This document shows positions 1 through 64,000 of a stretch of 64,000 bases of DNA, piece after piece. Source of the DNA: Anaerolineae bacterium (GTDB taxonomy: Bacteria > Chloroflexota > Anaerolineae > B4-G1 > DUEL01); assembly GCA_016931695.1 (NCBI GenBank), contig JAFGEI010000158.1:1-64000 (forward strand). The letters run 5' to 3'. How positions within the stretch are numbered: the stretch's first letter is position 1; the number at the start of each line of letters is the position of its first letter. Below the pieces are notes generated by a model. The model made no database searches. It was not told the origin of the DNA and saw nothing but the letters and a program-made list of their open reading frames with translations. A program made the position numbers and the translations under genes.

Positions 1-3
1 AAG

Positions 4-85
4 GTAGAAAATTCGTGAAATTCGTGTTAATTCGTGGCAGAAATTCCGAGATCATCTAGGGCTCCCCCAACTAATAAATGCGCCC
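4..85. repeat. Dispersed repeat copy 1 (three AATTCGTG-type units, then a 47-bp conserved tail ending GCGCCC)
   Basis: Matches 39426-39497 exactly except for one extra 10-bp unit (AAATTCGTGT); ends directly at the GTPase stop codon (86-88). Confidence 0.9.
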
Positions 86-598
86 CTATAATACGACACT
101 CAACTGCTGCAAGACCTGGCGGGTGCTCGATTTTTGCCGCGGGTCGCAAGGGACCACCATCACAAGCGGCCGGATGTTGAGTCGCTCGGCGATCTCGGCC
201 GGCAGCATCACCCCCGTCTTGTCCTGCTTGGTCGCGACGACCAGCATCGGCGCCTGGCTCCGGCGGCGGAAATGACGCAGGATACGGCGCGCAACGGTCA
301 ACGAAAAACGGTCCGAGCTATCCACCAACACCAACAACCCGTCCATCTCCCGCGCCAGAATATCCCACATAAAATTGAACCGCTCCTGTCCAGGAGTGCC
401 GTAAAGGTGAAACAGGTCGCCCGCCACGGTGACGTGGCCATAATCCATCGCGACCGTCGTCGTCTCTTTGACCACGGCCAACTCGTCGGTGATCTTGCGA
501 TCGGTGCTCACAACGGGGATGTCGGAGGCGGTGCGAATGAACTCGCTTTTGCCGGCGTTAAAAGGGCCAGCCACAATGATTTTGAACGCTTTACCCAT
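86..598 (-). CDS. Small Ras/Arf-like GTPase (COG2229-like ATP/GTP-binding protein)
   Basis: P-loop [10 protein letters not shown], switch region [12 protein letters not shown] base-recognition motif; ATG at 598 overlaps the upstream RR stop. Confidence 0.88.
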
Positions 599-1319
599 CT
601 TGCTCCTCCGTCGCCGTTTTACGGAAATCGACAAATCGGTATCCCACTCCCCGTTCTGTGAGAATGTAGCGAGGATTGGATGGGTCTGGCTCGATCTTTT
701 TGCGCAAATAGGTCACATAGAGACGCAGGTAGTGAACTTCGTCCCGATATTCATAGCCCCAAACCTTGGCCAGCAAGGTCTCGTGGGGAACCACCCATCC
801 CGCATTCTCGATCAGGTGATACAGCAGGCGGAATTCAGTCGGCCGGAGACCGATCGCCTCCCCGTCGACGATGACCTCGCGTCGATTGTAATCGACGCTC
901 AGGTAATCGTCAATCTTGAGCACCGCAGAATGGGGGTCGGCAGACAGGCCAATGCGCCGCAGGACGGCCTGAATGCGGCTCGTCAACACCTGCACGCTGA
1001 ACGGCTTGGTCACATAGTCGTCAGCTCCCAACTCCAGGCCGCGGACGATGTCTTTTTCTTCCGCGCGCACCGTCAACATGATAACTGGGACGTCGGTTAC
1101 CTCTCGCAGCAGCTTGAGTGTCTCAAACCCGTCTATCTCGGGCATCATGACATCCAGCAGCACCAGGTCCGGCAAATCTTCCCGCACCCGCTGCAAAGCC
1201 TCCAGCCCCGACGAAGCCTGAACGACCCGGAACCCTTCCATCTCCAGGTTCATGGTAACAAAGCGAGCGATCCGGGGTTCGTCATCCACAACAAGGATCA
1301 GTGGACTCAATCCAGCCAC
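591..1319 (-). CDS. OmpR/PhoB-family response regulator
   Basis: Receiver domain ([19 protein letters not shown]) plus winged-helix C-terminus ([12 protein letters not shown]...VGYRF). Confidence 0.95.
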
Positions 1320-1342
1320 CTTACTACCTCGCCAACGTCAAA

Positions 1343-1585
1343 CTACTCACGGACAACGGTAATGACTTTTTCCTCTTCCTCGCCCGGCAAGACCTCGAGG
1401 CAGTGAACGCGATGCCAGGGGAGTATCAGTGTCCTCACCTCTGGCAGAACGTACTCTACATCTCGCCCGTCACGCCGGCGCGGGTTCTCGCAGACCAGAA
1501 ACTGGTCCTTCGGATCGGGCAGGTCCTCCACTTCGGCAAGAATGGGGTCCTCCCCCATGACGTGGATCAATATCGACATTGGCAT
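1343..1585 (-). CDS. Uncharacterised 80-aa protein in signalling operon
   Basis: Open frame between co-directional neighbours with 24-25 bp gaps; no family recognised. Confidence 0.7.
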   Translation of the reverse strand: MPMSILIHVMGEDPILAEVEDLPDPKDQFLVCENPRRRDGRDVEYVLPEVRTLILPWHRVHCLEVLPGEEEEKVITVVRE

Positions 1586-1609
1586 TTTCTACTATCTCCT
1601 CACTGGAAC

Positions 1610-2122
1610 TCACTGGTCGTCCCAGGCGATCTGAAGCTTGATCCGGCCGATTTGCAATTGGTCGCTCTTGTTCAAAGGATAAGGCAGATATGGCGTCAAT
1701 CGCTGATCGTTGAGAAAGGTGCCGTTGGCGCTGCCCACATCCTCGACGAAAAACTCGCCGCCGCGCTGGATAATTTTCGCATGTCGGCGGGAAACTCCTT
1801 TCTCCAACCCCCCATCGCCCGTGAGATCGAGATCGGGAAAGATGCCATGCGCGGCGTCCAGCCGCCCGACCAACAATTCGGAGGTCGCCGACAACTGCAC
1901 CTGGCGCCCACTTTCGAGAATGTGGACGCGCAGAGAGCGGGCCCCTTTGCTCCGCTCTTCCGGAGAGGTCCGCTCCATAGTTGCACCGCGTGACTTGGGC
2001 AACTCGTCCGTCGCCAGCGGCGATGTCCGCAATGCTCCCCCGGTCGAGAGATAGACCCCACACTCGGTGCAAAAAAGGGTCCCAGGACGATGCTTTTTCC
2101 CACAAGACGGACACTCTATCAT
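1610..2122 (-). CDS. Zinc-ribbon plus FHA domain protein
   Basis: N-terminal CPSCGKKHRPGTLFCTECG; FHA core VSRRHAKI...DVGSANGTFLND. Confidence 0.92.
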   Translation of the reverse strand: MIECPSCGKKHRPGTLFCTECGVYLSTGGALRTSPLATDELPKSRGATMERTSPEERSKGARSLRVHILESGRQVQLSATSELLVGRLDAAHGIFPDLDLTGDGGLEKGVSRRHAKIIQRGGEFFVEDVGSANGTFLNDQRLTPYLPYPLNKSDQLQIGRIKLQIAWDDQ

Positions 2123-2133
2123 CCTTCCTCCTA

Positions 2134-3591
2134 CTACCCGATCCCCAGGCTGCGGGTACTGTACTTGATGGTCTTGTAACCCTTATCCGAAGCGCGCCCC
2201 CCCTGGGCCACGCGCCCGGCCTCGATCAACACGCGGTGGGCTAGATCATCTTCTCCCATGTCCAGCAAGCGGGTCGCAACCCGCTCCAGCCGCTGCCGCG
2301 CTTCATCCTGGCGCCCATCTTCCAATGCCTGCCAGGCATCCTTCTGCATGCGAAAAACACTCAAACGGCCCAGCGTATTGACGATCAAAGTCGGCACCGC
2401 TTCCTTGGGCGGGTCAGCGACAAACTCGACCTCTACGTCTTGCAGCAAACGCTCGTCACGGCCCAACGACGGCAAATCCGCCGCTAGATCCAGCTGCACC
2501 AGCCGGCCTTGTTGGGCGTCTGGCGCGCTGACGACGATCTCGAGCAACACCTGCATCAACTTGCCGATGTGCAACGTCCCCAGCGTCAACACTCCGTCTG
2601 CCGGCACAAGATACTCGAAATGGGGGGCAGTTCGAAAAGCGCTGGCAAGCCAGGCATGCTCGCTAAAACGAAGCGTCAACTGCACTCTCCGCGCAAAGAG
2701 CCCCCCCAACCCGCGCACTTGATCGCGCAGCACCGCCAGGATCTGCTGAGGATACGAGATATAAGCGGAAACGCCCTCAGCCTGGCGAACCAGATCGTCC
2801 AAAAACGCGTCGTTCCAATCCTCACCGATGCCCAAAGCGCTGATACCGATGCGCTCCAGGCCGGCACGCCGGGCCTCGGCAAGACATTTCTCCTCGTCGC
2901 CATACGTGCGCCCATCGGTCAACAAGATGAGATAGCTGACGACCTCGTCGCGGTGGCGGTGGCGCAGCTGCTCCAGCCCGGCCTTTAGGCCGTGCAAAAT
3001 CTCTGTCCCGCCGCCCGCCCACATCGAAGCAATACTGGCGTGTGCCCGCGTTCGATCGGCGATCGGGCTGCTGGGCATCAGCACCTCGGCCCGGTCACTG
3101 AAGCCGACGATGCTCAGCGTCGCGTCATCTTCCAGATCGTCGACAATGCGATGCGCTGCAGTCTTGACGTATTTGAGCCGCTCGCCATTCATCGACGTGC
3201 TGCGATCGATGACCAGGCACAGATTCAACGGCAAGCGCCGGGCCTCGATCCCCTCGGCCGGAAAGACCTCAACCAGCAGGTAGAACATCTGCTCTTCAGG
3301 GCCGGTGGGCAGCTTTTCCCGACTGGGCACGATATTCCAGTTCAGTGCCGCCTGGTAGCCGATGCCCAACTCGGCGCGCTGCTTGTCATAGGCCTGGCGG
3401 GTCTTTTCGTCGCTAAGGATGCGATAGGCTTCCTCGACGTCGCGGAATCGCTCGATCGAGGCCTCTTTGGCCCCGCTGTCCGGATGGAAGCGGCGCGCCA
3501 GCCGCCGATAGGCGCGCTTAATCTCCTTCTGCGTCGCCGTCGGCAGCACATCGAGAATGGCGTACAGCTCCTTCCTGGGATCAATCTTCAT
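2134..3591 (-). CDS. DnaJ-vWA fusion protein
   Basis: J-domain with HPD (RRFHPDSG) and vWA MIDAS DRSTSM within one ORF. Confidence 0.92.
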   Translation of the reverse strand: MKIDPRKELYAILDVLPTATQKEIKRAYRRLARRFHPDSGAKEASIERFRDVEEAYRILSDEKTRQAYDKQRAELGIGYQAALNWNIVPSREKLPTGPEEQMFYLLVEVFPAEGIEARRLPLNLCLVIDRSTSMNGERLKYVKTAAHRIVDDLEDDATLSIVGFSDRAEVLMPSSPIADRTRAHASIASMWAGGGTEILHGLKAGLEQLRHRHRDEVVSYLILLTDGRTYGDEEKCLAEARRAGLERIGISALGIGEDWNDAFLDDLVRQAEGVSAYISYPQQILAVLRDQVRGLGGLFARRVQLTLRFSEHAWLASAFRTAPHFEYLVPADGVLTLGTLHIGKLMQVLLEIVVSAPDAQQGRLVQLDLAADLPSLGRDERLLQDVEVEFVADPPKEAVPTLIVNTLGRLSVFRMQKDAWQALEDGRQDEARQRLERVATRLLDMGEDDLAHRVLIEAGRVAQGGRASDKGYKTIKYSTRSLGIG

Positions 3592-4466
3592 GACGAATCG
3601 GGAAATTGCACCAGGACGATGCTAATGTTGTCCCTTCCCCCAGCCTGGTTTGCCGCCACCGCCAACGCCTCGCAGGCCGCTTGAGGAGAAGCAGCAGCGG
3701 CAATGATCTGGCCCATCTGTTCATCGCTCATCATCCCCCACAGGCCATCAGAACAGAGCAGTAGCCCTTCACCCGGCTGTATCGAATGCACAAAGGTGTC
3801 CACTTCCAATACCCCGCTCTGGCCGATGGCGCGGTAGAGCACATTCTTTTGCGGATGGCTTGCCGCTTCCTCCGCCGTCAGCTGCCCCAGTTCAACCAAT
3901 CGATCTACCAGCGAGTGATCGCGGCTGATCTGCTGCAAACCATTCGACGCAACCAAGTAGGCGCGGCTGTCGCCTACATTCGAGAGATACGCCCGCGAGC
4001 CCAGCAAAAGGGCGCAAACCAGTGTCGTCCCACCGCCTGGAACCGTAGCGTTGACCGTGGAATTGGCCAAATTGCTCCCTTCCACAAGTGTCTCTTGGAT
4101 CGACGGCTGCTGAGCGCCGTGGTCGCGATGGGCCAGGGCGCTCAGGTAGACTTGCTGGACGATGTGACGCGCCATCGAGCGGGCCGCCAGGGCGCTGACC
4201 ACTTCGCCCGACTGGTGCCCTCCCATCCCGTCCGCCAAGATCAGCAGGGTAAAGGGAGGAAGGGCGTTGTTCCCCTCCTGGCTGGCCTGGACAACCAGGA
4301 CGGAATCCTCGTTCGTCGTCCGTTGTTTGCCAACGTCAGACACCCAGCCGACCTGCGCCCGGCTGCTGCCTGACGCGACTTTTTCCGCGTGGGGCGGGGC
4401 AGCAGGAGCAACAGGGGCAGGTTCATCTTGTTTTTTGCTTCCAAAGAGCTTGCGTAAGAAACTCAT
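3588..4466 (-). CDS. PP2C-family Ser/Thr phosphatase
   Basis: TNEDS, LADGMGGHQSGEVVS, CSDGLWGMMSD, GGRDNIS motifs; 4-bp overlap with DnaJ-vWA. Confidence 0.95.
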   Translation of the reverse strand: MSFLRKLFGSKKQDEPAPVAPAAPPHAEKVASGSSRAQVGWVSDVGKQRTTNEDSVLVVQASQEGNNALPPFTLLILADGMGGHQSGEVVSALAARSMARHIVQQVYLSALAHRDHGAQQPSIQETLVEGSNLANSTVNATVPGGGTTLVCALLLGSRAYLSNVGDSRAYLVASNGLQQISRDHSLVDRLVELGQLTAEEAASHPQKNVLYRAIGQSGVLEVDTFVHSIQPGEGLLLCSDGLWGMMSDEQMGQIIAAAASPQAACEALAVAANQAGGRDNISIVLVQFPDSS

Positions 4467-4475
4467 GGCACTCCT

Positions 4476-6485
4476 TTATGCTGGGAAAGCATAGACGTTG
4501 TGATCCATTGAGCCAACGTAAACGATACCATCCGCAACTGCAGGAGAAGAAATGATCGGGCCATTTGTCTGGAACTTCCAACGAAGCTGTCCCGTTTTCG
4601 CATTCAGCGAGTAGAGAAACCCATCGGCAGAACCGACATAGACCGCGCCATCGTAGACGGCAGGAGACGAAGCCACCTGGTCCTCGGTTTTGAAACGCCA
4701 CACCAGGTAGCCGTTCGTCACGTCCAGGGCATACACCTCGCCATCAGACGAGCCGATAAAGAGCGTGCTGCCATCGACGGCGGGAGAGGAAACGACTGGG
4801 CCACCGGTGCGATAGCGCCAAATGGCCCAACCGGAGCGTAGGTCCAGCGCATAGACATGCCAGTCCTGGGAGCCGAGGAAAAGCATATCGTTGCTCAACA
4901 GAGGGGAAGAAATCACCGCCCGCCGGGCGCGGAATCTCCATAAAAGCTGCCCGTTCACCCCGATGGCAGAAAGCGCCCCACTGTCATCGCCAAAGTAGAT
5001 GGCGTCAGACCCGACAGCAGGGCGGGAACGAATGGCCCCTTCCGCCTCAAACTTCCAGGCCACCCGACCACTCGCCGTATTGATCGCATAGAGATGGTGA
5101 TCGTCCGAACCGATAAAAACGTGTCCAAACTCGACCTGCGGCGAAGAATAAATCCGCCCCTTGGTCGGACAGGTCCAAACCAGGCGCCCCGAGTCAGCGT
5201 TGAGCGCGTAAAGCACCTGGTCCTCCGAGCCGAAAAAGACCTTGCCCTCGCCCACGCAGGGGGAAGAAGCTATCCCCCCATCAGCCGGATACTTCCACTT
5301 GAACTTGCCGTCCTCGGCGTTCAACGCGTAGAGGTTATTGTCGTATGCGCCGACGTACAATACACCACCATGAACCGCTGGGCTGGAGCGAACCTCATCC
5401 TCGCAGGCAAACTGCCAGATCGCCCGCTGGTCGCCGATCTGGCTATCCTCCATCGTACCGGGTATGGTCCGCCCGCTGGTGCGAGCGGACCGCAGCCCCA
5501 GCAAGGCCCGTTTCATCTCTTCGGCCGAGCCAAAGCGCTGATTCATGTCATATTCCAGGGCGCGATTCACAATTTCCTGCAACTCGGCCGAGACCAGCGG
5601 GTTCGACTTGTAGATCGGCCGTTCGTGAAAGGAGAAGGGCGGTTCCAGGCGCGGGTCCTGCTTGCTGAGCAAGTGGTGCAGCGAGGCGCCCAGCGCATAG
5701 ATGTCGCCCCGGGGCTCGGCAATACCGCGATATTGCTCCGGCGGCGAATAGCCCTCCGTACCGATCATGGTCCCTTTCTGCCCACTCTGGAACACCTTGG
5801 CGATCCCAAAATCGACCAGGCGGAGGCGATTTTGCGCATCCAACATCACGTTAGAGGGTTTCATATCCCGAAAGATGATCGGATTCGGCTTGTGATTGTG
5901 GAGATGGATCAACACCTCGCAGATCTGGATCGCCCAATCGACAACCCGCGGTTCTGGCAAAAAACCGTCCGTTTCTTCCAGCACCGTCTCCAGGTCTTGG
6001 CCGTGGACAAACTCCATGACAAGATAGGAGCGGTCGCCGTCGGTAAAATAATCGTAAACCTGCGGGATTGCCGGATGGCTAAGAGTCGCCAACAAGCTGG
6101 CCTCGCGCTCAAAGTTCTGCACCACCATCTCGCGAATCGCCGGGTCAGTGGCGGTGTTGATCATGTCCTTGATCGCACAGATACGCTGCACGCGCGGGAA
6201 ATGGAGGTCCTGGGCCTTGTACACCGTGCTCATTCCGCCGGCCCCAATCACTCCCAGGACGCGGTAGCGCCCTTGCAGCGTGGCCCCTTCGGCCAGCCGC
6301 CCCTCTACCCGCAGCGGTGGCTGAGCGACATTGACCCGCCGGGTTTCCAGGGCTGGTTGGGGCGGCGCGGCCGGTTTCCCAATCTGCTGGGTCGACAGAT
6401 CCCGCTCCTGTTCCTGCGGCCCGTCCTGACCCGGTTGTGCATCATCAGGTTCTCCCAATCTCTTTAGCAACGAACTCTTGCCCAT
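4476..6485 (-). CDS. Ser/Thr protein kinase with C-terminal 8-repeat PQQ-type beta-propeller (AfsK-like architecture)
   Basis: GAGGMSTVYKA, FRDMKPSNVM, DFGIAK, followed by eight xxSSPAVxxxxxYVG...LYALNxxxGxxxWxF repeats. Confidence 0.95.
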   Translation of the reverse strand: MGKSSLLKRLGEPDDAQPGQDGPQEQERDLSTQQIGKPAAPPQPALETRRVNVAQPPLRVEGRLAEGATLQGRYRVLGVIGAGGMSTVYKAQDLHFPRVQRICAIKDMINTATDPAIREMVVQNFEREASLLATLSHPAIPQVYDYFTDGDRSYLVMEFVHGQDLETVLEETDGFLPEPRVVDWAIQICEVLIHLHNHKPNPIIFRDMKPSNVMLDAQNRLRLVDFGIAKVFQSGQKGTMIGTEGYSPPEQYRGIAEPRGDIYALGASLHHLLSKQDPRLEPPFSFHERPIYKSNPLVSAELQEIVNRALEYDMNQRFGSAEEMKRALLGLRSARTSGRTIPGTMEDSQIGDQRAIWQFACEDEVRSSPAVHGGVLYVGAYDNNLYALNAEDGKFKWKYPADGGIASSPCVGEGKVFFGSEDQVLYALNADSGRLVWTCPTKGRIYSSPQVEFGHVFIGSDDHHLYAINTASGRVAWKFEAEGAIRSRPAVGSDAIYFGDDSGALSAIGVNGQLLWRFRARRAVISSPLLSNDMLFLGSQDWHVYALDLRSGWAIWRYRTGGPVVSSPAVDGSTLFIGSSDGEVYALDVTNGYLVWRFKTEDQVASSPAVYDGAVYVGSADGFLYSLNAKTGQLRWKFQTNGPIISSPAVADGIVYVGSMDHNVYAFPA

Positions 6486-6492
6486 AAACCCT

Positions 6493-6498
6493 ATTATA
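6493..6498 (-). promoter_or_regulatory. -10 box (TATAAT) of the kinase operon, 7 nt from the ATG
   Basis: Minus strand reads GGCTATAATAGGGTTTATG. Confidence 0.65.
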
Positions 6499-6505
6499 GC
6501 CAGAT

Positions 6506-6520
6506 TGGCACTTTGTGCCA
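6506..6520. promoter_or_regulatory. Perfect palindrome TGGCAC-TTT-GTGCCA in a divergent promoter region (candidate operator)
   Basis: Direct inspection; overlaps the -35 position predicted 17 bp from the kinase -10. Confidence 0.45.
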
Positions 6521-6536
6521 GTCAAAGGGCGTGATA

Positions 6537-6564
6537 TTGACAGTTCCGAGATCCAGGCTATAAT
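6537..6564 (+). promoter_or_regulatory. Sigma70-type promoter TTGACA-16bp-TATAAT for the metal ABC operon
   Basis: Consensus hexamers; ATG at 6575 only 10 nt after the -10. Confidence 0.75.
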
Positions 6565-6574
6565 CCCCTCCGCC

Positions 6575-7507
6575 ATGGGAAAACTGGTGCGGCAGTGCGC
6601 GGTCGTGTTATCTCTGCTTGCCGCGATTGGATGCGCCCTACCCGCCTGCAGCCCCACCTCGCCCGACGCCGACGGGCTGCTGCGCGTGGTGGCGACAACG
6701 ACGATCGTGGGCGATGTGACCCGCCAGGTCGGCGGGGAGCACATCGAGCTGACGGTACTGCTGCCGGTCGGGAGCGACCCGCACACATACGAACCCGCCC
6801 CGCAAGACATTGCCGCGCTGAGCCAGGCCGACGTGATCCTGATCAACGGCGCCGGGCTGGAAACATTCCTGGAGCCGCTCCTGGACCAAAGCGGAGCGGA
6901 CACCGCGGTCGTTTCGGTTTCAGACGGGATTGTGCTGCGCCACCTCGGGGAGGACGACCATCACCAGCACGGCCCCGGGGACGCCGATCCGCACGTCTGG
7001 CTTGACCCCCACAACGTGATCGTCTGGGTGCAAAACATCGAGCGGGCCCTGAGCCAGCTTGATCCGGTAAACGCCGAGATCTATACCGCCAACGCTGCCG
7101 CCTACCGGACAGAACTGGAGGAGCTGGATGCCTGGATCCAGGCCCAGGTGGCCCAGATTGCCGGGCCAGAGCGCAGACTGGTTGCCGACCACGCGATGCT
7201 GGGCTATTTTGCCGATCGATATGGGTTTGAACAGGTCGGTGCAGTCTTGCCCGGCTTTAGCACCCTGGCAGAGCCCTCGGCCCAGGAGCGGGCCGAATTG
7301 GAAGAGGCCATCCTGGCCCTCGACGTCGGCGCGATATTCGTCGGGGTGACGTCCAACCCGCGCCTGGCGCAGCAAATAGCGCGCGATACAGGCATCCAGG
7401 TCGTCCCCCTCTACACCGGCTCGCTGAGTGCAAGCGGCGGGCCAGCCGAAAACTATTTGGCGCTGATGCGCTACAACGTAACTGCCATCGTGACAGCCCT
7501 GCAATGA
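6575..7507 (+). CDS. Metal (zinc/manganese) ABC transporter substrate-binding lipoprotein
   Basis: Lipobox LLAAIGC; ZnuA-like fold with GSDPHTYEP and His-rich EDDHHQHGPGDADPHVWLDP. Confidence 0.93.
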   Translation: MGKLVRQCAVVLSLLAAIGCALPACSPTSPDADGLLRVVATTTIVGDVTRQVGGEHIELTVLLPVGSDPHTYEPAPQDIAALSQADVILINGAGLETFLEPLLDQSGADTAVVSVSDGIVLRHLGEDDHHQHGPGDADPHVWLDPHNVIVWVQNIERALSQLDPVNAEIYTANAAAYRTELEELDAWIQAQVAQIAGPERRLVADHAMLGYFADRYGFEQVGAVLPGFSTLAEPSAQERAELEEAILALDVGAIFVGVTSNPRLAQQIARDTGIQVVPLYTGSLSASGGPAENYLALMRYNVTAIVTALQ

Positions 7508-8337
7508 CGAGCAAACGGAAACGGTATTCTCGCTCTGCCAAATCCGCGCGTCACGAGGCGGATGCCCCAATCCTGGACGTGGCCGGGCTGGGCGTGGAAT
7601 ACGATGGGCAAATCGCCCTGGACCACGTCTCGTTCCGCCTGGTCCGCGGCGAGCAGATCGCCGTCGTCGGCCCCAACGGCGCCGGCAAGAGCACGCTGTT
7701 CAAGGCAATCGCCGGCGTGCTCCAGCCAACCCGTGGCAGGATCCAGGTCGCCGGACACCAGCCAGGCAGACACATCTGCATTGCCTACGTGCCGCAGCAC
7801 AGCCGGACCGACCAAACTTTTCCCGTCAACGTGGCGGACGTGGTCATGATGGGGCGGATTGGGAAACTGGGCTGGCTGCGCCACCCCCGCTCCCGGGATT
7901 GGGAATATGTCGACCACTGCATCGAAACGGTGGGCTTGACAGACCTGGTCCGGCGCCAGATCGGCGAGCTTTCGGGCGGGCAACAGCAGCGGATGTTCAT
8001 CGCCCGTGCTCTGGCCCAGGAAGCAGAGTTGATGTTGATGGACGAACCGCTGACCGGCCTCGACGTGACGGCGCAGGAAAAGGTCATCGAGGTTCTCGAG
8101 GCGCTGCGCCCGCACGGCGTGACCGTGCTGGTCGCTACCCACGATCTCAACCTGGCAGCCAGACAGTTTGACCGCGTCATGCTGCTCAACAAGGAGATGA
8201 TTGGATTCGGCAAGCCTGACGAGGCCTTGACCACGGAACGGCTGCGGCTGGCCTATGGCGAGCACCTGCAATTGATCCACATCGACGAGAGGACCATCGT
8301 CGTCAGCGATACGTGCTGCGAGGGGGGCGTCAAATGA
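7504..8337 (+). CDS. Metal ABC transporter ATP-binding protein
   Basis: GPNGAGKSTL, LSGGQQQRMFIARAL, LMDEPLTGLD. Confidence 0.95.
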   Translation: MTSKRKRYSRSAKSARHEADAPILDVAGLGVEYDGQIALDHVSFRLVRGEQIAVVGPNGAGKSTLFKAIAGVLQPTRGRIQVAGHQPGRHICIAYVPQHSRTDQTFPVNVADVVMMGRIGKLGWLRHPRSRDWEYVDHCIETVGLTDLVRRQIGELSGGQQQRMFIARALAQEAELMLMDEPLTGLDVTAQEKVIEVLEALRPHGVTVLVATHDLNLAARQFDRVMLLNKEMIGFGKPDEALTTERLRLAYGEHLQLIHIDERTIVVSDTCCEGGVK

Positions 8338-9215
8338 GCGGCCTGGTCGATCTGCTGCTGGCCCCTTTCGCCTATTCCTTCATGGTCCGGGGGCTACTGG
8401 CGGTGATCATGGTCGGGATTGTGTGCGCCGTAATCGGCACGTACGTGGTCCTGCGCGGCATGGCCTTTTTGGGGGACGCCCTGGCCCACGCAATCCTCCC
8501 CGGCATAGCGGTGGGCTACCTGCTCGGCAACGGCTCGCAGGGGGCGCTTTTCTGGTGGGGGCTGCTCGCCGCCATCCTGACCGCACTGGGCATCGGTGCC
8601 GTCAGCAAGCGCGCCAGGATCAAAGAAGACACAGCCATCGGTATCCTGTTTGCCGGGATGTTTGCCCTGGGCATTGCATTGATCTCGACTACCCGCAGTT
8701 ATGCGGTCGACCTGGCCCATTTTCTCTTTGGCGACGTGCTGGGCGTCTCTCCGGCCGACCTGCTGCTGACCGCCCTTTTCGGCGGGGCGATCCTGCTCGT
8801 CGTGGCGCTGCTGTACAAAGAGTTCCTTGTCCTCTCCTTCGACCCCATCCTGGCCGCAACGCTGCGCCTACCGGCCAGCATGCTGCATTACCTGCTGCTG
8901 TTGCTCATCGCCGTCGCCATCGTCGTCTCGCTGCAAACAGTGGGAGTCGCCCTGATGGTGGCGATGCTGGTCACGCCAGCGGCGACGGCCTATCTATTGG
9001 CCCGGCGGCTGCTGCCGATGATGCTGCTCGCCGCGGCGATCGGCGCCCTGTCGGGTGTCATCGGCCTCTACGTGTCGTACTATGCCGGGGTTGCTTCCGG
9101 CGCGGCGATTGTGCTGGTCTGCACGGCCCTCTTTCTCCTGGCGCTGTTGTTTGCGCCGCGGCAAGGAATGGCCTGGACGTGGCTGCGCCGGCTGGCCCAA
9201 ATCATTGCCCGTTAA
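8334..9215 (+). CDS. Metal ABC transporter permease (ZnuB/MntB family)
   Basis: Multi-[25 protein letters not shown] overlap with ATPase. Confidence 0.93.
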
Positions 9216-11349
9216 GCGCCTCCCCCGGCCACCCCAGGCCAATTCGATCCCGCTCAGGCTCGACACTGCGCACCACCACCTCGATCACGTCCCCTACCCC
9301 GAGCCGCACAGCGGCGGGAATTTGCCGCCGATGCAGCAGGCCATCCCGCTTGACGCCGATGTCGACAAAAACGCCGAAATCGACCACGTTCCGCACCGTC
9401 CCCCGCAGACGCATGCCGGGCTGCAAGTCCTCCAGTGACAGCACGTCGCGGCGGAGGATCGGCGCCGGCAGGTCGCGGCGCGGGTCTCGCCCGGGGCGGA
9501 CGAGCTGTTCCAGAACGTCGAGCAAGGTGGGAACCCCCGCCGCCAGCTCTTCCGCCAGCGCGGCAATTCCCGGCTCTTCCAACAGCCGTTCCAGGGCGGA
9601 CTGTCGCTCCGCTGACGTCGTCGCGAGGGCCAAGCCAGCCCGTCGCAGCACCGCTTCGGCAATGCCATAGCTCTCCGGGTGGATGGCGCTGCCATCCAGT
9701 GGGTGCGCGCCATCGCGGACGCGCAAAAACCCCGCCGCCTGTTCGAACGCCTTGGGCCCCACGCCGGGCACGTCCAGCAGCGATGCCCGGCTCGGAAACC
9801 GCGCCCGCTCCTCCCGGTAGGCCACGATCCGCTCCGCCAGCCTGGGCCCAATGCCCGCCACGTAGGCCAACAGCGCCGGAGAAGCCGTATTCAGATCGAC
9901 CCCGACCTGGTTGACGACGCTCTCCACCACCTGTTGCAGCGCCTCGTCCAGCCGCCGCTGATCGACGTCGTGCTGGTAGAGGCCGACCCCAATCGACCGC
10001 GGGTCGATCTTGACCAGCTCGGCCAGCGGGTCCTGGACACGGCGGGCGATGGAAACTGCCCCCCGCATACTGACGTCCAGATCGGGCAGCTCGGACCGCG
10101 CCAATGCGCTGGCACTATAGACGCTGGCTCCCGCCTCGCTGACGACGAGATAGCGCAGCGATCCGCTCTCCCGCACCAGCTCCGCCGCAAGCAGCTCGGT
10201 CTCACGGGACGCGGTGCCATTGCCGATGGCGATCAGATCAACCTGGTAACGTTCGACCTGGGCCAGGAGGGTTCGCCGCGCTGGCTCCCAGGCCGCCTGC
10301 GGCTCGTGGGGGTAAATCGTCGTCGTATCGAGCACCTTTCCCGTCGGGTCAACGACCGCTACTTTGCACCCTGTGCGATAGCCGGGGTCGATTCCCAGAA
10401 CCGTACAATCGGCCAGCGGAGGTTGGGTCAGCAGGCCGCGCAGGTTGGCGGCAAAGACCTTGATGGCGTGGTCCTCGGCATGTTCGGCAAGAGCCCGGCG
10501 CACATCCCGCTCTATCGCCGGCAGCAGCAAGCGCTGGGCAGCATCGTCAATGGCCATGACCAGCTGACCGGCCAACGGGGAGCGGTCATCCGGCCGGTAG
10601 ACAGCCAGGACTGCCCGCTGCCAGTCGCGATCTTGGATCTCGACCCGCACCCGCAGCGACCCTTCCTGCTCCCCGCGGTTGATCGCCAGCACCTGGTGCG
10701 GCTGCAGGCGGTTGACGCGCTTTTCAAACTGGTAATAGAGCTGGTAGACAGCGCGGTCGTCCTGTGCTGCGTCGACCTGTTCGCAGCGCAGCACCCCCCA
10801 GCGAAAGGCCTCGCGGCGCGCTCGCTGCCGGACGTCGGGATCGCTGCTGACAATCTCGGCGGCAATGTCCCGCGCCCCCTGCCATGCTTCCTCCGCCGTC
10901 GGCACGCCGTCGGTCAGGAACGGCGCGGCGAGTCGTTCCACGCTCTCGGCTGTATGAACCTGCTGCAGGATCAGGTCGGCCAACCCTTGCAAGCCCTTTT
11001 CCCGCGCCGTGCTGGCGCGAGTGCGGCGCGCGGGCTTGTAGGGCCGGTAAAGGTCTTCTAACTCGGCGCGGGATTCGGCTGCCAGCAGCCGCCGGTGCAA
11101 TTCCGGGCCCAGCTTTCCCTGGCGCTCGATCGAGGCGACGATCACCTGGCGCCGCTCGTCCAGCGCCCGCAGCCGCCCCAGCAGGCTGTTGATCCGCCAC
11201 AACTGCTCTTCATCCAACGCGCCCGTCATCTCTTTGCGATAACGGGCAACAAATGGCACAGTATTCCCATCGTCGAGCAGTTGCACGACCGCGGCGACCT
11301 GTTCTGGCCGGACATCCAATTGGGCGGCAATCCGCTGAACATCGTCCAT
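9202..11349 (-). CDS. tex: Tex-like RNA-binding protein (YqgF, HhH, S1)
   Basis: VLGIDPGYRTGCKVAVVD, SIARRVQDPLAELVKIDPRSIGVGLYQHDV, C-terminal S1 GTVRNVVDFGVFVDIG. Confidence 0.95.
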   Translation of the reverse strand: MDDVQRIAAQLDVRPEQVAAVVQLLDDGNTVPFVARYRKEMTGALDEEQLWRINSLLGRLRALDERRQVIVASIERQGKLGPELHRRLLAAESRAELEDLYRPYKPARRTRASTAREKGLQGLADLILQQVHTAESVERLAAPFLTDGVPTAEEAWQGARDIAAEIVSSDPDVRQRARREAFRWGVLRCEQVDAAQDDRAVYQLYYQFEKRVNRLQPHQVLAINRGEQEGSLRVRVEIQDRDWQRAVLAVYRPDDRSPLAGQLVMAIDDAAQRLLLPAIERDVRRALAEHAEDHAIKVFAANLRGLLTQPPLADCTVLGIDPGYRTGCKVAVVDPTGKVLDTTTIYPHEPQAAWEPARRTLLAQVERYQVDLIAIGNGTASRETELLAAELVRESGSLRYLVVSEAGASVYSASALARSELPDLDVSMRGAVSIARRVQDPLAELVKIDPRSIGVGLYQHDVDQRRLDEALQQVVESVVNQVGVDLNTASPALLAYVAGIGPRLAERIVAYREERARFPSRASLLDVPGVGPKAFEQAAGFLRVRDGAHPLDGSAIHPESYGIAEAVLRRAGLALATTSAERQSALERLLEEPGIAALAEELAAGVPTLLDVLEQLVRPGRDPRRDLPAPILRRDVLSLEDLQPGMRLRGTVRNVVDFGVFVDIGVKRDGLLHRRQIPAAVRLGVGDVIEVVVRSVEPERDRIGLGWPGEALNGQ

Positions 11350-11366
11350 CTTACGACCTCCGCCAA

Positions 11367-11407
11367 CGCACAAGGGGATGGAAGCCAGGCCCCCATCCCC
11401 TTGTGCG
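11367..11407. other. 15-bp perfect inverted repeat (hairpin) between TPR gene and tex
   Basis: CGCACAAGGGGATGG / CCATCCCCTTGTGCG. Confidence 0.8.
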
Positions 11408-11420
11408 CCGCTGTAGACAA

Positions 11421-12689
11421 CTACTCCGCGCGCTCCAGGACCGCCTGTACCTCCGGTTGTTCCAAAAACTGGGCCCGCATCTCAGGGTCAGTCAGCGGTT
11501 CCACTGTCTGGCGGATGAAATCGGCGGCGATGCGAAAGTGAACCTGGGCCAACTCGGGCGATTCGGCGGCGCGCCCCAGGGCGGCATGGAGTTGCCACAG
11601 AAGCATGCGGTTGGTCGTGGCGTGCGCCTCTCCCAGGGCATTCTGGAACACGGCCTGGGCAGTAGCTCGCTCCCCGTTCGCCAGGTGCGCGCGGCCCTGC
11701 AAGTACTTGGCCCGCGCAGCGTGAATCTCGCTCTTGACTTCCTTAGATTCGACGATCAACTCGGCGACGATCATCAACGCCCGCTCCACCTCTCCCTGGC
11801 GCAACAGGGCATCACCCAGGCTGTAGAGCGCCTGGAGGATAAAATCCTTATCCCCCAGCTTGCGCGCATCGGAAAGTGCCTGGTTGAGCGCCATCATCGC
11901 CTCGGTGTAGCGCCCCAGGAGCAGCAAGTCGACGCCAATGTTGCGCGTGATATCGACGCCGATCCGGTCCCCACCCACCTCGTGCGCCACGGCGATCGCT
12001 TCTTCGTGATAGGCAAGCGCCCGTTCCAGGGCCTGCAGCTCTTGATGCAGCTCTCCCAGGTTGTTCAGCACCGCCGCCACGCGGTGATTGTCGCCCACGC
12101 TGCGAAAGCAGCACAAGGCTTCCTCGTAAGCGGCAATCGCCTGATCGAGACGGCCAGCATACTGATGCGTGATTCCTAGGCTGATGAGCGTCCGCCCCAT
12201 CTCGTAGACGTCCGGCGTGTGCCGCAGGACCGCACGCGCCTGGAGCAGCGCCTGTACCGCCTCGTCCAGCCGGCCCTGCTTCCAATACAGCGTCCCCAAC
12301 CCGCTCCAACTGCGGATCGTGCACAGATTGTAACCGGCCGGCTGTGACTCTTCCAGCGCCTTGCGATACGCCGTTTCGGCTGCTTCGTACTCACCGCTGC
12401 CCGTCCGGCACTCGGCGATGCCAGCCAAAGCCATGGCCCGATGAGCTGGATTGGTGGCATGCTCGCGCACCTGGACATAGTCCTCAATGCCGGCATAGTC
12501 GCCCATCAGCTCTCGCGCCCGCCCGCGCTCCAACAGCAGGGCAAAGCGGACCTCGTCCCACTCCGGCAAGGCAGGCATCGACTGCACAAGGGTCATGGCT
12601 TTGTCAACCAGGGCGACCGCCTGGGTATACTGCCCGCTGACAATCGCCTGTTGCGCATTTTTTACTGCTCTGTGCGCTGTTTCCAACAT
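11421..12689 (-). CDS. Tetratricopeptide repeat protein
   Basis: Repeated TPR signatures such as GLGTLYWKQGRLDEAVQALLQA and SLGITHQYAGRLDQAIAAYEEAL. Confidence 0.9.
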   Translation of the reverse strand: MLETAHRAVKNAQQAIVSGQYTQAVALVDKAMTLVQSMPALPEWDEVRFALLLERGRARELMGDYAGIEDYVQVREHATNPAHRAMALAGIAECRTGSGEYEAAETAYRKALEESQPAGYNLCTIRSWSGLGTLYWKQGRLDEAVQALLQARAVLRHTPDVYEMGRTLISLGITHQYAGRLDQAIAAYEEALCCFRSVGDNHRVAAVLNNLGELHQELQALERALAYHEEAIAVAHEVGGDRIGVDITRNIGVDLLLLGRYTEAMMALNQALSDARKLGDKDFILQALYSLGDALLRQGEVERALMIVAELIVESKEVKSEIHAARAKYLQGRAHLANGERATAQAVFQNALGEAHATTNRMLLWQLHAALGRAAESPELAQVHFRIAADFIRQTVEPLTDPEMRAQFLEQPEVQAVLERAE

Positions 12690-12698
12690 GTGACCCTG

Positions 12699-12727
12699 AT
12701 TATAGCCCGTTTATTCCCGCCCGTCAA
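12699..12727 (-). promoter_or_regulatory. Promoter TTGACG-17bp-TATAAT for the TPR gene, -10 ends 9 nt before the ATG
   Basis: Minus strand reads TTGACGGGCGGGAATAAACGGGCTATAATCAGGGTCACATG. Confidence 0.7.
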
Positions 12728-12853
12728 TTCGCTGGCATTACAAAAGTGTTTCGATTTCGGGACACCCCCCTCCCTCACCCCGTCCTTGTCATTCTCCCCG
12801 TTCTGTGCTAAACTTTTTCCTTGCGTAACCATTGCCCAACCAAAGGAGATCGT

Positions 12854-13630
12854 ATGCCCAAGTGGAAACCAACCCTGACAATGCTGCTGATCGTATCCGT
12901 CCTGGCCATCGCGCAAGCTTCCCCATCCTCGGCCGCGCCGCCCCACCAGGACGATGTCGCGATCATCGTCTCTCCCACCGACGGCACGACAGTCAGCGGG
13001 GCCGTCGAAATCGTCGGCACGGTCACTCACCCCACCTTTACGGCCTACAGCATCTATTATGCCCCTGGGCCGTCGCCCACCGGTGGCTCTCAATGGCGGA
13101 CAATCGTCTTCCAGGCCTCAGATCCGGTGAGCAACGGCGTGCTCGCCGTATGGGACACTACCGCCCTGGACGAAAACGGCCAGCCGTTGGTGCCCAACGG
13201 CGCTTATCACCTGTCATTGGTCCGCTACCGCCAGGGGAGCAGCGACCCCGACCTGCAGATTTTCGTCCGCAACATCACGGTCAACAACCAGGCAGCAACT
13301 CCCGCGCCAGAACCGACCAGCGAACCGGAGCCGCTCCCCACTTCTGCCGCCGCGACCCCTACCCCGGTGCCGATCGAGCAGCCGCCCACGCCAACCCCCC
13401 GCCCTTCCCCCACCCCCGCGCCGGGGGAAACCCCTAGCGCGGCCGGGGAGGATGAAGACGACGGCATCGGCATGGCCTTTGATACCGGCCAGTTGAGCAA
13501 CATTTTTTTCGACGGGGTGAAAATCACCCTGTTGCTCTTTGGCCTGTGGGGAATGTACGTCTTGATCAAAACGCTCGTCCGTTACTTTTTCCGCCTCGGC
13601 GGGTTTGGCCTGTTCCAGCGCAAGCAATGA
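12854..13630 (+). CDS. Secreted/membrane-anchored Ig-like domain protein with Pro/Thr linker
   Basis: Signal peptide; IIVSPTDGTTVSGAVEIVGTV; PTP-rich linker; C-terminal TM; SD AAGGAGAT. Confidence 0.8.
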   Translation: MPKWKPTLTMLLIVSVLAIAQASPSSAAPPHQDDVAIIVSPTDGTTVSGAVEIVGTVTHPTFTAYSIYYAPGPSPTGGSQWRTIVFQASDPVSNGVLAVWDTTALDENGQPLVPNGAYHLSLVRYRQGSSDPDLQIFVRNITVNNQAATPAPEPTSEPEPLPTSAAATPTPVPIEQPPTPTPRPSPTPAPGETPSAAGEDEDDGIGMAFDTGQLSNIFFDGVKITLLLFGLWGMYVLIKTLVRYFFRLGGFGLFQRKQ

Positions 13631-14250
13631 GCGGCAGCAGTCCGGGCCGGGAAATTTCCCCTTTTCTCGTCGTCGGGCTGGGCAACCCCGGAGCCCGATA
13701 CGCTGGCAACCGTCACAACGTCGGCTTTCACTGCCTGCACAAACTCGCCGCCGCCCACCAGCTGGAATTCAAGCAGAGACAAAAGCGAGCCCGCATCGCC
13801 CGCAGCAGCATCAGCGGCCAGCCGGTCATCCTGGCCATGCCGCAGACGTTTATGAACGAAAGCGGGCGATCGGTCGCCCCGCTGGCCCGGTTCTACCGCG
13901 TGGAAACCAGCCGCTTGCTGGTCATTTACGACGAGCTGGACCTACCCCTCGGCGCACTGCGCCTCCGCCCGCAGGGCGGCAGCGGCGGGCACAAGGGCAT
14001 GCGTTCGATCATCCAGCACCTGGGCAGCGAGGCCTTCCCCCGCATGCGCATCGGCATCGGGCGCCCGCCGGGTCGCATGGATCCAGCCGACTATGTCCTG
14101 CAGAATTTTTCGGCCGACGAAAAGCTCCTGGTTGAGGAGGTGCTGGAACAGGCCGTCGCCGCCGTCGAGACGTGGCTGACAGCAGGCATCGAGAGCGCAA
14201 TGGACCAGTATAACCAGCGGCCAAAAGGGGTGGGAGACGGGACGGAATGA
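13627..14250 (+). CDS. pth: Peptidyl-tRNA hydrolase
   Basis: VVGLGNPGARYAGNRHNVGF, PQTFMNESG, YDELDLPLG, GSGGHKGMRSI. Confidence 0.97.
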   Translation: MSGSSPGREISPFLVVGLGNPGARYAGNRHNVGFHCLHKLAAAHQLEFKQRQKRARIARSSISGQPVILAMPQTFMNESGRSVAPLARFYRVETSRLLVIYDELDLPLGALRLRPQGGSGGHKGMRSIIQHLGSEAFPRMRIGIGRPPGRMDPADYVLQNFSADEKLLVEEVLEQAVAAVETWLTAGIESAMDQYNQRPKGVGDGTE

Positions 14251-17200
14251 ATGTTGCCGGGCTGCTGCATTGGTTCGACCCCCTACCCGCCTACCAGGAA
14301 CTGGTAAAAGACCTCCAGGCCGGCTGCTCTCCGGGCCCGCTGGGGCTGCCCCGCGCTGCCCGCCCCGCCGTCCTGGCTGCTCTTGCCCGCGACCTGCCCC
14401 GCCCCATCCTGCTCGTCACGGGCAGCGCCGAGCAAGCCCGCACGCTCCACCAATCCCTCTGCCACTGGCGTCCCCAAGGTACGCCCACCCTGCGCCTGCC
14501 CGAGCCCCCTACCCTGTTTTACGAACAGGCACCCTGGCCGCGCGAGATCGTCGGCGAACGCATCGGGGTCCTGTGCCGGCTCGCCGCCGCCGCCCCCGAC
14601 CCAGACCTGCTGATCGTCGCCTCTACCCGGGCATTGATGCAGCCCACGCTACCGCTGAAAGAATTCCGCGCCCAAAGCCTCGTCCTGCAGCCCGGCCAGG
14701 CCCTCGACCTGGCCGAGGCCCTGCACCGCTGGAGCGGGCTGGGGTATGAGCCGGTGAGCGTCGTCGAAGGGCCAGGCCAGTTCAGTCACCGGGGCGGCAT
14801 CCTGGATATCTTTTCCCCGGCCGAGCTCTTTCCCGTACGGGTCGAGCTCTTTGGCGACCAGGTCGAATCGATCCGCCTTTTTGACCCCGCCACCCAGCGT
14901 TCAGACACGTACCTGGAGCAGGCGACGATCCCTCCGGCCCGCGAACCTCTCCCCTGCCACAGCCCGCGGGTGCTGCAAAAGCTGGCGCCATGGCTCGACC
15001 AGGACCATCCCCCCGAGGTTGCGGCCAAGCTTTCCCTCCACCGAGAGGCTTTGGCGGCCGGCGCCCCCTTCGCGGGGCTCGAATTCTACCTTCCCTACTA
15101 CTACGAGCAGCCTGTCACGCTGGCCAATTATCTCCCAGCCCACGGCCTGCTGGTGCTCAACGACCCGGCCGACCTGCAGGAAACATGGGCCGAGTTCGAG
15201 CAAGAGGCGCTCGACCTGAAAGAGCGCAGCGAAAAAGAGCGCCACCTGCCCCCCGATTATCCCCTTCCCTACGTAACGTGGGATGATTGGCAAGAGGACA
15301 TGGCAGATCGCGCCCCGCTCATTCTGGGCCATGGGGAAGAGGAAAGCAGCCAGGAACTGGGCACTCTTTTCCGCGACGGCCCGCGCTACGGCGGGCAGTT
15401 GGGCAGCCTGATGAACGAGATCGAAAAATCTCTGCAGACCAGAGACCAGGTTGTCGTCGCCAGCCGCCAGGCGCGCCGGCTGGCCGAGTTGTGGGCCGAG
15501 GAGCGGGAGCACGTGCTGCCGATCACAGAGCTGTCCCAGGCCCCGAAAAACCCGCTCACCTTTGTCCAGGGCCCCCTGGAAGAAGGCTGGATGCTCCAGG
15601 GAACGGATTCCGCCGGCTTCCCGCGGCGATTTTACCTCCACACGGACGCCGAGATTTTTGGCTGGCGCATGCCAGAGCCCCGGCGCCCGCTCCGCCGCCG
15701 CCGCCCTGCCCCCGAGTCCCTCTACGCCGACCTCAAGCCCGGCGACATTGTCGTCCACATCGACTATGGCATCGGCATCTTTTGTGGCCTGACTACCCTG
15801 ATCACGGATAACGAGACGCGGGAATACCTGCTGGTCGAATATGCCGACCACGACCAGCTCTACGTGCCGGTCTACCAGGCCGACCGCCTGTCCCGCTACG
15901 TGGGGGCCGACGACCGTCTTCCTAAACTCCACCGCCTGGGCAGTGCCACCTGGGGGCAGGTCAAGAGCCGGGCGCGGAAGGCGGTCGAGGCAATTGCCAA
16001 GGAACTGTTGGAACTGTACGCGATCCGCGAGATCACCCCCGGCCATGCCTTCAGTCCCGACACCCCCTGGCAAGCGGAGCTGGAGGCCTCCTTCCCATAC
16101 AGCGAGACTCCCGACCAGGCCCAGGCAATCGCCGAGGTCAAGGCGGACATGGAGCGCAGCCATCCGATGGACCGGCTCGTCTGCGGCGACGTGGGGTACG
16201 GGAAAACAGAAGTGGCCCTGCGGGCCGCCTTCAAAGCCGTGATGGGCGGCAAGCAAGTCGCCATCCTGGTCCCCACCACCGTGCTGGCTCAGCAGCACTA
16301 TACGACCTTCCGGCACCGTTTGGCCCCCTTCCCGATCAACGTCGAGATGCTCTCGCGTTTCCGCACCCGGGCCGAGCAGCGGCTGGCCCTGGAGGGGCTG
16401 CTCAGCGGCGCCGTCGATATCGTCATCGGCACCCACCGCCTGCTGCAACAGGACGTCGCTTTCCAGGACCTGGGGCTGGTCGTCATCGACGAAGAGCAGC
16501 GATTTGGCGTCACCCACAAGGAAAAGCTGAAAAAGATACGCACGGAGGTGGACGTGCTGACCATGACCGCCACCCCCATCCCGCGCACTCTCTACTTTTC
16601 CCTCACCGGCGTGCGCGACATCAGCGTCATCGAGACCCCGCCGGAGGAGCGTCTGCCCGTCTCCACCTACGTCGGCCCTTATGACCCGGAGGTGATGCGG
16701 CGGGCCATCTTGCGCGAGATGGAGCGCTCCGGGCAGGTCTTTTACGTCCACAACCGGGTGCAGACGATTGAAGCGGCCCGGCACCGGCTCGTCCAACAAG
16801 TGCCAGAAGCGGTCGTCGCCGTGGCCCACGGGCAAATGCGGGAACGAGAGCTGGAACGGGTCATGCTGCAGTTCGTCTCCGGCCAGGTAGACGTCCTGCT
16901 CTGTACCAGCATCATCGAGAGCGGGCTCGACATCCCCAACGCCAACACGCTCGTCGTGGAACAGGCAGAGCGGTTCGGGCTGGCCCAGCTCTACCAGCTG
17001 CGCGGGCGGGTGGGCCGCGGTGCCCGGCGCGCCCACGCTTACTTTTTCTACCGCCCAGGGCGGCTGACCGCCGAGTCCCGTTACCGGCTGGACACCATCC
17101 GCGAGGCGAGCGAGCTGGGGGCCGGCTATACCATCGCCATGCGCGACCTGGAGCTGCGCGGCGCAGGCGACGTGCTGGGCACCCGCCAGAGCGGGCACAT

Positions 17201-17714
17201 CGCCGTCGTCGGCTTTGACCTCTACACGCGCCTGCTGGCCCGGGCGGTCGAAGAACTGCGTGCCCGGCGCCAGGACCGCCCGCCGCCGCCGACGCCGCTG
17301 AGCAACATCCACATCGACCTGCCCATCCCCAGCGGCCTGCCGCCGGAATATGTGCCCGACGACGACCTGCGGCTCCGCCTCTACCGCCGGTTGGCCAACC
17401 TGGGCAACCTGGAGCAGATCGAAGGGATGAAATCCGAGTTGGTCGACCGCTTTGGACCTCTGCCCGGCCCGGCCGAAAACCTGATGCGCCAACTCCGGCT
17501 AAAGGTACTGGCCCGGGAAGTCAGGGTGACGCGCATTCTCGTCGAAGGCGAGAACCTGGTGCTGCACGTCGAACGGATGAATCGGGGCGAGCGACAGCAA
17601 CTCCAAAAGCGCCTGGGGGAGCTGGCCCACGTGGGATACCAGAACGTCACCCTCGCAATGGACGGCGACTGGCTGTCGCGGTTGTCCACCGCACTGGAAC
17701 GGATGAACGACTGA
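14247..17714 (+). CDS. mfd: Transcription-repair coupling factor
   Basis: UvrB-like N-terminus, VHIDYGIG, CGDVGYGKTEVALRAAFKA, DEEQRFGV, TRCF C-terminus. Confidence 0.98.
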   Translation: MNVAGLLHWFDPLPAYQELVKDLQAGCSPGPLGLPRAARPAVLAALARDLPRPILLVTGSAEQARTLHQSLCHWRPQGTPTLRLPEPPTLFYEQAPWPREIVGERIGVLCRLAAAAPDPDLLIVASTRALMQPTLPLKEFRAQSLVLQPGQALDLAEALHRWSGLGYEPVSVVEGPGQFSHRGGILDIFSPAELFPVRVELFGDQVESIRLFDPATQRSDTYLEQATIPPAREPLPCHSPRVLQKLAPWLDQDHPPEVAAKLSLHREALAAGAPFAGLEFYLPYYYEQPVTLANYLPAHGLLVLNDPADLQETWAEFEQEALDLKERSEKERHLPPDYPLPYVTWDDWQEDMADRAPLILGHGEEESSQELGTLFRDGPRYGGQLGSLMNEIEKSLQTRDQVVVASRQARRLAELWAEEREHVLPITELSQAPKNPLTFVQGPLEEGWMLQGTDSAGFPRRFYLHTDAEIFGWRMPEPRRPLRRRRPAPESLYADLKPGDIVVHIDYGIGIFCGLTTLITDNETREYLLVEYADHDQLYVPVYQADRLSRYVGADDRLPKLHRLGSATWGQVKSRARKAVEAIAKELLELYAIREITPGHAFSPDTPWQAELEASFPYSETPDQAQAIAEVKADMERSHPMDRLVCGDVGYGKTEVALRAAFKAVMGGKQVAILVPTTVLAQQHYTTFRHRLAPFPINVEMLSRFRTRAEQRLALEGLLSGAVDIVIGTHRLLQQDVAFQDLGLVVIDEEQRFGVTHKEKLKKIRTEVDVLTMTATPIPRTLYFSLTGVRDISVIETPPEERLPVSTYVGPYDPEVMRRAILREMERSGQVFYVHNRVQTIEAARHRLVQQVPEAVVAVAHGQMRERELERVMLQFVSGQVDVLLCTSIIESGLDIPNANTLVVEQAERFGLAQLYQLRGRVGRGARRAHAYFFYRPGRLTAESRYRLDTIREASELGAGYTIAMRDLELRGAGDVLGTRQSGHIAVVGFDLYTRLLARAVEELRARRQDRPPPPTPLSNIHIDLPIPSGLPPEYVPDDDLRLRLYRRLANLGNLEQIEGMKSELVDRFGPLPGPAENLMRQLRLKVLAREVRVTRILVEGENLVLHVERMNRGERQQLQKRLGELAHVGYQNVTLAMDGDWLSRLSTALERMND

Positions 17715-17790
17715 GGACTGTGGTTGACGAGTTGTGCAGTCCTGTGTATACTGGGAACCACGATCCTGCAGAACGGACGAGGAGCAAGAG

Positions 17791-18105
17791 ATGCACATAC
17801 TACGCGATTTATCGCTGATCCTGCTGGCTATAGAAGGGGCCATCGCCACCCTGGCCGTCCTGGCCCTGTTCGCGGCGATCAACTATGGCCTGATCCGCTG
17901 GCGTTGGTGGCACGCCATTCCCGGCTATTTCTCCGTGGCTGGGGAATACCTGCACCTGGCCCAGCACTATGTCGAACGGGCCTGCCAGGTCGCCGTCGCC
18001 CCGATCCTGGCCGCCTATCGTGCACAGGCAAACCTGGCAGGGATCGCGCGTGGCATCAACGACAAGCTCGACAAACCAGGAAGCAACCTAGGGGGAACAC
18101 GATGA
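17791..18105 (+). CDS. Small membrane protein, function unknown
   Basis: N-terminal TM segment; SD-like GAGGAGC upstream; ATGA junction with the next ORF. Confidence 0.7.
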   Translation: MHILRDLSLILLAIEGAIATLAVLALFAAINYGLIRWRWWHAIPGYFSVAGEYLHLAQHYVERACQVAVAPILAAYRAQANLAGIARGINDKLDKPGSNLGGTR

Positions 18106-18320
18106 ACCTCAGAACAAGAATTTTGGTCTTTGGCGGCGTCTTGGGCGCCTTTTTGGGGGTCGGGGCCGCCTATCTCTACCTCCGCTCTACACCAATCGAG
18201 ATTGACGGCGAGGGCAACGAGCAGCTCCCCGAGGTCCAGCCGATGGATGCCATCAAGGTTTCCCTGGGCGTGCTCTCAGCCGTGCGGGGGATCGTCGGTC
18301 TCAGCCAGCGCGGCTCCTGA
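18102..18320 (+). CDS. Small membrane protein, function unknown
   Basis: N-terminal TM; 4-bp overlap with upstream ORF. Confidence 0.7.
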   Translation: MNLRTRILVFGGVLGAFLGVGAAYLYLRSTPIEIDGEGNEQLPEVQPMDAIKVSLGVLSAVRGIVGLSQRGS

Positions 18321-18328
18321 TCCATTGG

Positions 18329-18625
18329 ATGGAAACGAATTCGCCCCCTGCTTGCGGCACGCAGGGATGGGAGCGGATTTGGGCCGCCGAGGAAGAACTT
18401 GATCTGGGGTGCGGCGTTGGGCGCCACACCCTTCCCCTCGTCCAGAGCGGTTTCCAGGTCTTGGGCACCGAGGAGAAAATCCAGTGCTGTGACGAAAGTG
18501 AGGTCGAGTCGCTGCTGTCCAACTTTGACCTGGACGCCCTGGGGGAGGTCCGGAACGAGTATTTTGATTCACCAGGAGTACAGCACCGCAGCCTGCATGA
18601 TCACGTCCAAGCGCGCAAGATATGA
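18329..18625 (+). pseudogene. Condensed remnant of a class I SAM-dependent methyltransferase
   Basis: WERIWAAE...LDLGCGVGRHTLPLVQSGFQVLGTE (motif I) followed closely by a C-terminal-like SEVESLLSNFDLDALGEVRNEYF...HDHVQARK; central domain absent. Confidence 0.55.
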
Positions 18626-19749
18626 CCCGCATTTCCCCGCTATCCGCCCGCAGGACGCTCGCCATTACCCGCAAAGAGTTCCGTCACATCACCCGGGACC
18701 TGCGCACCTTTTTCCTGGTCACGGTCTCGCCCGCTTTTCTACTGCTCACGCTGTCCTACATCTTTGCCTTCGACATCGAGCAGTTCGACCTGATGCTGTG
18801 GGATATGGACCAAAGCGCCCTCTCCCGGCAGTACGTCGCCGCGCTGATCGCGGACGGCGACTTGCGCATCCAGCAACACGTCAGCTCCTACGCGGAAATC
18901 GATCAGCAGCTACTGCAGGGCGGCCTGGACGGGGGAATACTCATACCAGCCGGTTTTGAGGAACAGCTGTTATCCGGCCGCCCGGTCAACGTCGAGCTCG
19001 TCATGGACGGGGCGGACCCTTTCTCCGCCCAGCAAGGCAGCGCGGCAATCGAACAGCGCACCAACGCCTTTGCCGCCCAGTTCGCGGCCAGCCACTCCCT
19101 CGCTCGCGGAGGGTTGGACCTGCGCGGCGTCGTCTGGTACAATCCCACCCTCAAATCGCTGATCAGCATGGTGCCCGGCCTGACGGCTGTCGTGCTGTGC
19201 ATGCCGGCCCTGGCACTGGCACTGGCACTGGCGCGAGAAAAAGAGACCGGCTCCTTCGAAGGATTGATCGCCAGCCCGATCCGCGGCAGCGAATACCTGG
19301 TAGGCAAGCTGTTTGCCTACGTGTCGAGCGGCCTGGCCAGCGTGTTCCTGGCCTGGCTGGCGGCGGTCCTGTACTTCAAGATCCCATTCCGCAGCAACCT
19401 GTTGTTCTACCTGCTCCTCGCCGCCGATTATCTGCTGGCCAGCATGGGCTTTAGCCTGATCATTGCCAACTTTGTCCGCAGCCAGCAGACGGCCATGTTT
19501 CTCATCCTGATGATCTTTTTCGTACCCAGCTTTTTCGTCGCCGGGTTGATCTATCCCGTCAGCCACAACAGCATGGCCCAGCTGGTCGCCTACAGCCTGC
19601 CGACAACCCACTTTATCGCCATCAGCCGCGGTGCCTTTCTCAAGGGGGTGGGTCTGGCCGAACTCTGGCCTCCCGCTGCCGCACTGCTGGTTATGGGGCT
19701 GGGCGGGCTGTTGGTCAGCCTGTTCATGTTCAAAAAACACCTTGCATAA
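18622..19749 (+). CDS. ABC-2 type transporter permease
   Basis: YhhJ/NatB-like N-terminus (TRKEFRHITRDLRTFFLVTVSPAF); EKETGSFEGLIASPI; six TM pattern. Confidence 0.9.
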   Translation: MTRISPLSARRTLAITRKEFRHITRDLRTFFLVTVSPAFLLLTLSYIFAFDIEQFDLMLWDMDQSALSRQYVAALIADGDLRIQQHVSSYAEIDQQLLQGGLDGGILIPAGFEEQLLSGRPVNVELVMDGADPFSAQQGSAAIEQRTNAFAAQFAASHSLARGGLDLRGVVWYNPTLKSLISMVPGLTAVVLCMPALALALALAREKETGSFEGLIASPIRGSEYLVGKLFAYVSSGLASVFLAWLAAVLYFKIPFRSNLLFYLLLAADYLLASMGFSLIIANFVRSQQTAMFLILMIFFVPSFFVAGLIYPVSHNSMAQLVAYSLPTTHFIAISRGAFLKGVGLAELWPPAAALLVMGLGGLLVSLFMFKKHLA

Positions 19750-19751
19750 CC

Positions 19752-20867
19752 ATGCTCCTGCGCATCTCGAACCTGGTTTGGAAAGAGATCATCCAGTTCA
19801 TCCGCGACCGGATGATGGCCGCCTTTATCTTTATGCTGCCCATCCTGCAGCTGATGCTCATGGCCCAGGCCACCGGCACGCGAATCGGCAACCTGAGCGT
19901 GGCCGTCCTCGACCTGGACCATTCGCGGGTCAGCCGGCAGTTGATCGCCCAACTGGACAACCGGCAGGAACTGAACGTCAGGTATTTCGCCACAACGGAG
20001 CAAGAGCTGCAGCAGATGCTGGATCGGGGACAAATCGATGCCGGGGTGATCTTGCCGCGCGGACTGGCCCTGGAACTCGACGGCGTCGGCCGGACCGCCC
20101 AGGTACACATGATCGTCGACGGATCGAACAGCATCGTCGGCTCGGTCGCCATGAGCGCTGCTGGCAGTGCCTTGCTCGAATATGGGCAAGAGATGCTGGA
20201 AGAACGCGGCGAAACGACCCAGCCCCTGATCGACTTGAATGTCGTGACGTACTACAACCCCGCATACGAAACGCGCCCCTTCACCATCCCGGCACAGCTG
20301 GGCTTTATCACTTACCAGATCACGCTGGCCGTCGCCTCGTTGGGGTTGGCACGAGAGCGAGAGCTGGGCACGCTGGAGCAGCTCGTCGTCGCGCCGCTCA
20401 GCCGATTGGAACTGGTCATCGGCAAAGCGGCGCCGGCCCTCATCGTCGCCGGGTCGAACTTTTTGCTGCTCCTGGGCGTGGCAATCCACATTTTTGCCGT
20501 CCCAATGCGCGGCTCAATGGCGATTCTCCTTGGTATGACGACGTTGTTCATCGCCAGCGAGATTGGCTGGGGCGTGCTCATTTCGGCCGCGTCGCGTACA
20601 CAGCAGCAAGCAATCCTGCTCGTCTTTATCCTGGCCATCGTCGACGTCACATTCTCCGGCTACTTGGTGCCGGTCAAGAACCTGCCCGGCCCGCTGCGGC
20701 TCGTCGCCCTGGTCGTCCCGCTTTACCACTATATGATCATCGTACGCGCCGTGATGCTCAAAGGAGCCGGCCTGGCGACGTTGTGGCCCCATGCCGTCGC
20801 ACTGGTCGGGCTGGGGGCAGCGATCCTGGGCATCTCGGCCCGCGGCGTGAGCCGGCGGCTGGATTGA
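19752..20867 (+). CDS. ABC-2 type transporter permease
   Basis: WKEIIQFIRDRMMAAFIFMLPILQL; ERELGTLEQLVVAPLSRLELVIGK. Confidence 0.9.
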   Translation: MLLRISNLVWKEIIQFIRDRMMAAFIFMLPILQLMLMAQATGTRIGNLSVAVLDLDHSRVSRQLIAQLDNRQELNVRYFATTEQELQQMLDRGQIDAGVILPRGLALELDGVGRTAQVHMIVDGSNSIVGSVAMSAAGSALLEYGQEMLEERGETTQPLIDLNVVTYYNPAYETRPFTIPAQLGFITYQITLAVASLGLARERELGTLEQLVVAPLSRLELVIGKAAPALIVAGSNFLLLLGVAIHIFAVPMRGSMAILLGMTTLFIASEIGWGVLISAASRTQQQAILLVFILAIVDVTFSGYLVPVKNLPGPLRLVALVVPLYHYMIIVRAVMLKGAGLATLWPHAVALVGLGAAILGISARGVSRRLD

Positions 20868-20894
20868 GGGCCCAGCGAACCACAAGGAGGGAAT

Positions 20895-22463
20895 ATGAAC
20901 AATTTGCCCCCTCGTTTGTCTCGCTTCCTGTTCGCATGTCTCGCATTTTGCTTCTTGGCCCTGGGCTGCAAGCTCTCTTCCCTTCCCTCCAGCCCGGTCA
21001 AACCCGCCGTCTGGACTGCGACCAGCACGATGGCCGCACCATCGCATACACCTCCCCCAACCGCGACGGCGGTTCCTGCCCCATCCGCCTCCCCCTACCC
21101 CGCGACCCCCCCGCCGCCTGCCGCAACAGCCGCGCCAGCGCCAACCTCGCCGCCGGTCGCACCGACCACGACGGCAGCGCCCCCCCCGACCGCCGCCCCG
21201 CAGCCGGTGGCGGTATGGGAGGACAACATCACCTTGAACAGCTACGGCTGGGAAACGGCGCTGGTCGCCACCGCCCCCGACGACCCGATCTATCCCTATC
21301 CTCGCCTCGATTTCGATGCCGTCTCTGGGCCCAGCCCACGCACCTACAGGGCGGTCTATGTGCAGAACGAGCACGTCCAGCTGGTCATACTGCCCGCATT
21401 GGGAGGGCGCATCCTCCGCTGGACCGACCGCAACACCGGCCGGCAGCTCTTTTACGCCAACCCGGTGCTCAAACCTACCCACTGGGGCTACCGCGGCTGG
21501 TGGCTGGCGACCGGCGGGATCGAGTGGGCTTTTCCCACCGACGAGCACGGCCTCAACGAGTACCGTCCCTGGCAGCACCAGCTGCTGTGGAACGGCGTGC
21601 GGGTCTGGGACACCGACGACCGGACCGGGCTGACCGTCGAGGTGACCATCCAACTGGAGGCGGGCAGTAGCCGCATCGCCGTCACCCCCCGCGTCAGCAA
21701 CCCAACCGGCACGGCCCAATCCTACCAATTCTGGGCCAACGCCATGCTCGCCCTCTCCGACACCAACATCCCCTCATCTGACCTAAACTTTTTGCTGCCG
21801 GCCAGCCAGGTCGTCGTCCATTCCAGCGGCGACGGCTCCCTTCCCGCACCCGGCAGCGCGATGGACTGGCCCGTCCACAACGGGCGGGATTTCGGTCGCT
21901 ACGCCGAGTGGCACTCGTGGCTGGGCATCTTTGCCCCCCAGGCCGCCGCGGCCGGCTTTTCCGGCGCCTACGACCTGGGCGTCGACCAGGGCGTCATCCG
22001 CGTCGCGCCGGCGTGGGTGCGCGGGGTCAAGCTGTTCTGCCTGGGCGACCTGGGCGCCGAACAGTGGACCGACGACGGCAGCCGCTACTTTGAGCTGTGG
22101 GGCGGCCTGACCGGCTCTTTTTGGGAATATACCACGCTGGCGCCGGGGGAGAGCGTCGCCTGGACAGAATACTGGTACGCAGTTAGCGGGATGGGCGGCT
22201 GTACCTGGGCCAACGGCGAAGGGGCGGTGCGCCTAGCACGGCTCGGAAACGGGCTCGAGATCGCCGTAGGGACTGTGCGCCCGGTCCAGGCGACGATAAT
22301 TCTGTGGCAGGGGGAGACAGAACGGGCCCGCTGGCAAGAGACCGTCGGGCCGGGCCGGCCCTTCTGCACCGCCTGGGAAGAAGGCAACGGCCCCTGGAGC
22401 CTGGAGGTGCGCGACGGGAATGGCGCCCCGCTCATCCATGCCGCCATTTCGTCAGGGGAATAG
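20895..22463 (+). CDS. DUF5107-like lipoprotein with Pro/Thr/Ala linker
   Basis: Lipobox LALGC; mutarotase-like LPALGGRILRWTDRNTGRQLFY; GGIEWAFPTDEHG. Confidence 0.8.
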   Translation: MNNLPPRLSRFLFACLAFCFLALGCKLSSLPSSPVKPAVWTATSTMAAPSHTPPPTATAVPAPSASPYPATPPPPAATAAPAPTSPPVAPTTTAAPPPTAAPQPVAVWEDNITLNSYGWETALVATAPDDPIYPYPRLDFDAVSGPSPRTYRAVYVQNEHVQLVILPALGGRILRWTDRNTGRQLFYANPVLKPTHWGYRGWWLATGGIEWAFPTDEHGLNEYRPWQHQLLWNGVRVWDTDDRTGLTVEVTIQLEAGSSRIAVTPRVSNPTGTAQSYQFWANAMLALSDTNIPSSDLNFLLPASQVVVHSSGDGSLPAPGSAMDWPVHNGRDFGRYAEWHSWLGIFAPQAAAAGFSGAYDLGVDQGVIRVAPAWVRGVKLFCLGDLGAEQWTDDGSRYFELWGGLTGSFWEYTTLAPGESVAWTEYWYAVSGMGGCTWANGEGAVRLARLGNGLEIAVGTVRPVQATIILWQGETERARWQETVGPGRPFCTAWEEGNGPWSLEVRDGNGAPLIHAAISSGE

Positions 22464-22496
22464 CCCCCACCCGGACGTGAACATCCGGAGAGAGAA

Positions 22497-22539
22497 ACGT
22501 GGGTGTTGCAGGCGGCTTCGCCGCCCACAACACCCACGT
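22497..22539. terminator. Long hairpin between convergent genes (candidate bidirectional terminator)
   Basis: ACGTGGGTGTTG-ca-GGCGG-cttcg-CCGCC-ca-CAACACCCACGT. Confidence 0.65.
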
Positions 22540-22621
22540 CCTCTCCCTCTCTGGACTTGGGCTTCCAGGGGCAACTGGCTGGGCAGTTACTGGAAATGCG
22601 ACAACGCCCAGGCCAGTGGAG

Positions 22622-23410
22622 CTACCGCTGCAGCAGCTTGGTCGCCGCGCCGATGACCGACCCCTCGCCGGCCGAACGCCCGCCCTCGGAGGGGGCAAAC
22701 TGCAGGATGCGGTCGGCCAGGCGCGAGAAGGGCAGCGACTGGAGCCACACCCGCCCCGTCCCCTGCAGCGTTGCCAGGAACAGGCCCTCGCCGCCCAGGA
22801 CCATCGACTTGAGGTTGCCCGCCCGCTGGATGTCATAGCTGATGGTATTCTCAAAGGCGACGATGCAGCCGGTATCGACCAGGATTTTACCATTGACCAG
22901 CCGTTTTTCGATGATGGTACCGCCAGCGTGGATAAAGACCATGCCGTCGCCGCGCAGCCGCTGGAGGATAAACCCTTCCCCGCCGAACAGCCCAGCGCCG
23001 ATCTTTTTATTAAAGGCGATGCTGACCTCGGTGCCCAAGGCGGCGCAGAGAAACGAATTCTTTTGACAGATCAGCTCGCCGTTCGCCTCGTCCAGGTCGA
23101 TGGAGACAATTTTGCCCGGATAGGGCGCGCCGAAGGCGACGTGCCTCTTTCCCTCACGAGCCGCGCTGGTAAAATGGGTCATGAACAACGACTCGCCAGT
23201 GAGCGCCCGCTTGCCGACACTCACCATCTTGTCCAGGAAACCGGCCTGGGGCTTGGAGCCGTCGCCCATCTTGGTCTCAAAGGTTATGTCATCCTCCATG
23301 TACATCATCATCCCCGCCTCGGCGATGACCGTCTCGCCGGGATCTAGCTCGATCTCGACAAACTGCAGATCGTCACCAAAGACCTGATAATCGACCTCGT
23401 GACTTTTCAT
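22622..23410 (-). CDS. TIGR00266/AIM24 family protein
   Basis: [59 protein letters not shown]. Confidence 0.9.
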
Positions 23411-23600
23411 TGCATTCCCTCCTATGGATGTTTTTGTGTCATGTGATAGAACTGCATTGACTGACCAGAACCAATTATACCGCATAATTGACCTTCCCGG
23501 AAGTGGCAGCGCCATCCCCTTGCCAGAACCAGCACTCAGCCGTATAATCCTGGTCACACCGGCAGTTGCCCCGCAACAAAACAGCCGCGAGGAGAACCGA

Positions 23601-25637
23601 ATGCCCAAATTCCAACTCGTCTCCGATTTCCGGCCTACCGGCGACCAGCCACAGGCCATCGACAAGCTGGTCCAGGGGCTGAAGCAGGGTTACAAGCACC
23701 AGACTCTGTTGGGGGCAACCGGCACCGGCAAAACCTACGTCATGTCACAAATAATCGAACAGATCCAAAGGCCTGCCCTGGTCCTCTGTCACAACAAGAC
23801 CCTCGCCGCCCAGCTCTATTCCGAGTTCCGCGAATTTTTCCCCCACAACGCCGTCGAGTACTATGTCTCGTACTATGACTACTACCAGCCAGAAGCATAC
23901 GTGCCCAAGCACGACCTCTACATCGAAAAGGACGCCGACATCAACGAAGAAATCAATCGCCTGCGACTGGCAGCGACCACGGCGCTCTTTTCCCGGCAGG
24001 ACGTCATCATCGTCGCCTCTGTCTCCTGCATCTATGGCAGCGGCGACCCCGAAACGTACGGGCGGGTCATCGTCAAGCTCGCCAGGGGCAAGCAGCACCG
24101 CCGTGAGACCTTGCTGCGCCACCTGGTCTCGATCTACTATGAGCGCAACGACATGGAACTGGGGCGCGGCCGCTTTCGCGTGCGCGGCGATACCCTGGAG
24201 GTGATGCCCGCCTACGCCGAGACTGCCTACCGCATCGGTTTTTGGGGCGACGAGGTCGAGCACATGGCCGAGATCGACCCCCTCACCGGGGAGGTATTGG
24301 CGGAACATGCCGAGATCCAGATCTTTCCCGCCAAGCAGTTCGTCACCCCCGAGGACAAGCTGGAGCAGGCGATCGCGGACATCGAACAAGAACTGGCCGA
24401 GCGGCTGGGCCAACTCCAGGAACAGGAAAAGCTCTTGGAGGCGCAGCGGCTGGAACAGCGCACCCGCTACGACCTGGAGATGCTGCGCGAGATCGGCTAC
24501 TGCTCCGGCATCGAAAACTATTCCCGCCATCTCCAGCAGCGCCAGCCCGGTTCCCCGCCGTGGACGTTGATCGATTACTTCCCCGCCGACTATTTGCTGA
24601 TCGTCGACGAATCCCACATGACGGTACCCCAGGTGCGCGGGATGTACAACGGCGACCGCAGCCGCAAAGAGGTCCTGGTCGAGTACGGCTTTCGTCTCCC
24701 CTCGGCGCTCGACAACCGGCCGCTGCGCTTTGAGGAATTCGAGGCGCGGATCAACCAGGTTATCTACACCTCCGCCACCCCCGCTCCCTACGAGCTGGAG
24801 ATGAGCGAACAGGTCGTCGAGCAGATCATCCGCCCCACCGGCGTCGTCGATCCCGAGGTCGTCATTCGCCCAGCCCGCGGGCAGGTCGACGACCTCGTCG
24901 GCCGCATCCGAGAACGAATCGACCGCGGGCAGCGCGTGCTGGTGACGACCCTGACCAAGCGCATGGCCGAAGACCTGTCCGACTACCTGCGCGAGCTGGG
25001 CGTCCGCGTCCACTACCTCCACAGCGAGGTCCAGACGCTGGAACGGGTGAGCATCCTGCGCGACCTGCGCCTGGGAGTATACGACGTCGTCGTGGGGATC
25101 AACCTGCTCCGCGAGGGGCTCGACCTGCCGGAGGTGAGCATGGTCGCCATCCTTGACGCGGACAAGGAGGGCTTTTTGCGCTCCGACACCGCGCTGATCC
25201 AGACCATCGGGCGGGCGGCGCGGCACGTCGACGCTACCGCCGTGATGTACGCCGACCGGGTCACCGACTCGATGCAGCGGGCCATCGACGAGACAGAACG
25301 GAGGCGGCAGATCCAGGTCGCGTACAACCAGCAACACGGCATCGTGCCCGCCACTATCGTCAAGGAGGTGCGGGACCTGACCGACCGCATCCGCAAAGAG
25401 ACGGGCGCCGAGCAGGAGGCTCCCGCCGCGGCGGCCCAGCTGCCCAAAGACGAGCTGGCCCATCTAATCCGCGAGCTGGAAAGGCGAATGAAGCGCGCCG
25501 CCGAGGACCTCGAGTTCGAAAAAGCCGCCCTGCTGCGCGATCAAATCCTGGAGCTGCGCGAGACGATGGCCGAAAAAGAGGACCTGCCGGCATGGGAGCG
25601 CACGCGCCGCCGGGCGCGGCAAGAGATCGTTTATTGA
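23601..25637 (+). CDS. uvrB: Excinuclease ABC subunit B
   Basis: [46 protein letters not shown]-terminal motif. Confidence 0.98.
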
Positions 25638-25653
25638 CGACCGATAGAGGTGA

Positions 25654-26718
25654 ATGATGCAGATTACAAACGTCCAGGTCATCCCCGTCGAACTGGGGCT
25701 GCACCTGCCCTACCGGACAGCACGACAAAGCGAAATCGAGAGCATCACGGCGATCTTTGTCCGGGTCGATACTCGCGAGGGCCGCACCGCCTGGGGTTGC
25801 GCCGCTTTCGACCCCACGGCCAGCGGGGAAACGCCAGAGACGGTCGTCCGGGCCTGTCACGCCTGCGCCGATCGCGCCCGCGACCTGAACCCGCTGAACA
25901 CCGAGTATGCCCTGGATGAACTGAGCCAGCTCACTCCCGGCTGTCCCTCCGCCCTCTGCGCCTTCGACCTCGCCTTTCACGACCTCCTCGGCCTGGCGGC
26001 GGGCATGCCGCTGTACCGGCTATTGGGCGGGTACCGACATCGCATCCCCACCTCGGCAACCGTCAGCATCGCGCCGGTCAAGGAAACGGTCGCCCTGGCC
26101 CAGCAGCGAGCGCGGCAGGGATTCCGCATCCTCAAGATCAAGGGCGGCATCGACCCCGAGGAAGACGTCCGCCGGGTGCGCGCAGTTCACGAGGCGCTGC
26201 CGCACATGACCCTCCGTCTCGACGCCGACCAGGGCTATACCGTGCAACAGGCGTTGGAGGTAGCCCAGGCCCTGGAGGAATGGCTGGAGATGCTCGAGCA
26301 GCCCACCCCGGCCGACGACCTGGACAGCCTGGAAGAAGTGACACGGCACAGCCGGGTGCCGATCCTGGCGGACGAGAGCGTCGCCGATCCAGCCTCGGCC
26401 CTGAAGGTCGTCAGCCGGCGTGCCGCCGACGGGATCAGCGTAAAACTGACCGCCTGCGGCGGGCTGCGCTGCAGCCGCATGGTCGACGCCGTCGCCCGGG
26501 CGGCGCAGATGGCGACGATGGTGAGCTGCGTCAACGAGCCCGCCCTCCTCACCGCCGCCGGACTGGGTTTTGCCCTCGGCAGCCCCAACGTCCGCTACGG
26601 CGACCTCGACGGCCATCTCGACCTGATCAACGATCCCACCGTGCCCAGCTTTCGCCTGGAAGGGGGAGAGCTGATCGCCAGCAACGTCCCGGGCCTGGGC
26701 TGCCGGGTCGAACTATAG
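25654..26718 (+). CDS. Mandelate racemase/muconate lactonizing enzyme family (dipeptide epimerase-like)
   Basis: Enolase-superfamily barrel: ILKIKGGIDPEEDVRRV, LRLDADQGY, EQPTPADDL, ILADESV, SVKLTACGGL. Confidence 0.88.
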   Translation: MMQITNVQVIPVELGLHLPYRTARQSEIESITAIFVRVDTREGRTAWGCAAFDPTASGETPETVVRACHACADRARDLNPLNTEYALDELSQLTPGCPSALCAFDLAFHDLLGLAAGMPLYRLLGGYRHRIPTSATVSIAPVKETVALAQQRARQGFRILKIKGGIDPEEDVRRVRAVHEALPHMTLRLDADQGYTVQQALEVAQALEEWLEMLEQPTPADDLDSLEEVTRHSRVPILADESVADPASALKVVSRRAADGISVKLTACGGLRCSRMVDAVARAAQMATMVSCVNEPALLTAAGLGFALGSPNVRYGDLDGHLDLINDPTVPSFRLEGGELIASNVPGLGCRVEL

Positions 26719-26757
26719 CTGGCCTGTAACGGCCCAGGCGGGCCTCCCGCTCCCCGC

Positions 26758-27960
26758 CTACTCCATGGCCCGGCAGACAAGCCCCTTCAGATAGGCCCCT
26801 TCCGGAAAGTTCAGGGCAATCGGGTGATCCGCCCCCTGGCAAAGAACGCCGATAATCTGCGCATCACGCCCGGCGTCCAGCGCGGCGCCAAAGAGGATCT
26901 TTTGAAACAAGTCGGCCGAGACCCGGCCAGAGCAAGAGGTCGAAAAGAGAACGCCGCCCGGGCGCAGCAGTTGAAACGCCAGCAGGTTGACGTCCTTGTA
27001 GGCCCGCGACGCCCGCTGCACGTCGCGACCCGAGGGCGCGAACTTGGGCGGATCGAGGACGATCAGGTCAAAGCGGCGCTCCTGGGCACGGAAATCGCGC
27101 AGCACCTGAAACACGTCGCCCTCGACAAACATGTGGCAAGCCGGGTCCTGCCGGTTATGACGCAGGTTCTGCCGGGCGAGATCCAACGCCGGGCGCGACG
27201 AGTCGACAAAGAGCACCTGGTCCGCCCCCGCACAGGCCGCATAGACCCCCCAGGCTCCCGTGTAGCAAAAAGCGTCGAGAACCCGCGCCCCGGCGCAGAA
27301 ACCCGGCAGCAGCGCCCGGTTCTCCCGTTGATCGAGATAAAAACCGGTCTTGTGCCCCCGCCAGACGTCCACCGCAAAGTGGTAGCCATTTTCCAGGATC
27401 ATCAGCGGCTGCGGTGGCTCGCGGCCATCCAGTAGGCCGCTGCGCAGCTCGAGCCCTTCTTTTTCTCGCACGTCGACGTCCGACCGCTCCAAAATTCCCC
27501 GTGGGGCCAGCAGATCGGCCAGGGCAGAGAGGATGGCCGGCTGCCTCTGCGCCATCCCCAGGGTGAGAAACTGGAGCACCAGGTCGTCGCCATACCGATC
27601 CACCACCAGCCCGGGCAGGCCATCGGATTCGGCGTGGACCAGGCGGTAGGCCGTGGTGGCAGGATCGCGCGCCAACGCCGCGCGGCGAGCAATGGCGCGC
27701 TCGAGCTGCGTGCGCCAAAAATGTTCGTCGATCTCTTTGCCCGGGTCCCAGGTGAGAAGCCGGACTGCGATCTGGGAGCGCTGGTTCAGATAACCGCAGG
27801 CAAGCCACTCTCCACGCGCATCGCACACCTGGACCAGGTCGCCGTCGACCGGCTGGCCCTCCAGGCGGGCAATCGCCCCAGAAAACAGCCACGGGTGGCG
27901 GCGAATGACGGACTGTTCCCGCTTCGGCTTGAGGATGACGGCAGCGCGGGACAATCTCAA
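26758..27960 (-). CDS. Class I SAM-dependent rRNA methyltransferase (RlmI-like, PUA domain)
   Basis: PUA N-terminus; GHKTGFYLDQRENR, VLDAFCYTGAWGVYAA, LIVLDPPKFAPS. Confidence 0.93.
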   Translation of the reverse strand: MRLSRAAVILKPKREQSVIRRHPWLFSGAIARLEGQPVDGDLVQVCDARGEWLACGYLNQRSQIAVRLLTWDPGKEIDEHFWRTQLERAIARRAALARDPATTAYRLVHAESDGLPGLVVDRYGDDLVLQFLTLGMAQRQPAILSALADLLAPRGILERSDVDVREKEGLELRSGLLDGREPPQPLMILENGYHFAVDVWRGHKTGFYLDQRENRALLPGFCAGARVLDAFCYTGAWGVYAACAGADQVLFVDSSRPALDLARQNLRHNRQDPACHMFVEGDVFQVLRDFRAQERRFDLIVLDPPKFAPSGRDVQRASRAYKDVNLLAFQLLRPGGVLFSTSCSGRVSADLFQKILFGAALDAGRDAQIIGVLCQGADHPIALNFPEGAYLKGLVCRAME

Positions 27961-30900
27961 GCGCTCCCGGCCGCGGCGGCTTTGGGCAGGGTCAAATAGA
28001 ACGTGCTGCCACGCCCCAGATCGCTCTGCACCCAGACCTGCCCGCCGTGCGCTTCGACGATCAGTTTGACAATCGCCAGCCCTAACCCGGCGCCGCCGAA
28101 CCGGCGCTGGGCGGAACCGTCGACCTGGTAGAAGCGGTCAAAGATGCGGCCCTGTTTATCCTTGGGAATTCCGATCCCGGTATCCGAGATCGTCACCTGC
28201 AGCCACTTGTCCTCCTCGCGCACCTGGATTGCAATCACGCCGCCGTCCGGGCTGAACTTGATCGCGTTGGCGAGCAAGTTGTCAAATACCTGGGCGATGC
28301 GCGAGGGGTCGACCAACGCCGGGGACAGGCCCGCTGCCACGTCAAGCTCTAACAAGACGCCGGAATTGGCCGCTACGAGGCGGCAGCCGTCCACCGCTAC
28401 CTGTGCCAGCGGCCCGAGATCGACGACCTCCAGCTTGAGCGTCTCTGGCGTGACCGTCTGCAAGGTAATGATATCCCCCACCAGGCGCGTCAACTGCTCG
28501 GTCTTGCGATACACAATGTCTATGCTCTGCTGCTGCGTTTCGGTCAGCGGGCCGAGATGTCCATCCATCATCAATTCCACGTATCCCTTGACAAAGGTGA
28601 GCGGCGTGCGCATCTCGTGGGACACGTTCTGAATCATCTCGTCCTTCATCTGGTCCAACTCCTGGAGCCGCGCATAGGCCTTTTCCAGGTCGGCGACGTG
28701 TTCTTTTACCGCCTGGAACAGCTGCGCGTTCTCTACCGCAGCCGCCACCTGGTTGGCAATCGCCTGCCCCAGGCCCAGCTCTTTGGCAGGAAAATCGCGC
28801 GGGGAGTGGCTCATCGCACTGAGCACGCCGACCACCCGGCCGCGCGAGTGCATCGGGACCAGGGCCATCGCCTGGATCTGCTCGCGGGCAAAACCGCTCA
28901 CTGCCAGGCGGGGGTCCTGGGCAACATCCCCGGCGACGAGCACCTGCCCGCTGCGCACCACCTCCCCCGACATGCCTTTGCCCAAGGGAATATGCATCCC
29001 CAGGTGAGAATAGTGCAGGCCGCGTTGTGCACAGAGCACCAACTCGGCTTGCTCCTTGCTGACCAGGCTGATCGCCGAGGCCTCCACGCCGAAAATATGC
29101 GTCACCTCTTCGGTGGCCACGTCCAAGATCTCTTGCAGATCGAGGGATTGGCCCAGGCGGACAGCGACGGCATTCAACGCCGCCAGTTCTTCCGCCCGCC
29201 GGCTCGTCTCGACGTATAGCCGCGCGTTTTCGATCGCGTTCGCCAATTGATCGGCCATCGTCTGCAATACCGTAATGTCCTCGGCGCTAAAAGCTGCCGG
29301 GCGGGCGGATTGAATCGTCATCGCCCCCACCACGCGACCCCGGCTGATGAGCGGCAATGCCATCTCCGAACGGGTTTGCGGCAGGTGGGGGTTTTCAAAG
29401 CGAACCGCTTCCTTGCCCACGTCGAGAACAATGCGCGCCTCACCGTGGGCAGTACACCAGCCGATCATCGACGACCCGCCGACCTGCAATCGATGCCCCA
29501 CCGCCAGCATCTGCCGCCCGGCCGATCCGGTCCCAGCACGCAGCACGGCCCATTGGCCCGTCTCATCGACCAGGAAAATCCCCGCGTAATAGAGGGCAAA
29601 GCGCCGTCGAATCAGCTCGACCATCTGGGTCAGCAGCGTCTCGACGTCCAAGATCCCCGTTGCGTGGCGCGCCACCTCGGCTGCCGTCTGCAGTTGAACC
29701 GCCCGCTGCTGCACCTCGGTAAACAGGCGCGCATTCTCCAATGAAGCGGCCACCTGGCCGGCCAGCGTCATCGCCAGGTTCATCTGCTCAAAAGTCAGCC
29801 GCTGCTCCTTGAGACTGTCCTCCAGCTCAACGACCCCCATGCATTCCCCCTTGTGAATGAGCGGGAGAATCACCAGGGTCTTGACGCCAAATTCCCGCAT
29901 GTACGCCTGCTCGTTGGGATCGCCATAGGGATCAGAGATGAGAACTTGGACTGGCTGTCGGCTCTCGAGCACCTCGCGAGTGGCAGGAAAGTCTTGTAGC
30001 AAGTAGAATTCGGGGCCCGGCGCAGGCTGGAAAAGCTCGGACTCTTCGTCGTAAAAAAGATCGATCACCAGGCGCAAGGCTTCTCGTTCCTGATCCAAGA
30101 GCGAGATGCTGGCCTCGCGGACGTTCAGGGCAAGAATGAACTGCCGTACCGCAATTGCCGCCAGCTCTTCAAGCTCCGACGAGGTCGTCATCGCCTGTGT
30201 CAACTCGAACAGGCGGTCCAAGCTGTACATCTGGCGGCGAGCCTGCTTTAACAGCACCAGGCTCTCCATCGCCCGTGCGATCAGGTTCGCCACCGCCATT
30301 CCCAGTTCCAGATCCTCCTGGCGAGCATGCTCCTGGCTCAAAGTGACGAGGACGATCCCCCGCAGCCCCCCCCCGCTTCTGAGCGGAAATCCCGCAATCC
30401 CCCAGACCGCCCCGACCTCTCCGACCTGCCCCTCTCCCAGGTGACGCAAAAATCCGGCGATGTTGCGGCTGACCCAGGGCACCCCCCTGGCAATGGCCTC
30501 CCGCCAGTCGGCAGCCAGGTCAATCAGCGGGACCTGGGGTGGGGACAGTGGGTGGTCCGCAATCCACCGCTGCCCCTGGCGATCCGCACCCTTGGGATCG
30601 ACCGACAACAAGCGCAGGGTCTCGCCGGTATCGTCGACGACCATAAAGAGCACATCTACCGCCCCCTTGACCAACACCTGCAGGGCAGACCGGGATTGCA
30701 CAAAGATGTTATGTAAATCGTGCGGCGTCCCGCCAACCGCTGCGGCGACCTGCTGCAGGGCCTGGAAACGGGCCCGCAGTTGATCCTCCTGGGAAATGTC
30801 GCGAAAGACGACCAGCACGCCGTAAAAATGGTCGCCCGCAAAGAGCGGCGTCGCAGCAACCCAGATCGGGATCAACTGGCCATCGCGACGGCGCACCCGC

Positions 30901-31196
30901 GTCTCGTACTGGCTGGAAATGCCCTGGGAGCGCTTGAGCGTTTCGCCATCGACCAGCTCTCGTTCTTGGGGATCGATCAAGGCACTATAGTGCTCGCCCA
31001 GCAGCTCGGCGGGCAAATACCCCAACAACTCGGCGGCACGAGGGCTGACAAACAGGAAGCGACCCTCGGGGTCCGTGATTGTCACTCCCTCCTCCATCCG
31101 CTCCAGGATGTGCCGATAGACCTCACCTGTTGCCAGGGCATCCGCTGTCGTCTGCCCGCCACTGACCGGCTCTTCTGGCGCTGTCACCACAGTCAC
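27957..31196 (-). CDS. PAS/multi-GAF sensor histidine kinase
   Basis: N-terminal PAS, about four GAF segments, MIQNVSHEMRTPLTFVKGY, G1/G2 boxes DTGIGIP and GGAGLGLAIV. Confidence 0.95.
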   Translation of the reverse strand: MTVVTAPEEPVSGGQTTADALATGEVYRHILERMEEGVTITDPEGRFLFVSPRAAELLGYLPAELLGEHYSALIDPQERELVDGETLKRSQGISSQYETRVRRRDGQLIPIWVAATPLFAGDHFYGVLVVFRDISQEDQLRARFQALQQVAAAVGGTPHDLHNIFVQSRSALQVLVKGAVDVLFMVVDDTGETLRLLSVDPKGADRQGQRWIADHPLSPPQVPLIDLAADWREAIARGVPWVSRNIAGFLRHLGEGQVGEVGAVWGIAGFPLRSGGGLRGIVLVTLSQEHARQEDLELGMAVANLIARAMESLVLLKQARRQMYSLDRLFELTQAMTTSSELEELAAIAVRQFILALNVREASISLLDQEREALRLVIDLFYDEESELFQPAPGPEFYLLQDFPATREVLESRQPVQVLISDPYGDPNEQAYMREFGVKTLVILPLIHKGECMGVVELEDSLKEQRLTFEQMNLAMTLAGQVAASLENARLFTEVQQRAVQLQTAAEVARHATGILDVETLLTQMVELIRRRFALYYAGIFLVDETGQWAVLRAGTGSAGRQMLAVGHRLQVGGSSMIGWCTAHGEARIVLDVGKEAVRFENPHLPQTRSEMALPLISRGRVVGAMTIQSARPAAFSAEDITVLQTMADQLANAIENARLYVETSRRAEELAALNAVAVRLGQSLDLQEILDVATEEVTHIFGVEASAISLVSKEQAELVLCAQRGLHYSHLGMHIPLGKGMSGEVVRSGQVLVAGDVAQDPRLAVSGFAREQIQAMALVPMHSRGRVVGVLSAMSHSPRDFPAKELGLGQAIANQVAAAVENAQLFQAVKEHVADLEKAYARLQELDQMKDEMIQNVSHEMRTPLTFVKGYVELMMDGHLGPLTETQQQSIDIVYRKTEQLTRLVGDIITLQTVTPETLKLEVVDLGPLAQVAVDGCRLVAANSGVLLELDVAAGLSPALVDPSRIAQVFDNLLANAIKFSPDGGVIAIQVREEDKWLQVTISDTGIGIPKDKQGRIFDRFYQVDGSAQRRFGGAGLGLAIVKLIVEAHGGQVWVQSDLGRGSTFYLTLPKAAAAGSA

Positions 31197-31927
31197 CCCC
31201 TCGTCACCTGCCCGACTCGCCTATCAATCCAGCGGGCAAAGTCGGCCAAACTGCCCTGTCCGTCAGCGGGTCGTTCGCCGGACGGGTGAATCGAATCTGC
31301 ACCGGCAATCCAATAAGTCATCATACCGGTCGATTGGGCCGGGCGGATGTCCATCGCCCAGTCGTCGCCAACAAGCAGGCACGCGCCCGGCTGCCGTCCC
31401 AACCGCTCGGCAATCTCAAAGTAGTAGTCAGGATGAGGCTTGGTCGCGTGCATATTCTCGTAACTCGTCACCAGGTGATAAGGGAACTCTTCCACCGGCA
31501 CGCTGGCCCAGGACAAGCGGTGCTCGATGGCCAGACGCGGGAAGAGCGGATTGGTGGCAATCGCCACCTGGACGCCCTGCGCAAAGGCCCATTCCATCAC
31601 CGAACGTGCAGCATCCCTGGCACGGGTCAGGTGCGCCAGGCGGGGGAAATGTTCGACGTAAAAGCGCTCGAAACGGGGCTCTAATTCCTCGCGCGTGCTT
31701 TTCAAACAGGGGAAAAAGAGCGCGTCGAACGCTTCCCGATTGGTGCTGCTTGGGTCGGTGTTCGTCGTCATGGCCTTGGTCGCGCTCAGCAGGCAGTGGA
31801 CAAAGCGCTCGGGAGAAAAGAGATCCGCCATGTAGGTGCTGAGGGCCTGCAGATAGGAGGGGATAAAGCGGGCCATGTCGTTCTCCAACAGCGTATTATC
31901 CAGGTCGAAAAGAACGGCGTGGATCAT
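31193..31927 (-). CDS. HAD-family hydrolase
   Basis: FDLDNTLLEND; IATNPLFP; LLVGDDWAMDI. Confidence 0.92.
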   Translation of the reverse strand: MIHAVLFDLDNTLLENDMARFIPSYLQALSTYMADLFSPERFVHCLLSATKAMTTNTDPSSTNREAFDALFFPCLKSTREELEPRFERFYVEHFPRLAHLTRARDAARSVMEWAFAQGVQVAIATNPLFPRLAIEHRLSWASVPVEEFPYHLVTSYENMHATKPHPDYYFEIAERLGRQPGACLLVGDDWAMDIRPAQSTGMMTYWIAGADSIHPSGERPADGQGSLADFARWIDRRVGQVTRG

Positions 31928-32262
31928 CCCTCACCTCCTTTGCCGGTCAGGATCGCCGCGGCGGCCGGGTGACAGCGCCCGCAGCCCACGTAGGGATTCT
32001 CTACCGCTTCATCGTACTGAACACAATGCGCGCGAACGATCACCCGCCGGCGGAACAGGCGGCGTACCAGACGGCCGTGCAGCACCATATGCACACAGCC
32101 GTTCGCCCGCAGGATATCCGGTACAGGGCAAAATTCGCACACCCGCGGCTCCCAGGGCAGAGAATCCCGGGCACGCGCCAGCATGCGGCACTCTTGCACC
32201 GAGCGCCCACGGTGGAAATCCTCGTAATAGTAGCGGCATTCCTTGCCGGCCGGCGTGATCAC
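31924..32262 (-). CDS. Cysteine-rich protein, function unknown
   Basis: Eight Cys incl. CEFC and CGRCH; 4-bp overlap with the HAD gene; gap of 3 bp from UPF0182 gene. Confidence 0.75.
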   Translation of the reverse strand: MITPAGKECRYYYEDFHRGRSVQECRMLARARDSLPWEPRVCEFCPVPDILRANGCVHMVLHGRLVRRLFRRRVIVRAHCVQYDEAVENPYVGCGRCHPAAAAILTGKGGEG

Positions 32263-32265
32263 CTG

Positions 32266-34935
32266 CTACTCCTCAGTCACCGCCACCATGGCCTCAATGT
32301 CGGCGGCCAGGGCATCCAACTCCCGGCCGTAACACGCCCAATCACCCTGCAACAGGCAGGCCTGCGCCGCGTCATAGTGCGCTTGGGCGGAACGGGCCAG
32401 GCCCGCCAGGTCAGCCGACAATGGCGCCTCAACCGGTTCCTCGGCGACCGGGGCGCCGGATAGAATCTGGGCCAGCGCGCTGTCCAGGCTCTCCGCCATC
32501 ACCACCCGGTTGCCGTACGCAACCAACACCCGCTTCAATTCGGGCAACTGCCCCGACTCGGCCTGCAGGTAAAGCGGTTCCACGTAGAGAATTGTATCGT
32601 CGATGGGAATGACCATCAAATTACCACGAATCGCCCCTGAACCGCGCTGGTTCCAGAGGGTCAACTGCTGCGAGATGTAGGGATCCTGGTCAAAACGGGC
32701 CTCGATCTGCATGGGGCCATAGATCAACTCTCCCTTGGGAAACTCGAATACGCCCAGCTGGCCATAATCCTGGCCGTCGGAATCGGCATACAGCCAGGCA
32801 ATCATGTTGAGACGGCCATTGGGTACGTAGGGGCGAATCATCAAAAACTCGACCCCTTCCTCGTCGGGCAACTGCATGACCACATAGTAGGCATGCATTT
32901 CCTGTTCCCGGGCCTCAAATACCTCGGTGGGGGCCTCCCACAAATCTTCTTTGTTGTAAAAGACGTGGACGTCGTCCATGTGGTAGGACGCATAGGCCTC
33001 GGCCTGAATCGCGAATAACTGCTCGGGATACCGCCAGTGCTCCCGCAGGAGCGGGTCCATCTCTTCGACCGGGGTAAACAGGTCCGGGAAAATCGCCTGG
33101 TAGGTCTGAACAATGGGGTCGTCAGGATCGACGACGTAAAAGGTCGTCTCGCCCGTATAGGCATCGATCGCTACCTTGACGCTGTTGCGGATATAGTTCA
33201 GGCCGCGAAAGGGCTCGGAATAGGGAAAACGGTCAGACCATGAATAAGCGTCGTAGAGCCAGACCAGGCGGCCGTCGGCGATGACCAGGTAGGGATCGGG
33301 ATCGTACCAAAAGAACGGCGCCAGCGTCCACACCCGGTCGCTCAACCGGCGGTGGAAGAGAACCCGGCTGTTCGAATCGATGGCATTGGAAAACAAAATT
33401 TGCGAGCTGTCCAAACGCCAGGCAAATACCAGTCGGCGCCACAGCCCCCCCAACGGGACGCCGTCCGGCCCTTGATAACGGGTATAGACGTTTGTATCCC
33501 CGCTGGGACGGTTGAACTCGTCCTCGTCCGTACCGACAATGACATAGTTGTGCGTCACCTCGCCGAAATAGATCTCGGGGCGAGTGATTTCGAGAACCGG
33601 ATCGGCGCTCTCGGGCGGGATATCCCGCACCAGCAAGTGGGGCAACCCCTCTTCCGAGATTTCGTTGACCGGGCTGAGACAGACGCCATAGCCATGCGTA
33701 AAGACCAGGTGGCGGTTCACCCAGGTCTGGGCCTGGTCGGCCAACTGATCGACGTCCATCTCGCGCGCCGCCAGCATGACTTCACGCAGATTGCCGTCGA
33801 TGAGATAGCGGTCGACGTCGACGTCGCTAAAGGTGTAGTAGAAGCGAATCTCTTGCAATTGCGCGTACGTGGTCAGCAGCGGCCGCCAATCCCACAGCCG
33901 CACATTGTCCATGGTGGGCGCATTTTCCTCGATCGTCTCGGCTGTAATCTGCCCTACAGCCGGGAAATCGAACTCGGCCACGTCGCTCAATCCAAAGGCA
34001 TAGCGGGTAAAGTCGATATTGTATTCAATGTAGGGTCGCTCCCGGGCCAACTCATTGGGGTCGACGACCAATCGCTGCACAATGGCGGGATAGACCGAGC
34101 CCAGAAAAGCAGCGAGCAGCCAGAGTCCTGCCACCACCAGCAGCAACCGCCAGCGACGGACAAAAACATTGGCCAGCAACAACACCGCCCCTCCGACGAC
34201 AATGCCAGTACAGATATTGTAGAGAGGCAAGCGCGCGTGAACATCGGCATATCCCGCGCCAAAGACAACCCCACGCGCTGAATCGAGGATTGCCAGGCGC
34301 GAGAGCTGGTATTCCACAGCCATCAATAGCAACAGGACAGCCCCCAGTATCGAGGCGTGAACAGCCGGTCCCGGCTGTCGCAGACTGCGCGACAGGTTGT
34401 AAACAACCATGGTACCGACAAGCCCCATCACGACCAGCGCCAACGACCATCCCACCAGGAAACGGTAAAAGGGCAGCTTGAAGACATAGAATCCGACGTC
34501 AAAACCAAAGATTGGATCGACGAGGCCAAAGGCCGTGGCATTCGCCGCCATCAGCAGGCTCCGCCATTGAGCCGATACCTGCAATCCCATCACCAAAGCG
34601 ACAATTCCAGCCGCTCCCCACAAGAGCCCGGCGAGAAGCCTCGCCCCCAACTGGATCGTCCGTTTCTGGGGACGAATGACCATCTCCAGGCGGTGCAACA
34701 GCCCGCGGGGCACCAACAACCAGTTCAGAGCCAGGAATCCCCAAACGACCAGTCCACCAACCAGGAAAATCGCGATCTCGGCAGTCAGTTGCGTGCGAAA
34801 GACGGAAAGATACCCCACACTGTCGAACCAGAGCCAATCAGTGTACAACCGGGCGTAAAGGTCGAGCAAGCCTGGCAGGACAAAAACGACCAAGATTCCC
34901 ACCGCGATCAGAACGATCCAGATTCGTTTCGGCAT
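32266..34935 (-). CDS. UPF0182 family membrane protein
   Basis: Seven TM region then large domain with RLVVDPNELARERPYIEYNIDFTRYAFGL and LLVRDIPP. Confidence 0.95.
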   Translation of the reverse strand: MPKRIWIVLIAVGILVVFVLPGLLDLYARLYTDWLWFDSVGYLSVFRTQLTAEIAIFLVGGLVVWGFLALNWLLVPRGLLHRLEMVIRPQKRTIQLGARLLAGLLWGAAGIVALVMGLQVSAQWRSLLMAANATAFGLVDPIFGFDVGFYVFKLPFYRFLVGWSLALVVMGLVGTMVVYNLSRSLRQPGPAVHASILGAVLLLLMAVEYQLSRLAILDSARGVVFGAGYADVHARLPLYNICTGIVVGGAVLLLANVFVRRWRLLLVVAGLWLLAAFLGSVYPAIVQRLVVDPNELARERPYIEYNIDFTRYAFGLSDVAEFDFPAVGQITAETIEENAPTMDNVRLWDWRPLLTTYAQLQEIRFYYTFSDVDVDRYLIDGNLREVMLAAREMDVDQLADQAQTWVNRHLVFTHGYGVCLSPVNEISEEGLPHLLVRDIPPESADPVLEITRPEIYFGEVTHNYVIVGTDEDEFNRPSGDTNVYTRYQGPDGVPLGGLWRRLVFAWRLDSSQILFSNAIDSNSRVLFHRRLSDRVWTLAPFFWYDPDPYLVIADGRLVWLYDAYSWSDRFPYSEPFRGLNYIRNSVKVAIDAYTGETTFYVVDPDDPIVQTYQAIFPDLFTPVEEMDPLLREHWRYPEQLFAIQAEAYASYHMDDVHVFYNKEDLWEAPTEVFEAREQEMHAYYVVMQLPDEEGVEFLMIRPYVPNGRLNMIAWLYADSDGQDYGQLGVFEFPKGELIYGPMQIEARFDQDPYISQQLTLWNQRGSGAIRGNLMVIPIDDTILYVEPLYLQAESGQLPELKRVLVAYGNRVVMAESLDSALAQILSGAPVAEEPVEAPLSADLAGLARSAQAHYDAAQACLLQGDWACYGRELDALAADIEAMVAVTEE

Positions 34936-34944
34936 GATTTCCTC

Positions 34945-36315
34945 CTACGACGGTACAGGCTCGGTATGCACGACGACGCGTTCAAGCTCGGGGAGTTGCT
35001 CGCGGATCCGCGCTTCCAACTCGCCAGCGATGTGGTGTGCCGTCTCCACCGAGACACTCGACTCGATTTGACAGTGAAAGCTGAGCACAAGATGCTGCTT
35101 CACCCGGTTGACTTGGATCTGGTGACAGCCGACCAAGCTATCCGCGCCGATCTGCTGCACCGCCTTTTGCACCGCCAGATCGACCCGTTGGCGCAGCTGG
35201 GTCGCCTGACGGCTGCTGAGACTGCCGGCCTGGAGCGGTTCGATATGGGTGACCACCCGCTCGACGTCGGGAAGCGCCCGTCGAATCTCTTCTTCCAACG
35301 CCATCACGATGCCGTGAGCGTCGTGGAGAGAGAGGCCCCCATTCACCTCGCAATGCATGTCCACCGCCAGGCCGTCCGGCCCTTGCTGCACGAAAACATG
35401 ATGAACCGGCAGGCCGTGCCGCTGCGCCAACAGGACAATTCGTTCATCCGGGGTCTCGTCCGGGCGAGCCGCCGGCTCCATATGCACAAAGACATCCACC
35501 GGGGCCACAGAGGATTGAAGGGCGGCTTCCACGGCCGAGGCGATCTGGTGAGCAGATTCGAGACCCGTGGTCCGATCCACGCCGATGGCCACCTCGACAA
35601 AGGTCGTGGCGCCAACACGGCGAACTCGCAGGCCCCGACAAGTCACCACCCCATCCACGCCCTGCACCACGGCGCGCACCCGGCGAGCGAGTTCCTGCGG
35701 TGCCCGGTCCAACAGCACGTCGACCGACTGGCGGGCCAGGCGCCAGGCCCCGGCGAGAACGACGCCGGCGACAACCAGCGCCGCCAGCGGGTCGGCCCAG
35801 GGAATGCCGACCTGGACAAAAAAAAGTCCCGCAATGACCACAAAAGAGCTGAGTATATCGCCGGTAAAGTTCAGCGCGTCGGCCGCCAAAGCCTGGCTGT
35901 GATGACGCTTGGCAACCCTGCGCAACACGGTTGTGCGCACCAGGTCGACAATGATGGAAAAGCCCATGATCATGACCGCCAGGCCGGTGTACTGAATCGC
36001 CCCGGTGGCAAACAACAGGCGTCGCAGGGCCTGATAAGCGACGACCAGGCAGGTGATACCGAGGAGAACCGTCTCGCCCAAAGCAGAGAGACTCTCCACT
36101 TTGCCGTGACCATAAGGATGGTCCACGTCAGGCGGATGGTCGGCAACGCGGATGGCAAAATAGGTCATCAACGTCGTGACCAGGTCCAGCGCATTGTCGG
36201 CGGCCTGTGCGAGCACCGCCAGGCTGCCTGTCACCAGCCCAATTGCCAGTTTCAGGGCAGTCAAGGCAGCGGACGTGAGTACAGAGCCTAACGCCACGGC
36301 CCGTTTCTGGTGCAC
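34945..36315 (-). CDS. Cation diffusion facilitator transporter with extended repetitive cytoplasmic C-terminus
   Basis: CDF core DNALDLVTTLMTYFAIRVADHPPDVDHPYGHGKVESLSAL; three successive ZT-dimer-like repeats. Confidence 0.93.
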   Translation of the reverse strand: MHQKRAVALGSVLTSAALTALKLAIGLVTGSLAVLAQAADNALDLVTTLMTYFAIRVADHPPDVDHPYGHGKVESLSALGETVLLGITCLVVAYQALRRLLFATGAIQYTGLAVMIMGFSIIVDLVRTTVLRRVAKRHHSQALAADALNFTGDILSSFVVIAGLFFVQVGIPWADPLAALVVAGVVLAGAWRLARQSVDVLLDRAPQELARRVRAVVQGVDGVVTCRGLRVRRVGATTFVEVAIGVDRTTGLESAHQIASAVEAALQSSVAPVDVFVHMEPAARPDETPDERIVLLAQRHGLPVHHVFVQQGPDGLAVDMHCEVNGGLSLHDAHGIVMALEEEIRRALPDVERVVTHIEPLQAGSLSSRQATQLRQRVDLAVQKAVQQIGADSLVGCHQIQVNRVKQHLVLSFHCQIESSVSVETAHHIAGELEARIREQLPELERVVVHTEPVPS

Positions 36316-36376
36316 CTCACGCCCATCCGCAAGTTCTGCCCCTAAACGGTCTGACAGTCTATCCTCCCTGTTACCA

Positions 36377-36934
36377 TCACATGCGGGTAATGTACTCGCC
36401 GGTACGGGTATCGACGCGGATCACGTCCCCAACGGCCACGAAAAGCGGCACCTGAACCTGGGCGCCGGTCTCGAGCGTGGCCCGCTTCATCGCTCCGGTC
36501 GCCGTATCGCCAGCGACCGCCATTTCTGCGTCCACAACCGCCAGCTCGACCGCCGTAGGCAACTCGACCTCCAGGGCCTCCTGCTCGTGCATTGCAATGA
36601 CCAGGTCCATCCCCTCCTTCATGTAGGGCGCCTGGTCCTCCAGCACGAGAGATGGCAGGGCTGTCTGCTCATAGGTCTCGGTATCCATAAAGTGATAGAG
36701 ATCGCCATCGGTATAGAGATACTGCATGCCGCGGCGCTCGATGCGGACGTCCTGCACGCGATCGCCAGAGATAAAGTTGTGCTGAATGGTCGCGCCGGTA
36801 CGCAGGTTGCGCAGCTTGGTGCGAATCGTCGCCTTTCCCCGCCCTGGCTTGTGATGTTGATACTCCAATACCTTGTAGAGTTCGCCATCCATGGTAAAGG
36901 TCACACCCGTGCGCAGTTCGTTGACATCAATCAT
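36377..36934 (-). CDS. efp: Elongation factor P
   Basis: MIDVNELRTGVTFTMDGELYKVLEYQHHKPGRGKA...TGEYITRM. Confidence 0.98.
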   Translation of the reverse strand: MIDVNELRTGVTFTMDGELYKVLEYQHHKPGRGKATIRTKLRNLRTGATIQHNFISGDRVQDVRIERRGMQYLYTDGDLYHFMDTETYEQTALPSLVLEDQAPYMKEGMDLVIAMHEQEALEVELPTAVELAVVDAEMAVAGDTATGAMKRATLETGAQVQVPLFVAVGDVIRVDTRTGEYITRM

Positions 36935-37075
36935 TCTTTCCTCCTACAAGCCACAACTGGCGCTTACATTATACCCGTCTCATCAGGGGCGTCAACACTT
37001 TGCCGGGGGCGATCTCGCTTGCCGCAACAACGTGGCCCGGGCAGATACCCGGCGTGCCCCTATGCCATCTCGCCT

Positions 37076-37276
37076 TTAGCCCCGCTGGGAATAGATGCGG
37101 GCAAAGTAGCGCTTGGACCGGTCGTAGGTCCGTTCTGCATCCGGCGGAAAAACACAGCCGGGCAGCTCATCCATCCGCAGGTGATAGGCGATGCACTCGC
37201 AGCATTTGCCCTTGCGGGGACAGGGCTCGTAGGTACAGGTACAACGCTCGATATTCCGCTCTATGTTGCACTCCAT
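37076..37276 (-). CDS. DUF6485-like cysteine-rich small protein
   Basis: MECNIERNIERCTCTYEPCPRKGKCCECIAYHLRMDELPGCVFPPDAERTYDRS. Confidence 0.88.
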   Translation of the reverse strand: MECNIERNIERCTCTYEPCPRKGKCCECIAYHLRMDELPGCVFPPDAERTYDRSKRYFARIYSQRG

Positions 37277-37285
37277 CGCAGCCTC

Positions 37286-37801
37286 CTATCGCTCCTCAAT
37301 ACGGACAGTCCGGAGAAGGTCGCCGGCAAAAGCGGGGTTCTTGCCCGGATCACGGGGGGTCAACGCCTGCAGCACATCCATCCCTGCTGTGACCTGCCCA
37401 AACACGGCGTGACGGTCATCGAGCCAGGGGGTCGGGACGTAGATGATAAAAAACTGACTGCCATTGGTATCGGGGCCGGCGTTCGCCATAGAGAGAATGC
37501 CCGGGCGATCGTGGCGCAAGTGAGGATGGAACTCGTCGGCAAACTGATAGCCGGGCCCGCCCCGTCCTGTTCCGGTGGGGTCTCCCCCCTGCGCCATAAA
37601 ACCCGGCAAAACACGGTGGAAGGTCGAATTGTCGTAAAAGCCCGCACGGGCAAGGGAAACAAAGTTGTTGACCGTTTGCGGCGCCTTGTCGGCGAACAGA
37701 TCGGCCACGATCTCTCCCTTCTCGGTCTCAAAGGTTGCAACATAGGTCTTTTGTAGATCAATTTGCACGCCTGGCGGCGCATCGTACTGTTTCTCTGTCA
37801 T
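37286..37801 (-). CDS. Cyclophilin-type peptidyl-prolyl cis-trans isomerase
   Basis: [39 protein letters not shown]. Confidence 0.95.
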
Positions 37802-37987
37802 CTTTCCTCCATCATCTTGATCCTGGTGATCGGTCTGCATGATCATAACACAAGGAGCCAATGGGCACAAGGCAGCACAAAGGTGAGCAGCGCACCCTTG
37901 CTGCGGAGAATTTGCTCTCGCATCCTCCTGCCACTTGCACGGCACGCGAAAGTGTGGTATAAGGAAGTCGAGCCCTCGCAGGGGCGA

Positions 37988-38060
37988 GCCCCCGTAGCTC
38001 AGTAGGATAGAGCACCGGCCTCCGGAGCCGGCGGCCTGCGTTCGAGTCGCAGCGGGGGTA
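37988..38060 (+). tRNA. tRNA-Arg (anticodon CCG)
   Basis: 73-nt cloverleaf GCCCCCG...CGGGGGTA; anticodon loop CTCCGGA; T-arm CTGCG-TTCGAGT-CGCAG; CCA not encoded. Confidence 0.93.
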
Positions 38061-38065
38061 CTGGG

Positions 38066-38094
38066 AGCGACCCGGCCGTTCTGGTCGGGTCGCT
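38066..38094 (+). terminator. Hairpin after tRNA, followed by TTTA
   Basis: AGCGACCCG / CGGGTCGCT then TTTA. Confidence 0.55.
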
Positions 38095-38115
38095 TTATGC
38101 GAGGAGGTGGTTAAA

Positions 38116-39345
38116 ATGAGCGAAATCAGGCCCCTGGCCCCAGACGAATTTACCCTCTTTGTCGATATCGTCACCAACGCCTATCCGGGATGGAAGATAG
38201 AGGACAAGGAAAAGATCACCAAGCGGCTGATCGAAATAAACGAGCAAGATTCGACAGTTGCTTTTTACGGTCTTTTTCGCCGCGGGCGCTTGTTGGGAGG
38301 GATGCGCCTGCACAATTTCCGGATGAACTTTTTTAACTGCCGGATCGACGCCGGCGGCGTGGGGTTGATCGCCGTACATCTCTTGCACAAAAAAGAGCGC
38401 GTCGCCAAAGAAATGGTCGAGTTTTTCCTCCATCACTACCGGGCCCAGGGTGCCCCCCTAGCTCTGTTGTACCCCTTTCGCCCCGACTTTTACCACCAGA
38501 TGGGCTTTGGATTGGGAAGCAAGATCAACCAGTACCGGGTGCCGCCCAATGCGCTCCCGCGGAGCTCCTCCAAAGCCCACGTCCGCTACCTGGACGCAAG
38601 AGATCAGCAGGCACTCGGCGATTGCTATGCCCGGACAGTCGACCGGACACACGGGATGATCGAAAAATCCGCAAACGAGCTGCGCAGCCTTTTGAAGCAA
38701 CACGTCGTGGGGTACGAGAAGGATGGGCGGATCGAGGGCTACCTGGCTTTTACCTTTGCACAGGGAGAAAACTGGCTGATCAACGATATCCAGGTCCAGG
38801 AACTGGTCTATGAAAACCGTGAAACACTGTTGGAACTCGTGACCTTTCTGCACACCCAATTCGACCAGATCCGGCACATTATCATCAATACCCACGAGGA
38901 ATTTTTTCACTACCTGTTGCTGGACCCGCGCAACAGCTCCAATAACATCATTCCGCCGGTTTACCACGAGAGCAACGTGCAGGGGACAGGGATTATGTAC
39001 CGGGTGATCGACGTGCCCGCAGCACTTGACATCCTGGCAAACCGGGACTGGGGCGGACAAACCTGCTGCATCCGGCTGACCATTCGAGACACGTTTCTGC
39101 CGGAAAATGGCGGGAGATGGCTGCTGCAGATGGAGAATGGAGAACTGCAGATGCCCGTGACAGGAGAACACGAGGTCGAGCTGCAGATGGATATTGCCGA
39201 GTTCTCGGCCCTGCTGATCGGCGCGGTCGATTTCCATAGCCTGTACCGCTACGGCCTGGCCGACGTATCGGACCCTGCTTTCGTACCCGTGCTCGGCAAA
39301 GCGTTTGCTGCAGAAACGAGGCCGGTCTGCACGACGCAATTCTAA
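38116..39345 (+). CDS. Eis-like GNAT N-acetyltransferase
   Basis: N-terminal GNAT, LLYPFRPDFYHQMGFGLG, C-terminal SCP2-like region; SD GAGGAGGT. Confidence 0.85.
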   Translation: MSEIRPLAPDEFTLFVDIVTNAYPGWKIEDKEKITKRLIEINEQDSTVAFYGLFRRGRLLGGMRLHNFRMNFFNCRIDAGGVGLIAVHLLHKKERVAKEMVEFFLHHYRAQGAPLALLYPFRPDFYHQMGFGLGSKINQYRVPPNALPRSSSKAHVRYLDARDQQALGDCYARTVDRTHGMIEKSANELRSLLKQHVVGYEKDGRIEGYLAFTFAQGENWLINDIQVQELVYENRETLLELVTFLHTQFDQIRHIIINTHEEFFHYLLLDPRNSSNNIIPPVYHESNVQGTGIMYRVIDVPAALDILANRDWGGQTCCIRLTIRDTFLPENGGRWLLQMENGELQMPVTGEHEVELQMDIAEFSALLIGAVDFHSLYRYGLADVSDPAFVPVLGKAFAAETRPVCTTQF

Positions 39346-39373
39346 CGTCCGTTCCCCTGTAGCTGGGTTTTTA

Positions 39374-39389
39374 CAGCGAATGGGCCAGA
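39374..39389 (+). terminator. Left arm of a 16-bp terminator-type stem whose right arm is split by an insertion
   Basis: CAGCGAATGGGCCAGA; complement is divided between 39397-39409 and 39508-39510. Confidence 0.75.
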
Positions 39390-39399
39390 ATACAACTCT

Positions 39400-39409
39400 G
39401 GCCCATTCG
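39400..39409. repeat. Direct repeat (candidate target-site duplication), left copy
   Basis: GGCCCATTCG, identical to 39498-39507. Confidence 0.75.
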
Positions 39410-39497
39410 GGCGTATGCAAAACTTGTAGAAAATTCGTGTAATTCGTGGCAGAAATTCCGAGATCATCTAGGGCTCCCCCAACTAATAAATGCGCCC
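39410..39497. mobile_element. MITE-like non-coding insertion (dispersed repeat copy 2 at 39426-39497)
   Basis: Flanked by 10-bp direct repeats; imperfect terminal inverted repeats GGGCGTAT (39409-39416) / ATGCGCCC (39490-39497); shared sequence with 4-85. Confidence 0.75.
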
Positions 39498-39507
39498 GGC
39501 CCATTCG
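39498..39507. repeat. Direct repeat (candidate target-site duplication), right copy
   Basis: GGCCCATTCG. Confidence 0.75.
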
Positions 39508-39675
39508 CTGCAAGACCCCCGAGGTCTCAAATTTGGATTACTGCGTCTCCTTCGCCACGCTGCCCGGCGACGTGTATACCAATCGTATAGTAAGCGTATG
39601 GTTTGCGTCAAGACAGAACGTGGCAAATCGCGTATACTAGCAACAATTAGGGCGGTATCTCTTTCTCCTCCTTGA

Positions 39676-39704
39676 TGAGGGCCGGGGCATCAACCCGGCC
39701 CTCA
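39676..39704. terminator. 11-bp hairpin downstream of M20 peptidase gene
   Basis: TGAGGGCCGGG / CCCGGCCCTCA. Confidence 0.6.
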
Positions 39705-39723
39705 GTGCGTACAGCAGGCAGCG

Positions 39724-40917
39724 TCAGGGGTTCTCGATCAGCTCTACCGCCAACTGGGCATAGATCTGCGCCGCGGTGCAGACATCCCCCACCGACACCG
39801 ACTCGTCCGCCGCGTGCGCCAGTCGAGAATCCCCCGGCCCCAGCCCCACCGTGGGAATGCCGGCGATGCCGGCAGTGTACGTCCCCTCGGTAGAAAAATT
39901 CCAGTGCCCGATGCGAGGGCGCCGCCCCAGGTGCAGCCGCGCGGCGCGGGACAGGGCCAGCACCAATGGATGTTCCTCCTCGATCACCCAGGGCGGATAG
40001 AACTCGCGGGTTTGACATGGGTAGCCTGTATAGCTGGTCGCGGCGTACTCTGCCACCTGGACGTCGGCTTGGCCCCCTTCGCGGCTGATGACCCGTTGGA
40101 CCTCGGCCAGCGCCATCGATTCCGTCTCGCCGAGCGTGAGGCGGCGGTCGACAACCAGCAAGCATCGATCGGGAATCGCATTGCGGCTGCCCGCACTGCT
40201 GCGAATTTCGGTCACCGCCAGGGTTCCCGGCCCGAGAAACGGGTCCTCCCCCAACTGGTCGGCCAGCAGCTCCAGCCCGAAAACCAGCCGCGCCGCCGCG
40301 TATATGGCGTTATCCCCCAATTCGGGCTGCGAAGCGTGGGCGGAGCGACCGCGGGTGGTCACCTGCAGCTCGATCCGGCCCCGCTGGCCGCGGCAAATCT
40401 GCAGCGCGGACGGCTCTGCCAACAGCACCCAGTCCGGCCGGATGCCCTCTTCCTCGACCAATACCCGGCTGGCAAGCCCCTCGCTCGGCTCTTCCTGAAC
40501 CACGCAGACAGCGACGACCCGGCCCTGGCGCGGCAGGCCCGCCTGCTGCAGCAGGTGCGCCCCATAGACGATTGAGGCCAGCCCGCCCTTCATGTCGCAG
40601 GCCCCCAACCCATACACCTGCTCCCCCTCCATCTCGGCGCCAAATGGATCGTGGTGCCAGGCCGCGGCGTCACTGACGCCGACGGTATCCATGTGACCGT
40701 TGAGCATCAACAGCGGGCCGTCCGGGGCACCCACCCACCCGATCACGTTGCCAATCCGGTCTATCCGCACGTCGCGAAAGCCCAGCCGCTGCATCTCGGC
40801 GACGATCCGCTCCGCTACGGCGCCTTCCTGCGTAGAAAGGCTGGGGATGCGCACAATGTCCCGCAAAAAGGCGACCAGGCCTGTCACTTCCGAGCGATCG
40901 AGTCGAAACTTGCTCAT
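39724..40917 (-). CDS. M20-family metallopeptidase (ArgE/DapE/CPG2-like)
   Basis: LMLNGHMDTVG, YGLGACDMKGGLAS, VQEEPSEG motifs. Confidence 0.92.
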   Translation of the reverse strand: MSKFRLDRSEVTGLVAFLRDIVRIPSLSTQEGAVAERIVAEMQRLGFRDVRIDRIGNVIGWVGAPDGPLLMLNGHMDTVGVSDAAAWHHDPFGAEMEGEQVYGLGACDMKGGLASIVYGAHLLQQAGLPRQGRVVAVCVVQEEPSEGLASRVLVEEEGIRPDWVLLAEPSALQICRGQRGRIELQVTTRGRSAHASQPELGDNAIYAAARLVFGLELLADQLGEDPFLGPGTLAVTEIRSSAGSRNAIPDRCLLVVDRRLTLGETESMALAEVQRVISREGGQADVQVAEYAATSYTGYPCQTREFYPPWVIEEEHPLVLALSRAARLHLGRRPRIGHWNFSTEGTYTAGIAGIPTVGLGPGDSRLAHAADESVSVGDVCTAAQIYAQLAVELIENP

Positions 40918-40928
40918 AGACACCTCGA

Positions 40929-42344
40929 TTAGTACGCGCCCTCGCCGCACAGTGCCTTGGGAATCGTGCGCAGCAGGATCTTGACGTCCAGCCAGGGAGA
41001 CCAGTTCTCGATGTAATAAATGTCGAGCAGGACCATTTCATCGAAAGAGAGCCGGCTGCGGCCGCTGACCTGCCACAATCCCGTCATCCCCGGCGGGGCT
41101 TTTAGGCGCTTTTTGTGCCACTCCTGGTATTGGGCGACTTCGTCGGGAACGTTGGGGCGCGGGCCGACGAGGCTCATCTCGCCGCGCAGCACGTTGATCA
41201 GTTGCGGTAGTTCGTCCATGCTGGTGCGGCGCAGGAAGCGACCCACACGGGTCAGGCGGGGGTCGTCTCGTATCTTGAACAACGGCCCATCGGCCTCGTT
41301 CAACCCTGCCAGGACCTCTTTTTCTCCCTCGGCGCCGGTGCGCATCGAGCGGAACTTGAACATCTCAAAGGTGCGCCCTTCCAAGCCGACTCGCGTCTGG
41401 CGAAAGATGACCGGGCCGGAGCTGTCCAGGCGAATCGCCAGGGCGATCAGGCCCAACAGGGGGAACCCCAGGGTCAGCCCCAGCATCGAGCCTGCAATAT
41501 CTGTCGCCCGCTTGAACAGCAATTTGCCCTGGCTGATCGAGACGCCATGAATGCCGATCAGCGGCACCCCACCCAGGTCTTCGACGTCGACCTGGGTCAG
41601 ACTCATCTGAAAGAGGTCAGGCACGATGCGGGCCTCCACATGCCTCCGCTGGCACTCGCGGACGATGCCCATAATCTTGCGGTGATACATCCACGGCAAG
41701 GTGACAATCACCTCGTCCGCCTGTTCTTGGTCGATCGCTTCGGACAGGTTGTCGAGCGGCCCCAGCGCCTTGAAGGGGCCGATATCGGTGCGCCCTTTCT
41801 CTGGGTTATCGTCCACAAAACCAATGACGCGGTAGCCCAGTTCAGGTTGGGCGACAATGGTGCGCATCACCGTCCGGCCTACCTCTCCCGCGCCAACAAT
41901 GATCGCCTTCCGGACCCCGATGCCCCGCGACCGCAGGCGGGCAATCACGGCCAGGTCGATGGCCCGTACAGCAGCGGTGGCGATGGCGATGACGACGCCG
42001 ACCTCGATCAACATGACGCGGGAGTAAAAGAGCGGGCGAAAGACAAACGTGACGGCAAGCACCAGCACCGTCATCTTTATCGTTGCGTTCAAGATCCGCG
42101 ACACCTGCTCCAACCAGGAGCCGCGCCAGTACCGGTATACGCCGTCCAAGACAAACAAGAGCGGCAGCAAAACGAGGTAAAGGGCCAGGAAGGGCAAATA
42201 CGCCGTCAGGGGCGCGTCGTAAGCAATGTCGAGAAACCAGCGCAGGTCATAGCGCATCCAGTAGCCGACGACAAAGCCGATCCCGATCACGCCAAGATCG
42301 ACGGCAACGACCCACCAGGGCATGTTACGCGTCCCCCTGCTCAT
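40929..42344 (-). CDS. Exopolysaccharide polyprenyl glycosylphosphotransferase (initiating sugar transferase)
   Basis: N-terminal TM and CoA-binding-like region; KRATDIAGSMLGL, FKFRSM, RTSMDELPQLINVLRGEMSLVGPRP, PGMTGLWQVSGRS. Confidence 0.95.
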   Translation of the reverse strand: MSRGTRNMPWWVVAVDLGVIGIGFVVGYWMRYDLRWFLDIAYDAPLTAYLPFLALYLVLLPLLFVLDGVYRYWRGSWLEQVSRILNATIKMTVLVLAVTFVFRPLFYSRVMLIEVGVVIAIATAAVRAIDLAVIARLRSRGIGVRKAIIVGAGEVGRTVMRTIVAQPELGYRVIGFVDDNPEKGRTDIGPFKALGPLDNLSEAIDQEQADEVIVTLPWMYHRKIMGIVRECQRRHVEARIVPDLFQMSLTQVDVEDLGGVPLIGIHGVSISQGKLLFKRATDIAGSMLGLTLGFPLLGLIALAIRLDSSGPVIFRQTRVGLEGRTFEMFKFRSMRTGAEGEKEVLAGLNEADGPLFKIRDDPRLTRVGRFLRRTSMDELPQLINVLRGEMSLVGPRPNVPDEVAQYQEWHKKRLKAPPGMTGLWQVSGRSRLSFDEMVLLDIYYIENWSPWLDVKILLRTIPKALCGEGAY

Positions 42345-42357
42345 CCCGCCCTCCCTG

Positions 42358-43536
42358 TCACGACCTCGACGGGCAATTCGCCGATCGAGCCGTCACCCCT
42401 CCCCCAAACACAGCCTGGCGGTAGACTTTGACGGTCTCGACTGCCGTCTTGCGCCAGGTGTGGGCGGATGCATGGATCAATCCCTTTTCGCGCAATTGCT
42501 CGCCCAGGGCGGCGTCGCCGAGAAGGCGCTCCAATCCCGCCGCGATCTCCTCCACGCTCCAGGGGTCTACCAACAAAGCGCCGTCACCGGCCGCCTCAGG
42601 CAAAGCGGCACAATCAGAGGTCAATACAGGAACGCCGCAGGCCTGGGCCTCTAGGATCGGCATGCCAAACCCCTCGTAGAGAGAAGGCAGGGCAAAGACT
42701 GTCGCGGCATTGTACCACAGCACGAGCTCGTCCCGCGGCACGTAACCGGGGAAAAGAACCCGATCCTCGATCCCCAGCTCTTTGACCCGCGCAAAGAGCT
42801 CTTGGTAATACCAGCCGCGCCCGCCAGCCAGCACCAGCTCGAGGTCGGGCGCCCGCAGGCGATGAAAGGCCTCAACCAGCCGGAGCAGGTTCTTGCGCGG
42901 CTCCAAGGTGCCCAGCGAGAGGATGTAGCGCTCGGGGAGCCTGTGGCGGGCGCGGAAAGCGGCAATTTCGTCCGGCGGCAAGGGGGTGAAATCGGGGTCG
43001 ACGCCGTGATGGACGACGCTGATTTTGGCCGGGTCGACATCGAGCAAGCGAGCCGTCTCCGCGGCGGCGTGGGCCGAGACCGCAATGACCCGCCGCGCCT
43101 TGTGAACCGAAGCACGGGTCAGCGCGGTCAGGTAGAGCCGGTTGTGCGGCCGAAAGAGGCGCGGGAAGCGGATAAAGCTCAGGTCGTGAACGGTGACGAC
43201 GAGGGGGCAGGGCGAGACGAGCGGCCCGACAAAGACCGGCGCATGGACCAGCTCGGCCCCCAGCCGCCGAAGCACACGCGGCTGTGCCACCTGCTCCCAC
43301 ATCACGCGGACGACAGCCCACCGGGTGGGCCACCGGCTGCGCACCACCCGCTGGACTCTATCAAGCAGTGCCGCATCCGGCCCAACGAGGGCCGTCACCT
43401 GGCACCCCGCATCCGGCAGGTGGGTGAGCAAGTGGGCGATATACTGGTGAACCCCGGCGCTGCGATAGGAACGATCGCCCGACAATAGATGGGCGTTCAC
43501 GGCAACGTGGATTGGCGGTCGAAATGGAATATCCAT
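42358..43536 (-). CDS. GT4-family glycosyltransferase
   Basis: VVHHGVDPDF, ILSLGTLEPRKNLLRLVEAF, PSLYEGFGMPILEAQACGVPVLTSD. Confidence 0.95.
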   Translation of the reverse strand: MDIPFRPPIHVAVNAHLLSGDRSYRSAGVHQYIAHLLTHLPDAGCQVTALVGPDAALLDRVQRVVRSRWPTRWAVVRVMWEQVAQPRVLRRLGAELVHAPVFVGPLVSPCPLVVTVHDLSFIRFPRLFRPHNRLYLTALTRASVHKARRVIAVSAHAAAETARLLDVDPAKISVVHHGVDPDFTPLPPDEIAAFRARHRLPERYILSLGTLEPRKNLLRLVEAFHRLRAPDLELVLAGGRGWYYQELFARVKELGIEDRVLFPGYVPRDELVLWYNAATVFALPSLYEGFGMPILEAQACGVPVLTSDCAALPEAAGDGALLVDPWSVEEIAAGLERLLGDAALGEQLREKGLIHASAHTWRKTAVETVKVYRQAVFGGGVTARSANCPSRS

Positions 43537-44663
43537 TAATTGCCCCGCCGTAAGGCCAAAGAAATCCCCAGCAGTACAGCAACGGCGCCCAGGGCGTACA
43601 AAAGGGGCAACGGGGTGACCGGCCGGGCGGGTTTATCGATCACGGACAACCCGGTCAGCGGGGTCCAGGTAGGAAATGGAGTCGCAGTAACCGCCGCAAT
43701 GGGAACAGGAGTGAGAGACGGCCGCCCTGGCGGCGGGGTCGGTTGCGGCGCCGTTTCGGTAGCGGACGGCGGGGAAGGGGTCGACCAGGTAGCAGTTGCG
43801 GTCGGAGCAAGAGATACCGGCGAGGGAGTAACCGTGGGGCTGGCAACAGGAATCATCGTCGCCGTCGGCGGCATGGGAGTGCCCTCGCCCGGCAGCAAGC
43901 GTATCGTGTCGGTCGAGAGCGGCGACATGCGCCCCGCGCCATCGCGAAACTGGACATAGACGGTGTGTTCACCCGGCTCGTCCGGCAACGTCCAGTCGAT
44001 CAACGGCTCCCACGTCTGCCAGGGCCGCCCCTCGACGTCCGGGGTGTTGCTGATACGGACATCGAGCGCCTGACCCATGTAGATCGTCCCCTCGCCCTGG
44101 GGATAGGCTTCTTCATTCGTCAGTCGAATCGCGACGCGGATCGACGCGGTCGATTCGGCGCCATCGTTGACAAAGATCGGCAGCACGTTGGGGCGCGCGC
44201 CGAAATCCAGGACGTAATAGTTTTGTCCATCAGCACCGACAGCGGCCGCAATACCGACTTCACGAAACTGTTCGCTGAGAATGTTCTCCCGATGGGCGGG
44301 GTCGTTCATAAACCAGCCAAAAGCGTCCTGGACTGATCCGCCGCCAACCCAATAGTTCTCTCCCACAAAAGCGCCGTCCCCCCAGGCAAAATAGAGCGCG
44401 TCCGCGACGCGCTGTTCCTTGGTCGAACCATCAGAGCCGATGTGGGAAGAAAGGCCGTGCAGCGCCAAATCGTCCGCGTGGCGCTGCGCAGAATCGGCTA
44501 ATCGACCGGACCAGCCATAGGGAGCCAGCCCCTCGTTCAATCGCGCCTCATTGACCAAGCGATAGAATAGCTGGGCCGGCTCTTGTTCCTGGGCCCTGGT
44601 TACTGCGGTCAAAAAAAGACCGCACAACAGGATCGTTGCGATCGGGAAAAGTCGCTTGAACAC
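43536..44663 (-). CDS. CAP/SCP-domain extracellular protein with Pro/Thr linker and C-terminal TM anchor
   Basis: LVNEARLNEGLAPYGWSGRLADSAQRHADDLA; MNDPAHRENILSEQFREVGIA. Confidence 0.9.
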   Translation of the reverse strand: MFKRLFPIATILLCGLFLTAVTRAQEQEPAQLFYRLVNEARLNEGLAPYGWSGRLADSAQRHADDLALHGLSSHIGSDGSTKEQRVADALYFAWGDGAFVGENYWVGGGSVQDAFGWFMNDPAHRENILSEQFREVGIAAAVGADGQNYYVLDFGARPNVLPIFVNDGAESTASIRVAIRLTNEEAYPQGEGTIYMGQALDVRISNTPDVEGRPWQTWEPLIDWTLPDEPGEHTVYVQFRDGAGRMSPLSTDTIRLLPGEGTPMPPTATMIPVASPTVTPSPVSLAPTATATWSTPSPPSATETAPQPTPPPGRPSLTPVPIAAVTATPFPTWTPLTGLSVIDKPARPVTPLPLLYALGAVAVLLGISLALRRGN

Positions 44664-44681
44664 GATAGCAGCAAAGACCGG

Positions 44682-44906
44682 TCACTCCTTGATCAACAGC
44701 ACTTTCATCTTGAGAAACCGTCCGATCATGGGCATCAAGCGATCGGAACCAGAGACCATTGCGTCGCAGAGGTGAAGCAGTTCGTCCTTCGAGTACTCGG
44801 ATTTGAGCGACAGGCCCGCGTCAACGATGACCCGGTCGATAATCTCTTCCGCTTTTTCACGCCCGTAACTTGACGCGAGCCCGCTAACAAGCTCTTCCTT
44901 CTTCAT
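44682..44906 (-). CDS. Uncharacterised 74-aa protein adjacent to FIST gene
   Basis: Compact ORF, 14 bp from the FIST stop, same strand. Confidence 0.7.
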   Translation of the reverse strand: MKKEELVSGLASSYGREKAEEIIDRVIVDAGLSLKSEYSKDELLHLCDAMVSGSDRLMPMIGRFLKMKVLLIKE

Positions 44907-44919
44907 GTATCACCATTTA

Positions 44920-46116
44920 TTACGCGGCAGGGATCAAGACCGCGACAGAAGTAGTGTTGTGAAAACCGCTGAACTGGAGCGGGTCCATACAAATCTCGCC
45001 ATAAGTCTCAAAGCCAAGCAGCGGAACGTCGCCAATGACCTCTTTCATCGCGGCCACGGCATTGCTGAACTGCTTGCCAAGAATGATAGAGCGGCAGACG
45101 CAATCAAAGACGAGCGCCCCGGCAATTTCCTGCCCCCCGGCTGCTTCCATGGCCAGCTCCGCTGCCCGGCGGGCCGACCTGACCTGCGCGGGCTTTTTGC
45201 TCTGCATCACGCGGAACTTGATTCCCTCGGGGATCGTGCAGGCAAAATTCAACGAGCCGTCCTCGTTTCTCGACAGCGGAACACGAATCTTGTATCCCGC
45301 GTCGGTTTCCAGGCCCAGCTCGAAACGAATGAGGAAAATTCCTTCTTCAGACGGATCGGCCAGGTGATCGACGTCGATGCCGATGGCCATGGCCCGCTCG
45401 CGGGCCTCTTCCTTCCAAACCTCCCACGCTTTGCGGCCATTGACCGTATAGAGCACGCTGCCCTCGGCCCGGGTCGCCTCCAGAGTTTCGGACAGTGGTT
45501 CGTGGCCGTGCTGTACGCCGGCAAAAAGGGAATGCGGCCCCTTGACCACACACACGCTGACGGCATCGGTCAGAACCTGGTCGTTGGCAATCACCACGGT
45601 CTCTTGGAAAGCAAGTTCATCCCCGGCTGTCCCGCCGACGATGGTGGTATCGACCCCGAACAGCGCCGAGGCCCCCAAGGTGGCCTCCTCGCCATTCCCC
45701 GCCAGCCCGTCGGCGGTCATGATGATGGAAGTTTGTCCCTCCAGCTGGAGAAAATCGCCAAACTCCTCGTGAATCCGGGTAATCACCTGAATAACATCTT
45801 GGCGAAGCCCGGAGGCAGCCCGGACCTGGAAGCGATATTCGTCTGAACGCAGCAGGCCAACGGCGATGCTGCCCTCGCCGACCACATCCTCCGTAAACTC
45901 GCCACAAGAAGAAGCGCCGAGAATCTGGGCCTTTTCACCAATGACCGAGCGAATGCTGCGCAGCACCTGGTGTAGATCATAGCTCAGGGAGCCAAAGACC
46001 AGGCACAGATCAACTCTCCCTCCCCCTAACTTGGAGTGGGCTTCCTGCGCTGCTGCCCTTCCAATCTCAAAGCTTTCATCACCTTTTTTGATCGCCGTTG
46101 CAAATTGCGTGCTCAT
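44920..46116 (-). CDS. FIST N/C-domain signal transduction protein
   Basis: LCLVFGSLSYDLHQVLRSIR, ILGASSCGEF, TADGLAGNGEEATLGASALFG, PLLGFETYGEI. Confidence 0.9.
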   Translation of the reverse strand: MSTQFATAIKKGDESFEIGRAAAQEAHSKLGGGRVDLCLVFGSLSYDLHQVLRSIRSVIGEKAQILGASSCGEFTEDVVGEGSIAVGLLRSDEYRFQVRAASGLRQDVIQVITRIHEEFGDFLQLEGQTSIIMTADGLAGNGEEATLGASALFGVDTTIVGGTAGDELAFQETVVIANDQVLTDAVSVCVVKGPHSLFAGVQHGHEPLSETLEATRAEGSVLYTVNGRKAWEVWKEEARERAMAIGIDVDHLADPSEEGIFLIRFELGLETDAGYKIRVPLSRNEDGSLNFACTIPEGIKFRVMQSKKPAQVRSARRAAELAMEAAGGQEIAGALVFDCVCRSIILGKQFSNAVAAMKEVIGDVPLLGFETYGEICMDPLQFSGFHNTTSVAVLIPAA

Positions 46117-46140
46117 CTTTCTCCTTTTGCGGCTATCTCG

Positions 46141-48399
46141 CTAGAAAACATCCTCCCGCATCTCTAGCACCGGCAGGCCAAACCTCTCCGTCGTGGGTGG
46201 GCGCCAGCGGCACTCGCCCCGATGTGCCTTGTAAGGTAAAACGACGTGGAAGACACTGCCCGGGCATCGCTCCTCATCATACCCTTCACTCTCCACCCAG
46301 ATGCAGCCGCCGTGCCCCTCGATCACCCCGCGGGCAATCGGCAGTCCCAACCCCGGCCCGGCCCCCTTAAACTTGTACTCGCCCGTCGAGTGCAGACTGA
46401 CGCTCCCAACCCGGTAGAACTTTTCAAAGATCAACTCCAGATCAGACTTGCTAATCCCAATGCCAGTATCCGATATCTCAACCTTAAAATGCTCCTCGTC
46501 CAGCGGGTGTGCCTCAACGGTGATCTGCCCTCCATCGGGTGTAAACTTGATCGCGTTAGAAAGAATGTTGCTAAAAGCTTGAAAGAGGCGCTGCGAGTCG
46601 GCGTAAATCGGCCGGATATCGTCCATGCCGACAACCCGCAGGTTGAGGCCGCGCTCCTGAAAAGCGTGGCTCCAAGCCTCGACGGCCATCCGCATCGTCG
46701 AAGCAAGGGTAGTTGGTACAAACTGCAAGCTCAGCCCCTCGGTATCGATCCGCGAAGAGTCGAGCATCGCGTTGATGATTCCCTCCAGGCGGCGGACGGG
46801 ACCAGAGATGTTCCCGGCGATGCGCAGCACCTGCTCGGGAGCCAAGGCCCCGGCGGCGCTGAGCTCGGTCAAGATGTCAATGTAACCACGCACCTGGGTC
46901 AGGGGAGTGCGCAACTCGTGGGAAGCGATGGAGAGAAAGTCGGTCTTGGCCTTGTCCAGCCGCTCCAGCCGCTCATAGGCAGTGCGCAGGTTCTCGTTGA
47001 GCTCGGTGACGTGGGCGTTCAAAGCCCGCAGGCCCTCGAACAGGCTGGCGTTCTGCAGCGCCACCCCGGTCTGATGTCCCAACGTGGTGAGAAACTCGAC
47101 CGCCTGAATGCTGTATGGCTCCCCCGTCCCCTGCGGGCCGAGGGCCAGCAGGCCAGTCAGTTCGCCCTGGGAGCGAATGGGCAAATAGATCTCCATTTCC
47201 AAAGAGCGCAGCCAGTCCCGCTCCTTCTTCGCCGCCTCCCGCAACACAGGGTGGTGCTCCACCTCGTACTGGAAGAGCGGTTCGTTTTCGCGGATACGTG
47301 CCAGGATCGGGCTGATCGGTTCGAGCTCAAAAGGCTCCTCGGTCACCTCGCCCAGACCCCGTACCGGCTGCATCTCCAACCCCCCACGCTCGGTCACTGT
47401 CGTCACCAGCAGGGCACCCCGCCGCACGTCCAACACTTCGACCACTGTCTTGACCGCCATCTCGGCCAGTTGCTCCAGGTCGAGAATGGTGCCGATGGTC
47501 TGGCTATAATCGCGCAGCGCTTGAGTCGGGTCGAAACCGACCCCTTCCAGCAACCGGTCGACGAGCCGCTGCAAAAGGCGATATACCGGCAAGTAGATCA
47601 AGGCCGCCAGCACCGTCAACACGACGACCAGCACAGTGCTGGAAAAGGGCAGGCGGTTGGTGAGCATCTCTGCCCCGAACACCACGCCCAGGAGCAGGCC
47701 GGCGCTCACGATAAAGAGCAGGGCGAAACGCAACACGGAACGCAGCATTGCCTTGACGTTGGGCAACCAATAACTGGTCGTCCCGCGCACGAGGGCGACG
47801 AGCCCCGGAAGATGCAAGAGCAACCCCAAAATGCGCAGCGGCCCGGCCGGCAAAAGCGTCATTGCCTGCCCCCCACTCAGGGAGACCGCGGCAGCCATCC
47901 AGTAGAGCGCCCGGTTGCGATGGAGCGCCAGGCGGCTGCGGAAGAGGGAAATGGAAACAAGCACCACCAGGGCCAAGGTCAGAACGGCCCATCCCCCCTC
48001 GATGACCTGGTACAGCGGAAAGTCGGGATCAGGAGCGACGATCCAATAGATCGTCGCGGCAGTTGCCAGCCCTGCCCACCCCCCACCGACGCCAGCAATG
48101 ATCGGCAAGTGGGGGATTTCCAGCAGGACAGAGGCCAGTACTAGCTGGAGTACAACCAGGATGGTCACCAAAGCAGGGATAAGCTGGTTGGCCGGATCTG
48201 TCACCAGGGGAATAAAAACAGTTTGGAGGTCAGCCAACGTCACGGCAGTGATCCAAAGCACGCTGAAACCCAGGTAGAGCAGCGCCAGCTTTAACCCCCT
48301 ATCCTTGTCAGGTCGCCCCATAAAGAACAGGAAAAGGATCGAATGGAGCAGCCCAACAATGATCCCGATTATCGAGGTGAAGGGCCACAGGTCTGCCAT
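46141..48399 (-). CDS. Membrane GAF-domain sensor histidine kinase
   Basis: Multi-TM N-terminus; GAF; FLSIASHELRTPLTQVRGYI; ISDTGIGIS; GPGLGLPIARGVIEGHGG. Confidence 0.94.
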   Translation of the reverse strand: MADLWPFTSIIGIIVGLLHSILFLFFMGRPDKDRGLKLALLYLGFSVLWITAVTLADLQTVFIPLVTDPANQLIPALVTILVVLQLVLASVLLEIPHLPIIAGVGGGWAGLATAATIYWIVAPDPDFPLYQVIEGGWAVLTLALVVLVSISLFRSRLALHRNRALYWMAAAVSLSGGQAMTLLPAGPLRILGLLLHLPGLVALVRGTTSYWLPNVKAMLRSVLRFALLFIVSAGLLLGVVFGAEMLTNRLPFSSTVLVVVLTVLAALIYLPVYRLLQRLVDRLLEGVGFDPTQALRDYSQTIGTILDLEQLAEMAVKTVVEVLDVRRGALLVTTVTERGGLEMQPVRGLGEVTEEPFELEPISPILARIRENEPLFQYEVEHHPVLREAAKKERDWLRSLEMEIYLPIRSQGELTGLLALGPQGTGEPYSIQAVEFLTTLGHQTGVALQNASLFEGLRALNAHVTELNENLRTAYERLERLDKAKTDFLSIASHELRTPLTQVRGYIDILTELSAAGALAPEQVLRIAGNISGPVRRLEGIINAMLDSSRIDTEGLSLQFVPTTLASTMRMAVEAWSHAFQERGLNLRVVGMDDIRPIYADSQRLFQAFSNILSNAIKFTPDGGQITVEAHPLDEEHFKVEISDTGIGISKSDLELIFEKFYRVGSVSLHSTGEYKFKGAGPGLGLPIARGVIEGHGGCIWVESEGYDEERCPGSVFHVVLPYKAHRGECRWRPPTTERFGLPVLEMREDVF

Positions 48400-48499
48400 G
48401 CGTTTCCTCCAAAGAACAGTGTCAGTGCCAGGTCCAGCACAAAGGCAAGGGGGCTAGTACACGCAGGCGAAAATACCCCGCCGGTTCCATGCCTGCCCT

Positions 48500-48551
48500 G
48501 GATTCCCGCGCCTGTCCCCGCGGATCCCCGCGCGGGGATTTGCGGGAATCC
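48500..48551. repeat. Nested inverted repeats (REP/BIME-like palindromic unit)
   Basis: GGATTCCCGC / GCGGGAATCC enclosing the 16-bp palindrome ATCCCCGCGCGGGGAT (48524-48539). Confidence 0.75.
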
Positions 48552-48650
48552 GGGCCACAGGCCTCGGTAAGCGGCCAAGTCGGCGTTTCCGACGGGGATA
48601 TGACGATCCCCTCCGAGCAAGAACTGGCGGTTCATTTCGGCCGCGATGCA

Positions 48651-49502
48651 CTAGTCGTAGGTATAAAAGCCCCGCCCCGTCTTGCGGCCCAGGTATCCAG
48701 CAGCGACCATGCGCTTGAGCAGGGGGCAGGGGCGGTACTTGTCGTCGCCCAGGCCATCCTGGAGGACTTTCATAACGTTGAGCACGATATCCAGGCCGAT
48801 CAAGTCGGCCAGCGCCAACGGCCCCATCGGGTGGTTCATCCCCAACTTGAGCACCGTATCGATGGCTTCTGCGGTACCGACCCCTTCCATCAGGGCATAG
48901 ATCGCCTCGTTAATCATCGGGCAAAGAATGCGATTCGAGATAAAGCCGGGATAGTCCTGGGCCTCCACCGGGGTCTTGTCGAGCTTTTCCGTCAGCGCAA
49001 CGACGGCTGCAGTCGTCTCGTCGGAGGTCGCAATACCCCGAATGACCTCGACCAGCTTCATCAGCGGCACCGGGTTCATGAAATGCATGCCGATCACCTT
49101 GTCAGGGCGACCCGTCTTGGCGCCCAACTCGGTCAGCGAGATCGACGAGGTGTTGCTGGCCAGGATGACCTCGGGCCGGGTCAACTCGTCCAATTCCTGA
49201 AAGACTTGCTGCTTGACGTCCAGCCGCTCGACGACAGCTTCGATCACCAGGTCCGCCTCGGCGGCGGCCTCCAACTCGCTACTGGTGGTGATGTTGGTCA
49301 ACGCCGCCTGCCGCTGCGCGTCCGAGATGCGCCCCTTGCCGTGCAGCTTTTCCACCGACTTGCCGATGGAAGCGATGGCCCGCTCCAGCTGTCCGGGCAT
49401 GACGTCGACGAGAATCACCTTGTAGTCATAGGTCGCGCAAACCTGGGCAATACCATTGCCCATCGTGCCAGCGCCGATCACGGCAATATGTTCAATGTTC
49501 AT
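48651..49502 (-). CDS. 3-hydroxybutyryl-CoA dehydrogenase family protein
   Basis: [51 protein letters not shown]. Confidence 0.95.
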
Positions 49503-49532
49503 CACAATTCTCCTTCGCAAGAATCGCGCCAG

Positions 49533-50726
49533 CTACTCCAACTCGATCGACATTGCAACCGCTTCCCCACCTCCCAGGCAGAGAGCAGCGAGGCCGCGAG
49601 ACAACCCGCGATGGCGCAGGGCATAGATCAGCGTGACCAGCACGCGGGCGCCAGAACAGCCGATGGGGTGCCCCAGGGCAATTGCCCCGCCGTTCACGTT
49701 GACCTTTTCCCACGGCAGGCCCAGCTCCCACCCATCCGCAAGAGTTTGCACCGCAAAGGCCTCATTGACCTCGAACAAGTCATAGTCGTCGACCGTGGTT
49801 CCGGTCCTGGCCCACAAATCGCGCACGGCGAAAATCGGGGCGGTAAAGATGCGGATCGGTTCCACCGCGGCCTGGGAATAGGCGACGACGCGGGCCAGGG
49901 GCTGGACGCCCAGCTCTTCCGCCTTGGCGCGGCTCATCACCACCGTCGCGGCCGCGCCATCGGTGATGCCGGGGGCATTGCCCGCCGTAACGATGCCCTG
50001 GGGATCGAACACTGGCTTGAGGCGCGCCAGGGCTTCCATCGACGTATCGCGCCGCGGGACTTCGTCGGTGTCAAAGATGATGGGCGGTTTCTTCCGCTGC
50101 GGCAACTCGACCGGCACGATCTCGTCCTTGAACCGCCCTTCGTCAATCGCGGCAATCGCCTTCATGTGGCTGTTGTAGGCGTACTCGTCCGCCTGCGGGC
50201 GCGTCACGCCATACTCGCGCGCGATCCACTCCGCCGAATTGCCCATGTGGTGATTCTCAAAGGCGCACCACAGGCCATCGTGGACCATAGCGTCGACCAG
50301 CTCATCATCGCCCAGGCGATAGCCAAAACGGGCCTTTTTGAGCAGGTAGGGACCATTATCCATGCTTTCCATACCGCCAGCGACAAAAATGTCGCCATCG
50401 CCCGCGGCGACCATCGCCGCAGCCAGCATGACCGTCTTGAGACCCGAACCACAAATCTTGTTGACCGTCGTCGCGCAGATCGTCGCTGGAACACCGGACT
50501 TGATCGACGCCTGCCGGGCCGGCGCCTGCCCCTGTCCCGCAAGGACCACGTTCCCCATCAACACTTCATCAATTGTAACCGGGTCGATACCGGCCCGCTC
50601 CACGGCAGCGCGGATCGCCACGCTGCCCAGATCAGAAGCGGATAAAGGGGCCAGGGTACCGCCGAACTTGCCGACCGGGGTGCGAACAGCAGAGACAATG
50701 ACCGCTTCACGAGGGTTGTTGGACAT
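49533..50726 (-). CDS. Acetyl-CoA C-acyltransferase (thiolase)
   Basis: VIVSAVRTPVGKFGG, NKICGSGLKTVMLA, NVNGGAIALGHPIGCSGARVLVTL. Confidence 0.96.
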   Translation of the reverse strand: MSNNPREAVIVSAVRTPVGKFGGTLAPLSASDLGSVAIRAAVERAGIDPVTIDEVLMGNVVLAGQGQAPARQASIKSGVPATICATTVNKICGSGLKTVMLAAAMVAAGDGDIFVAGGMESMDNGPYLLKKARFGYRLGDDELVDAMVHDGLWCAFENHHMGNSAEWIAREYGVTRPQADEYAYNSHMKAIAAIDEGRFKDEIVPVELPQRKKPPIIFDTDEVPRRDTSMEALARLKPVFDPQGIVTAGNAPGITDGAAATVVMSRAKAEELGVQPLARVVAYSQAAVEPIRIFTAPIFAVRDLWARTGTTVDDYDLFEVNEAFAVQTLADGWELGLPWEKVNVNGGAIALGHPIGCSGARVLVTLIYALRHRGLSRGLAALCLGGGEAVAMSIELE

Positions 50727-50897
50727 GTTATCTTCTCCTATTTGATATCGAGTCAGGAATTTTGAGCTGCGCAACCTTGCAGGAGAGCCCCATATGACCT
50801 TCCCTCTCCGGCGCAGGAGAGCATCCAGACAGATGGCCTGAACCGTTACGATTGTACACCGAATTGCTGTTCGTGGCAATCGTTTATCGATTGCCGC

Positions 50898-51866
50898 TCA
50901 CCCGCTGCCCATAAAACGCGTCGCTCGCGAGGGACGGTCAAAGTAGCCGTCAAAAAAGCCCATCCACTGGGGTGGAATCAAGCGGCGATCCCCGGCCAGA
51001 ACATCTCGCAACGTGATCGCCACTGACTTGAACAAGAGATAGCTGAGGGCACAAATCGGGAACGGGCCGTGCGGGTGGCGGCGGTAAAACTGGGCTCGGC
51101 CCCAGGCCTCGGTATAGCGCGCGCCCGGTCGCTGCCGGCGAGCACTCGCCGAAACCTTGTGCCACATCTGCGCCTGGGGTGCACAGTAGATGTCAAAACC
51201 TGCCTGGCGAGCACGGCGGCAGAAATCGGCGTCTTCAAAGTAGAAAAAGTAGCGCGTATCGAACAAGCCGATCGCTTCCAAGACCGGGCGGCGAACCAGC
51301 ATGCCGCACCCGGTCACGTAATCGACGCGAAAGGGCCTGGAGCCAGCAGAGCGCAGCACGCGGTCGGGAACGCGAAGGGGGGTCGGTAGCCAGCGGTACT
51401 CCCGGTCGGCAAAGCGCCAGACGCGCTCGGGGGCGTCAAAGTAATAGATCACCGGCCCCACGATCCCCACCCGGGCCGAAGAGGCCGCCGCCGCCAGGCA
51501 ACGAATCATCTCCCGATCGACGACCGTGTCATTGTTCAGCAACAATACCGAGCCGGCCCCCGCCGCCAACGCATGCGCGATGCCGACATTGACCCCGCCG
51601 GCAAAGCCGAGGTTCTTGCCCGTTTCGATGACTGCAACGTCAGCACCAAAACGGGCCTGAAACTGCTCTAACGAGTTGTCGGTAGAACCGTTGTCGACCA
51701 GCAGAATTTCGACCCCCGGCAGGCGGGCCGCCTGCACCGACTCGATGCAATAAACCGTATCCTGCGGCAGGTTCCAGTTCAAGACCACGACGTAGAGCGG
51801 GAACAAGCCCGTCATCGGCAAGCTGTTGCCATCTTGGTCCCAGACAGCCCGGCAGGAATCACTCAT
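50898..51866 (-). CDS. GT2-family glycosyltransferase (start uncertain; possible start 51815)
   Basis: VVVLNWNLPQDTVYCIES, LLVDNGSTDNS, GFAGGVNVGIAHALA, FFYFEDADFCRRARQAGF. Confidence 0.92.
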   Translation of the reverse strand: MSDSCRAVWDQDGNSLPMTGLFPLYVVVLNWNLPQDTVYCIESVQAARLPGVEILLVDNGSTDNSLEQFQARFGADVAVIETGKNLGFAGGVNVGIAHALAAGAGSVLLLNNDTVVDREMIRCLAAAASSARVGIVGPVIYYFDAPERVWRFADREYRWLPTPLRVPDRVLRSAGSRPFRVDYVTGCGMLVRRPVLEAIGLFDTRYFFYFEDADFCRRARQAGFDIYCAPQAQMWHKVSASARRQRPGARYTEAWGRAQFYRRHPHGPFPICALSYLLFKSVAITLRDVLAGDRRLIPPQWMGFFDGYFDRPSRATRFMGSG

Positions 51867-53481
51867 GCGGCGCAACCGTCTCACCGCCATGCTGCGACGC
51901 CTCGCGGATAAAGGCACAAAAAAGCGGATGAGGACGGGTGGGCCGGGAGCGAAACTCGGGATGGAACTGGCTGCCCACCATGAAGGGGTGGTCTGACACC
52001 TCGGCAATCTCGATCAATCGGTCGTCGGGAGAGAGGCCGCTAAAGACCAGGCCGGCCTCCTGCAGCAGGCCGCGAAAGCTGTTGTTGACCTCAAACCGGT
52101 GACGGTGCCGTTCCCAAACCGAATCGACGCCATAGGCCCGAGCAGCGCGGGTGCCAGGCACCAGGCGGCACTCGCATTTGCCCAGGCGCATCGTCCCGCC
52201 CTTGTCAACCACCCGGTGCTGTTCCGGCATCAAGTCGATGACGGGGTATGGCGTACGCGGGTCAAACTCGGTGCTGTTGGGGGTCTCGACGCCCAGAGAA
52301 CGGCGCGCCGCTTCGATCACGATCACCTGCATCCCCAGGCAAAGTCCCAGGTAAGGCTTCCGGCGATCCCACGCCCAACGGGCGGCGGCAACCTTGCCCT
52401 CGATCCCGCGGTAGCCAAACCCGCCGGGCACAACCACCCCCGCCACCTGTTCCAGCTCCCCCCAACCACGGTTCTTTTCCAAATCTTCCGAGTTGACCCA
52501 GCGGACATCGACGTCATAGCCGAGAGAAAGGGCGGCGTGCAGCAGCGCCTCGCGCACGCTCATGTAGGCGTCGTGCAGCTGGACGTACTTGCCAATGATC
52601 GCAATGGGCAAGCGGGGTTTTGACTGGCGGAGGTTCTGCACCATCTGCTCCCATTCCGCCAGGTCAGGAGGAGCCGCTTCCAACCCCAGCCGCTCGACGA
52701 TCAACTTGCCCAGTCCGGCCTCTTCCAACAGCAGCGGCACTTGATAGAGAATCGGCGCCGTGACCAGGGGCACGACCGCCGGCGGGTCAACGTCACAAAA
52801 GAGGGCAATCTTGTCCTTAATTGCCTGGGCCACCGGGTGATCGGAGCGGGGCACGATCACGTCGGGTTGGATGCCGATGGAACGCAACTCGCGCACGCTG
52901 TGCTGGGTCGGCTTGGTCTTGAGCTCCCCGGTCGCACCGATGTGAGGAAGAAAAGTGAGGTGAACAAAAAACGTATTGTCACGCCCTACGTCCCGCCGCA
53001 TCTGGCGCAGCGCTTCTAAAAATGGCAGCCCCTCGATATCGCCGACCGTTCCACCGACCTCGACGATCACTACATCGACGTCCAGTTTCTCGCCGACGAG
53101 AATGACCCGCCGCTTGATCTCGTCGGTGATGTGCGGGATCACCTGGATCGTCCGGCCCAGATAATCGCCGTGTCGCTCCCGTTCGATCACCGCCGCATAG
53201 ACCTGCCCGCTGGTCACGTTACTGTCCCGAGTCAGGCTCTCGTCGATGAACCGTTCATAATGACCCAGGTCCAGGTCAGTCTCGGCGCCGTCGTCGGTGA
53301 CAAACACCTCGCCATGTTGGTAGGGCGACATAGTGCCCGGATCGACGTTGAGGTAGGGGTCCAGCTTTTGAATCGTCACGCGCAAACCACGCGCCTTTAA
53401 CACCCGCCCAATTGCGGCCGCCGTAACCCCCTTCCCCACACTGCTGAGCACACCACCGGTACAAAAAATATACTTGGGCAT
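51859..53481 (-). CDS. pyrG: CTP synthase
   Basis: MPKYIFCTGGVLSSVGKG, KLDPYLNVDPGTMSPYQHGEVFVTDDGAETDLDLGHYERF, GLCLGMQ. Confidence 0.98.
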   Translation of the reverse strand: MPKYIFCTGGVLSSVGKGVTAAAIGRVLKARGLRVTIQKLDPYLNVDPGTMSPYQHGEVFVTDDGAETDLDLGHYERFIDESLTRDSNVTSGQVYAAVIERERHGDYLGRTIQVIPHITDEIKRRVILVGEKLDVDVVIVEVGGTVGDIEGLPFLEALRQMRRDVGRDNTFFVHLTFLPHIGATGELKTKPTQHSVRELRSIGIQPDVIVPRSDHPVAQAIKDKIALFCDVDPPAVVPLVTAPILYQVPLLLEEAGLGKLIVERLGLEAAPPDLAEWEQMVQNLRQSKPRLPIAIIGKYVQLHDAYMSVREALLHAALSLGYDVDVRWVNSEDLEKNRGWGELEQVAGVVVPGGFGYRGIEGKVAAARWAWDRRKPYLGLCLGMQVIVIEAARRSLGVETPNSTEFDPRTPYPVIDLMPEQHRVVDKGGTMRLGKCECRLVPGTRAARAYGVDSVWERHRHRFEVNNSFRGLLQEAGLVFSGLSPDDRLIEIAEVSDHPFMVGSQFHPEFRSRPTRPHPLFCAFIREASQHGGETVAPHE

Positions 53482-53501
53482 CTGGCTACTCCGGAAAGCA
53501 A

Positions 53502-53537
53502 AGTGGGGTGGGCTGCCGGAGGGCAACCCTCCCCACT
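53502..53537 (-). terminator. Hairpin between roadblock gene and pyrG
   Basis: AGTGGGG-t-GGG ... CCC-t-CCCCACT; minus strand followed by TTTGCTTT. Confidence 0.5.
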
Positions 53538-53582
53538 CGAATGGACGCTGACTCCCCGCCAGGAGGTATTTCCCACCTCACA

Positions 53583-53954
53583 CTACAGAATTTGCTCGAG
53601 ATCCTCCGCGGCGCGGCGCATTTCCAGAAAAACGAGGCCCAGCTTGGCGCCGGGACGAGCCATCACGGTGAGCACCGCCTCCTCGCCAACAGAAGTCAGG
53701 ACAATATAGCCGTTCGAGCCCTTGATATAGACCTGCTCCAGCGACTGGCGCCTCAGCTCACTGGCAATCCGTTCGCCCAGGGAAAGCATCGCCGCCGACA
53801 TTGCCGATACCCGGTCCTCCTCCACCCCGGAGGGGAGCGAGGAAGCAATGATCAGCCCGTCCACACTGACAATTGCCGACGCTTCTACATCAGGGGCGCT
53901 GGCCTGAAGATTCCGTAGCCGATCTACCATCAACTCTGTGCGCGATTTGGCCAT
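53583..53954 (-). CDS. Roadblock/LC7 domain protein
   Basis: EASAIVSVDGLIIASSLPSGVEEDRVSAMSAAMLSLGERIA. Confidence 0.92.
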   Translation of the reverse strand: MAKSRTELMVDRLRNLQASAPDVEASAIVSVDGLIIASSLPSGVEEDRVSAMSAAMLSLGERIASELRRQSLEQVYIKGSNGYIVLTSVGEEAVLTVMARPGAKLGLVFLEMRRAAEDLEQIL

Positions 53955-54044
53955 CCCAATCTCCTCCATGTCGCAAGCAATTGCTTGACAAGGATTGACT
54001 ATACCACGGCCTACGAGGAGTGTCAAATCCCAAGAGAGGCGGCG

Positions 54045-55292
54045 CTATACCATCCCCAGCTCTTTCTTGAGGGCGATTCCCAAGCGCCGAGTCCCCTCGA
54101 CGATGGCCTCCGGGGGGCAGAAAGAGAAATTGAGCCGCATGGCGTCAAACCCGCCGTCTGCGTTCGGATAGAAACTGCTGCCCGGCACGTAGGCCACCTT
54201 TTCTACCAGGGCTTTTTGCAAAAAGTCGGTGGTATTGATCACCTCGGGCACCTGGGCCCACAGAAAAAGTCCGCCCAGCGGATGGGTCCAACGACACTGT
54301 TCCACGGGCCAGAACTCTTCCATCGCATCAAGCATGATATCGCGCCGCTCTCGATATACCTGGCGCAGTCGCTCGACGTGAGGGCGCAGAAAACCGCGCT
54401 GGCAGATATCGTTGGCGACGTACTGCACAAAAGTGCCCGTATGCAGGTCCGCTCCCTGCTTGGCCATCACGATCCGCCGCATCAAGGCCTCAGGGCACAC
54501 GATCCACCCCAACCGCAGGCCAGGAGTCAGGGTCTTGGAAAAGGTGCTCAGATAGATCGTGCGTTCGGGAGCAAAAGTACAGATCGGGGGAATATCCTCC
54601 CCCTCGAAGCGCAACTGACCGTACGGGTCGTCCTCGATGATCGGAAGGTTCAATCTCCCCGTAACCTCGACCAGTTTTTTCCGCCGCTCCAACGAGAGGG
54701 TCGTGCCGGCGGGGTTGTGAAAATTGGGCAGGACGTAAATGAACTTGGGCGGGCGCTTTGAATCCTCGAGGACTTTTTCATAGGCGTGCTCGATCTCGTC
54801 CACGACCATCCCACCGTCATCCAGGTTGACGGTGTGGTAGCGAGCGCCGTACGAATTCCAGGCCTGAATCGCCCCCAGGTAAGTCGGGCGGCTGGTGATG
54901 ACGTAATCTCCCTCGTTGATCAGAATCTTGCCAATCAAGTCCAGCGCTTGCTGAGAACCGCTGGTGAGAAGGACGTTCTCGGGAACGGCAGGAATGCCAT
55001 ACTTGTGCATCGTTCGGGCCAGGAACTCGCGCAGCGGGCGGTACCCTTCGGTTGGACTGTACTGCAGCGCCACCGTACCCTCAGATTGCACAACGTAACG
55101 GCAGGCCTCCTCGACTTCCCGCAAAGGGAAAAACTCGGGGGCGGGGAGCCCGCCGGCAAAAGAGATAATATCCGGCTGCTGAGTCAACTTGAGCAGCTCG
55201 CGAATGGTCGAGCTTTTCATCTGCTCGGTGCGGTTTGCCAGATAGGGGCCCCAATCAATTTTGGGGACCTCCCGTGTCAGGTCGAGATTCAT
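54045..55292 (-). CDS. PLP-dependent aminotransferase (MocR/LysN-like, class I)
   Basis: ISFAGGLPAPEFFP, LLTSGSQQALDLIGK, PNFHNPAGTTLS, STFSKTLTPGLRLGW. Confidence 0.95.
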   Translation of the reverse strand: MNLDLTREVPKIDWGPYLANRTEQMKSSTIRELLKLTQQPDIISFAGGLPAPEFFPLREVEEACRYVVQSEGTVALQYSPTEGYRPLREFLARTMHKYGIPAVPENVLLTSGSQQALDLIGKILINEGDYVITSRPTYLGAIQAWNSYGARYHTVNLDDGGMVVDEIEHAYEKVLEDSKRPPKFIYVLPNFHNPAGTTLSLERRKKLVEVTGRLNLPIIEDDPYGQLRFEGEDIPPICTFAPERTIYLSTFSKTLTPGLRLGWIVCPEALMRRIVMAKQGADLHTGTFVQYVANDICQRGFLRPHVERLRQVYRERRDIMLDAMEEFWPVEQCRWTHPLGGLFLWAQVPEVINTTDFLQKALVEKVAYVPGSSFYPNADGGFDAMRLNFSFCPPEAIVEGTRRLGIALKKELGMV

Positions 55293-55509
55293 CACAAATA
55301 CCTCCTTGGTTATCGTCTTGCAACGCTTGCTCGCCCAATACGTTGCCGGTATTGTAGCACCGAAACATGTAGGGGTCAAACCCCAGCCGGGATTTGGGTA
55401 CGCTCGAGTTTGGGAAATCCCCATCCAAGGCGGATTTGCCAACTGGCGAGAAGTACGTACAATTGACAGCAAGTTGCCAAGTCTCTCCCATAGTGTGCCG
55501 AGGAAAAGC

Positions 55510-56892
55510 ATGTCAGCATCAGAAGCAATCATCGGGTTATTGTTTGCGACAGCCGGGGCGCTGCTGGCGTCCGTGCTGTCCATTGTGCCGGCGCTGCACA
55601 TCTACAACGTCGCCGGGCTGCTCATCCTGGGGACAGCCGCGCTGGGCCCTCTGCTGCCGCCGGAACAACTGGCCCTCTTTTTCCTGGGCCTGGTGACTTC
55701 TTATTCGATCTTGAACACCATTCCCAGCATCTTTCTCTCCGCCCCGGACGATTCGACGGTTTTTGTCGTGCTGCCAGGGCAGAAATATCTCATGCAGCAG
55801 CGGGGATACGAGGCCGCCGTGCTGACCGGAATCGGCAGCCTGGGCGGCATTGCCGTGCTGGTCCTGCTGACGCCCATTGCCTCCCGTCTCTTCCCCGCCC
55901 TGCGCACCATCCTCCAACCCCACATCCACTGGATCATCTGGACCATCATCGCCTACATGCTCATCTCCGAGTGGCCCAAGGGGTCGGACCGCCAGCCGGC
56001 TGGCCTGCGCCGCTGGTGGGATGGCTGGCGCAGCCTGACCGCCGGGCTGGTCACCTTCTTCCTCTCCGGGCTGCTGGGGTTCCTGTTGATGTACCGCTCC
56101 ATCCTGCCCGTGAATTCCGCCTACCAGAACCTGTTGCCCGCATTCGTCGGGCTGTTCGCCGTGCCGTGGATCCTGCAAAACCTGCTGGCGCGGGTCGAAC
56201 TGCCGCCACAGCACATCTCCCACAGCATCGACGCCACGCCGTGGCTCTTTCTCCGCGGCACTTTTGCCGGAGCGCTGGGCGGGCTCTTTGCCGCCTTCTT
56301 TCCCGTGGTGACAGGGGGCATCGGCGGCTTTATCGCCGGGCACGCCACCGCCCAACGGGACGACCGCTTGTTCATCATCTCCCAGGGCGCGTCCAAGGTC
56401 GTCTATTACGTGGGTGGGTTCCTCTTCTTCTTCGTCCCCGGCCTCCACCTCACGCGGGGCGGCATGGCCTGGATGCTGAGCACGGTCTGGAACGCCTACA
56501 CCCCCCAGACCTATTACCTGGCAGTGGCGGCGGTCCTGCTGACGGGAACTCTATCCTTCTTTATGCTGTTGCTGCTGACCCGGCTGACGATCAAGATCAT
56601 CTCCCGGGTCCATTATCGCTTCATCAGCGCCGGCACGCTGATCGTGCTGTTGGTCATCGTGGCCGGCGTGCCCGCCTTGGGCGAGGTCACCGGAGGGGGC
56701 GCAGCCCTCGACGCACTGCGGGCCGGACTGGGCGGCCTGCTCATCTGCGCCGTAGCCACCGGCATCGGACTGATCCCCGTCCTCTGGGGCTCGCGGCGGA
56801 TGAACTGCATGGGCGTCCTCCTGCTCCCCATCGCCCTCAACATGGTCGGCGCGGGAGCGACAGTGGCGGGGTGGCTGGGACTGGTGCAGTGA
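55510..56892 (+). CDS. TctA-family (archaeal DUF112/COG1784-like) transporter permease
   Basis: Polytopic; SVLSIVPALHIYNVAGLL, TSYSILNTIPSIFLSAPDDSTVFVVLPGQKYL. Confidence 0.85.
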   Translation: MSASEAIIGLLFATAGALLASVLSIVPALHIYNVAGLLILGTAALGPLLPPEQLALFFLGLVTSYSILNTIPSIFLSAPDDSTVFVVLPGQKYLMQQRGYEAAVLTGIGSLGGIAVLVLLTPIASRLFPALRTILQPHIHWIIWTIIAYMLISEWPKGSDRQPAGLRRWWDGWRSLTAGLVTFFLSGLLGFLLMYRSILPVNSAYQNLLPAFVGLFAVPWILQNLLARVELPPQHISHSIDATPWLFLRGTFAGALGGLFAAFFPVVTGGIGGFIAGHATAQRDDRLFIISQGASKVVYYVGGFLFFFVPGLHLTRGGMAWMLSTVWNAYTPQTYYLAVAAVLLTGTLSFFMLLLLTRLTIKIISRVHYRFISAGTLIVLLVIVAGVPALGEVTGGGAALDALRAGLGGLLICAVATGIGLIPVLWGSRRMNCMGVLLLPIALNMVGAGATVAGWLGLVQ

Positions 56893-58709
56893 AAGGGTTT
56901 GTCGTCCCGCTGCTCGCCACCACAATCGTCCTGACCCTGACAGGAGCGGCCGCAATCCCGGCCCATCCCGCCCCGGCGCAGCCCCCCCCACCCGGCCCCG
57001 ACGGCCGGGCCGGGGCCTGCTTCTCCTACTACCCCGATACGCCAGGGAGCCCGGAGCGGCCATTTCTGCCATTGGCCGTGGCGGCCGGTTCCCGCTGGGA
57101 TCGCTTCCCCTTCGACTGGTACCGCCTGGAACCGGCTGACGGGGAATGGGAGCCGCAAATCGTCGCCGATTACGACGACCTGGTCAGCGATCTGCAGAAC
57201 GCCGACATGAACATGATCGGCATCCTGCTGTGGACCCCCGAGTGGGCCGCCACCAGCGGCCAGGGCGGACCCCCGCTGCCCGGCTTCCAGCAGCCCGGCG
57301 ACTGGCACGCCCCCATCCCCCAACCCCTGCCCCCCTATGCCAGCAGCGCCGCTTCTTCGCCTCCCCAGGGGCTGTACGAGGAATGGGACGATTGGAGCAC
57401 AGAGGACGGCGATCCGATCAACTATTGGGGCCGCTTTGTCCACGCCGCCGTATCCCGCTACAGCGCGCAGGTCCAGTACTGGGAGGTGTGGAACGAGCCG
57501 GAATGGGTCTTTTGGAGCGGCACGGAGGCCGACTATGCCCGGCTGCTGCAAGTGGGATACCGGGCCATCAAGGACGCCTGCCCGGGCTGCTCCGTCCTCT
57601 TTGCCGGGCTCCACTATTGGGCCGATCCCACGTTCTACGAGCGGGTGCTCGACATCCTCAACGACGAGCCGGACGCCGCAGCCCACGACTATTTTTTCGA
57701 CGTCATGTCGGTCCACTTTTACAGCCGTCCGTCCAGCGTTCTCGACCAGGTCAATGCAATCCGTAACGGGATGAGCGCCCACGTCTCCCCCCACCCCATC
57801 TGGCTGACCGAGACGGGGGTGCCGGTCTGGGACGACGCGGTGGTCGACCCCGATCCCACTCGCTACGACTTTGCCGCCACCCAGGAAGAAGCCGCCGCCT
57901 ACGTACTCCAATCCTACGCCTATGCATGGGCAGCAGACGTGGAACGGTATCTCTTTTTCCGCACCAGCGACGCCGACATGGGTGAGTATTTCGGCCTGCT
58001 GCGCAACGACCTTTCCCCCCGCCCCGCCTACACTGCTTACCAGGTCGCCGCCACCTACATGGTCTCGCCAACCCTGGTCACCCATTGGGACTATGGCGGC
58101 GGCGCCAGCCGGGTGACGCTGTGGGGCACGCCCTACGGCAAGGTGAGCGTGATCTGGAACCGCACCCCCACCACGATCACCTTCTCCTACTCCGCCACGC
58201 TCCCCACCGCGCTGCGCATCGACCAGCACCATCAAACCACGACCCTGACCGCCACCGCAGGGGCCTACAGCCTGACTCTGCCGGGGGCCAGCGCCTGCAT
58301 CACCATCCCAGGAGGCAGCCACGACTATTTCATCGGCGGCGCGCCCTACCTGGTTGTCGAGGCAGACACGACACCGCCCGTCGCCACGGCCCTGCCCCTC
58401 CCCCCTTCCATCTACGCCCGCAACTTTTGGGTCGCCTGGGAAGGGAGCGACGACGAGGCGGGGGTCTGGGGCTACAGCGCCCAGGTCCAGGAAGAACGCG
58501 GCGGTGCGTGGCAGGACTGGATCGCTTTTACCGCCGCGGCCTCGGCCTTGTTCACCGGTGGCCGCAACGGGACGCAATACTGCTTCCGCGTCCGGGCCTG
58601 GGACCGGGCTGGCAACCGGGGGGATTGGCCGTCCGACGCTCAGGCCTGCACCACCGTCAGCCTGGAACACGAGGTGCTGCTGCCCATTGTGCGGCAGCAG
58701 CTACCGTAA
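56889..58709 (+). CDS. Secreted clan GH-A-like glycoside hydrolase with C-terminal Fn3-like domain (GTG start)
   Basis: Signal peptide; YWEVWNEPEWVFW (acid/base) and IWLTETGVPVW (nucleophile); GTGA overlap with upstream stop; C-terminal LLPIVRQQLP. Confidence 0.85.
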   Translation: MKGFVVPLLATTIVLTLTGAAAIPAHPAPAQPPPPGPDGRAGACFSYYPDTPGSPERPFLPLAVAAGSRWDRFPFDWYRLEPADGEWEPQIVADYDDLVSDLQNADMNMIGILLWTPEWAATSGQGGPPLPGFQQPGDWHAPIPQPLPPYASSAASSPPQGLYEEWDDWSTEDGDPINYWGRFVHAAVSRYSAQVQYWEVWNEPEWVFWSGTEADYARLLQVGYRAIKDACPGCSVLFAGLHYWADPTFYERVLDILNDEPDAAAHDYFFDVMSVHFYSRPSSVLDQVNAIRNGMSAHVSPHPIWLTETGVPVWDDAVVDPDPTRYDFAATQEEAAAYVLQSYAYAWAADVERYLFFRTSDADMGEYFGLLRNDLSPRPAYTAYQVAATYMVSPTLVTHWDYGGGASRVTLWGTPYGKVSVIWNRTPTTITFSYSATLPTALRIDQHHQTTTLTATAGAYSLTLPGASACITIPGGSHDYFIGGAPYLVVEADTTPPVATALPLPPSIYARNFWVAWEGSDDEAGVWGYSAQVQEERGGAWQDWIAFTAAASALFTGGRNGTQYCFRVRAWDRAGNRGDWPSDAQACTTVSLEHEVLLPIVRQQLP

Positions 58710-58747
58710 GAGATCGCGCCAGCGGGACGCGATCGCAGCCAGGTCAC

Positions 58748-59398
58748 TCAGCACAGGCCCATATCGCGCGCCTTGAGCGCTGCCTGGGTGCGGTCGCTGA
58801 CGCCAAGCTTGCCCAAGATGCTGGTGACGTGATTTTTGACCGTGCCCACCGTAATGCACAACCGCGCGGCAATGTCGCGGTTGGTGGCGCCGTCTGCCAG
58901 CAGGCGCAAGACCTGGCGCTCGCGTTCGGACAGCGCCTCGACCGGGGCGCCTGGCTCCGGTTTGCTCAGCCGGGCAAACTCGGCCACCAACCTGGCCGCG
59001 ACCACGGGCTGGAGGAAGGACTCCCCCCGCGCTGCGGCGCGGATGGCCTCGAACAGCCCAGAGGAGGGAACGTCTTTTAGTAGGTAGCCCACCGCGCCGG
59101 CGCGCAGCGCGTCAAAGACATAGGCGTCGTCATCAAAGGTAGTCAGGGCGATGACGCGGCAGCCGGGCTGAGCGGCCCGCAGGCGCTTGGTTGCCGCCAC
59201 CCCGTCGAGCAGCGGCATGTGCAGGTCCATTAGCACGACGTCGGGTCTCAGGCGGTCCGCCTGGCGCAGCGCTTCCTCGCCGTCGCCGGCCTCTCCCACT
59301 ACGTGCAGATCAGGCTGCGACGACAGCAGCGCGCGCAGCCCCTCGCGGAACAGGGCCTGATCGTCCACCAACAACACTCGCAGCACCCGCTGGCTCAT
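58748..59398 (-). CDS. NarL/LuxR-family response regulator
   Basis: VLLVDDQALFREGLR, VVLMDLHMPLLDG, LSERERQVLRLLADGATNRDIAARLCITVGTVKNHV. Confidence 0.97.
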   Translation of the reverse strand: MSQRVLRVLLVDDQALFREGLRALLSSQPDLHVVGEAGDGEEALRQADRLRPDVVLMDLHMPLLDGVAATKRLRAAQPGCRVIALTTFDDDAYVFDALRAGAVGYLLKDVPSSGLFEAIRAAARGESFLQPVVAARLVAEFARLSKPEPGAPVEALSERERQVLRLLADGATNRDIAARLCITVGTVKNHVTSILGKLGVSDRTQAALKARDMGLC

Positions 59399-60585
59399 CC
59401 CGGCACCTCTGCGTACAGCGTGAATCCTTCTCCCGGCGCGGTGAACAGTTCCACCCGGCCACCCAGCAAGGTCACCCGCTCCTGCACGCCCAACAACCCA
59501 AATCCGCCGTCAGTGTGCGCGGCGCCCAGACCATCATCTTGCACGGTCAAGCACACAGCCGTGTCACGATAATCCAGCCTGAGCACGACCCGGTCAGCCT
59601 GGGCGTGCTTACGCGCATTGGTCAGCCCTTCCTGGGCGGCACGAAAGAGCGCCTGCCTGGCCAGCGGCGACAACTCGCGCACCGTCCCCTGCACCTCCAG
59701 ATCGGCCGGCAACCCGGCCTGCCGGCAGTCGCCCGCCAACGAGGCCAGCGCCTCTTGCAACGTGCAGCCTGCCAGCGGCGAGGCGCGGAGAGCAGCCACC
59801 GAACGCCGCACCTCGACCAGCCCCTCGCTGGCCAGCGCCCGCGCTTTATCCACCGCGTCGAGGGCCAAAGCCGGCTGGCTGTCCAGTAACTCGCGCGCTG
59901 CCTGCAGATGAACGTGGATTGCCGTCAAGTGGTGGCCCAGGCTGTCGTGGACTTCGCGAGCCAGGCGGGCGCGCTCCTGGGCCATCGCCAAGTCCGCCAC
60001 CTGGACGGCGTACTCGCTCAAGCGCTTCCTGGCCTTGTCCAGCGCCGCCCGGGACTGGCGCTCGCGCACGATCATCCCCGAAAAGAGCAGGACAAAGATC
60101 AGCGCCGCGGAAAACTCCAGAGTGACGGCGAGAAAGGCGGACAGGTTGGGCTCGCCGGGCTGGAGCAATCCCGCCGCCAGCAAACGACCTGGGAACAAGC
60201 CCGGCAAGGCGCTCGATGCCAGCAGCAAAAGACAGACAAGCAGCGTCCAACGCCAGGGCAGCTCGATGCTCTGGCTGGCCAACGGCATCAGGATTATCCA
60301 GGCGCTCTCAAAGCTCCAATAGTAGATGAACGCACCCAGGGAGAGCTGGGTCGCAAAGTAGAGCAGGGCAACCAGGGGCGAGCGAGTACGCTCCCAACAC
60401 TTCCAGCCATAGATGCCGACGAGCAAGTAAGCCAGGCTGGCCACAGCCAGCAGAACATAATCGCCCAGGCGCAACAGTTCGTCCGGCAGGGCAAAAATGC
60501 TCAAGAATGCCAGGACGACAAGAACAGACAATAACAGATCGCCGGTCAGGCCCAGGTCCAATCGGCGTTGAACAGTGATATTCAT
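59395..60585 (-). CDS. NarX/LiaS-type sensor histidine kinase
   Basis: REVHDSLGHHLTAIHVHLQAA; VQDDGLGAAHTDGGFGLLGVQERV; overlaps RR by 4 bp. Confidence 0.96.
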   Translation of the reverse strand: MNITVQRRLDLGLTGDLLLSVLVVLAFLSIFALPDELLRLGDYVLLAVASLAYLLVGIYGWKCWERTRSPLVALLYFATQLSLGAFIYYWSFESAWIILMPLASQSIELPWRWTLLVCLLLLASSALPGLFPGRLLAAGLLQPGEPNLSAFLAVTLEFSAALIFVLLFSGMIVRERQSRAALDKARKRLSEYAVQVADLAMAQERARLAREVHDSLGHHLTAIHVHLQAARELLDSQPALALDAVDKARALASEGLVEVRRSVAALRASPLAGCTLQEALASLAGDCRQAGLPADLEVQGTVRELSPLARQALFRAAQEGLTNARKHAQADRVVLRLDYRDTAVCLTVQDDGLGAAHTDGGFGLLGVQERVTLLGGRVELFTAPGEGFTLYAEVPG

Positions 60586-60720
60586 CGGCTCGTATTTTCG
60601 CTCAGCAAAGGCACAATCAGGTTGAACACGCGTAACCGCCCAGGATGCCTGCCTGAATCGGCAGTTACGACCATACTGATTATAGCCGATTTTGGCTCTC
60701 AACTCAAGGAGAATAAAGTC

Positions 60721-60749
60721 GAAGGGCGGGAGTTCGACTCCCGCCCTTC
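60721..60749 (-). terminator. 13-bp perfect hairpin downstream of beta-helix gene
   Basis: GAAGGGCGGGAGT-TCG-ACTCCCGCCCTTC; minus strand followed by GACTTTATTC. Confidence 0.65.
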
Positions 60750-60947
60750 ACTGTCATGGTTTTCTCCCACACCGGGAGCAAATTTCTCACCGCAGACCGC
60801 TATCGCGCGACAGCAGCAGTAGAAACAGGCGCTGAAAGACGAGGTTTCCGACGCTGCCCACCCAGCCCGGCCTATCCCAATCGCGGAGAACGACCAGGAA
60901 CAGGCGGCCCGAGCCATCGGTGGCTACGGCTTGAGGACACTGTGTTG

Positions 60948-63539
60948 CTACTCCCCGTTGCGCACCACCACCGGCAGGTAGACCGAGGTCAGGCCCTCCC
61001 CCTGCATGCTGTAGCGACACAGGTGACAGAAGGGCAGCCCCAGCACGTTGCCCGGCAAGTTGCGGAGATAGCTCGATGGCGGCTGGCAGGTAGTGGCCCC
61101 ATCCTCCCAGGCGCTGCCAGTCCAATAGTACAGCCCCAGGCTTCCCTCGGTAATTCCGGCCACGTCGTCGTCGCTGTAGCGGATAGACATGGTAACCGGT
61201 TCCGCAAAGGCAAAGCCAGGCAGATGAACGTCGTCGCGATAGGCCTCGATCTCGAGGGCGTGCCGGGCAAAGACCTGGCCGGCAGCGAGGGGATGGACCG
61301 GGCTAGGCAGCAGGGCCACGGTCAGGGTAACCACGTCGGTCACTGCGCCAGGAGGCACGCGCAGGGTGCCGGTCAATCCCTGCGGGTCGGTAAAAGTAAT
61401 CGTGTTGCCCAACCCGGGCTCGATCACCGAGATGTAGGGCAACTCGTCGGCGCCCAGGTCGGGAGCCAGGCGCATGGGACGAACCTGCCTGTCGACGTCA
61501 GTGGACACCCCGGCGTCTATCGCCTGGTCAACGGCTTCGGAGCGATGGCTGAGGTGATAGCCATCGGGGATAAAACGGGCCTGGCCGACGAGGTCGCCGA
61601 CGGTCGTCACCGGGCCGATGGTGGGCGTGACCACGCCGTCCCACAGAGTCTGGGTCATGGTAACAGCCCCGTTTACATTGCAGATGCCTTCAATCTGCCC
61701 GGCGACGATGGTGTTGGCGAACTGGACCGGGGAGTAGCGCGCGTGGACGGCCGGCCCGCCGTCGTTGCGGGCGAGGGTCGTGTGGGAGAGGTCCACCGGG
61801 ATGCCCGGGGGGGCATTACCGCCGTAGATGTCGATGCCGCTTCCCAACCCGCTCCCGCCGGTGAGGTGGTTGTCCACCACGACGTTGTTGGTCCAGGTGC
61901 TCTGCCCAGGGTCTGGCCAACCCCAGTAGACACAGGCTCCGCCGCCGGCGGGGGCCGAGTTATCGCGGATGACGTTGGCGTCCAGGGTCGAAATGCCGCC
62001 GACCAGAATCAGCCCGCCGCCGTCGCAGCCCATGCCGTCAGAGATGTTGACGACGTTGCCCTGGAAGGTATTGCCGCTCAGGACGGCGCGGGTATCGTCG
62101 CCGAAATGGGTAAAGTAGAGGCCCCCACCGCGGCCCTGGTTGGCGACGCTGGCCACGTTGTCCTGGAAGAGGTTATTGGTCAAGGTCAGGTGGCCCCAGA
62201 CGTACAGACCGCCGCCCGCCGCCGTGCCCGAGATGCTGGCCGTGTTGCTGAGAAAGGAATTGTCGATCAGCGTCCCCGGTCCCTCCGCGTACATGCCGCC
62301 GCCCTGCCCCACACAGGAGCTGCCGAACTGGCAAGAATAGTTGCCCCGGATGGTATTCCCGATGAGGGTGTACTCGATGGGCAGGCCGGCCGACGAGATC
62401 GCGACCCCGCCGCCGCCGGAACCAATGCCCGTCACGCTGGCGACATTGTCCTCAATGACGTTCGCCGTCAGCACAACGACGTTGTCGCTGCACGAGGAGC
62501 CGTGGAGAAAGCCGCCGCCCCAGCCCCAACTGTTCGGCCCGTTGTTACTGGCGATGTTGCCCCGCAGGGTATTGTTGAAGGCGTTGACGTGGGCGCAGTC
62601 GATATCGAGACCCCCGCCATGGCCGCCCACGTTCCCCCCGTTTTCGCTGCCGACGTTGCCCTGGAAGAGATTGCCCTCCAGGGTGATGAGGGTGGGGGCG
62701 TGCCGGCCGGCCAGGTACAGCCCGCCGCCGTTGCCGCTGTTGCCGAGGCCGGCGGTGTTGCTGATAAACTGGTTATCCTGCAAGGTAATGGGGTTTTCGG
62801 GCATCGTGTACACACTCAGCCCGCCGCCATAGCCCCCACCGGCCGTGTTGGCGACATTGTTCTGAAAGATGTTGCCCTTCAGGACGGCGACGCCGTTCTC
62901 GTAGGCCATCCCGCCGCCATAGGCAAAGTAGCCGGCGGTGGAGGCCGTGTTGCTGAAAATGAAACAGTTGCTGAGCGTGAGGGCGGCCTCGACGACAAAG
63001 AGACCGCCGCCCGAGTCCTGATCGTTGTAGGGCGGGCCGCTGCCCCCCAGCCCGGTGGCGTCGCCGCCGGTGATGCGCAGCCCCTCGACGGTCAGGGTGA
63101 TGGGGCCGGCGGCGTAGAGGCCCCGCCCCAGCCCGCCGGCATCGAGGGTAGTGGGGTTGGCCAGCGGGTCGGGCGTGTCCCAATTGGCCGTTGTATAACC
63201 GCCCTGCAGGGTCAGGCTCTTGGTAATATAGACGACCTGGGTGATTCCAGAGATGTAGGACAGGTCAGCATAGACGCCGGTGGCGACCTTGACGACGTCG
63301 CCCGCGCCGGCGGCGTCGACGGCCTCCTGGATGGTGATGTAATGACAGTCGGGCGGGCCGGCCGGGCAGACGCGCCACTCGGCCTGGAGCGGCGACGGGC
63401 CGGCCGGGACCGCCATTGCCATCGTCGCGTCGTCCCAGGTCGACAGCGCTGGCCCTCCGGCCTCTGCCTCACCGTACAGGGGAATCAAGGCCAGCAACAG
63501 AACCAGTGCGGACAGGATCGATACGCTTGCTTTTTTCAT
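60948..63539 (-). CDS. Secreted right-handed parallel beta-helix repeat protein
   Basis: Signal peptide; repeated LxxNxFxxNVAxxxxGGGGLY units; C-terminal SVYLPVVVRNGE. Confidence 0.9.
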   Translation of the reverse strand: MKKASVSILSALVLLLALIPLYGEAEAGGPALSTWDDATMAMAVPAGPSPLQAEWRVCPAGPPDCHYITIQEAVDAAGAGDVVKVATGVYADLSYISGITQVVYITKSLTLQGGYTTANWDTPDPLANPTTLDAGGLGRGLYAAGPITLTVEGLRITGGDATGLGGSGPPYNDQDSGGGLFVVEAALTLSNCFIFSNTASTAGYFAYGGGMAYENGVAVLKGNIFQNNVANTAGGGYGGGLSVYTMPENPITLQDNQFISNTAGLGNSGNGGGLYLAGRHAPTLITLEGNLFQGNVGSENGGNVGGHGGGLDIDCAHVNAFNNTLRGNIASNNGPNSWGWGGGFLHGSSCSDNVVVLTANVIEDNVASVTGIGSGGGGVAISSAGLPIEYTLIGNTIRGNYSCQFGSSCVGQGGGMYAEGPGTLIDNSFLSNTASISGTAAGGGLYVWGHLTLTNNLFQDNVASVANQGRGGGLYFTHFGDDTRAVLSGNTFQGNVVNISDGMGCDGGGLILVGGISTLDANVIRDNSAPAGGGACVYWGWPDPGQSTWTNNVVVDNHLTGGSGLGSGIDIYGGNAPPGIPVDLSHTTLARNDGGPAVHARYSPVQFANTIVAGQIEGICNVNGAVTMTQTLWDGVVTPTIGPVTTVGDLVGQARFIPDGYHLSHRSEAVDQAIDAGVSTDVDRQVRPMRLAPDLGADELPYISVIEPGLGNTITFTDPQGLTGTLRVPPGAVTDVVTLTVALLPSPVHPLAAGQVFARHALEIEAYRDDVHLPGFAFAEPVTMSIRYSDDDVAGITEGSLGLYYWTGSAWEDGATTCQPPSSYLRNLPGNVLGLPFCHLCRYSMQGEGLTSVYLPVVVRNGE

Positions 63540-63653
63540 CACACTTTTCTCCTTGTAGGGCACTACCCGAAAGTCTCAGTAGATCAAAAATCTGGCTGCA
63601 CAGACACATCGGGCATGGCAATCACAGTTAGCAGTTACGAGCAACAGCACCAT

Positions 63654-64000
63654 CTACTCATAGGACCTCCTCGTAAACGGCAGATAGACCGGGTAAATCC
63701 AATCTGCCAGCAGCAGGCGGACCGGAACAATCTGCGCGCCATCGCCCACCCCGGCCGCGCCAGCGACGACGAGCTGGGTCTCGTAATTCCCCACGCCCAG
63801 GCCAGAGATGTGCGCGGTGACGGTGAGACGGGCCGGGGTGCTCCCCGAGAGCGGCGACACCGTCAGCCAGTCGACGGTGGGGCTGAGAGTGGCGGTCCAG
63901 GTGAGCACGCCACCGGCGCTGGCCACGTCGAGATAGCGAGGCTGCGGATCGTTTCCCCCGGCCCGGGCCAGGAAAGAGACGCTGGCCGGCGCGACTTTAA
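63654..64000 (-). CDS. C-terminal part of a BACON/Ig-like repeat secreted protein (truncated by window end)
   Basis: Frame stays open to 64000: VASAGGVLTWTATLSPTVDWLTVSPLSGSTPARLTVT...; C-terminal WIYPVYLPFTRRSYE. Confidence 0.75.
   Translation of the reverse strand, partial: KVAPASVSFLARAGGNDPQPRYLDVASAGGVLTWTATLSPTVDWLTVSPLSGSTPARLTVTAHISGLGVGNYETQLVVAGAAGVGDGAQIVPVRLLLADWIYPVYLPFTRRSYE

Follow-up and report, generated by a model that had tools for sequence, protein, structure and literature searches.

A MITE family with ISKra4-type ends and 9-bp target duplications in an Anaerolineae bacterium, with one copy splitting an intergenic hairpin

Insertion sequences of the ISKra4 family (p-MULT 4; Guerillot et al. 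2014, PMC3942029) encode Mutator-like transposases; those found in this work carry GGG(C/T)GYAT-type terminal inverted repeats and duplicate 9 bp of their target. Several members of the family reportedly tend to land upstream of sigma-A promoters, on one side or the other (PMC3942029). The ISLre2 and TnGBS transposons (p-MULT 3) have related Mutator-like transposases and also insert near promoters, while bacterial MITEs (PMC10969869) are short and non-coding, with terminal inverted repeats, target duplications, many copies and internal deletions. The element described here agrees with the MITEs in all these traits, and with the ISKra4 family in its ends, in its 9-bp duplication and in an excess of insertions near promoters in its genome. 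It differs from the ISKra4 elements found in this work, whose length is near 1.5 kb, in being 89 bp long, in having no transposase gene and in an interior that consists of a palindromic ATTCGTG repeat. From ISLre2 and TnGBS it is set apart in that the transposases with corresponding ends match ISKra4 far better (299 vs 83 bits) and the insertion distance is not fixed in the present family. The reading preferred here, to which a probability of about 0.9 is given, is that the MITE was moved in trans by an ISKra4-family transposase, with a 9-bp duplication, into a hairpin located after a 412-aa gene.

The element, its target duplication and the split hairpin

The window, that is, the whole stretch of 64,000 nucleotides analysed, contains the element in the intergenic region 39346-39723, between the convergent genes of the 412-aa protein (plus strand) and of an M20-type peptidase (minus strand). 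The features are the following:

1-85, plus strand: second MITE copy, right 85 bp, cut by the contig start (genome search, G000:C207:1-85)
38107-39345, plus strand: upstream gene, 412 aa, GNAT according to the initial annotation; same order in relatives
39374-39389, plus strand: left arm of the original 16-bp hairpin, CAGCGAATGGGCCAGA
39377-39409, plus strand: present-day hairpin of 13 bp, its last pair formed by the first G of the element
39400-39408, plus strand: left copy of the target site duplication GGCCCATTC, 9 bp
39409-39497, plus strand: MITE copy, 89 bp, non-coding, boundaries by alignment with the other copies of the genome
39409-39426, plus strand: left terminal inverted repeat GGGCGTATGCAAAACTTG, with the deletion joint directly after it
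39426-39427, no strand: internal deletion joint between CTTG and TAGAAAA, by comparison with a 132-bp copy
39473-39497, minus strand: right terminal inverted repeat, read on the minus strand as GGGCGCATTTATTAGTTGGGGGAGC
39498-39506, plus strand: right copy of GGCCCATTC, 9 bp
39498-39510, plus strand: displaced end of the original right arm, GGCCCATTCGCTG
39724-40950, minus strand: convergent downstream gene, M20-type peptidase by motif inspection

From sequence strings that are all found in the window, the initial annotation had proposed an insertion that is short, non-coding and MITE-like, whose empty site can be reconstructed and which needs a transposase in trans; this main claim is upheld. 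Its boundaries have to be shifted slightly: the right edge of the proposed 88-bp block (39410-39497) is correct, while the other copies place the left edge at 39409, which makes the element 89 bp long. The same comparison gives a duplication of 9 bp and not of 10, both lengths having been considered, the tenth matching base being the first G of the element (G39409) by coincidence. The 10-mer GGCCCATTCG occurs three times in the 64-kb window (39377-39386, minus strand; 39400-39409 and 39498-39507, plus strand), with 0.37 occurrences expected by chance and three reached in none of 100 shuffles. The 89 bp contain no transposase gene and are bounded by terminal inverted repeats; the family ends are GGGCGTATGCAAAACTTGGGGGAG and GGGCGCATTTATTAGTTGGGGGAG, of which the left one is 18 bp long in the window copy. 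In full copies the left repeat runs on as GGGGAGCG beyond these 18 bp, and about 42 bp (GGGGAGCGTT...AAAAAGG) that follow them are gone from the window copy, whose closest full copy is the 132-bp one. Judging from this comparison, the window copy derives by internal deletion from a MITE family of 130-150 bp.

Removal of the block with one repeat copy, so that 39408 is joined to 39507, restores the perfect 16-bp stem announced in the initial annotation (CAGCGAATGGGCCAGA-ATACAAC-TCTGGCCCATTCGCTG, 7-nt loop, -30.9 kcal/mol), in place of the 13-bp stem of the occupied allele (-23.3 kcal/mol). Since its three extra pairs fall outside the element, the restored stem gives the insertion independent support. 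In the whole window just two further perfect stems reach 13 bp (loop up to 12), and therefore the 16-bp stem is no chance feature. The block was absent beside the gene in every distant GNAT relative inspected, a comparison that the annotation had suggested for related genomes. With the nearest relatives of the gene at about 50% identity, none offered a truly orthologous empty site, and they were discarded as such, their proteins being about 46-53% identical and their 3' regions unalignable; in two of them (L103 and L104) a hairpin follows soon past the stop codon.

The hairpin begins 28 bases past the stop codon of the 412-aa gene. It had been called a terminator, and the stem is indeed present, but neither strand has a T-run after it, so the name of intrinsic terminator is not supported; a 3'-end role is plausible for it, as a candidate only. 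The end of the peptidase gene has a perfect 11-bp stem, also without T-run, at 39676-39704, and an Rfam search of the window gave nothing except one tRNA. The insertion shifts the last part of the right arm 98 bases downstream. An alternative long-range pairing had been suggested beside the local hairpin; the 13-bp hairpin is confirmed, and the long-range pairing can be drawn but adds only three CAG/CTG pairs. It is very improbable that the insertion has been domesticated, with the split stem now switching from local to long-range pairing and back so as to adjust read-through into the convergent gene: both pairings are drawable and 2.7 kcal/mol apart (-44.7 kcal/mol for the enforced long-range pairing, the less stable, vs -47.4 for the best fold), but the local hairpin forms first, the distal arm offers just the three pairs and the U-tract is missing. 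The long-range pairing would form later, having to displace the local hairpin.

Copies in the same genome and their palindromic interior

The assembly searched comprises 3.87 Mb in 236 contigs and is 93% complete. It gave 40 scored matches to the window segment and 40 to the full-length consensus, that is, about 40 dispersed copies in one genome, and a pattern search found 34 left and 28 right ends, with none in the reversed control. The left terminal repeat of the window copy has 28 exact copies and the right one 24, both with additional near matches and with controls of zero (a reversed pattern for the left one). Full copies measure 130-150 bp; shorter ones of 46 bp (C191) and 42 bp (C139) occur, the latter with an exact 9-bp duplication, GGTGACTAC. 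Flanking direct repeats at copies elsewhere in the genome, which the initial annotation had proposed to look for, were thus found. Among the copies with both flanks available the 9-bp duplication is exact in seven, the window copy included, and others show 8/9 (three copies), 10/10 (one) and 8/8 (one); when the offset is set to 7, 8, 10 or 11 bp, matching stays at background, apart from the single 10/10 and 8/8 cases. The duplication has therefore a fixed length, 9 bp, at most resolved copies.

Many contigs start or stop inside the element, as is explained by the effect of a recent, near-identical repeat on short-read assembly. Six pairs of contig ends rejoin by an exact 9-mer, the other pairings among 300 reaching at most 7/9; the likely neighbours that share a duplication across the MITE are C95/C204, C15/C182, C90/C6, C165/C85, C62/C146 and C61/C57. 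The copy at window positions 1-85 precedes CTATAATAC, and the assembly yielded no contig that carries the corresponding left flank. Contig C188 contains, near positions 3620-3886 (2120-2387 in L141), one 267-bp element whose ends are related but whose interior is different, with many GGGGACAAGGTCCCC repeats; the duplication of this divergent relative has decayed to 7/9.

These copies bear directly on the explanation that the block is native to a 3' regulatory RNA structure and that the direct repeat arose by chance or by local duplication. The occupied sequence does fold better than its shuffles (z -3.2), but the same block recurs at some 40 unrelated sites, each with a duplication of its own wherever this is resolvable, which refutes a native origin, and joining of the flanks yields a perfect stem; the probability left to such an origin is close to nil.

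The interior of the family is the palindromic ATTCGTG repeat (CACGAATTNACACGAA...TTCGTGTNAATTCGTG). CACGAATTNACACGAA occurs at 134 places of this genome (control 0), the repeat is also present alone in other genomes of the class (L095, L097, L099), and some MITE copies sit inserted in it. Near 1440-1720 of L096 (compare L092) the same ATTCGTG core is enclosed in a MITE whose ends are different (GTATCATCTCA... and GTATCTTATCAA...) and which has an apparent 8-bp duplication, AAGTTATG. Because the repeat occurs alone and also inside a MITE with different ends, the ISKra4 ends might be carrying between genomes an independent palindrome, either functional in the host or separately mobile, although this is rather unlikely.

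Autonomous elements and related ends in other genomes

Within its own genome the MITE is without an evident partner. A partner with the same ends in the same genome is usual, though the definition of a MITE does not demand one. No intact partner insertion sequence was found in this 93%-complete, 236-contig assembly, where absence is no proof; autonomous elements with common ends occur in other genomes only. The single ISKra4-like gene of the genome scores 115.5 bits, below the cut-off, and this gene, at C20, was rejected as partner, its ends being GTTAGCGCGCAC and not GGGCGYAT. The expectation of an insertion sequence with matching ends and a 9-bp duplication was consequently borne out in other genomes and failed in this assembly.

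Since the exact left end of the family had no match in public genomes, a degenerate pattern was used. The present family and one that is 81% identical to it, from a different genome within the order, supplied this end motif, GGGCGYATNYANNNSTTGGGGG. With it, public genomes yielded at least 108 stretches, mainly in Desulfobacterales, Chloroflexota and Cyanobacteria. An element had to show a second end and a duplication of 7 of 9 bases or better, so that counts of elements show existence and not frequency, the filter itself selecting for duplications; the matches listed include at least 27 short elements (68-577 bp), 25 of them with at least 8/9 and 14 with all nine bases duplicated. One candidate of 1334 bp with a 7/9 duplication was put aside as chance. 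The motif is present in 19 of 298 sampled genomes of the class, so the family is patchy there. Phage records gave no match; IMG/VR has the end motif in three stretches.

Open frames beside unpaired ends led to one cluster of transposases, two of which are named ISKra4 by NCBIfam (299.5 and 282.7 bits, cut-off 205). Complete insertion sequences with GGG-type ends and ISKra4-family transposases span 1.44-1.55 kb. Two from the same class, L320 (1471 bp) and L322 (1474 bp), have exact 9-bp duplications (AATCGCCCC and GGCGCGCTG, respectively), as does a 1486-bp element annotated ISKra4 on the Acaryochloris plasmid NZ_CP071718.1 (ATTGCGATC), whose ends are more diverged. The ISKra4 elements L336 and L344, with GGG-type but more distant ends, are likewise flanked by exact 9-bp duplications. 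L320 agrees with the motif at every position, L257 and L322 each deviate from it by a single mismatch in one of their ends, and the plasmid element is more distant. Hence the ends of the MITE equal those of ISKra4 insertion sequences, with a 9-bp duplication in common that is exact in L320, L322, L336, L344 and the plasmid copy.

The polarity of the ends can be read in L257, from Litorilinea aerophila, in which a 1515-bp element is occupied by the gene of a 484-aa ISKra4 transposase (299.5 bits, cut-off 205). Its upstream end, GGGCGCATATAAAACTTGGGGGAG, differs at three positions from the left end of the MITE, and the last codons of its transposase, S-P-N-C-stop, lie in the other end, as the right end of the MITE likewise reads S-P-N-stop. 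The contig ends at this element. In L153, L176, L192, L210 and L257 the transposase frame runs into the inverted repeat with its last codons, S-P-N-x-stop, and this may be why TTGGGGG is conserved in the end motif.

Another family with 9-bp duplications, for instance an IS1-, IS4- or IS256-like one, might have moved the MITE, its likeness to ISKra4 ends being then coincidental. The lack of an intact ISKra4 partner in the genome would agree with this, but complete ISKra4 elements of the same class have the same 22-bp end motif together with 9-bp duplications, and the polarity of both MITE ends agrees with that of L257, which renders coincidence improbable. Genes above the ISKra4 cut-off occur in 5 of 19 genomes with these ends vs 19 of 279 others (Fisher p 0.012), and most genomes with these ends are without such a gene. 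The family that most likely moved the MITE, judged from its ends and the duplication length, is ISKra4, through a transposase now lost or unassembled here.

Insertion sites, proposed mechanism and significance

The position of the window copy could reflect a specificity for hairpins or terminators, and the sites in the window, in L079 (12-bp stem) and in L174 (9-bp stem) do lie in stems. Over 46 reconstructed sites, however, the stem length at the target was 5.3 vs 5.0 at neighbouring positions (p 0.65) and the folding energy was the same as there (p 0.49). Hairpins were accordingly rejected as a general target, and a specificity of that kind is hardly to be expected. Promoters gave a different result: in this genome a strong sigma-70-like promoter that points away from the junction and starts no more than 30 bases from it was present in 7 of 59 flanks, against an expectation of about 0.8 derived from positions farther away, a background that includes coding sequence, so that part of the excess may reflect intergenic insertion alone. 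The offsets from the junction vary from 9 to 27 bases, the window copy has no adjoining promoter, and the preference was not seen in other genomes.

The repeated copies, common ends, 9-bp duplications and restored empty site are direct observations. To account for them, an ISKra4-family transposase, a Mutator-like DDE enzyme, would recognise the GGGCGYAT...TTGGGGG ends and insert the element where the two target strands are cut with a 9-bp stagger; repair would then duplicate the 9 bp of target. The target here would have been the right arm of the perfect 16-bp hairpin between two convergent genes, and the window copy would also have shed about 42 bp of its interior. A literature search by title and abstract, with most subscription papers and ISfinder outside its reach, gave no description of an ISKra4-driven MITE family. 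The family is new, but of a known kind.

ISKra4-type ends occur on short non-coding elements of at least three phyla. The present work defines a MITE family, with its likely parent family of insertion sequences, in bacteria known mainly from metagenomes. Moreover, the MITE explains many contig breaks of the assembly, six pairs of contigs being rejoinable by their 9-bp duplications.
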